A stretch of 35,634 nt of DNA from a virus. Both the position numbers and the translations under genes were made by a program. Shown one piece after another: positions 1 to 35,634 of the stretch. Within the stretch, counting starts at the first letter, position 1, and the number at the start of each line of letters is the position of its first letter. The stretch covers positions 1 through 35,634 of the IMG/VR virus record IMGVR_UViG_3300032242_001051; one strand, given 5' to 3'. Under the pieces are notes generated by a model, which made no database searches, was not told the DNA's origin, and saw nothing but the letters and a program-made list of their open reading frames with translations.

Positions 1-772
1 CGCCAGCTTGCGTTACCTTAAACTGTGATGCAGACCCTAGTGCTAAACCATTATTGGAGTCTAGGTATATGTTGGTTGCTGTCAGTGCGGTTGACCCGAT
101 TGTAAAGCCACCTATGGTTCCTGCTGAAGCGGTTATGTTTCCTGTTATGGATGCGTTGGTTGCTGTTAAAGTACCATCACTTTTTACGGAAAATTCTGCA
201 AGTGCGGGATTGGAATCGCCAGCCCAAAATGGATATCCTGTTGTATTCATGCCTACGGCATTTATTCCAGTTCCCGCCGTTAATGATGTTGCACCAATTG
301 CCCATCCACCAATTAAACCAGCTCCAGCATAAATTGTTCCTCTAAAATATGCGTTTCCATCAGCGGTGTTTAAGAAAAATTGTGCTTGACCAGAAGCACC
401 TGTATTATCTATTTTATAACCTAAAATACCTGTGCTATTCACAACTACCGCACCAGTGTTTGCCGTACCAGTCATTTTTGCTATTGCACTAGCAGTATCA
501 TTCCAGACATCGGCTAATTGTAATGTACCTGTTGCTTTTATTGCATTTTTATTTAACCCACCAGCAGTAACTGCGCCACCAGCTAATTTGCTTGATCTTT
601 GTGCTAATGCAGTAACAACTGTAGCATTGATTGAAGTAATTGTACCATCAACTGGTACAGTAAATTGATACATATTGGAATATTCTGATGTTTTTCCATC
701 TGCATCAATAGCTCTTACCATTACTGTATAAGTTTTACCACTTACTAATCCAGTTAAATCAATTTCTGCCAT
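1..772 (-). CDS. Tail fibre / receptor-binding protein, 3' end cut off by the window
   Basis: I read this frame by hand from the ATG at 772-770. It stays open for 257 codons to the left edge (last whole codon 2-4), so the protein is truncated by the window. Residues about 5-38 look like the second half of a fibronectin type III domain (LTGL, then TYTVMVRAIDADGKTS). Two copies of a fibre repeat follow, GLIGGWAIGATSLTAG (about residue 160) and GTIGGFTIGSTALTAT (about 220). This is the G-x-IGG-(W/F)-x-IG type seen in siphophage side fibres and PblB-like adhesins. The start is set by an in-frame TGA at 781-779, and the upstream gene's stop ends one base before the ATG, so translation is probably coupled. 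Being an adhesin is inferred from the repeat type and position downstream of the hub. Confidence 0.75.
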   Translation of the reverse strand, partial: MAEIDLTGLVSGKTYTVMVRAIDADGKTSEYSNMYQFTVPVDGTITSINATVVTALAQRSSKLAGGAVTAGGLNKNAIKATGTLQLADVWNDTASAIAKMTGTANTGAVVVNSTGILGYKIDNTGASGQAQFFLNTADGNAYFRGTIYAGAGLIGGWAIGATSLTAGTGINAVGMNTTGYPFWAGDSNPALAEFSVKSDGTLTATNASITGNITASAGTIGGFTIGSTALTATNIYLDSNNGLALGSASQFKVTQAG

Positions 773-773
773 A

Positions 774-1703
774 CTAATTCACCGTCAAATAATATTCTAT
801 CTCTAAGGGTTGACCATATAATGTTGTAATAATTGGTGCTGATGCGGATGATCGACTTACTAAATTTTGAACATTTGTTTTTACGTCTCCCGACATTAAC
901 TTTAAATTATCAAAACTTGGAGATGCTGCGCCACCCCATACACTTGCAGTAATACTTGACAAAACATAGTCAAATCCTGATGTTGGGCTTGCTGATAACG
1001 ACACTGATGCAGTATAGTATCCAGAAACAGAACTATTTATTGATGCTGTTGTTGTTTTCCAAGTGTATCCCTGATCATCTGTTAGGGTAAATGATACGGA
1101 TGATGTGCCAGCAGAAGTTGTAGGAATATAATATAAAAACTGTGCGTAATCATTTGTTGTATAATTAGAAATCCCAATTGGTGTTGTTAAATAATTAATT
1201 CCAACACTACCAGAAGGAATAGTGACATTGTATGAGCCAGAACGGGAATTTCCAGAACTATCTAAAGTTCTGTAACTTGCAGTTGAAACAGATCCACCGA
1301 CAAGCCATGCACTAGAACCAGAACTTCCATATATTTCTGAAAAATCACTTATCTGATAATTATCTTTTTGAGTTGATTGTATTAAATTTGTAGGTATTAT
1401 TCCAATTTCATAAATTGATGCAACAAGTCCTGGTGAGCATGTTCCTTTAATAACCATTTGATTTGAACCAGATGTTGTTATATAAGACTTACTTGTAACT
1501 TTAGTTCTATAAACTTCATATGCTAATTGGGTATCTGATACAGTAGGTGTAGAATATAAAACTCCTACTGTCAAAGTTCCCGCCCAATCTGCTACACCAT
1601 TAGTAAGAAATTGATTAATAATATCTCTTCCATTTGTAGTAATTATATTTTCACTTTCAGCCAGGGTTACACCATTTGACTTAAATATATATTTTCCCTT
1701 CAT
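774..1703 (-). CDS. Tail-associated beta-sandwich protein, probable accessory adhesin (309 aa)
   Basis: Complete 309-residue protein, rich in Ser, Thr and Gly. The first ~110 residues (KYIFKSNG, IITTNGRDIINQFL, then WAGTLTVGVLYSTP) resemble the start of small phage tail proteins that present a beta-sandwich. Residues about 120-275 look like a jelly-roll carbohydrate-binding fold: alternating beta strands, an aromatic YTWKTTT strand, and an FDNLKL strand typical of CBM_4_9-like modules. No catalytic motif is visible. Its ATG overlaps the upstream stop (TAATG), and GGTGGAGAG just before it serves as ribosome-binding site. It lies between two genes that each seem to hold half of an FN3 domain. 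Role in carbohydrate recognition at the tail tip is inference. Confidence 0.6.
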   Translation of the reverse strand: MKGKYIFKSNGVTLAESENIITTNGRDIINQFLTNGVADWAGTLTVGVLYSTPTVSDTQLAYEVYRTKVTSKSYITTSGSNQMVIKGTCSPGLVASIYEIGIIPTNLIQSTQKDNYQISDFSEIYGSSGSSAWLVGGSVSTASYRTLDSSGNSRSGSYNVTIPSGSVGINYLTTPIGISNYTTNDYAQFLYYIPTTSAGTSSVSFTLTDDQGYTWKTTTASINSSVSGYYTASVSLSASPTSGFDYVLSSITASVWGGAASPSFDNLKLMSGDVKTNVQNLVSRSSASAPIITTLYGQPLEIEYYLTVN

Positions 1704-2182
1704 TAACTCTCCACCAAACTAATTGAATAATCATAATCTATAGCACTGCTAACATCATCAAATTCTAATGATGCTGTCCAAGACACAGTTCCGTCTGCTT
1801 CTGCAGAATTGTCTTCTAATCTAAAACTTGTAACAACTAAATTAACAGGAGGAGATAATAAACCACTATCTGGAGCATCTCCTTGACCATCTCCATTACC
1901 TGTATCTGGGGGAGGATCTAATGTTAAAGTATCTGGGTCTACATACTCAGATGCCAAATCCTCTGTTATAACATCATCAACATTTTGTTCTCCAGTGTCG
2001 GAAAAGTTTTGTCTTTCAGATGCTGGAATAATTATATAAGGAACTGTCAATTTTGATAAGTATGAACGATTATTTCTAGGGTCATCGCTATAGATAACCA
2101 TCTTGCCATGTGATGGAACCCTAGATGGCAAAATAACTTTTGCGGGATTTTGTGGTGTGTAATCTGGTCCTGAATTTAACAT
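1703..2182 (-). CDS. Tail protein ending in the first half of an FN3 domain (159 aa)
   Basis: 159-residue protein. Residues 1-60 include a basic/proline segment (AKVILPSRVPSHGKMVIYSDD). The middle is an acidic linker (EQNVDDVITEDLASEYVDPD, then PPPDTGNGDGQGD). The C-terminal ~48 residues (SPPVNLVVTSF, DGTVSWTAS, IDYDYSISLVES) match strands A, B and C of a fibronectin type III fold and then stop, so the domain is half-length. The ATG at 2182 has a strong GGAGGAA site 6-8 bases upstream and a TGGTATAAT element 18 bases upstream, so it may be the first gene of a small transcription unit. Function is unknown. Its place behind the hub suggests a linker that carries fibre components. Confidence 0.6.
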   Translation of the reverse strand: MLNSGPDYTPQNPAKVILPSRVPSHGKMVIYSDDPRNNRSYLSKLTVPYIIIPASERQNFSDTGEQNVDDVITEDLASEYVDPDTLTLDPPPDTGNGDGQGDAPDSGLLSPPVNLVVTSFRLEDNSAEADGTVSWTASLEFDDVSSAIDYDYSISLVES

Positions 2183-2200
2183 TTTTCCTCCAATTCTTAT

Positions 2201-2209
2201 ATTATACCA
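2201..2209 (-). promoter_or_regulatory. Extended -10 promoter (TGGTATAAT) for the terminal adhesion genes
   Basis: TGGTATAAT read on the minus strand fits TGn-TATAAT exactly. It lies between the hub stop and the 2182 start. No -35 box is visible at normal spacing. The same nonamer recurs before other units in the window. The predicted leader is only about 11 bases and contains the GGAGGAA site. Confidence 0.5.
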
Positions 2210-2212
2210 TTT

Positions 2213-5200
2213 TTAAGATAATATAGGCTTTAATATAAGAGATGTATCTTCACCCCCCTGACCCCATCCTTGCGTAATTGATGAAACAAGACATGTAATT
2301 GGTTTATTAGATAAAGTATTTTGATTGTATCCAATACCCTTAAGACTATAAATTAAATTAACATAATCTCCAACTTGAATTAATGGGTTTGCAAAAATAC
2401 TAATACCAATATCTACATAGAAGGTATCCATAGCTTTTGAAAGAATGTTAATTGTTTTTTCTGCATCTTCACGAGTATTAAACCATTTACTACCTAAACT
2501 TACAGATTGCTGAAATCCTGGATTTATTACTCTTGTAATTGTTTCTGCCAAATTTGCTGTTTGAAAATGTGCATTTATTTGTAGGTCTGGAGTAGTTGAT
2601 TGATCTGAATTATTTGTAGATGAATGTAAAGGAACAAATTCTTCACAATTATTAGATATTAATAATTTAAATCCAAATGGTGTAGCCAAAAGTTTTGAAT
2701 ACATTAAATCATCTTGTTTTACTGGACCCATTAAATTTGCTTCCGCATTAGTGACATCAACACTTTGATTAGCCCCGTACTGAATTTTAATAATTTCTGC
2801 TGTGCTATTAACAATAGGAGCAGTATGAAATTTAGAATCGTAAAATGCCAAACCTTGAAATCTTGGTTTATCTTGAAACAAATAACAATTATTTTGAATA
2901 TATTTACCTTTTACAATATTTGTTAGATTTTCTGTTGTAGTAAAATAATATCTAGATTGAATTTGATATTGATTTGCTGGCACAGATACTGCTGGTTTTC
3001 CAACTGGTTGAACATAATCCGCATACAATTCATGCAAAAGTATATCTGAATTTTGTTCACTATCATGATTTGAAAGATAAGCACCAAATTCATTCTGACC
3101 AGAATTGATTGATATATCACAAGCTACTGAAGCAACTCTAACATTATCTAAGGCAACTACTAAATTTTTATTTTCAAAATACAATGCAAGTCTATGTCTT
3201 ACTCCGTCAAAGAACTTACCGCCAATTAATTGATTTTTAATTATATAATTTATTTTAGAATTATTATAATAATATACATTTAAAAAGTATTTTATGCTTG
3301 ATGTATTTTTACCTTGACCAGAACGAATTTCAGCTAGGAGCATTCCATTTGTTCCACTACTAGGTTTATTAAAAAATATTCCTACTGACATATCTGGAAA
3401 ATTTTCATAATATGAAGGAACATCACTTTTTTTAGTTACAGTTTTTCCATTTTTATCTTTTGTTGTTATATTTTTATAATATGACATTTTTTTAGCATTT
3501 AATAAATGATCTGAATCATAATTTCCATCTAAAGTATAAACGTCATTTTTAAAAGGAATAGAAAAATCAATGGCGAATAAATTATAATTTACACTTTTTT
3601 TCTTTGGAGACAATAGTACATACGAGCCAACCGCCACATTTGATATTTGAAGTGTTCCATTTTTTGGTACAGAAATAGAACCAAATTGTTTTGTTAAAGT
3701 AGCAATTCCTTTTGATTGGTCATATGCATATTGATTAAAATTATTATTAAGATCTGATGATGTAATCAATAAATGATCTTTTGGTGTGGTACCATACATT
3801 CCTCTTTGCAAACCAACTATCTTACCCGTTAATTTTCTACCCACATTTTGTGCTTGTGGAAATTGCTGTAAAATTAAATTTATTCCTTCATCTATATCCG
3901 ACTTTGATCTAATAATTTTTGATATTTGCATATCTACATTAATTGAATCATCTTGAGGATAAAAGGTACTTTCAAATCCGTTAAAAGAAACAATTTCATT
4001 TCCAATAAATCCAATACCAGAATAATTTTCTCCTATAGAACGATTTCCATTTACTATATTATTTGGAGATATATAAAAATAGTTTTGAGAAATTGTAAGA
4101 TTATCATCTAAATAATTCATTCCTACAGCTTTTCCTTCAATTTCTTTATATGCTTGTGGGGAGTTCAAGGTGTATTTGTAGCTCCCGTCATTAAAATTAT
4201 GATTTATAGAATATGACATAGTTGGTTTTTCATATCTTAATTGAATTACACCAATTTTTTCATTAATGTTTTCTTTATAACTATTTGGAATAATATTTGG
4301 AATATAAGTAGGACTTGCAGAATTTGATGTAAGCGTATATAAGGAGTCTGTAATAACGGCGGTTGGGGCAAAAGATGCTGATAAAATTTGATTATATATT
4401 TCGCCTAAATTTCTAAATCTTAAAATTCCATATTCATCAACGTACCCGCCAATTTGATGAACTATAAATAAATCTTGTAAATTTTCAAAAACTGTTTTAG
4501 TTTCATCTGCATAAAATAATGTGGTGTCTCCACAGGTAGAGCAAACATTTTTTAAATCGTCATAATCATAATCACTAATTCCACTAGCTGCCAGCATGCT
4601 AGTTATAATATAAAACAAATTAGATTCTTTAATCAGAATTGTTGGAGATATTTGAGTTTGTAAAACATTTTTTGTAAAGTCAAAAAGGTCTACGGAAACT
4701 GTATCAATATCGTTTACTTGCCATCCATTAGAATACATAACAAATTGTGGTATATTTTCATTAAAATCTTTTTGGAAGGATGCTGGAGATAAAAATCCAG
4801 TAAATTTAATTCCCTGTCTTAATAAGTTTGTAAATGTACCACTTGTTGCTGAGTTTTCAAATACTGAAAAAGCATTATTTCCAGAATAAACTGGAATATT
4901 ACTAAATTCAATATTACCACTATTTGAATTAATATATGAAAATGGGAAACCAGATGTTTGACCAGATGTTAATTCTTTTTTAACATTATATGAAATCAAA
5001 TACTGGCTAAGATCTATTTCTAATCTTGGAGAAATTTCTATAATATGGCTTCTAGCAGAATTGACAAAATAAGTTGTTCCGTCACCAAATGGATTTGATG
5101 ATGGGGTATTTGTCGAAATAAAACCAATTCCACGAACATTGCTAACTACATTTTGAAAAGTAGCACTTGAACTTAATTGTGGAGGGGATGTCCAAGGAAT

Positions 5201-6763
5201 TGTGCTCCAATTTGTACCATCATAATATAATACTGTACATCCATTAGAATTAAAACTTGAAGAAGTTAATTGTATTTTTGTCTGAGTACGATTTGGACCA
5301 GTATATAAAATAACACTACCACTTATTGGAGTTGTATAAGTATTTAAATGTTTTATAACAATTTTGTTAATTGACATATAATTATTATATTGTGCTTGTA
5401 TTTCTTGTTTCTTTTCTGAAGATATGTAGTATTTAAAAATATCTGTTTTTGCATTAAGTATTTGTATACTTGGACCCAGACCATGCTTATAAATATAATT
5501 ATCTGGATTTTTTACTGCAAAAGAAACTGGTTTTGTTACTTTTGTGATTGAATCTTTATTAACTATTTTATCATCACTTGGTAAAGAAAGGTAGGTTAAA
5601 GATTCTCCTGGTCTTAATGATTTAAATGCTGATTCTGTTGGATAATATTCATTTAAAAAATAATCAGATTCTGTAATTTCATAAAGTTCAATGTTATCTA
5701 CTAAAAGGTTTGATTTTTCATATTCAGAAATCATATCTAGTCTTAAAGAAAATTGTGAAAAGTTTTGATTTGAGTCTGATGGTGTTCCAAACCATACTTC
5801 TACTCTTGTCCATCCATCAAGTTTTGCTTCAATAGAACTTGCATTACTAATCATATCACCATAAAAGGTATTTGATGTTTTTACATAAAAACTTCCGCTT
5901 GCTGTTACTTCATTATTTGAAGAATCATATAATTGAATTGATGGGGTAACAAAAACATGACTACTAAAAGTTGCGGGTGCATATGAAAGTGGAAAATTTT
6001 TAGATACATCATCAACATAGCTATTACTAGGAACAGTAGTTAAATAAGATGTTATTGATGAGTCTATTGCATCAAATCTATAAATTCTGTAGGCTGTGGC
6101 ATTTTTATCTGCAGTCCAACTTAGATTAACACTCGCAGTAGTATTTACAGTTACTGATTTAGAAAAATTAATATTGTTTGCATCTATTTGTAACGAAACA
6201 TTATTAGAGTTTACACCAATAATATTGTACTTATATGTTTTTTTTGGAGCAGAAGTGCTTGTTGGAGTTGCAGTAATAGATGTTGCAGGTATTTTTGATG
6301 TAAATCCATTTGTGTAGTTTACTCCAGTTGTTTTTACAAAGAAAACAAACTTATAAAATCTTCCCGCCTTATCCCCGCCACTTAAATTAAATTTATTTGA
6401 AATTACAGAACCAACAATAAGATTGGCGTTAGTATTAGTTGAAGTTGAAGTTGAGTCTAAAGAAATTTTGCTATTTATTTTAAAAGAAAGTGCTGATGCA
6501 GTTGTGTCTGATAAATTTGAAATTCCAACACCAGAACCACTTACACCGATTATTATATTATTTATAGACTTTGTTCCAACTCCAATATTAGTCCAATAAT
6601 TAGTATTATTAAAAACTGAATTTGAAAGCTCTGATGTAATAGAAGATAAAGTTATATATGGTGGATTGAAAGCATTATAGTTCCATTCAGCCCACACATT
6701 TGGAACTGCTGCAATTGAATTGGCGGAAGCAAAAAATTGTTGAGTTGATGCACTGCCTAACAT
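2213..6763 (-). CDS. Baseplate hub / minor tail protein (1516 aa)
   Basis: Large multidomain tail-tip protein. Residues about 165-250 form a fibronectin type III module (VNLSWTADKNATAYRIYRFD, then SNSYVDD). A domain ending VDNIELYEI (about 355) looks like a carbohydrate-binding sandwich. Around 600-800 is a hub-like section: IEISPRLEIDLSQYLISYNV, LAASGISDYDYDDL (about 720-735), a CSTC pair, then ENLQDLFIVHQIGGYVDEYG. This is the pattern of ReqiPepy6 gp37-type minor tail proteins of actinophages. Residues about 1120-1235 are LamG-like. The C-terminus (NPGFQQSVSLGSKWF, then YVDIGISIFANPLIQVGDYV) resembles the terminal domain of the same hub family. It directly follows the distal tail gene (TAATG overlap, GGAG site 7 bases upstream), the usual place for the hub or tail-associated lysin. 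No peptidase motif was recognised. Confidence 0.75.
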   Translation of the reverse strand: MLGSASTQQFFASANSIAAVPNVWAEWNYNAFNPPYITLSSITSELSNSVFNNTNYWTNIGVGTKSINNIIIGVSGSGVGISNLSDTTASALSFKINSKISLDSTSTSTNTNANLIVGSVISNKFNLSGGDKAGRFYKFVFFVKTTGVNYTNGFTSKIPATSITATPTSTSAPKKTYKYNIIGVNSNNVSLQIDANNINFSKSVTVNTTASVNLSWTADKNATAYRIYRFDAIDSSITSYLTTVPSNSYVDDVSKNFPLSYAPATFSSHVFVTPSIQLYDSSNNEVTASGSFYVKTSNTFYGDMISNASSIEAKLDGWTRVEVWFGTPSDSNQNFSQFSLRLDMISEYEKSNLLVDNIELYEITESDYFLNEYYPTESAFKSLRPGESLTYLSLPSDDKIVNKDSITKVTKPVSFAVKNPDNYIYKHGLGPSIQILNAKTDIFKYYISSEKKQEIQAQYNNYMSINKIVIKHLNTYTTPISGSVILYTGPNRTQTKIQLTSSSFNSNGCTVLYYDGTNWSTIPWTSPPQLSSSATFQNVVSNVRGIGFISTNTPSSNPFGDGTTYFVNSARSHIIEISPRLEIDLSQYLISYNVKKELTSGQTSGFPFSYINSNSGNIEFSNIPVYSGNNAFSVFENSATSGTFTNLLRQGIKFTGFLSPASFQKDFNENIPQFVMYSNGWQVNDIDTVSVDLFDFTKNVLQTQISPTILIKESNLFYIITSMLAASGISDYDYDDLKNVCSTCGDTTLFYADETKTVFENLQDLFIVHQIGGYVDEYGILRFRNLGEIYNQILSASFAPTAVITDSLYTLTSNSASPTYIPNIIPNSYKENINEKIGVIQLRYEKPTMSYSINHNFNDGSYKYTLNSPQAYKEIEGKAVGMNYLDDNLTISQNYFYISPNNIVNGNRSIGENYSGIGFIGNEIVSFNGFESTFYPQDDSINVDMQISKIIRSKSDIDEGINLILQQFPQAQNVGRKLTGKIVGLQRGMYGTTPKDHLLITSSDLNNNFNQYAYDQSKGIATLTKQFGSISVPKNGTLQISNVAVGSYVLLSPKKKSVNYNLFAIDFSIPFKNDVYTLDGNYDSDHLLNAKKMSYYKNITTKDKNGKTVTKKSDVPSYYENFPDMSVGIFFNKPSSGTNGMLLAEIRSGQGKNTSSIKYFLNVYYYNNSKINYIIKNQLIGGKFFDGVRHRLALYFENKNLVVALDNVRVASVACDISINSGQNEFGAYLSNHDSEQNSDILLHELYADYVQPVGKPAVSVPANQYQIQSRYYFTTTENLTNIVKGKYIQNNCYLFQDKPRFQGLAFYDSKFHTAPIVNSTAEIIKIQYGANQSVDVTNAEANLMGPVKQDDLMYSKLLATPFGFKLLISNNCEEFVPLHSSTNNSDQSTTPDLQINAHFQTANLAETITRVINPGFQQSVSLGSKWFNTREDAEKTINILSKAMDTFYVDIGISIFANPLIQVGDYVNLIYSLKGIGYNQNTLSNKPITCLVSSITQGWGQGGEDTSLILKPILS

Positions 6764-7764
6764 TATATCTCCGTAAAAGTCATACTAACATTAACAATAT
6801 CTGTCGTTGTATATCTTCTTGTAACATCATAACTAAAACTATCCATGAAAGCCCAAAATTCATCGTACCCGCCAACACTTGCGGTAGTCGAATTAGCACT
6901 TGCAGAAACATATGGGGATGGGTAAAAAGATGATGCAGCATATGCAGATGCTGTTGGACCAGAAGATGCAGTTATTGGGTTGTTATCTTTTGAATAAACA
7001 AGTCTGACCCTAACTGGCTTAAAAAGATTATTTTCATAAAATGCTTTCATCCAAGCACCACCTTTATTTCCGTCAACGGTGAGTGTATAACCTGAATTTA
7101 AATTTAATAAATAAGTTAAAGAAATTGTTGTATTTGTTCCAGCAACAAAACGAGAAGTTGCAACAGAATTTCCCGCAAAAGTTACAGACTTTACATAAAT
7201 ATAATCTGTGATAGATGCTGGAGTTGCATTAATTGTTACAATTGCATAAGCAGTTGATGTTGGAGCAGTTGCAGTAACACTCAGTTGAGACCATGAATTA
7301 TTATTTATAGATACAGAGGTCCCAGGAATAGTAGGAAGAATTAAAATATTGCTTGCATTATACCAATCAATTCTTATATAGGCATTTGCTGTTGAACTTG
7401 AAGTCCTTCTAATATTTGCAGTAGCCGTATATGTTTGACCAGGAGTAACAGTGTTTGTATTTCCTGTTGAATTTGTCCAAACATCTGCTACTGTAGAGGG
7501 AGTTAATTGAATTACATCATAGTCTGAAACAGGTACTCCAGTTCCAGATGGTAATTCTTGCCAAGAGACTGAAACTTTTCTTTTTTTAGCAACTACATAC
7601 TTTCTCATAGTTCCGTCTGCCATACGAGCAGCTTTATCAATCACTTCGTAGGTTAAATTTAAAGGTTGACGGTTATGATCTGTTAATTGTGAAAAGGCTG
7701 TTGTTGACGAACTATTATAATCACTTTGTGTTGCTAATAAAAGGGCAGCTGAAGAACTATACAT
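6763..7764 (-). CDS. Distal tail protein with carbohydrate-binding insertion (333 aa)
   Basis: Begins one base after the tape-measure stop (TAA-T-ATG) and ends in a TAATG overlap with the hub gene, which is the canonical Dit position. The N-terminal ~75 residues and the C-terminus (EFWAFMDSFSYDVTRRY, then VNVSMTFTEI) form the split ring domain typical of distal tail proteins. Residues about 95-205 are a beta-sandwich of CBM_4_9 type (GQTYTATANIRRTSSSTANA, WYNASN, NNSWSQLSVTATAP), so this looks like an evolved Dit that carries its own glycan-binding module. It would form the hexameric ring joining the tail tube to the hub. The assignment rests on synteny and fold pattern. Confidence 0.75.
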   Translation of the reverse strand: MYSSSAALLLATQSDYNSSSTTAFSQLTDHNRQPLNLTYEVIDKAARMADGTMRKYVVAKKRKVSVSWQELPSGTGVPVSDYDVIQLTPSTVADVWTNSTGNTNTVTPGQTYTATANIRRTSSSTANAYIRIDWYNASNILILPTIPGTSVSINNNSWSQLSVTATAPTSTAYAIVTINATPASITDYIYVKSVTFAGNSVATSRFVAGTNTTISLTYLLNLNSGYTLTVDGNKGGAWMKAFYENNLFKPVRVRLVYSKDNNPITASSGPTASAYAASSFYPSPYVSASANSTTASVGGYDEFWAFMDSFSYDVTRRYTTTDIVNVSMTFTEI

Positions 7765-7765
7765 A

Positions 7766-10700
7766 TTATCCTACCATTCCTATATTTCGAGGGGTTGAAA
7801 GAGTCTTTGAATCAGCTTTTATAGTTCTCATAACAACTCTCGCAATTTCATTTGGATCTGCATTAGTCGCAGCATTTACTGTAATATTATACACCGAATT
7901 GTCATTTAATGATGAATTGCTTGAATTATTTCCCACTCCCATTGGAATGTTTGATAAACTTGCAACATTAAATTGGCGGTTATTAATTGAATCTAATAAA
8001 TCTGTTCCATATGTACCAACTGCTGATGCTCTAACCACATATTCTCCGTTTGATAGCATAGTTGGAATCATATCGGATACTGGTCCACCTGGACCTCTTA
8101 CTAGACCGTTTGAACCACTCTTGAAGCTCATCAAACCTCCGTATCTTTTCGCTGGCACTACATTCCAGCCACCAGTTTGATTATCCCAATTTGTATGCCA
8201 CATCCATTTGCCACCTATTTGTTTGTAAAGTGTATTTCCTTTACCTGCCACTTCTTCAGACACATATGTTTGATAATTTCCCGAACTATCTCTTACCAAA
8301 GAATTATCACTTTGTACTTTATAAATTATACCTGAAGAGTTCATGATATAATCAGTGCCTAGTCTAAAGTGACCGCTTGGACTTCTCACTTTTGATACAG
8401 TAAATCCTGGACCACCTGAAGCACCTGAACCGCCACCGCCTTGCTTCCAGTCATTAGTTGCTTGCGTAATGTACCATGTTGCACTATTTTTCTTTTTACC
8501 CGCTGCAGCATCTCGTTGCATATTTGCCATTGCATCCATCATAATAAATGCTCCAGATGCTGATGTTGCAAGTAATCCCATGCCTTTTGCTGCGTTAACT
8601 AAATCATTGTGAAGTCCACCAATTTTATCAAAATTTAATCCATCTGTTGTTTCTAAACTTGAAGCAAGATTTGAAGCGAGTTGATTTGCGGTGCCTAAAG
8701 GAATATGTAATTCTGTTTTAAAAACTTGAGCAAGACCAGACAAAAATGTTTTTTTATCTTTCCAATTTCCTGATGCTAAAAATGTTTGAAATGCTGATGT
8801 TGCAGCAGCTGTATTTGTAGTAATATCATCTATTGTTCCAGCAACACTGGTAGCAGTAGTCTGCGTTGTTTGATTTAGTGTACTAATTTGTTTGTTTAAA
8901 ATTTTTATTTGAGCACTTGCTTGGTCAATATTTGCTTGATGTTTTGCAATTGCTTTATCGTAAGCATCATCTTGAGTTGCTTTTCTTTTTGCATCAGCTT
9001 GTTTTAATAACTCGGCATTATATGCTCCCTGAGCTTCTGACATAGCCAACAAATCGCCACTTGCACCAGCTTGTGTTATTTTATCTCTTAATCCAGCAAG
9101 AGTTTGTTCATTTTGAATTTGCTGTTGCTGAGATTCCCAAAGTTTATCATATGCTTGTTTTTCTTTATTTAGACCGTTAATAATTGCATTTTCGCTATCT
9201 ATATAATCTTGAAGTTTATTTACTTGATCTTGTAAACCATTTGTTTTCTTTTGAGTTGCTGCTTGTGCTGTTGCTGCAGCCTTAGCTTGATTTTGTTGTA
9301 ATTTTGCTGCAAAAGCTGAAATTACATTTGTAGCTAACTGCGTAGCATTATAATTTTGCATTTCTTGATTTAAAGTATCCACATGAGTTGCTAAAAATTG
9401 TGCTGATTCTGCATCTCCTTGCCATCCTAAAGACATAAGAGTGTTTATTTGATAAATCTTGTCTGTTGTAACTCCAGTATTTTGAAGTGTGGCATTAAAT
9501 TTTTGCAAGTCTGGATTAGTTTTTGCAAGATCATCTTGATATTTTTGGAATACTTGATCATTCATTAACATAGCTCTTTGATTTCCTAAAGCGGTTGCTA
9601 CCGTTTTAGAAGCACCATCAGTTTTAATTGTTTTATACAAAGGACCAGTAGATGTCATTGCATTTTCAATATATTTATTAAATGAATAAGCATTCTCACT
9701 TTGAATTCCTGTTTTTATTGCTGTTGCTACTGCAGTTGGATCAAAATTAGTATTTACTGTTTGCCATGATGATGCAACTGTCGAACTTGCATTAGCTCTT
9801 TGATAATCTGTTACTATTCTTCCTTTTGCATCTACCAAATAGTTCTGTCTCATTTGATTGGTGTCAACTAACGTATTTAAAATTTTTCCGAAGGCTTCTT
9901 TAGGATCTAAAAACTTTGAGAATTTAGTTATCATATTTTGTGCTGTCATCATGCCTACTCCACCAGCTCTAAGATATGATAAAATTTGTAAGTTTGCATC
10001 TGAAGCTTTTACTCCCGCACCAATTAAAGTTTCATATTTTGCCATAGCAAGATTTTCAATTTTTTGTCTATTAGAGCCAACATCTGAAGATAAATCTGTT
10101 AAATTTTTCAAAGCATCTTGTACTGTTGGATCTGTAGCATTTTTCCAAGAATCAATTGCATTTTGCAATTTGGTTGTGCTAACACCAATTTTTTCTGCCG
10201 ATATAATAGAAATTGAACCAAGGTCTCTAACTTTAATTCCAAGAGATTGTATAGAATTGGTATCTAATGTAACGGAATTTATTAATCCCGCTTTTGCTTC
10301 TTTTAATTTTTCTTCATTTGCTTTCCATGCACCATAAATACCACCTGCAACAGCTCCAATTCCAGCACCAATTAAAGCACCTTCGGGTCCAAACATACCA
10401 CCAATTGAAGCAAGTGAACCTGCAGCATTAAGTGCTGATTTTCCAGCACCTTCTTGCATATTTTTGGTCATTGCTCCTGTGCCAGCCGATATACCCATAC
10501 CAAGACCCATACCACCCATCATGCGACCCATAGAAAATTCTTTGCCCATTGGATTTAACATGCTTGCAAGTTTTCCGCCACCTGATTTTAATGCACCGCC
10601 AGCAGACATCATATTTGCTGCTGCTGCTTCTTTTGCTGAAACTGCAAGTTGCCCAAGGCTTTCGGTAGCTCTTACTGCTCCATCTTTAAGCGTTGTAGCT

Positions 10701-13700
10701 ATAGAAATTGCTCCATCTTTTGCGTCAATGCCTAGTTCTTTTAATTGCATTCCAGTAATCATAATTCTATCTGCAACTTCGGTTGCTGTTGCACCTAAAT
10801 ATTTAACTTGTGCAGATGTTTGAGTTAATGCATCAACTGCTTGTGTCTGTGCTGTTCCAGTAACAGTAGCACCACCCATTGGTCCACGAACCAATTGTCC
10901 ATTTGCAGCAAATGGTTGGGCATTCATTGCAGCCATTGCTGTTTTAACTCTTCCAACAACATTAACTGCTTCAAGACCCGATTCTGCAAGTTGAGCAGTC
11001 ATCTTAGTTACATCAACAATAAAGTCTTTTGATGCCGTTGCAAAACTTTGTACTGACTCCCATATTGGACCTCCGCCTTCCATTCTGAGCGGGGAATTAG
11101 AGAATCTATTTCCAACTCCGCCACCTCTAGCAAATTTAGCAGTACCATTATTAATAGAAGACATAAAGTCTTTACCATGTGCTGCAGTTGCTTCTGGAGA
11201 CATTACATATTCTCCATTAGAGAGCATTGCTGGTATTTGACCACCTTTTGATGCTGCTACTGGGAACATTCCAGTATGTTGCTCAAATGCTATTAATTCA
11301 TCCTGACTATTTACAAGATTTTTAAATAGCCCTTCTCCGCCACCACCACCAGTGGTTGCGGTAGCAACAATACCCTTACCTTTTAATTGCTCGGGGATCA
11401 GGGAGTAGCTCTTCTGACTTGTCTTTCCAGATAATTCTCTTTTAAGTAAGTTTCTTTCAACTCTAGCTAAATCTTCTTCACTATAAGAAACTCCAGCTTT
11501 TTCTGCATCTTTTAATGCTTGTTCAAAATCTGCTCTAGTTCTAATGGTTCTTGTATGATCTAAAATTTTCCAACTTTGATCTTTTAATTCTTTTCTAATA
11601 ATTGGATCAATTAATTTTTCAAAGGATCCACCCACATAAGTTTTTTCTAGACCCTCTAATTCTAATTTTTTAAGAATTTTTGCTTTTGCACTATTTATAT
11701 CTCTAATTCTAACATCTTGTGGAATACCCAATCTTTTACCAGTATCATTAAGTAAATGCCAAGCATTTGAATCCTGTAATGCTGTATGAAGTTCAAATCC
11801 AGTTACTCCACCCGACTGCATTCTTGAATTTATGCTTCTTGGAAGGAAAGCCATATATCCAGACTTATCACTAACTAAGTGTGCTCTAACATATGGATCT
11901 GAGGCTCCCATCAATCCTCTTGCTGTAAGTCCCCCACCATCAAGATAGCTAATTGGACCACCTGTTGCATACCCACCATTAATTGCATCTAATAAGCCTG
12001 TTCCGTATTTATTTACAGAAGATGCTTTAATTACAAATTCCCCGCCTGAAAGCATTGCTGGTACTTTATCTTCTGTTGGACCACCTGGACCAACAACTCT
12101 GCCACCTTCTGCATATCTTGGAATAGAACCACCATATGCTCTAGTAAGGGCAATTGTTTGTCCTACAAACTTAGATGACTGTGATGTAGCAGCACCTAAC
12201 TCAGATAGTCCCGCTTTTTCTGCTGCTATTGCTACTCCAGCTTGTGCTTCTGCTCCTGCCATTGCTGCACCAGCAACTGGCATAGCAGCCATTTCAGCAA
12301 GCATTAATGCTCTCATCTTATTTATTTCAGCCATTCCAAGTGCTGTTATAGTTGAATTAAATTCTTGCCAAGCAGCGGTGAGCATTGGAACTCTTTTTTC
12401 TTCTTCTGCTTGTAATGCTGTTTCTAATTTACCAATAAGAATCTTAAAGTTTGTATCTGTTTTTGTTTCCTCATATGATTTAAGAACAATTTGTTCTTGT
12501 ATGATATGATCAACCATTCTTTCTTTAAATGCATTTTCTTCAAATATCACAGATTCTAGAGCTTTTTCAATTTTTATTTTTGCTTCATCACTTAGTTTGC
12601 CTTCTTCTACAACTGACTTTCCAAAAATATCTTGAAGTTGTGCTGTTGTTAACGCATCTTGTTTTTCTAATCCAAGTACTACGGCATTATGTGTTTGAAC
12701 AAGTTTTGAAACTCCTGGAGCCATCATTGTTTCTTTAGAAATTCCAGTCATACCGCCATAAACTGCTGGTTTGGCACCATATGTACTATTTAAAAGTTCT
12801 GGAACACCCTTTGGTGCTGTTTGCCACTGTGCTGACAATCCTCTTTCAAGGTAGCCACCTTGACCAGAAAGCCAAGGCATTCCTTTTGACATTTGCATTG
12901 AATATAATGATGGGTACATCATTCTTTCTGATTCGGACATCATGGTCCAATCATTTCTTAATTCTGCACCTGGGTACATATGAGGTCTTACAAATCCACC
13001 AATTTTTCCATTTGCTGATGGTGGCATGCTTGGTCTAACTCCCCAAACACTTCCAGTTCCTGCAAATTGTGGAAGAACTGGAGTAGAAGATAAATATCCT
13101 AATTGAAGTTTTAATGTCTCAACATGTTCACCAAGAAGTTTAAAAGCATCGGCGGTACTAATAACCTCTGTCTTAAATTCATCGATATGTGCTTTAGATG
13201 CAAGTAAACTTAAGTTCTGCTGTTGAAAATAATTATTAATGTTTGCAAGAGCACCAGTTAATTTGCCGTCTCTCCATCCATCACGGAACATACGAGCAAA
13301 GTTACCCATTTTAAACAACTGTCCAGCAAGGTTAATAAACAAACCTGTTAACATAATAATTGGACCAATAACAATGATACCCGCAAGACCTTTGCCAAAA
13401 ATGCTTCCAAATAAACTTCCTAATGGTCCAAGTACTTTTCCAATTGTTCTAAAAGCATTAACTATTTTATCTATTCCGTTTCCAATTGAAATAAATGATT
13501 TAAGGAATGCATGACCTAATGGAATAAGATCTGCCTGTAATGTTGTTTTCATTTTTTGAAATTGTGCTGCTGGTGTTTTATTAGAAGCAATATCTAATTC
13601 TTGTTTTGAAACTGCTGCAAGTTGATCATTTGTTTTTCCATAAAGTTCAAGAACTTTAGCACTCTGTGAACCCGCTGTACCTAAATTGTTCATAAGTGCA

Positions 13701-15046
13701 GTAACACGAGCAAACTGGAACTTACCAAAAAGTTCTTCAATTGCTTTAAGTCTTTGTGATTGTGGTAATGCATTTAAAGACTTTTGAAGTCCCTGCACCA
13801 ATGCCATAACATTTCCCGCATTTTGAGATGCAATCTTTCCTAGGTCAATATGCATTGCTTGGAAATCTGCTTTTGCTCGGGCGGTAGGTCTAATAATAGA
13901 AGCCAACATAGATTTAATAGCGTTAGCACCCTGAGCAGCAGGAACGCCAGATTCCTTCATGGCTACAAGGAATGCTACAAAGTCTTTGTAAGTACCACCC
14001 ATTTGTTGAATAATTGGACCAACACGAGGAATAGCGTCAATAATGTCTTGCATCGTAGTAGATGTTGAGTGTTTCGCAGCATTAAGAAAGTCTACAGCAC
14101 CTGAAACTTGGTCTGCTTGAAGTTTGAAAACATTTTGTAAAGACACCATAGAATTGGCTGCTTGGTTTGCTTGCAAATCACCAAGTTTCATCAATTTTGT
14201 AGTTGCTTCGGTAGCACTAATAAGATTTTGACCCTCAAGACCAATAGCTGAAAATGTTTTTGCAATTTCTACAGTATCACTCATGGCAACACCAAGTGTT
14301 CTTGCTGTTTTGTCTGCAAGGTCTGTTACTTGCTTTTGAATTACATCAAGTGTTTGTTGTGATTGAACTACTGCGTGTGCACCATAAACTTTCAACATAG
14401 AAGTCATTTGGCGGTCAAAGTCTAAGTATGCTTTAGATGCTGCTGCACCAAACATAACTAAAGGCATTGTAAGACCGACAGTTAACTGACGACCCGCCCA
14501 TTGTGTGTTCTTACCAAAATTGACCATACCTGTGCCAATTTCACGCATAATTGAATTAAGCGCAGACATACGAATCTTTGCATAATCCGCAGTTGCGCCT
14601 AATTCTTTCATACTGCCATTAACACTGGTAATTGCTTTTGCATAACCTTGTGCATTTGGATCTGGGATGAATGTTGATTTCATCAACCTTGTTTGACGGG
14701 CTGCAAGATCATCCAGCATCTTGGCTCCGCCTTGAGCCTCTTGACGATAAATTTGCCAAGCATTTCTAAGACCAACTTGACCTTTTTCAAGTTTTGTGCC
14801 AAATTGATCGACAGCATTGGTCATTTTTACAGACTGAACATTAAATGCTTTTGTTGCAAGAACCATTTTTTCAAAGTTCTGCATAGCCATTTGACTATTT
14901 TTAGCAAGATCCCTTGATGCGGGACCACCAACAGTCATAGAGAGTTTCTGAAGCTCTGCCATCTGAGCTTTCAGTTCGTTAATCTGAGCTTTTAACTGTG
15001 AGAAATTTGCAACGGCAGTAACTTGCAAATTTACTTGGTTAGCCAA
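7766..15046 (-). CDS. Tape measure protein (2426 aa)
   Basis: Longest gene in the window. Start is TTG at 15046, directly after the frameshifted chaperone stop (TAG then TTG) with GGAGGAG upstream. An N-terminal heptad segment (QLKAQINELKAQMAELQKL) leads into a TP901-type tape-measure core at about 170-400 (FSAIGLEG, then ATTKLMKLGDLQ, then FLVAMKESGVPAAQGANAIK). A hydrophobic stretch lies near 550-578 (GIIVIGPIIMLTGLFINLAG). A Gly-zipper region (about 1495-1575, ALIGAGIGAVAGGIYGA) may be membrane-active during DNA ejection. A long Gln/Lys coiled coil spans about 1925-2058. Three copies of a GGP-x-n-(P)-ML-S-(N/G)-GE-(F/Y)-V motif lie near 980-1030, 1265-1300 and 2313-2355. No lysozyme or peptidase motif was recognised. 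At about 1.5 angstroms per residue the tail would be roughly 360 nm long. Confidence 0.93.
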   Translation of the reverse strand: MANQVNLQVTAVANFSQLKAQINELKAQMAELQKLSMTVGGPASRDLAKNSQMAMQNFEKMVLATKAFNVQSVKMTNAVDQFGTKLEKGQVGLRNAWQIYRQEAQGGAKMLDDLAARQTRLMKSTFIPDPNAQGYAKAITSVNGSMKELGATADYAKIRMSALNSIMREIGTGMVNFGKNTQWAGRQLTVGLTMPLVMFGAAASKAYLDFDRQMTSMLKVYGAHAVVQSQQTLDVIQKQVTDLADKTARTLGVAMSDTVEIAKTFSAIGLEGQNLISATEATTKLMKLGDLQANQAANSMVSLQNVFKLQADQVSGAVDFLNAAKHSTSTTMQDIIDAIPRVGPIIQQMGGTYKDFVAFLVAMKESGVPAAQGANAIKSMLASIIRPTARAKADFQAMHIDLGKIASQNAGNVMALVQGLQKSLNALPQSQRLKAIEELFGKFQFARVTALMNNLGTAGSQSAKVLELYGKTNDQLAAVSKQELDIASNKTPAAQFQKMKTTLQADLIPLGHAFLKSFISIGNGIDKIVNAFRTIGKVLGPLGSLFGSIFGKGLAGIIVIGPIIMLTGLFINLAGQLFKMGNFARMFRDGWRDGKLTGALANINNYFQQQNLSLLASKAHIDEFKTEVISTADAFKLLGEHVETLKLQLGYLSSTPVLPQFAGTGSVWGVRPSMPPSANGKIGGFVRPHMYPGAELRNDWTMMSESERMMYPSLYSMQMSKGMPWLSGQGGYLERGLSAQWQTAPKGVPELLNSTYGAKPAVYGGMTGISKETMMAPGVSKLVQTHNAVVLGLEKQDALTTAQLQDIFGKSVVEEGKLSDEAKIKIEKALESVIFEENAFKERMVDHIIQEQIVLKSYEETKTDTNFKILIGKLETALQAEEEKRVPMLTAAWQEFNSTITALGMAEINKMRALMLAEMAAMPVAGAAMAGAEAQAGVAIAAEKAGLSELGAATSQSSKFVGQTIALTRAYGGSIPRYAEGGRVVGPGGPTEDKVPAMLSGGEFVIKASSVNKYGTGLLDAINGGYATGGPISYLDGGGLTARGLMGASDPYVRAHLVSDKSGYMAFLPRSINSRMQSGGVTGFELHTALQDSNAWHLLNDTGKRLGIPQDVRIRDINSAKAKILKKLELEGLEKTYVGGSFEKLIDPIIRKELKDQSWKILDHTRTIRTRADFEQALKDAEKAGVSYSEEDLARVERNLLKRELSGKTSQKSYSLIPEQLKGKGIVATATTGGGGGEGLFKNLVNSQDELIAFEQHTGMFPVAASKGGQIPAMLSNGEYVMSPEATAAHGKDFMSSINNGTAKFARGGGVGNRFSNSPLRMEGGGPIWESVQSFATASKDFIVDVTKMTAQLAESGLEAVNVVGRVKTAMAAMNAQPFAANGQLVRGPMGGATVTGTAQTQAVDALTQTSAQVKYLGATATEVADRIMITGMQLKELGIDAKDGAISIATTLKDGAVRATESLGQLAVSAKEAAAANMMSAGGALKSGGGKLASMLNPMGKEFSMGRMMGGMGLGMGISAGTGAMTKNMQEGAGKSALNAAGSLASIGGMFGPEGALIGAGIGAVAGGIYGAWKANEEKLKEAKAGLINSVTLDTNSIQSLGIKVRDLGSISIISAEKIGVSTTKLQNAIDSWKNATDPTVQDALKNLTDLSSDVGSNRQKIENLAMAKYETLIGAGVKASDANLQILSYLRAGGVGMMTAQNMITKFSKFLDPKEAFGKILNTLVDTNQMRQNYLVDAKGRIVTDYQRANASSTVASSWQTVNTNFDPTAVATAIKTGIQSENAYSFNKYIENAMTSTGPLYKTIKTDGASKTVATALGNQRAMLMNDQVFQKYQDDLAKTNPDLQKFNATLQNTGVTTDKIYQINTLMSLGWQGDAESAQFLATHVDTLNQEMQNYNATQLATNVISAFAAKLQQNQAKAAATAQAATQKKTNGLQDQVNKLQDYIDSENAIINGLNKEKQAYDKLWESQQQQIQNEQTLAGLRDKITQAGASGDLLAMSEAQGAYNAELLKQADAKRKATQDDAYDKAIAKHQANIDQASAQIKILNKQISTLNQTTQTTATSVAGTIDDITTNTAAATSAFQTFLASGNWKDKKTFLSGLAQVFKTELHIPLGTANQLASNLASSLETTDGLNFDKIGGLHNDLVNAAKGMGLLATSASGAFIMMDAMANMQRDAAAGKKKNSATWYITQATNDWKQGGGGSGASGGPGFTVSKVRSPSGHFRLGTDYIMNSSGIIYKVQSDNSLVRDSSGNYQTYVSEEVAGKGNTLYKQIGGKWMWHTNWDNQTGGWNVVPAKRYGGLMSFKSGSNGLVRGPGGPVSDMIPTMLSNGEYVVRASAVGTYGTDLLDSINNRQFNVASLSNIPMGVGNNSSNSSLNDNSVYNITVNAATNADPNEIARVVMRTIKADSKTLSTPRNIGMVG

Positions 15047-15666
15047 CTATAACTCCTCCACATGCCCAAGACCCATATCAATTCCAAATCCCGCTTCAGT
15101 TGCCCTAAAGCCTTTAAGTTTGGTAATATCATTCTCAGACTTGTCTGTATTTTTTGATTTATTAATGTCCACACCTTGTAATGCAGCATTAAACTCATAG
15201 TTACGATTTTCTTTATCGTATAGTGCTTGAACTGTTTTAAGTAACTCTTCAAGCGAAAGACTGGATTCAAGTTCATCGTAATTTTTCCAACAACCCAGAA
15301 GAAAAACTTCTGATTCTAGTTTGGCAAGATCTAGCTCATCCCAGCTAGACCCGCCACTCCCAGGTTTGGGTCGTTAAGTTTCAATCCTCCAGCCACTTCA
15401 AGAATTTTCATCATTGTTGGTACTTCAATGACCTCTTCAAACTTCTCTCTGTCTTCTGCTAGTTCTGGCTTTAGTTGTTCTAAGCAAACCATAGTTGCTT
15501 CAATGAATACTTCCATAACTTGATCTTCTGTTTCCATTAATGGGTCATCTGCTTTTTTGATAACTTCCATGAACTTTTTTAAATTTTTAATTGTCAGCGG
15601 TCTAATAATCAAAGACTCACCTGTTGACAATTCTATTTCTTCAATATTGTAAACTGTTGTAGGCAC
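15047..15666 (-). CDS. Tail assembly chaperone, long form made by -1 frameshift (gpG-T type, about 206 aa)
   Basis: Translation starts at GTG 15666. At CCCAAAC (15370-15364) a -1 slip joins the first 101 residues to a second frame running to TAG at 15049-15047. I read that frame by hand: after the slip it continues PGSGGSSWDELDLAK, then FLLGCWKNYDELESSLSLEE, then FNAALQGVDINK. The CWKNYDELE...LQGVD signature is characteristic of the T part of siphophage tail assembly chaperones. The second frame is closed upstream by a TAA (15382-15380 region), so the slip must occur between that and the zero-frame stop; CCCAAAC is the only good heptamer there. It lies between the major tail and tape-measure genes, as in lambda-like siphophages. 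The protein should coat the tape measure during tail assembly. Confidence 0.88.
15330..15349 (-). other. Stem-loop downstream of the frameshift site
   Basis: Perfect 7-bp inverted repeat (TCTAGCT / AGCTAGA) with a 6-base loop. It begins 14 bases after the slippery heptamer and contains the zero-frame stop codon. Likely frameshift stimulator; the spacer is somewhat longer than the classical 5-9 bases. Confidence 0.55.
15331..15666 (-). CDS. Tail assembly chaperone, short form (gpG type, 111 aa)
   Basis: Unshifted product of the same start, ending at TAG 15333-15331. Starts with GTG (VYNIEEIELSTGESLIIRP after the first residues). An AGGAGG site lies four bases upstream, and a TGGTATAAT promoter is 24 bases upstream. 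It is a small alpha/beta protein with acidic helices (KKADDPLMETEDQVMEVFIE), as expected for gpG-type chaperones. It should be the major product, with the longer form made at a lower ratio to set tail-assembly stoichiometry. The GTG start is preferred because no other initiator with a good ribosome-binding site lies nearby. Confidence 0.85.
   Translation of the reverse strand: MPTTVYNIEEIELSTGESLIIRPLTIKNLKKFMEVIKKADDPLMETEDQVMEVFIEATMVCLEQLKPELAEDREKFEEVIEVPTMMKILEVAGGLKLNDPNLGVAGLAGMS
15364..15370 (-). promoter_or_regulatory. Programmed -1 frameshift slippery site CCCAAAC
   Basis: In the zero frame the site reads C-CCA-AAC, a perfect X-XXY-YYZ heptamer. A GGAGG sequence lies 15 bases upstream (15390-15386) and an inverted repeat lies 14 bases downstream; both could stimulate the slip. 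Confidence 0.88.
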
Positions 15667-15690
15667 AGTACCTCCTAAATATCTAATAAG

Positions 15691-15699
15691 ATTATACCA
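15691..15699 (-). promoter_or_regulatory. Extended -10 promoter (TGGTATAAT) for the tail-chaperone/tape-measure unit
   Basis: Exact TGn-TATAAT on the minus strand, placed after the major-tail terminator and 24 bases before the chaperone GTG. No convincing -35 box. It would restart transcription for the chaperone, tape measure, distal tail and hub genes. Confidence 0.6.
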
Positions 15700-15717
15700 A
15701 AATAACTAATTAAAACA

Positions 15718-15749
15718 TAAATACCCCCGATTTTATTCGGGGGTATTTA
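15718..15749 (-). terminator. Strong intrinsic terminator after the major tail protein gene
   Basis: Thirteen-base-pair stem with five consecutive G-C pairs and a 6-base loop. On the minus strand it is followed by a T-rich run (ATGTTTTAATTAG). It lies 18 bases past the major tail protein stop, which fits a separate abundant transcript for that gene. Confidence 0.88.
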
Positions 15750-15766
15750 CTTAAGATATTTAGTTA

Positions 15767-16552
15767 TTAAGCCGTTGTGAATACACGGTCAATGATAACG
15801 CCATATTCTGCGCCATCATATAGATCGTTGTCATCTGGCAAGCAACGGAATTGTACTGGGAATACAGTTGCTGAATCACGCTTCAAACCGTGAGCAGTTG
15901 ACTGAATCTGAACAACTCTGCGAGCCACATAAACTCTTTCTTTATTTGGACTTGAAACATCTGAACCAAGTGCTGTAGTACTAGCTGTACCATAGCTTGA
16001 ACCAGTTGTACCAAAGTGGTATGGAGCATTTCCAACTGCAACAATTGTACGCTCTACTGGAGCATCACCAAGAGCACCTGCTGCAATTGCAAGAGTTGCT
16101 GATGGAGTTGTTGCTGTGGAACCATCATAGTTAAGAACAGTTGTTGTTGACGCTGTTCCTGTTACTGACCATGTAAGCTGGGTCTCAGTTTGACCGAATG
16201 CCAAGTTCACATTTTCTAATGTTGATTCTGTCAACTCTGTTGTCAGAAGCACCTTCAATGTTGACTTGAATAGACGAGCTGCGTCAAGCAACTGATCGAC
16301 CATAACATCATTGTAACCTGGTTCGTAAGAAATTTCAAGACCGTTATTTGTGTAACCTACATCTCTCCAGTATGGGGAGGCGGAGCTACCCTGCAAATAA
16401 GATTTTGCACTTTGTGTGCTTGTCCAGTTAATGTCACCCTTAGCTGTACCCGATGATTGAGTACCTGGTTTTGTTACTGGGCGATTAATACCAGTTCCAC
16501 GAGATACAAAGAGCTGGGCTGCACCAACTAGAATGTTTTTTACATCTGCCAT
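15767..16552 (-). CDS. Major tail (tube) protein (261 aa)
   Basis: Complete gene between the tail terminator gene and the chaperone pair, the canonical position of the tail-tube subunit. I start it at the ATG at 16552 (ADVKNILVGAAQLFVSRG), which has the tandem AAGGTAGGTG site at good spacing; a GTG four codons upstream (16564) is possible but overlaps that site. The sequence shows the mixed beta pattern of tube proteins (LEISYEPGYNDVMVDQLLDA, ALGDAPVERTIVAVG, VFPVQFRCLPDDNDLYDG). The Thr/Ser/Ala-rich centre (130-160) is probably a surface loop. It shares its leader with the major capsid gene and is followed by the strongest terminator in the window, both signs of high expression. Family assignment is by synteny and overall pattern. 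Confidence 0.85.
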   Translation of the reverse strand: MADVKNILVGAAQLFVSRGTGINRPVTKPGTQSSGTAKGDINWTSTQSAKSYLQGSSASPYWRDVGYTNNGLEISYEPGYNDVMVDQLLDAARLFKSTLKVLLTTELTESTLENVNLAFGQTETQLTWSVTGTASTTTVLNYDGSTATTPSATLAIAAGALGDAPVERTIVAVGNAPYHFGTTGSSYGTASTTALGSDVSSPNKERVYVARRVVQIQSTAHGLKRDSATVFPVQFRCLPDDNDLYDGAEYGVIIDRVFTTA

Positions 16553-16572
16553 ATTTTTTTTCACCTACCTTC
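16553..16572 (-). promoter_or_regulatory. Ribosome-binding leader of the major tail gene, shared with the capsid gene
   Basis: Reads AAGGTAGGTGA followed by an A-run and TATG. The same arrangement precedes the major capsid start. It contains two overlapping Shine-Dalgarno cores (AAGG and AGGTG) and an unstructured A-rich spacer. Confidence 0.65.
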
Positions 16573-16611
16573 TTTTTATAAGGTTTTGGCGAATTTCACT
16601 TCCTCATCTAA

Positions 16612-16639
16612 ATAATATCACATTTGAGATATAAAACAA
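16612..16639 (-). promoter_or_regulatory. Promoter for the major tail gene
   Basis: TTGTTT, a 16-base spacer ending in TGA, then TATTAT (an extended -10). It lies in the gap after the tail terminator gene and would give a leader of about 55 bases. Confidence 0.5.
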
Positions 16640-16640
16640 A

Positions 16641-17156
16641 TTATTGGAATCTGCCTGTGTTATCCAAATGTCTTGCATAGGAGATACAAATTACTGCTTC
16701 TCCCATCATAAACCCGCCTTCATTTTGAAAATGTTGCGGGGAAAGAATTCTGTCTGTATATATAAAATGGTAGTCAAATGGGGTATCAGATCCATACAAG
16801 TATTTATTTAAGTCTTTAGCGGTATCGTCATATCTTCTAAGAGTATCTTGTATAAAATTAAGTGTTTGATTTAATTTATCATAATTTTGAGAAACAATAG
16901 TATATGTAATAATTTCTTCTGTAATCCACCAATGTTCTACTGTTGGTTTTACTTCATAATCATAGATAATATAAGATTTTCCTGGTAATTGATTATTAAA
17001 TTCAGGTATCTGTTGGGCGGGAATAATTGGAACTAAACTTGTTCCAAAACTATCTACATAATAATCACTACTATTGAACAGCCCCGCATCTTGTAATTTT
17101 TGCCATAAAAAAGCATTAATATCGTATACTGCTAATTTTGTATAATCCGTTGTCAT
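16641..17156 (-). CDS. Tail terminator protein (171 aa)
   Basis: Small alpha/beta protein just upstream of the major tail gene, the usual location of the protein that caps the tail tube and joins it to the head. Visible features are an N-terminal helix (TKLAVYDINAFLWQKLQDAG), beta strands YIIYDYEVKP and EEIITYTIVSQNYDK, a helix LNQTLNFIQDTLRRYDD, and a terminal strand EAVICISYARH. This matches the fold order of lambda gpU / HK97 gp10-like terminators. The start overlaps the upstream stop (ATGA). Called by synteny and secondary-structure pattern; no diagnostic motif. Confidence 0.65.
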   Translation of the reverse strand: MTTDYTKLAVYDINAFLWQKLQDAGLFNSSDYYVDSFGTSLVPIIPAQQIPEFNNQLPGKSYIIYDYEVKPTVEHWWITEEIITYTIVSQNYDKLNQTLNFIQDTLRRYDDTAKDLNKYLYGSDTPFDYHFIYTDRILSPQHFQNEGGFMMGEAVICISYARHLDNTGRFQ

Positions 17157-17878
17157 AATTCTACAACTCCTTGAGCATATTGTTCTGTAACTTTTCTAAT
17201 AGTTTGTCTAACATTATTTACACTAATCTTAGATTCATTCATTGCTAATGCTACTGATTTTTCTAAATTCCTAAATAATCCAGATTGTTTTACTGATGAT
17301 TCTACTTTTGTTAAGTACCATTTTTCAACAAATCTCTCAAAGGAACCAGCAGTTTGTTTCCCTCCTGGATTTTGTATTTTAACAAAAGTTCCAGGTGCTA
17401 CAAAAACAACTTTATTGTCTTTATTAGATAAAAACGCTATGTATTGTTTTGTAGTAAATGAAACAGGGTTTCCAGATTCCATAACTTGAGCCATATTAGC
17501 AAAAATACTTCTTTTTTGTACAGACTTTCCTGTGCTTCCACGAGACAATAATTCTTTTGGAATTGGTACTGGTTTATTAGATTTTTTATATCCAATTGAT
17601 ATATCTAGTGCACCATAAAGAACTTTTTCTCTTCTAATTATAAAAAGCTTCTTACCTAGATTTCCCGTCTCTTCCCATTCAAACATATGAAAATATTTTT
17701 TAGGTGACATGTGTGCTGCTTTACTAAAGTCAAGTAGGAATCTTTTAGATGTGATAGTAAATACTGCTTTAGCAATCTGTGTTCTTGTTTGTGGAGTAAT
17801 TAATTGTTCTACTCCCGCCAGTTTATCGGCAAGCACTTCCCACAAAGTTTCTATATTCTCAAACTCCAGTTGTATCAT
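17153..17878 (-). CDS. Tail-completion / neck protein (241 aa)
   Basis: Lies between head closure and tail terminator, where HK97 gp10-type minor head-tail proteins normally sit. Mostly helical N-terminus (TLWEVLADKLAGVEQLITPQ), a central basic section (KKLFIIRREKVLYGALDISI), and the C-terminal helix RQTIRKVTEQYAQGV. Overlaps the upstream gene by 20 bases and the downstream gene by 4 bases, so translation is tightly coupled. No family was recognised from motifs; the role is inferred from gene order. Confidence 0.55.
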   Translation of the reverse strand: MIQLEFENIETLWEVLADKLAGVEQLITPQTRTQIAKAVFTITSKRFLLDFSKAAHMSPKKYFHMFEWEETGNLGKKLFIIRREKVLYGALDISIGYKKSNKPVPIPKELLSRGSTGKSVQKRSIFANMAQVMESGNPVSFTTKQYIAFLSNKDNKVVFVAPGTFVKIQNPGGKQTAGSFERFVEKWYLTKVESSVKQSGLFRNLEKSVALAMNESKISVNNVRQTIRKVTEQYAQGVVEL

Positions 17879-18302
17879 TTTGAACAGGCACCCTTCTAAT
17901 ATTTACTGAATAATGACTGATTTTTCCAAAAGGATCCAAAACAGGGTGACAAGATATCACATCAAATATGGTCGGGTCTTCAGAGTACCTCTGTACCTCT
18001 TTAAAGGCTATTACACCGTCATTACTTTTAATAGTTGAAATTCTTTGACGCTTGCTTAAATATTCGAAAGTTTTCATTTTTAACTGTAAGGTTTCAACAT
18101 ATCCATCGACACCCAAACCAAATGCTTCACCATCACCCTTGATGGATGCGCCCTTTTGAGATAAAGGTTCAATTTTACAAGGAATGGTTTTAACATATTC
18201 CCAATCTCTTTGTACCGCACCAGATGGTAATTGTTTGTTTTTTTGAACATAAACCTCACAAGTCATATTCATAATACTTCCAATAAAAGAATTATTAATC
18301 AT
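17859..18302 (-). CDS. Head closure protein (147 aa)
   Basis: The segment MTCEVYVQKNKQ, then IPCKIEPLSQKGA, LQLKMKTFEYLSKRQRI and ISCHPVLDPFGKISHYSVN is the pattern of actinophage/SPP1 gp16-like head-closure proteins, a small beta-barrel that seals the connector after DNA packaging. The first ATG (18302) directly abuts the upstream stop. An alternative start at residue 11 (18272) has a GGAAG site four bases upstream, and many relatives start near this MNMTC segment, so the true N-terminus could be about ten residues shorter. Confidence 0.7.
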   Translation of the reverse strand: MINNSFIGSIMNMTCEVYVQKNKQLPSGAVQRDWEYVKTIPCKIEPLSQKGASIKGDGEAFGLGVDGYVETLQLKMKTFEYLSKRQRISTIKSNDGVIAFKEVQRYSEDPTIFDVISCHPVLDPFGKISHYSVNIRRVPVQNDTTGV

Positions 18303-19244
18303 TTATATCACTATGATTCCAAGATTGCGGTAATCGTCAAGAATCTGATCTACAATGACATTTCCTGTTCCGTTAAATGCTCCCTGATGCATCTCAAAAG
18401 AGATCTCTGCAAGGTCTACCTTATTTAAATATTTATTTCTCCACTCATAGTCACGAGATAAATAATCTCCTGCCAGAAGTATAGCAGCAAGTTTAATATC
18501 TTGTGGTACATAATTGTAGCCAATTTGTCCAGTAAAAAAATAGCGGGCGTTTGTACGAAATCTTCCATAATAAACAATTGTTGGATCAACCTGATTATCA
18601 TATCTTACATCTGCAAGACCAGTTAAAATTCTAATTGCCTTACCTGTTGGTGTAATTTCTACATCAAATCCAAAGTTATTATATGCTGGATTTTGAGTAT
18701 AGTCAATTACTGTTATCCCGTTTTCTTTAACGGTATCAATTGTGAGCATTCTTTCAACCAATTCTATGGCATCGCTGCCTGAGCCAAATTGCTCTTGAGA
18801 ACCGTATCTTTTTCCAAAGTTTTGATTTGTATAACTGTCGATTTGAGTTCTGGCAATTTTTTCAGCCATTAGTATTTCATCTGTTGATTTATAATTAGGA
18901 TCTGATGGTCTTGCTCCCAAATTGTAATATTGAATAATATCGCTAACTAAAGCATAAGGGGTTACAATTTCAATAAAATCTGACTGAGATGTAGTTTTAC
19001 CCCCAATGGAATAAGACCATACAATTTTAATTACTCTGTTTGTCTGGGTGACATCTGGAGTAAGAGTATAGCTATATATTCCAAGAGGGGGTAAATTGGT
19101 TGCAGAAGCATTAGTGATTAAAACAGTACCACTATCCGCATCTGTAATATTTACTAAAACATTGCCATCGGCGTTTGTAAGTGTGCCATTGTTATAAATA
19201 GCAAGTTCAATGTTATCTTGTGTACCATTATGAACCTGTTGCAA
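18303..19244 (-). CDS. Head-tail connector (adaptor) with N-terminal Ig-like domain (313 aa)
   Basis: Starts with TTG at 19244 behind a strong GGAGGAA site. Residues about 10-95 form a beta-sandwich (VLVNITDADSGTVLITNASA, then GIYSYTLTPD, IKIVWSYSIGGK), an Ig-like accessory domain. Residues about 98-313 are the adaptor: helix LVSDIIQYYNLG, a long helix IARTQIDSYTNQNFGKRYG, a beta region, then DIKLAAILLAGDYLSRDYEW and a helical C-terminus, as in HK97 gp6-like connectors that dock onto the portal. The next gene starts immediately after its stop. The fusion of an exposed Ig-like domain to a neck protein is unusual but known among phage Ig-like decorations. Confidence 0.7.
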   Translation of the reverse strand: MQQVHNGTQDNIELAIYNNGTLTNADGNVLVNITDADSGTVLITNASATNLPPLGIYSYTLTPDVTQTNRVIKIVWSYSIGGKTTSQSDFIEIVTPYALVSDIIQYYNLGARPSDPNYKSTDEILMAEKIARTQIDSYTNQNFGKRYGSQEQFGSGSDAIELVERMLTIDTVKENGITVIDYTQNPAYNNFGFDVEITPTGKAIRILTGLADVRYDNQVDPTIVYYGRFRTNARYFFTGQIGYNYVPQDIKLAAILLAGDYLSRDYEWRNKYLNKVDLAEISFEMHQGAFNGTGNVIVDQILDDYRNLGIIVI

Positions 19245-19263
19245 TTAAAGTTCCTCCAATTGA

Positions 19264-19656
19264 CTAGCGGTAGAATTCCTGGACTTCTCTAGGTGTCGCT
19301 AGTACAAAACCTTCGATGCTATCGAAAATTCTTTGTGCGTGATCCTCTGGCATTGGAACAAATGGATGTTCGTGACTGAAAACATAGTTTCCAATTTGAT
19401 AAGACATATTGCCTCTGGTCATTTTTACAAGAACAATTCCTTGTTCATTTACATCAAATGCCTGTGGTCTTGGATCTGGACCTGCCTCAACTTCTACCTG
19501 CTCTGAATTTGTAAACTTTGAATACATATCGTATGTTACTCCTTCATCTTCTAGCAAAAGAATAAGCTCTTGTTTTGTTGCTTTTGTAGGGATGTCAACA
19601 GCAAATGAATCCGCAATTTCTCGGAGTTCTTTTACTTTTAAAGTGTTAAATGACAT
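19264..19656 (-). CDS. SAP/HeH-like domain protein next to the capsid gene, possible capsid accessory protein (130 aa)
   Basis: True start is the ATG at 19656, which has an AAAGGA site and a TGGTATAAT promoter upstream; a longer frame upstream runs through the terminator and is spurious. Residues about 4-40 (LKVKELREIADSFAVDIPTK, then ELILLLEDEGV) look like a SAP/HeH/Rho-N helix-extension-helix. The C-terminal part (IVLVKMTRGNMSYQIGNYVF, EHPFVPMPEDHAQRIFDS, ATPREVQEFYR) resembles small proteins encoded just after the major capsid gene in Gram-positive siphophages. It may bind capsid or DNA; function unproven. Confidence 0.6.
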   Translation of the reverse strand: MSFNTLKVKELREIADSFAVDIPTKATKQELILLLEDEGVTYDMYSKFTNSEQVEVEAGPDPRPQAFDVNEQGIVLVKMTRGNMSYQIGNYVFSHEHPFVPMPEDHAQRIFDSIEGFVLATPREVQEFYR

Positions 19657-19680
19657 TCTATTCCTTTCTCTATATAATAC

Positions 19681-19689
19681 ATTATACCA
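19681..19689 (-). promoter_or_regulatory. Extended -10 promoter (TGGTATAAT) for the connector genes
   Basis: Exact TGn-TATAAT on the minus strand between the capsid terminator and the 19656 start (24 bases to the ATG). Same arrangement as after the major tail gene. Confidence 0.6.
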
Positions 19690-19708
19690 AATACTAAATA
19701 AAATGAAT

Positions 19709-19734
19709 AAAGGGAGCCAATATATGCTCCCTTT
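19709..19734 (-). terminator. Intrinsic terminator after the major capsid gene
   Basis: Nine-base-pair stem (AAAGGGAGC / GCTCCCTTT) with an 8-base loop, followed on the minus strand by a T-rich tract (ATTCATTTTATTTAG). It lies 20 bases past the capsid stop. Confidence 0.8.
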
Positions 19735-19753
19735 ACCCAATGTTCGATAGAGA

Positions 19754-20962
19754 TTAGTATGTACCCAATCCGTTTGTTCCTGGTTGGATGTTCGTAAGAG
19801 TGCCTCGGACAAAGAATGGATCTGTTGTCTGAGCACCATTAGAAGTTGAACCAAATGAACCAGCTGGGGTTGCTGTACCTGAAACACGGACATTCTTCAC
19901 GATAACGTGAGCGTCATAGTTTTCGATAGCAGTACCAACACGAATGAATAGTGTGTATTCAATTGTGTCTTTCTTTGGCTGGAACAGACGGTATACAACA
20001 ACATCACGCTTGATACCAACGATAAAGTTCTGTGGGAAAGTCAAGTGGACTTCACCATGCAGACCTGATGTACCGTTAGAACCTGTGCCGAGAGTTGTAT
20101 CGTATGCACGAGTCTCATCCATCAATGGTACGTTAATTACTGGGATACCAAACGCAAATGGCGTTGTAGTACCTGGACCACCATCATTAGCAGCAACTTC
20201 ACCACGAAGGATACCTGAAGAGATATCAAATGGCAAGAAGTTGTTTGTAGTGTTGGTTAGGTTGTATAGATAATCCTGTACCAAGTTTGAACCAGCGAAG
20301 AAACGCAGTTGATTACGGCGTTGCTTGTACTTACGAGGGAGCTGCTTGATAGCAAGGTTGAAAACACCTTTATCAAGACCATAGCCCTGTGCATCAACAA
20401 CGTGTGCGTTGTCAATTGCGAGCTGACGGAATCCCTTGAATGCTGACAATAGACCTGTACCTGAGCCAGTTCCGTTGATCAATACATCTTCTACGTCATT
20501 ACCAGCCTGTGTAGCCATAAGACGAGCAATGTGATCTTCTAGGTCTGGACCTTCGATGTTGTCTTCAAGAGACTCTGCTGAAAGCTCCCAATCAAGACGT
20601 AGCTTACGGGTTGTCAAAGAGACCTTTGAGAACACTGCACCCTGTGGGGTGAACTGTCCTGTCTGACCGCTATTGTAACCTGTGTAATCTGTTGGATAAT
20701 CTTCCTGTGCGACAGTCATAATTCTCTGACCTACTGCGACACGATCAATTTCAGTTGTGTTGGAGCGCATACGGATTGTACGAGCTGACTTAGCCAAAAT
20801 TGTTGCATCCCACATGTAGTCAAGGAATCTGTTTGCCTGATCTGGGTAAAGGAGACCAGCACCACCCTTAGTCTGTGGACCATCATCACCTGTGGTGGTT
20901 AGACCCGCATTTGTTCCAAGTAGTGTAGTATCAATTACCTTTTGCAAAAGTTCGTTACTCAT
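19754..20962 (-). CDS. Major capsid protein, HK97 fold (402 aa)
   Basis: Lies directly after the protease-scaffold gene and is of typical HK97-fold length. N-terminal arm residues 1-45 are Gly-rich (LLGTNAGLTTTGDDGPQ). The E-loop/spine region follows (RTIRMRSNTTEIDRVAVGQR, then VSLTTRKLRLDWELSAESLE), with a helix DLEDHIARLMATQAGNDVED then VLINGTGSG, a feature common in this family. The C-terminal part includes PQNFIVGIKRDVVVYRLFQP and the A-domain-like FIRVGTAIENYDAHVIVKNV. GC content is visibly higher than in neighbouring genes. It has the same leader as the major tail gene and is followed by a terminator, consistent with very high expression. Confidence 0.9.
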   Translation of the reverse strand: MSNELLQKVIDTTLLGTNAGLTTTGDDGPQTKGGAGLLYPDQANRFLDYMWDATILAKSARTIRMRSNTTEIDRVAVGQRIMTVAQEDYPTDYTGYNSGQTGQFTPQGAVFSKVSLTTRKLRLDWELSAESLEDNIEGPDLEDHIARLMATQAGNDVEDVLINGTGSGTGLLSAFKGFRQLAIDNAHVVDAQGYGLDKGVFNLAIKQLPRKYKQRRNQLRFFAGSNLVQDYLYNLTNTTNNFLPFDISSGILRGEVAANDGGPGTTTPFAFGIPVINVPLMDETRAYDTTLGTGSNGTSGLHGEVHLTFPQNFIVGIKRDVVVYRLFQPKKDTIEYTLFIRVGTAIENYDAHVIVKNVRVSGTATPAGSFGSTSNGAQTTDPFFVRGTLTNIQPGTNGLGTY

Positions 20963-20984
20963 ATTTTTATTTCACCTACCTTTC
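20963..20984 (-). promoter_or_regulatory. Ribosome-binding leader of the major capsid gene
   Basis: AAAGGTAGGTGAAATAAAAATATG-type arrangement ending at the ATG. It is nearly the same as the major tail leader: tandem AAGGT-AGGTG core plus A-rich spacer. Confidence 0.65.
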
Positions 20985-21000
20985 AAGTAGTTATTTTTTT

Positions 21001-21492
21001 TTATAGGTTTTCGGAGCTGAGGAAGCTTCCTTGCCAAAAATCATTTGATTTGTTGATGACTAGATCTGTATTATCTACCTCACCAGATTTTTTAATTGCG
21101 GTATCACTTTCTACCAATTCAACTCTATGAGCTGTGTCAGTAAGTGACTTTTTCAATTCATCAACAATTTCCTTAATTTCGTCTATCGACTTCTTAAGGT
21201 TTTCTTTTTCTGCCTCTACTGCTTCAAATCTTTTAACAAGATCTGATTTTTCAGCGTCTAGGGCTTTACGAATTTCCTGAGCTTCTGCTGATGTGTCAGC
21301 AATGCTCTTTTCAAGCTTTTCTCCAACAAAGTCTTTTAGGTCAGTAACCATCTTTGTAAAGTCTAAATCATCGACCTCTACTTCAGAAATTTCAGCAGCT
21401 TTTTCAACTACTGTATCGTCACCATCTTCAACAACTTCATTGATCTCTTCAGCTTGGTCTTCTGTTAGTTCTTCTAGGTTTTCGTTATCCAC
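21001..21492 (-). CDS. Nested scaffolding protein from an internal GTG start (163 aa)
   Basis: Inside the protease-scaffold gene, in the same frame, GTG at 21492-21490 (residue 305) is preceded by AAAGGAGGT with a 6-base spacer. This is the strongest Shine-Dalgarno sequence in the window. The product begins VDNENLEELTEDQAEEINEV and covers exactly the acidic coiled-coil domain without the protease. The layout matches lambda C/Nu3, where a scaffold is made from an internal start in the protease gene. It would supply excess scaffold over protease during prohead assembly. Inferred from the sequence; expression is not shown. Confidence 0.72.
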   Translation of the reverse strand: MDNENLEELTEDQAEEINEVVEDGDDTVVEKAAEISEVEVDDLDFTKMVTDLKDFVGEKLEKSIADTSAEAQEIRKALDAEKSDLVKRFEAVEAEKENLKKSIDEIKEIVDELKKSLTDTAHRVELVESDTAIKKSGEVDNTDLVINKSNDFWQGSFLSSENL

Positions 21493-22404
21493 GATATTAC
21501 CTCCTTTGCTGATTTTGTTGTCTTTCTTCTTTTTCTTTTTACCCTTTGTAGTACCAATACTATTTTGATCAGGGTATAAATTTATTGTATCTTCTGTGTC
21601 AATCACAGGATTAAGTGGGGCGGATGCTGATTCTACAGAACCATTTGGACCATGTGATGAAGTTGGAGCATCGTCTTTTTTAAAGTATCCATCAATTACT
21701 TTTTTAATAGCCGTAGGCTTTTCAGTATCAAACTTTTCAACCCATCCAACGGTCTCCATTTTGTCGCCACAAATGCTGCAATTCTTTGTTTCTCCCGAAG
21801 AAGATGTAGCAATCTGGTCTGTTCCGCACCAGAAGACGTTTTCTGTTTCAACTTCTGTTGCCATCCCCTTAAAAATTAATTTATCGCCATTCTTTTGAAT
21901 AGAAAAAATATTTGCTAATGGATTTGCGGGACTATCAACAAGACTTAATTCATTAAGATCATATTCCTTAATTACTCTTATCTGTTCTTCTGAATCTTCC
22001 TCGCCAGGCTCCATGCCAGCCTCTATAATATTACCACCGATTGAAAAACCAGTAAGGGTGCCATCTAATACTTTTTCCCAAGTATCTTGTGCACCCTTTG
22101 AAACATAAACATTTACAAAAACACCTTTGTAATTTTTTCCTGAATCAGCATCATAGTAGTCTTCTTCATTAAAAGACAATACTTTTCCAACAGCAATTGG
22201 TTGATGCATTTCACGAATATTTCCACGAAATCTTTCAAATGCTTTTTTACTAGCATCTGACAAAACAATGTCACCGTGTCTGTCTGGATTATCTAGTGTT
22301 GCAAAACCAGACACAGTGCGATTTTCTTTATCTATTTTAGCAATTGGAAATGCAAGACTCATCTTGTGATCTCCATTTGACCATGTAGCTTTTTGAATAT
22401 TCAT
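21001..22404 (-). CDS. Capsid maturation protease fused to scaffold (XkdF-like, 467 aa)
   Basis: Residues about 15-170 are an HK97/XkdF-type prohead protease: GFATLDNPDRHGDIV (candidate H43), MHQPIAVGKVLSF (H67), DGTLTGFSIGGNI (S121) and DLNELSLVDSPANPLA (E152) supply the expected His-Ser-acid set. Residues 190-215 hold three cysteines (C193, C209, C212, the last two as CSIC), a possible partial zinc site. A Lys-rich linker follows (about 285-300). Residues 305-467 are an acidic coiled-coil scaffold (AEAQEIRKALDAEKSDLVKR, then EKENLKKSIDEIKEIVDELK). The protease would digest the scaffold and capsid arms inside the prohead. The start has no Shine-Dalgarno sequence and lies nine bases after a -10-like element. 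Confidence 0.85.
   Translation of the reverse strand: MNIQKATWSNGDHKMSLAFPIAKIDKENRTVSGFATLDNPDRHGDIVLSDASKKAFERFRGNIREMHQPIAVGKVLSFNEEDYYDADSGKNYKGVFVNVYVSKGAQDTWEKVLDGTLTGFSIGGNIIEAGMEPGEEDSEEQIRVIKEYDLNELSLVDSPANPLANIFSIQKNGDKLIFKGMATEVETENVFWCGTDQIATSSSGETKNCSICGDKMETVGWVEKFDTEKPTAIKKVIDGYFKKDDAPTSSHGPNGSVESASAPLNPVIDTEDTINLYPDQNSIGTTKGKKKKKKDNKISKGGNIVDNENLEELTEDQAEEINEVVEDGDDTVVEKAAEISEVEVDDLDFTKMVTDLKDFVGEKLEKSIADTSAEAQEIRKALDAEKSDLVKRFEAVEAEKENLKKSIDEIKEIVDELKKSLTDTAHRVELVESDTAIKKSGEVDNTDLVINKSNDFWQGSFLSSENL
21499..21507 (-). promoter_or_regulatory. Internal ribosome-binding site AAAGGAGGT for the nested scaffold
   Basis: A near-perfect anti-16S match placed 6 bases before an in-frame GTG, at the boundary between the Lys-rich linker and the coiled coil. 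The encoded residues (SKGG) lie in a linker, so there is little protein constraint to explain it. Confidence 0.75.
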
Positions 22405-22413
22405 CTTGTTATT

Positions 22414-22434
22414 ATGATACCAAGTTTTATAATG
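22414..22434 (-). promoter_or_regulatory. Promoter for protease-scaffold gene, near-leaderless geometry
   Basis: TGGTATCAT (extended -10, hexamer 22414-22419) lies nine bases from the ATG. A weak TTGTAT lies 16 bases further upstream of the hexamer. No Shine-Dalgarno sequence lies between the element and the ATG, so the transcript would have a leader of only two or three bases. Confidence 0.45.
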
Positions 22435-22458
22435 AATACAAAATTATGGTATTTTTTT

Positions 22459-24033
22459 TTATTCTACTTTTCTACCTTCGCCTTGAGGATTTCTTGCATC
22501 CCCCTGTTTATCTGGAGCATTAATATTTCTTTTTTGATCTCTTTGTCTTGTTCCATTAGCATCAGTTTTAGCTTCTGATTGTTCTTTTGGACCAATAACC
22601 AGTGGCTCATCTCCCCCGCCTCTTGGGGCAAGACCCTTGCGAAGTCTAACTTCATTAGGAAGAATAACCTGATCTTTAAGATAAACATCATCAATTCTTG
22701 CTTGTGTTTCTTCATCGGTAAGAGTTAGTTCATTAAATCTAAGCCTGAAAGCATCTGTTATTTCAGCAACAATTCTTTCAAGTTTCTTTTCTACATAATC
22801 TTGTGCTGGTCTACAAACCTGTTCTTTAAAGGTTTTATCCGCATCTTTAGCATTTGCAAGAGAAACGCCTTGTGGCGTTCCAATCTTAGAAATAGGTACA
22901 CGATGAGCCATTAAAATACGGTCACGGGATTCAATTGCGTATTCCTTGAATGATGAATCTTGAATACCCGCTTCAATAGCTTGCATATCAAATTCAACTC
23001 TTGCATTTTCTCCGTCAGATGGAAGCGGAATATAAAGTGTTCTATGATTACGACCTCGCAAGCCTGTTTGGAAAAATTCAAGAAGTTTGCGTTCTGAATC
23101 AGCATTAAGACGGGCACCTTTAATTGTAATAACATATCTTGGAACTGCTTTATTTTCAAAATAATCTAAGTTATAACGCTGTGCAAACTCGTCACCAGCA
23201 ACTGCATTCTTTGCAGACATAATATCTGGAATGCCATAATAAGTATTTGTAGGAGAATATTTTTTAAAGTGAATAACTTCATTTGGTCTTGGATCTGTAC
23301 CAATTTGATCTTCGGTAGTAGTATCTCCATAATTTCTAAAGAATGTGTAGCGATTGTAAACAACTTGAACAAAACCGTCTCTATGTCGGCGAATACGCAT
23401 TGTAATTGCGGGAATATGACCAATGTATCCAATCTTACCACTTGAAGTTCTGCCAATTTCTAAATAACCATTTCCAGTAACTTCCCAATCTGTAACAACT
23501 TTTTTCATTGTTTCTAAAAAGTCGTCATCTGAATTCATATTATCTAAATATTGTTTTAAATCTTCTTTTCCACGAGCAATATTTCTACGAATTTTATCCA
23601 GTTTCTTTGGATCACTTAGGACATCTTCAACTCGTTCTGTTGTTTTTCTAGTTTCCTCAAAATCATAACCTAATCCAATAATATTAGATACTTTGGCGTT
23701 GACGGCGGAATGATGAAAAGGTGAAATATCGTATAATTGTGCTAGATACATAACATTGTATGGTGGTTGAACAATCATAAACAGGGAATAACCTGTTAGG
23801 TCAAGTGGGTCTAGTTTCTTTGATTTGGCATCATCAAGACCAGTAAATGACTTTTCTAGCCTATTTGCTCTACGCTTAAAATTAGAACTAAGACCATCAA
23901 GCTTTTGAAGCTCCCCCCAGTTGCTTAAAAATGGGTCATCAAAATCAGATTCTGTTTGCTTTCTGATTCCACGATCCATTACAACTTGGATACCATTTTC
24001 ATCATCGTCATCTACAGGTACTAGACTTGCCAT
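22459..24033 (-). CDS. Portal protein (524 aa)
   Basis: Typical portal length and position upstream of the protease and capsid genes. Visible family features: NVMYLAQLYDISPFHHSAVN near the N-terminus, a wing region (VTDWEVTGNGYLEIGRTSSG, then IPAITMRIRRHRDGFVQVVY), GIPDIMSAKNAVAGDEFAQR, then the clip/stem region RILMAHRVPISKIGTPQGVS and ANAKDADKTFKEQVCRPAQD. These fit the PBSX/phage_portal family. The C-terminus is a charged, probably disordered tail (RQRDQKRNINAPDKQGD). It would form the dodecameric DNA channel at one capsid vertex. The start overlaps the upstream stop by one base (TAATG), so it is coupled to the 113-residue gene. Confidence 0.9.
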   Translation of the reverse strand: MASLVPVDDDDENGIQVVMDRGIRKQTESDFDDPFLSNWGELQKLDGLSSNFKRRANRLEKSFTGLDDAKSKKLDPLDLTGYSLFMIVQPPYNVMYLAQLYDISPFHHSAVNAKVSNIIGLGYDFEETRKTTERVEDVLSDPKKLDKIRRNIARGKEDLKQYLDNMNSDDDFLETMKKVVTDWEVTGNGYLEIGRTSSGKIGYIGHIPAITMRIRRHRDGFVQVVYNRYTFFRNYGDTTTEDQIGTDPRPNEVIHFKKYSPTNTYYGIPDIMSAKNAVAGDEFAQRYNLDYFENKAVPRYVITIKGARLNADSERKLLEFFQTGLRGRNHRTLYIPLPSDGENARVEFDMQAIEAGIQDSSFKEYAIESRDRILMAHRVPISKIGTPQGVSLANAKDADKTFKEQVCRPAQDYVEKKLERIVAEITDAFRLRFNELTLTDEETQARIDDVYLKDQVILPNEVRLRKGLAPRGGGDEPLVIGPKEQSEAKTDANGTRQRDQKRNINAPDKQGDARNPQGEGRKVE

Positions 24034-24374
24034 TATTTATATAATCCCATCTTTCTTTTTTCTTCTAAATCTTCTTTAATTGCAGGTACATCTAGTTCAT
24101 CTGGTACAAGTCCCCATTCTAGTCTATCTTTTTGTTCTTGATATTCTTCATTAGTTACCTGCCTATGTCCAGAAAACCATATTGGCTGACCCTCTTCAAT
24201 TCCATAATGTTTTGCTGCTGATTTTAATCTATTAATTTTGCGAATATCGCCCTTCATAGCAGCAATATTAAGGTAATTTCCTTCATCATCCATTACTACT
24301 GAACCATTTGGCATTTGCCAAAGATATAATCCATAGTTGACTTCTTCAACTGGTGTTACTTTCATTTTTCCCAT
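24033..24374 (-). CDS. Small conserved-type protein encoded just before portal (113 aa)
   Basis: Soluble protein with a beta-rich start (GLYLWQMPNGSVVMDDEGNY), a helix (AAMKGDIRKINRLKSAAKHY), the segment GQPIWFSGHRQVTNEEYQEQ, and a charged C-terminal helix. Proteins of this pattern sit immediately upstream of portal in Gram-positive phages, but I cannot assign a function; it is not a recognisable terminase subunit. The first ATG (24374) has no Shine-Dalgarno sequence and lies six bases after a TGGTAAAAT element. A second ATG (residue 4, 24365) has only GGGA upstream, so a leaderless start at 24374 is plausible. Confidence 0.65.
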   Translation of the reverse strand: MGKMKVTPVEEVNYGLYLWQMPNGSVVMDDEGNYLNIAAMKGDIRKINRLKSAAKHYGIEEGQPIWFSGHRQVTNEEYQEQKDRLEWGLVPDELDVPAIKEDLEEKRKMGLYK

Positions 24375-24380
24375 GAAATG

Positions 24381-24389
24381 ATTTTACCA
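24381..24389 (-). promoter_or_regulatory. Extended -10 promoter variant (TGGTAAAAT), leaderless geometry
   Basis: TGn plus TAAAAT; six bases separate the hexamer from the ATG, which would put the start of transcription at or next to the start codon. Confidence 0.5.
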
Positions 24390-24421
24390 TTATTTATGAC
24401 GAAAACGAAATTTTTGAACAT

Positions 24422-26896
24422 TTATTTACCAATTTTAGCTACGACAAGTTTGTCTGTGTATGTTGTAGTATTATTATCTACAACTTTTGCCAAAGGAATA
24501 GACACAAAAGATTGATATCTAGCACTAGGTGTTGAGGCGGGAACGGCAATATTATTCCAAAATTGTAAATGACCATAAGTTGCAATGCTATTAACAGAGC
24601 CAGATGAATAACCATTTAAATATAAATTGCTAGTAAGTGCTGCAGATGATGTCAAAAATAGGTGATAAGGCTCATCCTGGATTATCATATAAGAGCCATT
24701 TGCAACCGATGCTCCATTTACATAAAGAATACAATTTGAAGAATAGTTTAATTTTCTATTTCTATCTATCCAAATTGCTGGATCTGATGTAGAACTTGAA
24801 ACATTAGATAAAATATAATTGGTAGAAGATGTATTTCCTGAATACTGATTTATTGCATCCGCTCTATACCAAAAATCAATTCCGTAGTAGTTGTTTGAAG
24901 ATGGGGCAGTAATTGAAGCATACTGTGGTGGATTATTTGGATACACACCGTTAAATTTTATTCCAAAATTATTTGATCTAGCCAATACATCTAAATTTGC
25001 ATAACTTTTTATAACAAAATTATTTGTGTTTGAATATATTGGAGATAATATATATGGAATAGAATTTGAATATAAATTCAAATCTTTATATAATGAGAAG
25101 AATATTCTGTTTATACTTTGATTATATATATTTGGATCATAATCTGTTATCATTTCAACTTTAATAGAAATATTTTTTGCTGGTAATGTTAAATCATATG
25201 CAGATGCAGTACCGCCACGACCTAATAAAGAATATCCACTAGCAGCACTTGTTTTTACAGAAACACTTGCAGAATCCATCCCATTCCAATCTATATGTGT
25301 TCCAGAAATCATTTGTGTTGGATAATGTGAAGAGTTTACTTGCCATATATAATACCCATACTGACTTACAATATTTGGATTTGTTGAATTTGTAAGTTTA
25401 ATCATAAATTGATAAACATTTGAAAAATTAAAACTTGGTGCAGTAAACAAAGTATTAGTAATTCCAACATTTTTTATTTTAGATGTAAAATTAAGACTTC
25501 CATCATATTTAGCAATATATAAATTAGAACTTCTACTACTATTAAATGGTAAAGATACACTGGGACCAGACACAACAGAGCTGCCAGTCCAGACGGCGGA
25601 AGATGAAGTTGATTCATTTACATATAAGGTTATACTACTAGAAGTAATAGATAAAGCAACACTTGATGTAGTTGCTGATGCACCAGTATTAAGGCTTGTC
25701 AAAACGCTTACGCTTCCAGTGCTAACATTTTTATATTTTAACAAGTATTGTGTATTTCCAGCAGATGTTGCATCATACTCAAGGTAAAGGTCTGAGTTTG
25801 AATTTATACCGTTTATGTAAAAAATATGTTCTTGTGCAAAAACACTTCTTGTTATTTGTGCGCTTAAAGTTACTCCTTTATATAAATTAATATATGAACC
25901 AAAATCTGACCATTGAACAACCCCGCCAGAATTAAAACTAATTCCAGATCCAGAAGATATTGTATAACTTCCAGAAATTATTGCTTGATTAATTGGAATT
26001 GGTTGTATTTTTTTATTTGTAGACAAGTTATAAAAAATAACATTTTCATTTTTTGATATATTAGTTCCACTTATATTTGTAGAAAAACCTCTAAGTTTTG
26101 GATCTTCCATAAAACTAAAAAACGATGTATTTGGATTAATTTTTGCTTGAAAATTTGGTTTTGCATCATTAAACGCCCAAAAGAATTTTTGTTTAATTTG
26201 TCTTGGATTTAATTCATAAGAAAAAAATTCTAAAGAATTTATTATAAAACTTGTTGCAGAAGAACTATTTATAGTGTCTGCGTTCAGTGATGTGGACCCA
26301 TCTAAAACATAATAATATTTTTTATAATCATAATCTGGTAAATCATATATAACCCCAGTATGTCCTTTTTCACCATTTACGCTTATATAGGAGCTTCCAT
26401 TTGAGTAATTAACAAATATATAAAAACTTGTATCATAATTATTTACAACATAATAAGACTCAGTATTTGTTCCAGATGTTCCTGGAATTGAAAATCTAAA
26501 ACTATTTGTAGCATAATCATAATACATTTTTGCTACTATTGTTCCATCAATATTTTTAACATATAGAATATTCAATTGATTATTTTTATAAATACCTACC
26601 CCATTTCCGCTTCCAATCATTTGATTATTAAAATTAAACCAAAATCCAATAGAAAATGTTTTATCAAAGGTATTTTTTGATAGTCCTGTGTATGTTGAAT
26701 TTCCACCAATTACTACGCTAGAAGTACTTGTAACTCTTAGTGCTGATCCGCCAATTGCAATAAGCGGGGTATTAGTATAAGAAGCAGTATTATATGCAGA
26801 AGCAGTATTAGAAGCACTGGTCAAATCATTCATTGTTCCTGAAAATGACCAATATCCCACTGCTCTATCTTGTAGTGAATTAAGTAAATATGACAT
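24422..26896 (-). CDS. LamG/concanavalin-like adhesin (824 aa)
   Basis: Begins with LNSLQDRAVGYWSFSGTMND, then TFDKTFSIGFWFNFNNQMIG and NINGEKG-like strands, the pattern of a LamG/concanavalin A-like lectin (residues about 10-235). A second beta-sandwich follows at about 300-480 (GVTLSAQITRSVFAQEHIFY, then SLPFNSSRSSNLYIAKYDGS), and a third lectin-like unit at about 640-800 (YYGIDFWYRADAINQYSG, DEPYHLFLTSSAALTSNLYL). The protein is rich in Ser, Asn and Tyr and has no catalytic motif. It ends the fibre block, separated from the small gene by 47 bases. The ATG lies seven bases after a GGTATAAT element and lacks a Shine-Dalgarno sequence inside the expected transcript. A carbohydrate-binding virion role is inferred. 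Confidence 0.7.
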   Translation of the reverse strand: MSYLLNSLQDRAVGYWSFSGTMNDLTSASNTASAYNTASYTNTPLIAIGGSALRVTSTSSVVIGGNSTYTGLSKNTFDKTFSIGFWFNFNNQMIGSGNGVGIYKNNQLNILYVKNIDGTIVAKMYYDYATNSFRFSIPGTSGTNTESYYVVNNYDTSFYIFVNYSNGSSYISVNGEKGHTGVIYDLPDYDYKKYYYVLDGSTSLNADTINSSSATSFIINSLEFFSYELNPRQIKQKFFWAFNDAKPNFQAKINPNTSFFSFMEDPKLRGFSTNISGTNISKNENVIFYNLSTNKKIQPIPINQAIISGSYTISSGSGISFNSGGVVQWSDFGSYINLYKGVTLSAQITRSVFAQEHIFYINGINSNSDLYLEYDATSAGNTQYLLKYKNVSTGSVSVLTSLNTGASATTSSVALSITSSSITLYVNESTSSSAVWTGSSVVSGPSVSLPFNSSRSSNLYIAKYDGSLNFTSKIKNVGITNTLFTAPSFNFSNVYQFMIKLTNSTNPNIVSQYGYYIWQVNSSHYPTQMISGTHIDWNGMDSASVSVKTSAASGYSLLGRGGTASAYDLTLPAKNISIKVEMITDYDPNIYNQSINRIFFSLYKDLNLYSNSIPYILSPIYSNTNNFVIKSYANLDVLARSNNFGIKFNGVYPNNPPQYASITAPSSNNYYGIDFWYRADAINQYSGNTSSTNYILSNVSSSTSDPAIWIDRNRKLNYSSNCILYVNGASVANGSYMIIQDEPYHLFLTSSAALTSNLYLNGYSSGSVNSIATYGHLQFWNNIAVPASTPSARYQSFVSIPLAKVVDNNTTTYTDKLVVAKIGK

Positions 26897-26903
26897 ACTA
26901 TAT

Positions 26904-26912
26904 ATTATACCT
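26904..26912 (-). promoter_or_regulatory. -10 promoter element (AGGTATAAT), leaderless geometry
   Basis: Perfect TATAAT hexamer with seven bases to the ATG at 26896. It lies in the 21-base gap between two adhesin genes. The only purine-rich site (AAAAGG) is upstream of the predicted transcription start. Confidence 0.5.
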
Positions 26913-26917
26913 TTTCT

Positions 26918-28489
26918 TTAGTTGTGATAACCATAAACTTTAATTGTTCCTGTATACAAAACTGTAGAAGCTCCAGAGTAAAAAGTAATTCCATCTATTG
27001 CAGTTGCAATAGTATAAGCTCCTTGACCACCTACATAGTAAGTTGCTCCTGGATTACTTCCCGAATAAGACATATTGTACATACCCGTAGTTGTTGAAGG
27101 ATTTGCTGGATTTGCCAATTCAATAATTAACGGAATATTTACTTGTTGGCTAGTAGTTGTTGTACCGTTTAAAGTATAAAATGCGCTGGCTCCTGTTGTG
27201 CTAAAAACAGACATTGAGTTATTTGCAACTCCATAAGAATAACTATTATAGTTGCCTGAACCCGTTACGCCACCTGCCCTAAGTTGAAATTGAAAAGGTG
27301 CATATGTTCCGCCAGGTTGAGCCGTTGTTTGAAAAATAATTTTATAATTACTATACTTTGTAGTAAATATATTGTCTAATGTAACAGTTGATGCTGATGT
27401 ATATGTACCTGAATATACTAAATCCATACCCCCGCCAGATACAGTTCCATTTAATATAATTGTACTATTAGTATTATTACCAATAGTCACACTACTTGTG
27501 CCAGAGGATACGCTTCCCGATATAAATAAGTTACCTACACCATCAGCAATATATAGGGAGTTATTTGCTGTACCTCCAGTATATCCACCTATAACAATAT
27601 TTGCAGAACCATTTAATGTAGCACCAGCACTGTATCCAATTGTAGTATTATAATTTCCAGATCCTACATAAAAAGAACTTGCGCCATATGCTGTGTTATA
27701 AGAATAGGCTATACCACCAGAGTTTTGAAAAGAATTATTTCCTATAATGGTATTATTAGTTCCAAAATTCATGGCATAGTTAGTTTTCGCAATTCCATAA
27801 TTTGTTCCACTTAATGAAGTTAGTAATCCTAAAGTTATGGTATTTGCGCCAGAAATATTGGTATATGTACTTTGTGTGGATATACCAGCTACAGCATAAA
27901 TGTTATAAACTTGAGTTGATCCTGCAAAAGATGCAGTATTACCATATAAAGCTCCTGTAACAGATGCTGAAGTAAATGATGCGGTACCTGGAGTAATTAA
28001 TCCAATATTAAAGTTATTTAATGTTCCAGTGCTGACTGATTGAATAGAAAAAGTTCCACCAGAACTTAAGTTGATTCCACCTGCTGCTGCGCCATTTCCA
28101 GATTTGCTGGTAGATAAAGTTATTGTTCCTCCATTTGCTGTTGAAAAGTTACCTGAAGTTTGAGCACCAGTAGAAATAGTAATATTTCCCCCATTAGCAC
28201 TATTTGTACCACCAGCATTTGCTTGAGTAGATACTAATAATTGTTGTGCGGTACTAGCACTTGATCCATCAATTGTTTGTATTATCTTAAGTGGTGCAGC
28301 AGATGAAGTTGTTGAAATATTAATATTTGGACCATAAGTTAAATTTGTCCATGTAGTAGAACCTGTTCCAATTTTTATTAAACTTGTATCTGTTTCATAT
28401 CCAATTTCACCCGAAGCAAGGGTGGGGTTTGTAGAAGTCCAGTTTGCTGCAGTATCTCTTCTAACTTGAATTAATGATTGTACTGGCAT
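26918..28489 (-). CDS. Tail fibre with Mtd_N-like N-terminus and YadA-like repeats (523 aa)
   Basis: I start it at the ATG 28489, which overlaps the upstream stop (TAATG); a GTG three codons upstream is less likely. The N-terminal ~50 residues (LIQVRRDTAANWTSTNPTLA, then GEIGYETDTSLIKIG) match the pattern of the major-tropism-determinant N-terminal domain, a trimerising fibre base. Next come the generic fibre motif GTLNNFNIGLITPGTASFTS (about 150-170) and a beta-roll with NT-x-IG-x-x-(S/A) repeats (about 230-320; NNTIIGNNSFQ, YNTTIGYSAG), like trimeric adhesin heads. The C-terminal ~130 residues (YKIIFQTTAQPGGTYAPFQF to YTGTIKVYGYHN) resemble receptor-binding tips of marine and freshwater phage fibres. 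No reverse transcriptase or template repeat is visible here. Confidence 0.75.
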   Translation of the reverse strand: MPVQSLIQVRRDTAANWTSTNPTLASGEIGYETDTSLIKIGTGSTTWTNLTYGPNINISTTSSAAPLKIIQTIDGSSASTAQQLLVSTQANAGGTNSANGGNITISTGAQTSGNFSTANGGTITLSTSKSGNGAAAGGINLSSGGTFSIQSVSTGTLNNFNIGLITPGTASFTSASVTGALYGNTASFAGSTQVYNIYAVAGISTQSTYTNISGANTITLGLLTSLSGTNYGIAKTNYAMNFGTNNTIIGNNSFQNSGGIAYSYNTAYGASSFYVGSGNYNTTIGYSAGATLNGSANIVIGGYTGGTANNSLYIADGVGNLFISGSVSSGTSSVTIGNNTNSTIILNGTVSGGGMDLVYSGTYTSASTVTLDNIFTTKYSNYKIIFQTTAQPGGTYAPFQFQLRAGGVTGSGNYNSYSYGVANNSMSVFSTTGASAFYTLNGTTTTSQQVNIPLIIELANPANPSTTTGMYNMSYSGSNPGATYYVGGQGAYTIATAIDGITFYSGASTVLYTGTIKVYGYHN

Positions 28490-29235
28490 TATGACCACGC
28501 TCCAAATGATGTTAGTGTACTTGAGCCAATTGGTGTCGCTCTAAAATATGCATTAGACTGAAGTACAGCAGTTGCAACTGATGTTGTAATATATATTGAT
28601 GGAACAATTGTTCCATTTGTAGGGGAAGACGCTGCAACCCTAAACAATCCCTTGACTGTTGCATAAACAGCGGTACCCGTACCAGCTGAGACAATATTTC
28701 CTGCGGATTTAACTGTTGTATTAAATGCACCACCCTGAGCAGCAGCAGTGGTTGGAGTAGTTGTATCCGACCCAAACGAGTGTTCAGTTATTGATGTTAT
28801 TGATGCTGTTCCAGCACCTAGCACATCAAAAGATAAGTTGCCAGATGTTGCAGACATTCCAGTTACATAAAATTGTGCTTCAAACATATATGTTGTGTCG
28901 GGTATAACATACAAAGAACCATTTGTAATATTAGAGTTTGACGAACTAAATAAAGCTTGTGCTCCCGTTCCAGTTGATAAAAGAACGCTACTAGATGATA
29001 TAGCAAAACTATCTAATAAAGCAATTGTTCCAGAAGCTGTTGGCAATGTAAGTGGTTGTACCCTACTAGATAATGCTGTTCCAATATCTGTGCTACTTAA
29101 AGTTGCCCACGCTGTATCATAGGTTGCTGAAGAACTTTTTCTTAAAAATTGACCTGTTGTTCCACCAACTGCAACACCAGCGGGTGATGCAATAAGTTGC
29201 CAGTTAGAACCATCCCAATATTTTAAAGCAGACAT
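28489..29235 (-). CDS. Short tail-fibre / adhesin protein (248 aa)
   Basis: Starts at an ATG overlapping the upstream stop (TAATG) with GGAGGT seven bases before it. The N-terminal portion contains WDGSNWQLIASP and GGTTGQFLRKSSSATYDTAW, a common linker motif of phage fibres. Residues about 90-248 form a beta-sandwich (LYVIPDTTYMFEAQFYVTGM, then YATVKGLFRVAASSPTNGTI) ending FRATPIGSSTLTSFGAWS, similar to head-binding or tip domains in environmental phage fibres. It lies between two other fibre genes and is probably part of the same appendage. Confidence 0.7.
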   Translation of the reverse strand: MSALKYWDGSNWQLIASPAGVAVGGTTGQFLRKSSSATYDTAWATLSSTDIGTALSSRVQPLTLPTASGTIALLDSFAISSSSVLLSTGTGAQALFSSSNSNITNGSLYVIPDTTYMFEAQFYVTGMSATSGNLSFDVLGAGTASITSITEHSFGSDTTTPTTAAAQGGAFNTTVKSAGNIVSAGTGTAVYATVKGLFRVAASSPTNGTIVPSIYITTSVATAVLQSNAYFRATPIGSSTLTSFGAWS

Positions 29236-31958
29236 TAAGCAGTACCTCCATCAATATTTGTAATAACTGTGACTGCAGAAGATGTTGTATCTATCCATAA
29301 TGTACCAACTTCAGTTACAGTTGGTGCTGTTGATGAAGTATAAATATCTCTAACATTTACATCAAAGAACCAGGAACTGGCTGATGTATATTTAATTATA
29401 CCAGAACCACTTAGAGAAGCAATTGAAGTTAAATTTGAAGAACCATTAATATTTCCATAAAAATATGTATTAGCATTTATGGATGCTGTACTTTGTGCAG
29501 AACCAGATCCAATTGAGATATTGTTTAATCCAGTAGAAATAGAACCTGTTGCAATATTTACATTTCTGGTAGCAGTATTACCACTGCCCGTTCCAATATT
29601 TATATTTTCAGTTGCATTATTAAAAGAAGAGTTTCCAATATTAATAATTTGACCACCAGTGCCAACGCCAGAGTTAATATTAATAATTCTTGTTCCTTGA
29701 GAACCTGTACCTCCAATATTAATAGTTGTTGGTGTTGAAAATAATGTTACTGATGTACTTGAAGTATCAAATAGTCCACCTATTAAATTACCTCCGACAC
29801 TTGATGAATAAAGAGCAGAAGAAGAATAAGTAGCACTAGCAACTGTTCCAGATACATTAGAGCCTAACACAAATCCCGCAGAACTTGCATAATTTGCACT
29901 TCCAGAATTTCCCCATTCTAATGCAGTAGCTGTAGAATTAACCCTTAATACTTGATTCGCTGTTCCAATTGAATTTAATCCAGTACCACCATTTGTGGTG
30001 GGAAGGACTCCACCCATTTTTGAAAGATCTGTAGTAATAAAAGTATACCAAGTATTACCAGAATTATTATAAACAAAGGTGTAAGAAGTATTTGTTGGAA
30101 TAGGAATCAAAACTTTAATAGTTTGATTAGTGGCTGCAGTTGTACCATTAGCACTCATAGTAATACTTGGACTATTTATTGCGGTAATTGTTGTGCCAGT
30201 TGTTACATAAGTTGAAGACAAAGCCATTCCAACAACTAAATTATTAGAAGAGGATATATTTGTAAGAGATGATGTAGTGTTTACATTTGCTGTAAAATAT
30301 GGTGGATAAATTTGACCAGATAAAGAAATGCTGTTTGTTCCAGCATTAAGATAAACAGTATTAGACGAAATATTTTTAATTTGATACAAAGCACCATTTT
30401 GAGGGTTTGCTGGCAAAGTAATTAATTGTAGTGCTGTAGAGCCATTAAATAAAGTAAATTCTCCATTACCAGCAGTTGCAGTTGAAGTACGATTAACTAA
30501 ACTTGATTGAATTGTTGGAGACCAAGTTCCTGGTGTACCCGCTGCTACACAAATCCAAATAGTTGCTGTGTTATCTATTACAAAATCTCCAACAGCATAA
30601 GTGCCAGAAACTGGTGGACCTGAATTTGTAGCTCCTGCCATTCTAATAGGATTTTGAGTTGCTCCAGTTAAGCCTGTTACCTGAACACTATTAGCCCCAA
30701 CAATAGCATTACCTCCCATAGCAATTGAACCAGATAGTGTTAATGTTGTGAAATTTGTTTGCGATGTTGTATTTGAATTGCCAGCAGATGTTGCATATCC
30801 AGCAGAACTTGCATATCCAGCACTTGATGAATATGCTACAGAACCTGCAGATGTTACATACCCACGACTTGTTGTATATGCTTGAGCACTTGCATAATAT
30901 GCTTGATCTTGAGTGTTTACATAAGTTGTATCTGCTTTTAAACCAATTTGTGATGCAGTAGTTGTTGCAAAATTCGGATCATTTCCAAGTGCTGTTGCTA
31001 GTTCATTTAATGTGTCAAGGGTAGTGGGTGCTGATGCAACTAGGTTTGCAATCTGTGTATTTACATATGGTTGTGTTGCTACATTAGATCCAGATAAAGT
31101 TAAAGAAGTAAAATTTGTCTGAGATGTAGTTGTTGAATTTCCAGCACTTGCTGCATAGTTTGCACTTCCCGCATATTGGGCGGAAGCTGGAATATTTGCT
31201 AATACATATGCTTGAGTAGCTACATTAGAACCACTTAATGTTAGGTTATTAAAGTTTGTTTGTGAGGTGCTACTTGAATTATTTGCAAAATCAGAGCTTC
31301 CAGAATTTGTTGAATAGGCAACTGAACCAACTGATGTAACATAGCCTCTTGAAGTTGTAAAAGTGCTTGCAGAATTATATGCATTTAAACTTGCAGAGTT
31401 TGATATTGTGACCGCAAATGCACTTGACTGATTATAAGAATTTAAAGATGCGCTATTTGACTGGGTAATAGCAAATGCAGATGATTGATTATAAGCATTG
31501 AGAGATGCAGAGTTAGCAGCATTTATAGAAAAAGCGGAAGCATTATTATAAGCATTTAAACTTCCAGAATTAGCATATGATTGTGCTGAAGCATAATATA
31601 AAGTATCTTGAGCATTTACATAAGACTGGGTTGCAACATTTGAGCCAGATAGTGTCAGTGTAATAAAATTTGTTTGAGCAGTTGATGCAGAAATACCAGC
31701 ACTTGAAGAGTATATTGCTGATGCTGCACTTAAGGAATAAAGGGCAGAACTTGAAAATGTAGCACTGGCGGGTATATAAGAAGTATTATATCCAATACTC
31801 CCAGATGTATTTGTAATAGGATAGATTACTGGAATTGTTCCAACATTAAAAGTTCCTGCTGGTCCCTGTGGACCTGGTGCTGAAATAACAATCTTATTAT
31901 TACTTTGAGTAACAATTACTTGATAAGTTTTTGGACTAATATTTACTGATGCGGTCAC
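29235..31958 (-). CDS. Long repeat-rich tail fibre (907 aa)
   Basis: GTG start overlapping the upstream stop (GTGA). A short collagen-like GPQGPAG lies at about 29-35. Residues 133-200 hold 19-residue repeats (SLNAYNxxSAF). A module SQTNF-x-x-LTLSGSNVATQ occurs at about 95, 232 and 279, with a shorter copy near 399. The segment LVASAPTTLDTLNELATALG then NDPNF (about 306-330) is the classical short-tail-fibre motif shared by many phages. The sequence TTSRGYVTS-x-GSVAYS is duplicated (about 201 and 362). The C-terminal part has GIG/INIG beta-helix repeats and ends near SSTAPTVTEVGTLWIDTTSS, a common fibre terminus. This is probably the fibre shaft, carrying the adhesins encoded downstream. Confidence 0.8.
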   Translation of the reverse strand: MTASVNISPKTYQVIVTQSNNKIVISAPGPQGPAGTFNVGTIPVIYPITNTSGSIGYNTSYIPASATFSSSALYSLSAASAIYSSSAGISASTAQTNFITLTLSGSNVATQSYVNAQDTLYYASAQSYANSGSLNAYNNASAFSINAANSASLNAYNQSSAFAITQSNSASLNSYNQSSAFAVTISNSASLNAYNSASTFTTSRGYVTSVGSVAYSTNSGSSDFANNSSSTSQTNFNNLTLSGSNVATQAYVLANIPASAQYAGSANYAASAGNSTTTSQTNFTSLTLSGSNVATQPYVNTQIANLVASAPTTLDTLNELATALGNDPNFATTTASQIGLKADTTYVNTQDQAYYASAQAYTTSRGYVTSAGSVAYSSSAGYASSAGYATSAGNSNTTSQTNFTTLTLSGSIAMGGNAIVGANSVQVTGLTGATQNPIRMAGATNSGPPVSGTYAVGDFVIDNTATIWICVAAGTPGTWSPTIQSSLVNRTSTATAGNGEFTLFNGSTALQLITLPANPQNGALYQIKNISSNTVYLNAGTNSISLSGQIYPPYFTANVNTTSSLTNISSSNNLVVGMALSSTYVTTGTTITAINSPSITMSANGTTAATNQTIKVLIPIPTNTSYTFVYNNSGNTWYTFITTDLSKMGGVLPTTNGGTGLNSIGTANQVLRVNSTATALEWGNSGSANYASSAGFVLGSNVSGTVASATYSSSALYSSSVGGNLIGGLFDTSSTSVTLFSTPTTINIGGTGSQGTRIININSGVGTGGQIINIGNSSFNNATENINIGTGSGNTATRNVNIATGSISTGLNNISIGSGSAQSTASINANTYFYGNINGSSNLTSIASLSGSGIIKYTSASSWFFDVNVRDIYTSSTAPTVTEVGTLWIDTTSSAVTVITNIDGGTA
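31359..31562 (-). repeat. Tandem 57-bp (19-residue) repeats in the tail fibre
   Basis: About three and a half imperfect copies of a 19-codon unit (S-LNAYN-x-x-SAF-x-x-x-x-x-NSA). The period is constant at the protein level while codons vary, which points to an old duplication under selection for fibre geometry. Confidence 0.75.
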
Positions 31959-32320
31959 TGGATAACTCCTGGATTCACCACAAAATAGCCAGTTTCAAAT
32001 GTTGTGGGGTTTCCAGAAGAATCGGTAAATCTGGCTTGAAATGCAGACTTTGGCAAATTAAAATAATTGGTAGCAGAGCTTGGAACGATAACACTAATTG
32101 TTCCAGAACTTGCACTTAAAACTGTGATGGCACCGTTATTAACTGACCCAGTTGTTGGTATAGATACAGAAGAACTATAAAGCAGGGTTTGACCACCAAA
32201 GTCATCCCTAACTTCAAATGTAAAGGTACCGCCACCAAGATTTACTGCACTGCCAGATGGAGTTTCGTAAAAATATGATGTTGAAAATGCATCACCTTGT
32301 ACAATATTATAATTTGCCAT
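31955..32320 (-). CDS. Small Ig-like / fibre-base protein (121 aa)
   Basis: All-beta protein starting NYNIVQGDAFSTSYFYETPS, the layout of small phage proteins that precede tail fibres (Y-x-I-x-QG-x-x-F-x-x-x-x). Then VNLGGGTFTFEVRDDFGGQT, GTISVIVPSSATNYFNLPKS, and a C-terminal strand FETGYFVVNPGVIQ. It is probably a one-domain attachment unit for the fibre encoded by the next gene, with which it overlaps by four bases (GTGA). Upstream are two direct repeats of GTGGTATAA, one acting as the promoter. Its own ribosome-binding site is weak (GAAGTGG). Confidence 0.65.
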   Translation of the reverse strand: MANYNIVQGDAFSTSYFYETPSGSAVNLGGGTFTFEVRDDFGGQTLLYSSSVSIPTTGSVNNGAITVLSASSGTISVIVPSSATNYFNLPKSAFQARFTDSSGNPTTFETGYFVVNPGVIQ

Positions 32321-32352
32321 ATTTATACCACTTCACAAAGATTTCTAATGAA

Positions 32353-32380
32353 ATTATACCACTTTAAAGTAGAAATACAA
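32353..32380 (-). promoter_or_regulatory. Promoter of the tail-fibre block (TTGTAT - 16 - TATAAT, extended -10)
   Basis: TGGTATAAT is exact and a TTGTAT box lies 16 bases upstream, overlapping the edge of the RNR terminator. Predicted leader is about 25 bases. A second copy of GTGGTATAA lies at 32322-32330, 31 bases downstream, too close to the ATG to act as its promoter. Confidence 0.65.
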
Positions 32381-32407
32381 AGACCCCGACTTGTGGGCGG
32401 GGTCTTT
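32379..32407 (-). terminator. Intrinsic terminator after the ribonucleotide reductase gene
   Basis: Ten-base-pair stem (AAAGACCCCG / CGGGGTCTTT) with a 9-base loop, ten bases past the RNR stop. The T-run after the stem on the minus strand is short (TTTGTATTTCT). Confidence 0.75.
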
Positions 32408-32416
32408 TAATATTAT

Positions 32417-34345
32417 TTACGAACCAATATCTACAAGTTCACATTCACCTGATGTACAAGCTAATGCCTGTGTTCCAGATGTAGTATCTTCTGTTTCATA
32501 TAATGACAAATTAGACCACACAATATCTTTTGGCATTTTTTTGACAAATTCTTCATACTCTTGTTTTGTGGCATCCTGATAAGGTGCTTGCTTGTAAGTG
32601 TGATCTGAATATGGAAGGAATGAAATTCCTGACAATTCATCAAAATGTTCGTAAACCCAAGCACCCACAGCCATCCACTCATCTTCTCTTACAGAAACTG
32701 TAATTGAAGGTTTGTGCTCACACCAATGTCTTTGATATACAAGCCAAACATTAAGATGATCAATTGCTGTTAGTTCTTCACGCTTAATTGCATTTTTTGG
32801 TGATTTCATTGGAAAAGAAAAGACAGTAGTATCATTTGGTTTCATAAAATCATCTTCCGCTGGGATTCCAGAATCTGCAAGAAACTGTGTGAGTGGGTCT
32901 TTTTTGTCTCCACGCACTGTGCGAATATAATAGTCGCTGTGCCAAGGGTGCATACCCGAAGATACGCCTACTAATTGTGAGACGGTACCAGATGGCTTTA
33001 CGCATGTAATGGCTGCTGAAGGGGGGATACCGATCTTTTCAGCCTCTACCCTATTAATTTCTACTGCCTTTAATTTAAAACGCTCTAATTCATTTGCTAG
33101 TTTAGTTAGACTTTCTTGACCAGACATAAATTTGTGACCAAACTGTCCTGTTAAAGATACTCCAAGCAATCTTTCTTCTTCCGTATTGTCTTTCCAGATT
33201 TTACGCAGATATTTGAAATCTGTAAGAGTAGACTGCCATGTACCAAGAATTGTAGCAAGTTCAACTTTATAAGCAATTTCATCCAGAGTGTCATTTTCTC
33301 TAAGAACCACTTCAGAAAGGTTGCAAAACTGATATGGTCTCAGAATGATTTCGGAGCAAGGGTTTGTACCATAACGCACATCTGGGTCCCTGCGACCAAA
33401 TTTTGCTGCTTGTGCTTGAGCAGCTTTTACATTATAAATTCCACGTTCACCAGATTTGGAATCATAGAGTGATTTCCATTCTGCAATAAAGTCATTCATA
33501 TCTGGCTTTGCTTTGTAAGCAACGGAATTGTTTGACAAGGCTCTTTGTGGATGATTTTCCCACCAAGCACCTGCCTTTGCAGTAGCCATATCGTGGTCGT
33601 TGAGGTCGGAAAGAGAAATCATAGCACTACGGCGTACACCGCCAACTACAACAACTTCACCAATCTTACACATAATGTCATGTGCCTCAACTGGCTTTAA
33701 TCTTCTACCTGCTGCACCACGAAGTGTCTTAATGCAAAAATCAAATAGGTTTACTAATGGTTGTGGACCAGAAGCTCTACCACCAAAAGTTTTAAGTCTT
33801 GCACCAGATGGTCTTACCTTAGAAATATCAATTGAAGGAATCTGACCTTGATATAAAAGTGCAAGAAGTTCACGGAGGGCTTTAGCCCAGCCCGCTTTAG
33901 AATCTTCTACAATAATAACTGTGTCTGTTTTTTCAAAATGTTCATTAACGACTGGAAGCTTATCTACATATACATTCTCAACTGAGAAACCTACCCCTGT
34001 TCCGCACATAAGAATATACATTGCTTCATCGAAAGAGCGTAATGAATCGACTGGTAGGAATGAACAGTTGTAACCTGCGACATTATCTCTTTCTAAAGCT
34101 GGTCCAGCAGTCATAACAGAACGCATGGATGGCATAACATTACGATTGAATACATAAGTTTTCAACTCTTTAACAATTTTTTCATCTGGAAAATAATTAT
34201 GCTTTTCTTTTAATGACTTAAGCATAAAGTCAAAATACCGATCAACTGTTTCTGACCAAGTTTCACGCCTATTTTCTTTTTCAAGCCACCGAGCGTAACG
34301 GCTGAGAGCAATAAAGTTCTCATAAGGATTATCAATCCCACTCAT
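32417..34345 (-). CDS. nrdJ: Adenosylcobalamin-dependent class II ribonucleotide reductase (642 aa)
   Basis: Reduces ribonucleotides to deoxyribonucleotides for phage DNA synthesis, using coenzyme B12 instead of oxygen or a separate small subunit. Key residues are present: redox cysteine C94 (AGYNCSFLP), the catalytic loop NPCSEIILRPYQFCNLSE with C330, E332 and C341 (same spacing as C408/E410/C419 of the Lactobacillus enzyme), PSGTVSQLVGVSSGMHPWHS, and the C-terminal shuttle pair CTSGEC (C630, C635). Length fits the monomeric type. The start is ATG 34345 with an AAAGGT site nine bases upstream. It follows the glycosyltransferase by 55 bases and ends at a terminator, so these two genes form one unit separate from the virion genes. 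No cobalamin riboswitch fits in the gap. Confidence 0.93.
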   Translation of the reverse strand: MSGIDNPYENFIALSRYARWLEKENRRETWSETVDRYFDFMLKSLKEKHNYFPDEKIVKELKTYVFNRNVMPSMRSVMTAGPALERDNVAGYNCSFLPVDSLRSFDEAMYILMCGTGVGFSVENVYVDKLPVVNEHFEKTDTVIIVEDSKAGWAKALRELLALLYQGQIPSIDISKVRPSGARLKTFGGRASGPQPLVNLFDFCIKTLRGAAGRRLKPVEAHDIMCKIGEVVVVGGVRRSAMISLSDLNDHDMATAKAGAWWENHPQRALSNNSVAYKAKPDMNDFIAEWKSLYDSKSGERGIYNVKAAQAQAAKFGRRDPDVRYGTNPCSEIILRPYQFCNLSEVVLRENDTLDEIAYKVELATILGTWQSTLTDFKYLRKIWKDNTEEERLLGVSLTGQFGHKFMSGQESLTKLANELERFKLKAVEINRVEAEKIGIPPSAAITCVKPSGTVSQLVGVSSGMHPWHSDYYIRTVRGDKKDPLTQFLADSGIPAEDDFMKPNDTTVFSFPMKSPKNAIKREELTAIDHLNVWLVYQRHWCEHKPSITVSVREDEWMAVGAWVYEHFDELSGISFLPYSDHTYKQAPYQDATKQEYEEFVKKMPKDIVWSNLSLYETEDTTSGTQALACTSGECELVDIGS

Positions 34346-34400
34346 ATAATCACGACCTTTTTTATTTTTAGTTAGATATCTAGTGTACCATTAGTATTTT

Positions 34401-35462
34401 CTAAAATCTAGATTTTTGAATATTTTTTAATCTTTCAGCAGCGGGTTTTGTAACACGCTCCCAATCATACTCTTCATGTATTTTAAATGAATTTTTCATA
34501 GCAATTGAAGCATACTTATCATAGTTTTGAACAACATCTTTCATATGTTGCTCTAATTGATAAACATTTGGAGCCAACATATATCCAGGATGTACTTCTT
34601 GCCAAGGACTTCTAGCCCAACTTGACTCAAGCGGTAATGTAATATGATTTGCATACTCTGCCCAACCTGATGTACAAATAGTAGGAATACCCATAGCCAT
34701 TGCTTGCAGTGGATTAAATCCAAATCCTTCTCCCCAACTAGGATACACAAAACAGTGAGCGGAACCATAAAGGGATATTAATTGTTCATCTGTGATAGAG
34801 TCTTTTATAATTTTAATATTGCTATAAAAATAATCTGGCGGTGCAGTATTGTGTCTATCTGGAGAATGAACTTCTAAATTATGTTTATTACTTGCTTTCA
34901 TAATCAACTGATAACGTGGGTCGTTACCATATAAATTAATAAATGCTTCAACAACAAGTTGACCAGCTTTGCGATTATATGGTTCTCCCATATGTAAAAA
35001 TGTAAATGGTTGGTTGGTAGTGATTTTTCGGCGGGTAGGATTATATTTATGATCTACTCCATGCAAATATACAAATACTTCACGATTCAGATGTGACTCA
35101 AAGATTTCTTTATTCCAAGTAGATGTTGTCCAAATTTCATCACATAGGTGCAGAATTGTCTTCCAATTAGGTTGTAAATCTGTTGATTCCCAAGGAGTAT
35201 ATCCAATTTTATACTGAGCGGGCGACAGGAAAGAATATTGAGTTGGAGGACAGAAAGACAATCCAATATTTGGATCACCTTCCACATATATTTGATCGTG
35301 ACCATTAATATTTCCACCAATGCCTGGAAGCATATACAATTGGGTCTTATTTAGTGGTTCAATTCCAAACTTTTTAAGATTTTCTGATATATACCATGAA
35401 GCATTTCCAAAACCAACGGTAACATCCATAAAATCAGGCGCACCCGTAAATGAAATTTGCAA
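34401..35462 (-). CDS. Glycosyltransferase, family 4-like, GT-B fold (353 aa)
   Basis: Transfers a sugar from an activated donor to an unknown acceptor, perhaps host cell-wall polymer, virion protein or DNA. The N-terminal half has IGYTPWESTDLQPNWKTILH, CDEIWTTSTWNKEIFESH and VYLHGVDHKYNP, all typical of the family. The C-terminal half has FTFLHMGEPYNRKAGQLVVE, which contains the phosphate-binding RK, then CFVYPSWGEGFGFNPLQAMA and GIPTICTSGWAE. The usual E-x7-E pair is E245 and Q253, so the second glutamate is replaced by glutamine; activity may persist since that residue varies. Start is TTG 35462 with AAAGGA seven bases upstream. It is the first gene behind the leftward promoter. Confidence 0.85.
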   Translation of the reverse strand: MQISFTGAPDFMDVTVGFGNASWYISENLKKFGIEPLNKTQLYMLPGIGGNINGHDQIYVEGDPNIGLSFCPPTQYSFLSPAQYKIGYTPWESTDLQPNWKTILHLCDEIWTTSTWNKEIFESHLNREVFVYLHGVDHKYNPTRRKITTNQPFTFLHMGEPYNRKAGQLVVEAFINLYGNDPRYQLIMKASNKHNLEVHSPDRHNTAPPDYFYSNIKIIKDSITDEQLISLYGSAHCFVYPSWGEGFGFNPLQAMAMGIPTICTSGWAEYANHITLPLESSWARSPWQEVHPGYMLAPNVYQLEQHMKDVVQNYDKYASIAMKNSFKIHEEYDWERVTKPAAERLKNIQKSRF

Positions 35463-35488
35463 CTTTTTATCCTTTGAACTCTAAAAAA

Positions 35489-35517
35489 ATTATAACAAAA
35501 AACCCATCATTTGACAA
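35489..35517 (-). promoter_or_regulatory. Leftward sigma-70 type promoter for glycosyltransferase-RNR
   Basis: TTGTCA (35517-35512), 17-base spacer, TATAAT (35494-35489); the spacer ends in TGT so the -10 is also extended. The leader to the TTG start is about 20 bases and includes AAAGGA. Confidence 0.75.
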
Positions 35518-35540
35518 ATAATTTATTTTACGGTTATAAT
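35511..35540 (+). promoter_or_regulatory. Rightward sigma-70 type promoter leaving the window
   Basis: TTGACA (35511-35516), 18-base spacer, TATAAT (35535-35540): both boxes match consensus exactly. The -35 box overlaps the leftward -35 box by five bases. The first gene it serves lies beyond the right edge. Confidence 0.75.
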
Positions 35541-35634
35541 TGATATATATAATATATATAGATAATATAAATTATATAATTAATATAAATATATTAAATA
35601 TATAATTATTATATAATATTAATAATAATACTAA
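35541..35634. other. Extremely AT-rich non-coding stretch at the right edge
   Basis: About 94 bases with only three G or C residues, made of TATA/ATAAT-type runs. No ORF, hairpin with GC pairs or tandem unit of constant length is visible. It lies downstream of the rightward promoter; it could be an untranslated leader, DNA-unwinding region or regulatory spacer. Confidence 0.5.

Follow-up and report, generated by a model that had tools for sequence, protein, structure and literature searches.

A conserved internal ribosome-binding site suggests a free scaffold nested in the head maturation protease gene of Stanwilliamsviridae and related phages

Where does a phage whose capsid protein has no built-in scaffold obtain one? 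The question is raised by the head genes of a 35,634-base IMG/VR virus record, called the window here and analysed at its full length. The genes of the portal protein, the protease, and the major capsid protein follow one another on the minus strand (Table 1). A called ORF behind them (19264-19893, minus strand) shares 140 bases with the capsid gene, and no Shine-Dalgarno (SD) sequence stands before its first ATG; the true start probably lies more internally, perhaps at 19527, where an in-frame ATG follows GAAGGAG. The capsid protein has Foldseek matches to HK97-fold capsids, and a sequence search with its alignment against solved structures gave no match. HK97 carries its scaffold as a 102-residue delta domain at the N-terminus of the capsid protein (PMC12749128). 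We looked for an N-terminal domain of this type, about 100 residues long, on the capsid protein and did not find it, because the conserved core, which begins at residue 36 or so, has only about 20-45 residues in front of it. Since the capsid protein lacks a delta domain, the scaffold is expected to be a protein of its own. No other scaffold candidate lies between the portal and capsid genes of the window. The 17 annotated relatives have no scaffold annotation within the stretch viewed. The only entries between portal and capsid are a capsid maturation protease and, in some of them, a small hypothetical or membrane protein, and a scaffold gene is therefore apparently missing. A product nested in the protease gene is the natural candidate.

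Table 1. Positions of the head-gene features in the window
Feature	Position	Strand	Basis or remark
Portal protein	22459..24033	-	Pfam Phage_portal, E 3.4e-30
-35-like element TTTTGTATT	22435..22443	-	
-10-like element TATCAT	22414..22419	-	9 nt before protease ATG
Full-length head maturation protease-scaffold ORF, 467 aa	21001..22404	-	phrog_9427, Pfam Peptidase_S78
Protease domain, about residues 1-175	21880..22404	-	Pfam S78 and S78_2 matches
Cys-containing small domain, about residues 187-223	21736..21846	-	nearly invariant Cys columns
Disordered linker holding the putative internal start, residues 244-347	21364..21675	-	pLDDT below 50
Internal Shine-Dalgarno AAAGGAGGT	21499..21507	-	strongest of 368; kept in 121/121, one weaker
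Putative internal start codon GTG, residue 305 of the long form	21490..21492	-	
Predicted nested scaffold ORF, 163 aa	21001..21492	-	acidic N-terminus, helix, conserved C-terminal tail
Long helix, predicted coiled coil, residues 349-435	21100..21360	-	AlphaFold pLDDT about 72-87
C-terminal tail with TAxKKSG and W/F-x-G-x-F motifs	21004..21102	-	conserved columns
Major capsid protein, 402 aa, without N-terminal delta (scaffold) domain	19754..20962	-	phrog_1623, Foldseek

The protease gene product matches phrog_9427, the head maturation protease of Stanwilliamsviridae and relatives, over residues 1-464 of 467 (E 9.8e-126), and its N-terminal part matches Pfam Peptidase_S78 (E 1.1e-6, 29.4 bits, gathering cut-off 21). 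His67 and Ser121 are invariant in the family, in the columns of two alignments, and are candidate catalytic residues. The small domain that follows the protease contains C193, C209, and C212 (CxxC at 209-212), has a local pLDDT of about 75-83, and is confined to the long product; this segment is absent from the Rhodococcus phage NiceHouse. The AlphaFold model of the full-length protein consists of a folded N-terminal part, a disordered linker, and one long helix (overall pLDDT 59.8). Since Foldseek found no match for this model in the PDB at E 0.001 or better, we did not use it for fold claims. The helix region matches many coiled-coil families weakly. Behind it, the tail has conserved columns (T435, A436, K439, S440, W457, G459, and F461) and is plausibly the capsid-binding end.

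In the linker, AAAGGAGGT is separated by AATATC (6 nt) from a GTG at 21492-21490, which is in frame with the ORF at 22404-21001 and would begin a product of 163 aa. The initial annotation had described this arrangement with coordinates, frame, and length that all proved correct. It had also called the site the best SD match of the window, and this held. Both AAAGGAGGT and AAGGAGG occur only once in the window, counting both strands. The SD duplex at the GTG (-12.6 kcal/mol) ranks first among the 368 internal in-frame ATG, GTG, and TTG codons in the predicted genes of the window, where the runner-up has -10.1 kcal/mol, and the best predicted gene start (-10.8 kcal/mol) is weaker. When codons were swapped among synonymous positions, with protein and codon usage retained, 1 of 200 permuted gene versions matched this strength. 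RNA accessibility at the site is unremarkable, ranking at the 65th percentile of the gene against a mean of the 83rd across the family. The residues encoded by the site do belong to a linker, as had been proposed. The further claim that the GTG coincides with the beginning of an acidic coiled coil was right for the acidic stretch, which begins there (23 D/E vs 4 K/R in the first 60 residues of the short product), and wrong for the predicted long helix, which begins about 44 residues later, at 349. From the sequence of this locus and its relatives, we consider it very probable that one gene, in one frame, gives both a 467-aa protease with a scaffold tail and a 163-aa free scaffold starting at 21492.

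The start of the long form was absent from the initial annotation and is added here. None of the 61 non-redundant relatives with enough upstream sequence has an SD of -8 kcal/mol or stronger at the protease ATG, and the median duplex is -0.1 kcal/mol. We also considered residue 15, which has GGAG upstream, as the true protease start and rejected it, since the family conserves MNIQK but not Met15. A promoter-like pair lies before the ATG instead. A -10-like hexamer begins 12-17 nt upstream in 57 of 60 non-redundant relatives, and a -35-like TTTG or TTG[ACT] lies 34-41 nt upstream in 48 of 60 (shuffle mean 7.6). The two occur together in 47 of 60 relatives vs 1.1 in shuffles (maximum 5), a comparison that is somewhat flattering because the patterns were chosen after viewing the upstream sequences. 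The same pair was found before the capsid gene in none of 59 relatives. The protease start thus combines the two marks of a leaderless start, no SD and a -10 element about 7-10 nt before the ATG. Given the usual spacing between a -10 element and the transcription start, the 5' end of the protease mRNA would fall on the ATG or close to it. This promoter-like element probably gives rise to a leaderless mRNA from which the long form is translated.

Alternatively, translation of the long form may be coupled to the preceding gene or begin at a weak leadered start. A 4-nt overlap between the preceding gene and the protease start in Boydwoodruffvirinae fits coupling, whereas in the window and most IMG/VR relatives about 40-60 nt separate the end of this gene from the start, and the -10/-35-like pair persists with a variable spacer. 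We regard this alternative as possible but doubtful. Leaderless messages are common in Streptomyces, with 264 mRNAs having leaders under 10 nt (PMC4681348), and in mycobacteria an RTG at the transcript start is enough for initiation (PMC4633059). The window may have a different host, and the leaderless mRNA is what we infer. That two start modes, leaderless for the protease-scaffold and SD-led for the free scaffold, set the capsid-assembly ratio within one gene is a proposal for which we see an even balance. Two further starts with a weak SD, at 24374 and 26896, have a -10-like TAAAAT and TATAAT at the same distance (24375-24390 and 26897-26912 of the window, minus strand), and leaderless starts may be common in the head module of this phage. 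Promoter-like elements of the TATAAT type, often GGTATAAT, also occur a few tens of bases upstream of 2182, 15666, 32320, and 35462 on the minus strand.

The position of the short product, its acidity, its coiled coil, and a capsid protein without a delta domain point to a scaffold role. Internal initiation could also be real and yield a core, ejected, or regulatory protein rather than the main scaffold, since the short protein has no sequence match to a proven scaffold. Searched against solved structures, the protease-scaffold alignment gave only uninformative coiled-coil matches and no significant scaffold match; the 467-aa protein matches phrog_73 (head scaffolding) weakly, with E 0.016. 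However, the gene lies between the protease and capsid genes, encodes an acidic coiled coil, and has no competitor from portal to capsid for the role that the capsid protein does not fill itself. A non-scaffold function is unlikely in our judgement, and we take the short product to be a putative scaffold below.

We collected relatives from IMG/VR, INPHARED, and genome scans, with identities from 86% down to about 30%. An SD with an in-frame ATG, GTG, or TTG stands at the protease/scaffold junction in all 121 loci whose ORF reaches the linker, although the relatives share ancestry and the locus counts, which overstate independence, are not independent trials. The duplex is -10 kcal/mol or stronger in 120 of them, the weakest being that of NiceHouse (-8.7 kcal/mol), and two MAG contigs also have the SD and start. 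Carriers include Streptomyces phages (Boydwoodruffvirinae and Loccivirinae) and Rhodococcus phages (Weaselvirus and Trinavirus). The putative internal start falls at residue 258 in the Streptomyces phage StarPlatinum and at residue 255 in Jay2Jay. The SD and a start codon are retained across the family, while the spacing (5-9 nt in the terms of the scan), the intervening residues, and the start codon itself vary. Relatives vary between 221 and 564 residues in the segment preceding the internal start, and only between 159 and 228 in the segment after it. Tudor-like domain insertions (PF11160) in two relatives (L025 and L078) sit before the SD, leaving the short product unaffected. Other domain insertions are also found between protease and internal start, and one ORF (L034) reaches 741 codons with several insertions.

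To examine selection on the DNA, we aligned the codons of 19 close relatives, the clade of the window. No synonymous difference occurs in codons 297-302 (K I S K G G), where 313 pairwise differences are expected. This is the lowest value of the 466 windows along the gene, and the sole tie is a poorly covered two-residue window at the N-terminus. Codons 297-308 are almost free of synonymous differences, and neighbouring residues are replaced freely. In the 61 non-redundant relatives, the internal start codon is GTG in 33, ATG in 25, and TTG in 3. Valine at this position is GTG in 33 of 33 cases, compared with about 5% of valine codons elsewhere in the genes. These results indicate that the internal initiation site itself is under selection. 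Conservation in homologues had been named beforehand as the test of this site, and the site survived it, with a weaker SD at one locus. The proposed check, whether SD and GTG are kept at synonymous positions, came out in favour as well. Selection for translation, the explanation originally offered, fits a stretch whose synonymous constraint is the strongest anywhere in the gene within this clade, and the conservation supports a fused gene that would yield both protease-scaffold and free scaffold.

The K/E-G-G sequence could instead be kept as a peptide, for example as the site where the protease cleaves itself from the scaffold, with the SD resemblance as a by-product. As this idea would require, 60 of 62 non-redundant relatives have Gly-Gly, located in the flexible linker joining the two parts. 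But the codon choice is fixed (the first glycine codon is GGA in 59 of 60 and never GGC, and valine is always GTG), and the start residue alternates among Met, Val, and Leu using start codons exclusively. In one relative (L132) the SD AAGGAGG is read in a different codon frame (AAG GAG GAT, K-E-D rather than K-G-G), and two others keep the SD with KGD (L054) or KEE (L057). The DNA and not the peptide is therefore conserved, and peptide-level conservation of Gly-Gly was ruled out as the cause, so that we consider this explanation very improbable. A chance SD is hardly conceivable: SD-like sequences do arise by chance, and in some relatives richer in Met codons 5-20% of synonymous shuffles attain the observed strength, but the window's own shuffles, the lack of synonymous change in the clade, and the presence of the site in all informative relatives contradict it.

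Two more distant proteases lack a comparable site, one from Herbaspirillum (L133, -7.5 kcal/mol) and one from Rhizobiales (L134, -10.2 kcal/mol with only 3 nt spacing). We therefore claim the internal site only for this phage family. A site resembling that of the window occurs at residue 296 in the Alicyclobacillus phage MMB025 (L057) and is no more than suggestive of an internal start, because 7 of 200 shuffles equal its strength.

In the mechanism we propose, the long form, with protease, Cys domain, and scaffold, would be made in small amounts, and the short form, the scaffold alone, in quantity from the strong internal SD; this part is supported at the sequence level. By analogy with lambda and Mu, the two forms would co-assemble via the shared coiled coil and the C-terminal capsid-binding tail, the scaffold would carry the protease into the prohead, and the protease would later cleave the scaffold there. 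Initiation in the cell, scaffold function, and stoichiometry are likewise what we infer.

The lambda C protein is an S49-type protease. Herpesvirus UL26/UL26.5 encode a protease-scaffold and a free scaffold in one frame, 3'-coterminal, and the short form has its own mRNA; the pair here is the same in frame, and its short form is expected from an internal SD. The initial annotation had invoked the C/Nu3 strategy of lambda, which is apt as a strategy and fails as a protein family, because the protease here is of Pfam S78 and the 467-aa protein gave no S49 match at E up to 0.1. We found no sequence similarity to C/Nu3, and in contrast to lambda the long form here starts behind a promoter-like element and lacks an SD. 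In lambda, C, Nu3, and the portal form an initiator complex (PMC3224144). The Mu-like phage PaMx73 has an in-frame scaffold start with an SD inside its protease gene, using the Val177 codon (PMC4378225), and the nested arrangement was noted in many phages in the KS10 paper (PMC2628397). The strategy is thus known in lambda, Mu, and Mu-like phages (PMC4378225, PMC2628397, PMC8508860). Mu and the Mu-like phages (PaMx73, KS10) share the in-frame, SD-led scaffold start with the phages here and differ in protease family; the long form here has the Cys domain and Tudor-like insertions, and the nested start emerges from a comparison of more than 100 loci. In HK97 and T5-like phages (Demerecviridae) the protease gene also adjoins the capsid gene and the protease is distantly related (30% identity), but it stands alone, as in the distant Vibrio relatives (Demerecviridae; L055 and L056, about 200 aa), and the scaffold is the capsid delta domain, in contrast to the fused protease-scaffold and delta-less capsid here.

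A literature search that covered few subscription journals turned up no description of a nested start for the scaffold in Stanwilliamsviridae. The strategy is already known, and the novel part is the two-mode start, whose leaderless half is our reading of the upstream sequence. The annotations of the Streptomyces and Rhodococcus phage relatives miss the nested scaffold start. The nested product would supply the apparently missing scaffold gene for Stanwilliamsviridae, the related Rhodococcus phages, and many uncultivated phages. If the two-mode reading is true, transcripts from upstream would yield scaffold and capsid proteins with little protease. If the leaderless start is true, the phage would set its protease to scaffold ratio by two initiation modes on one message.
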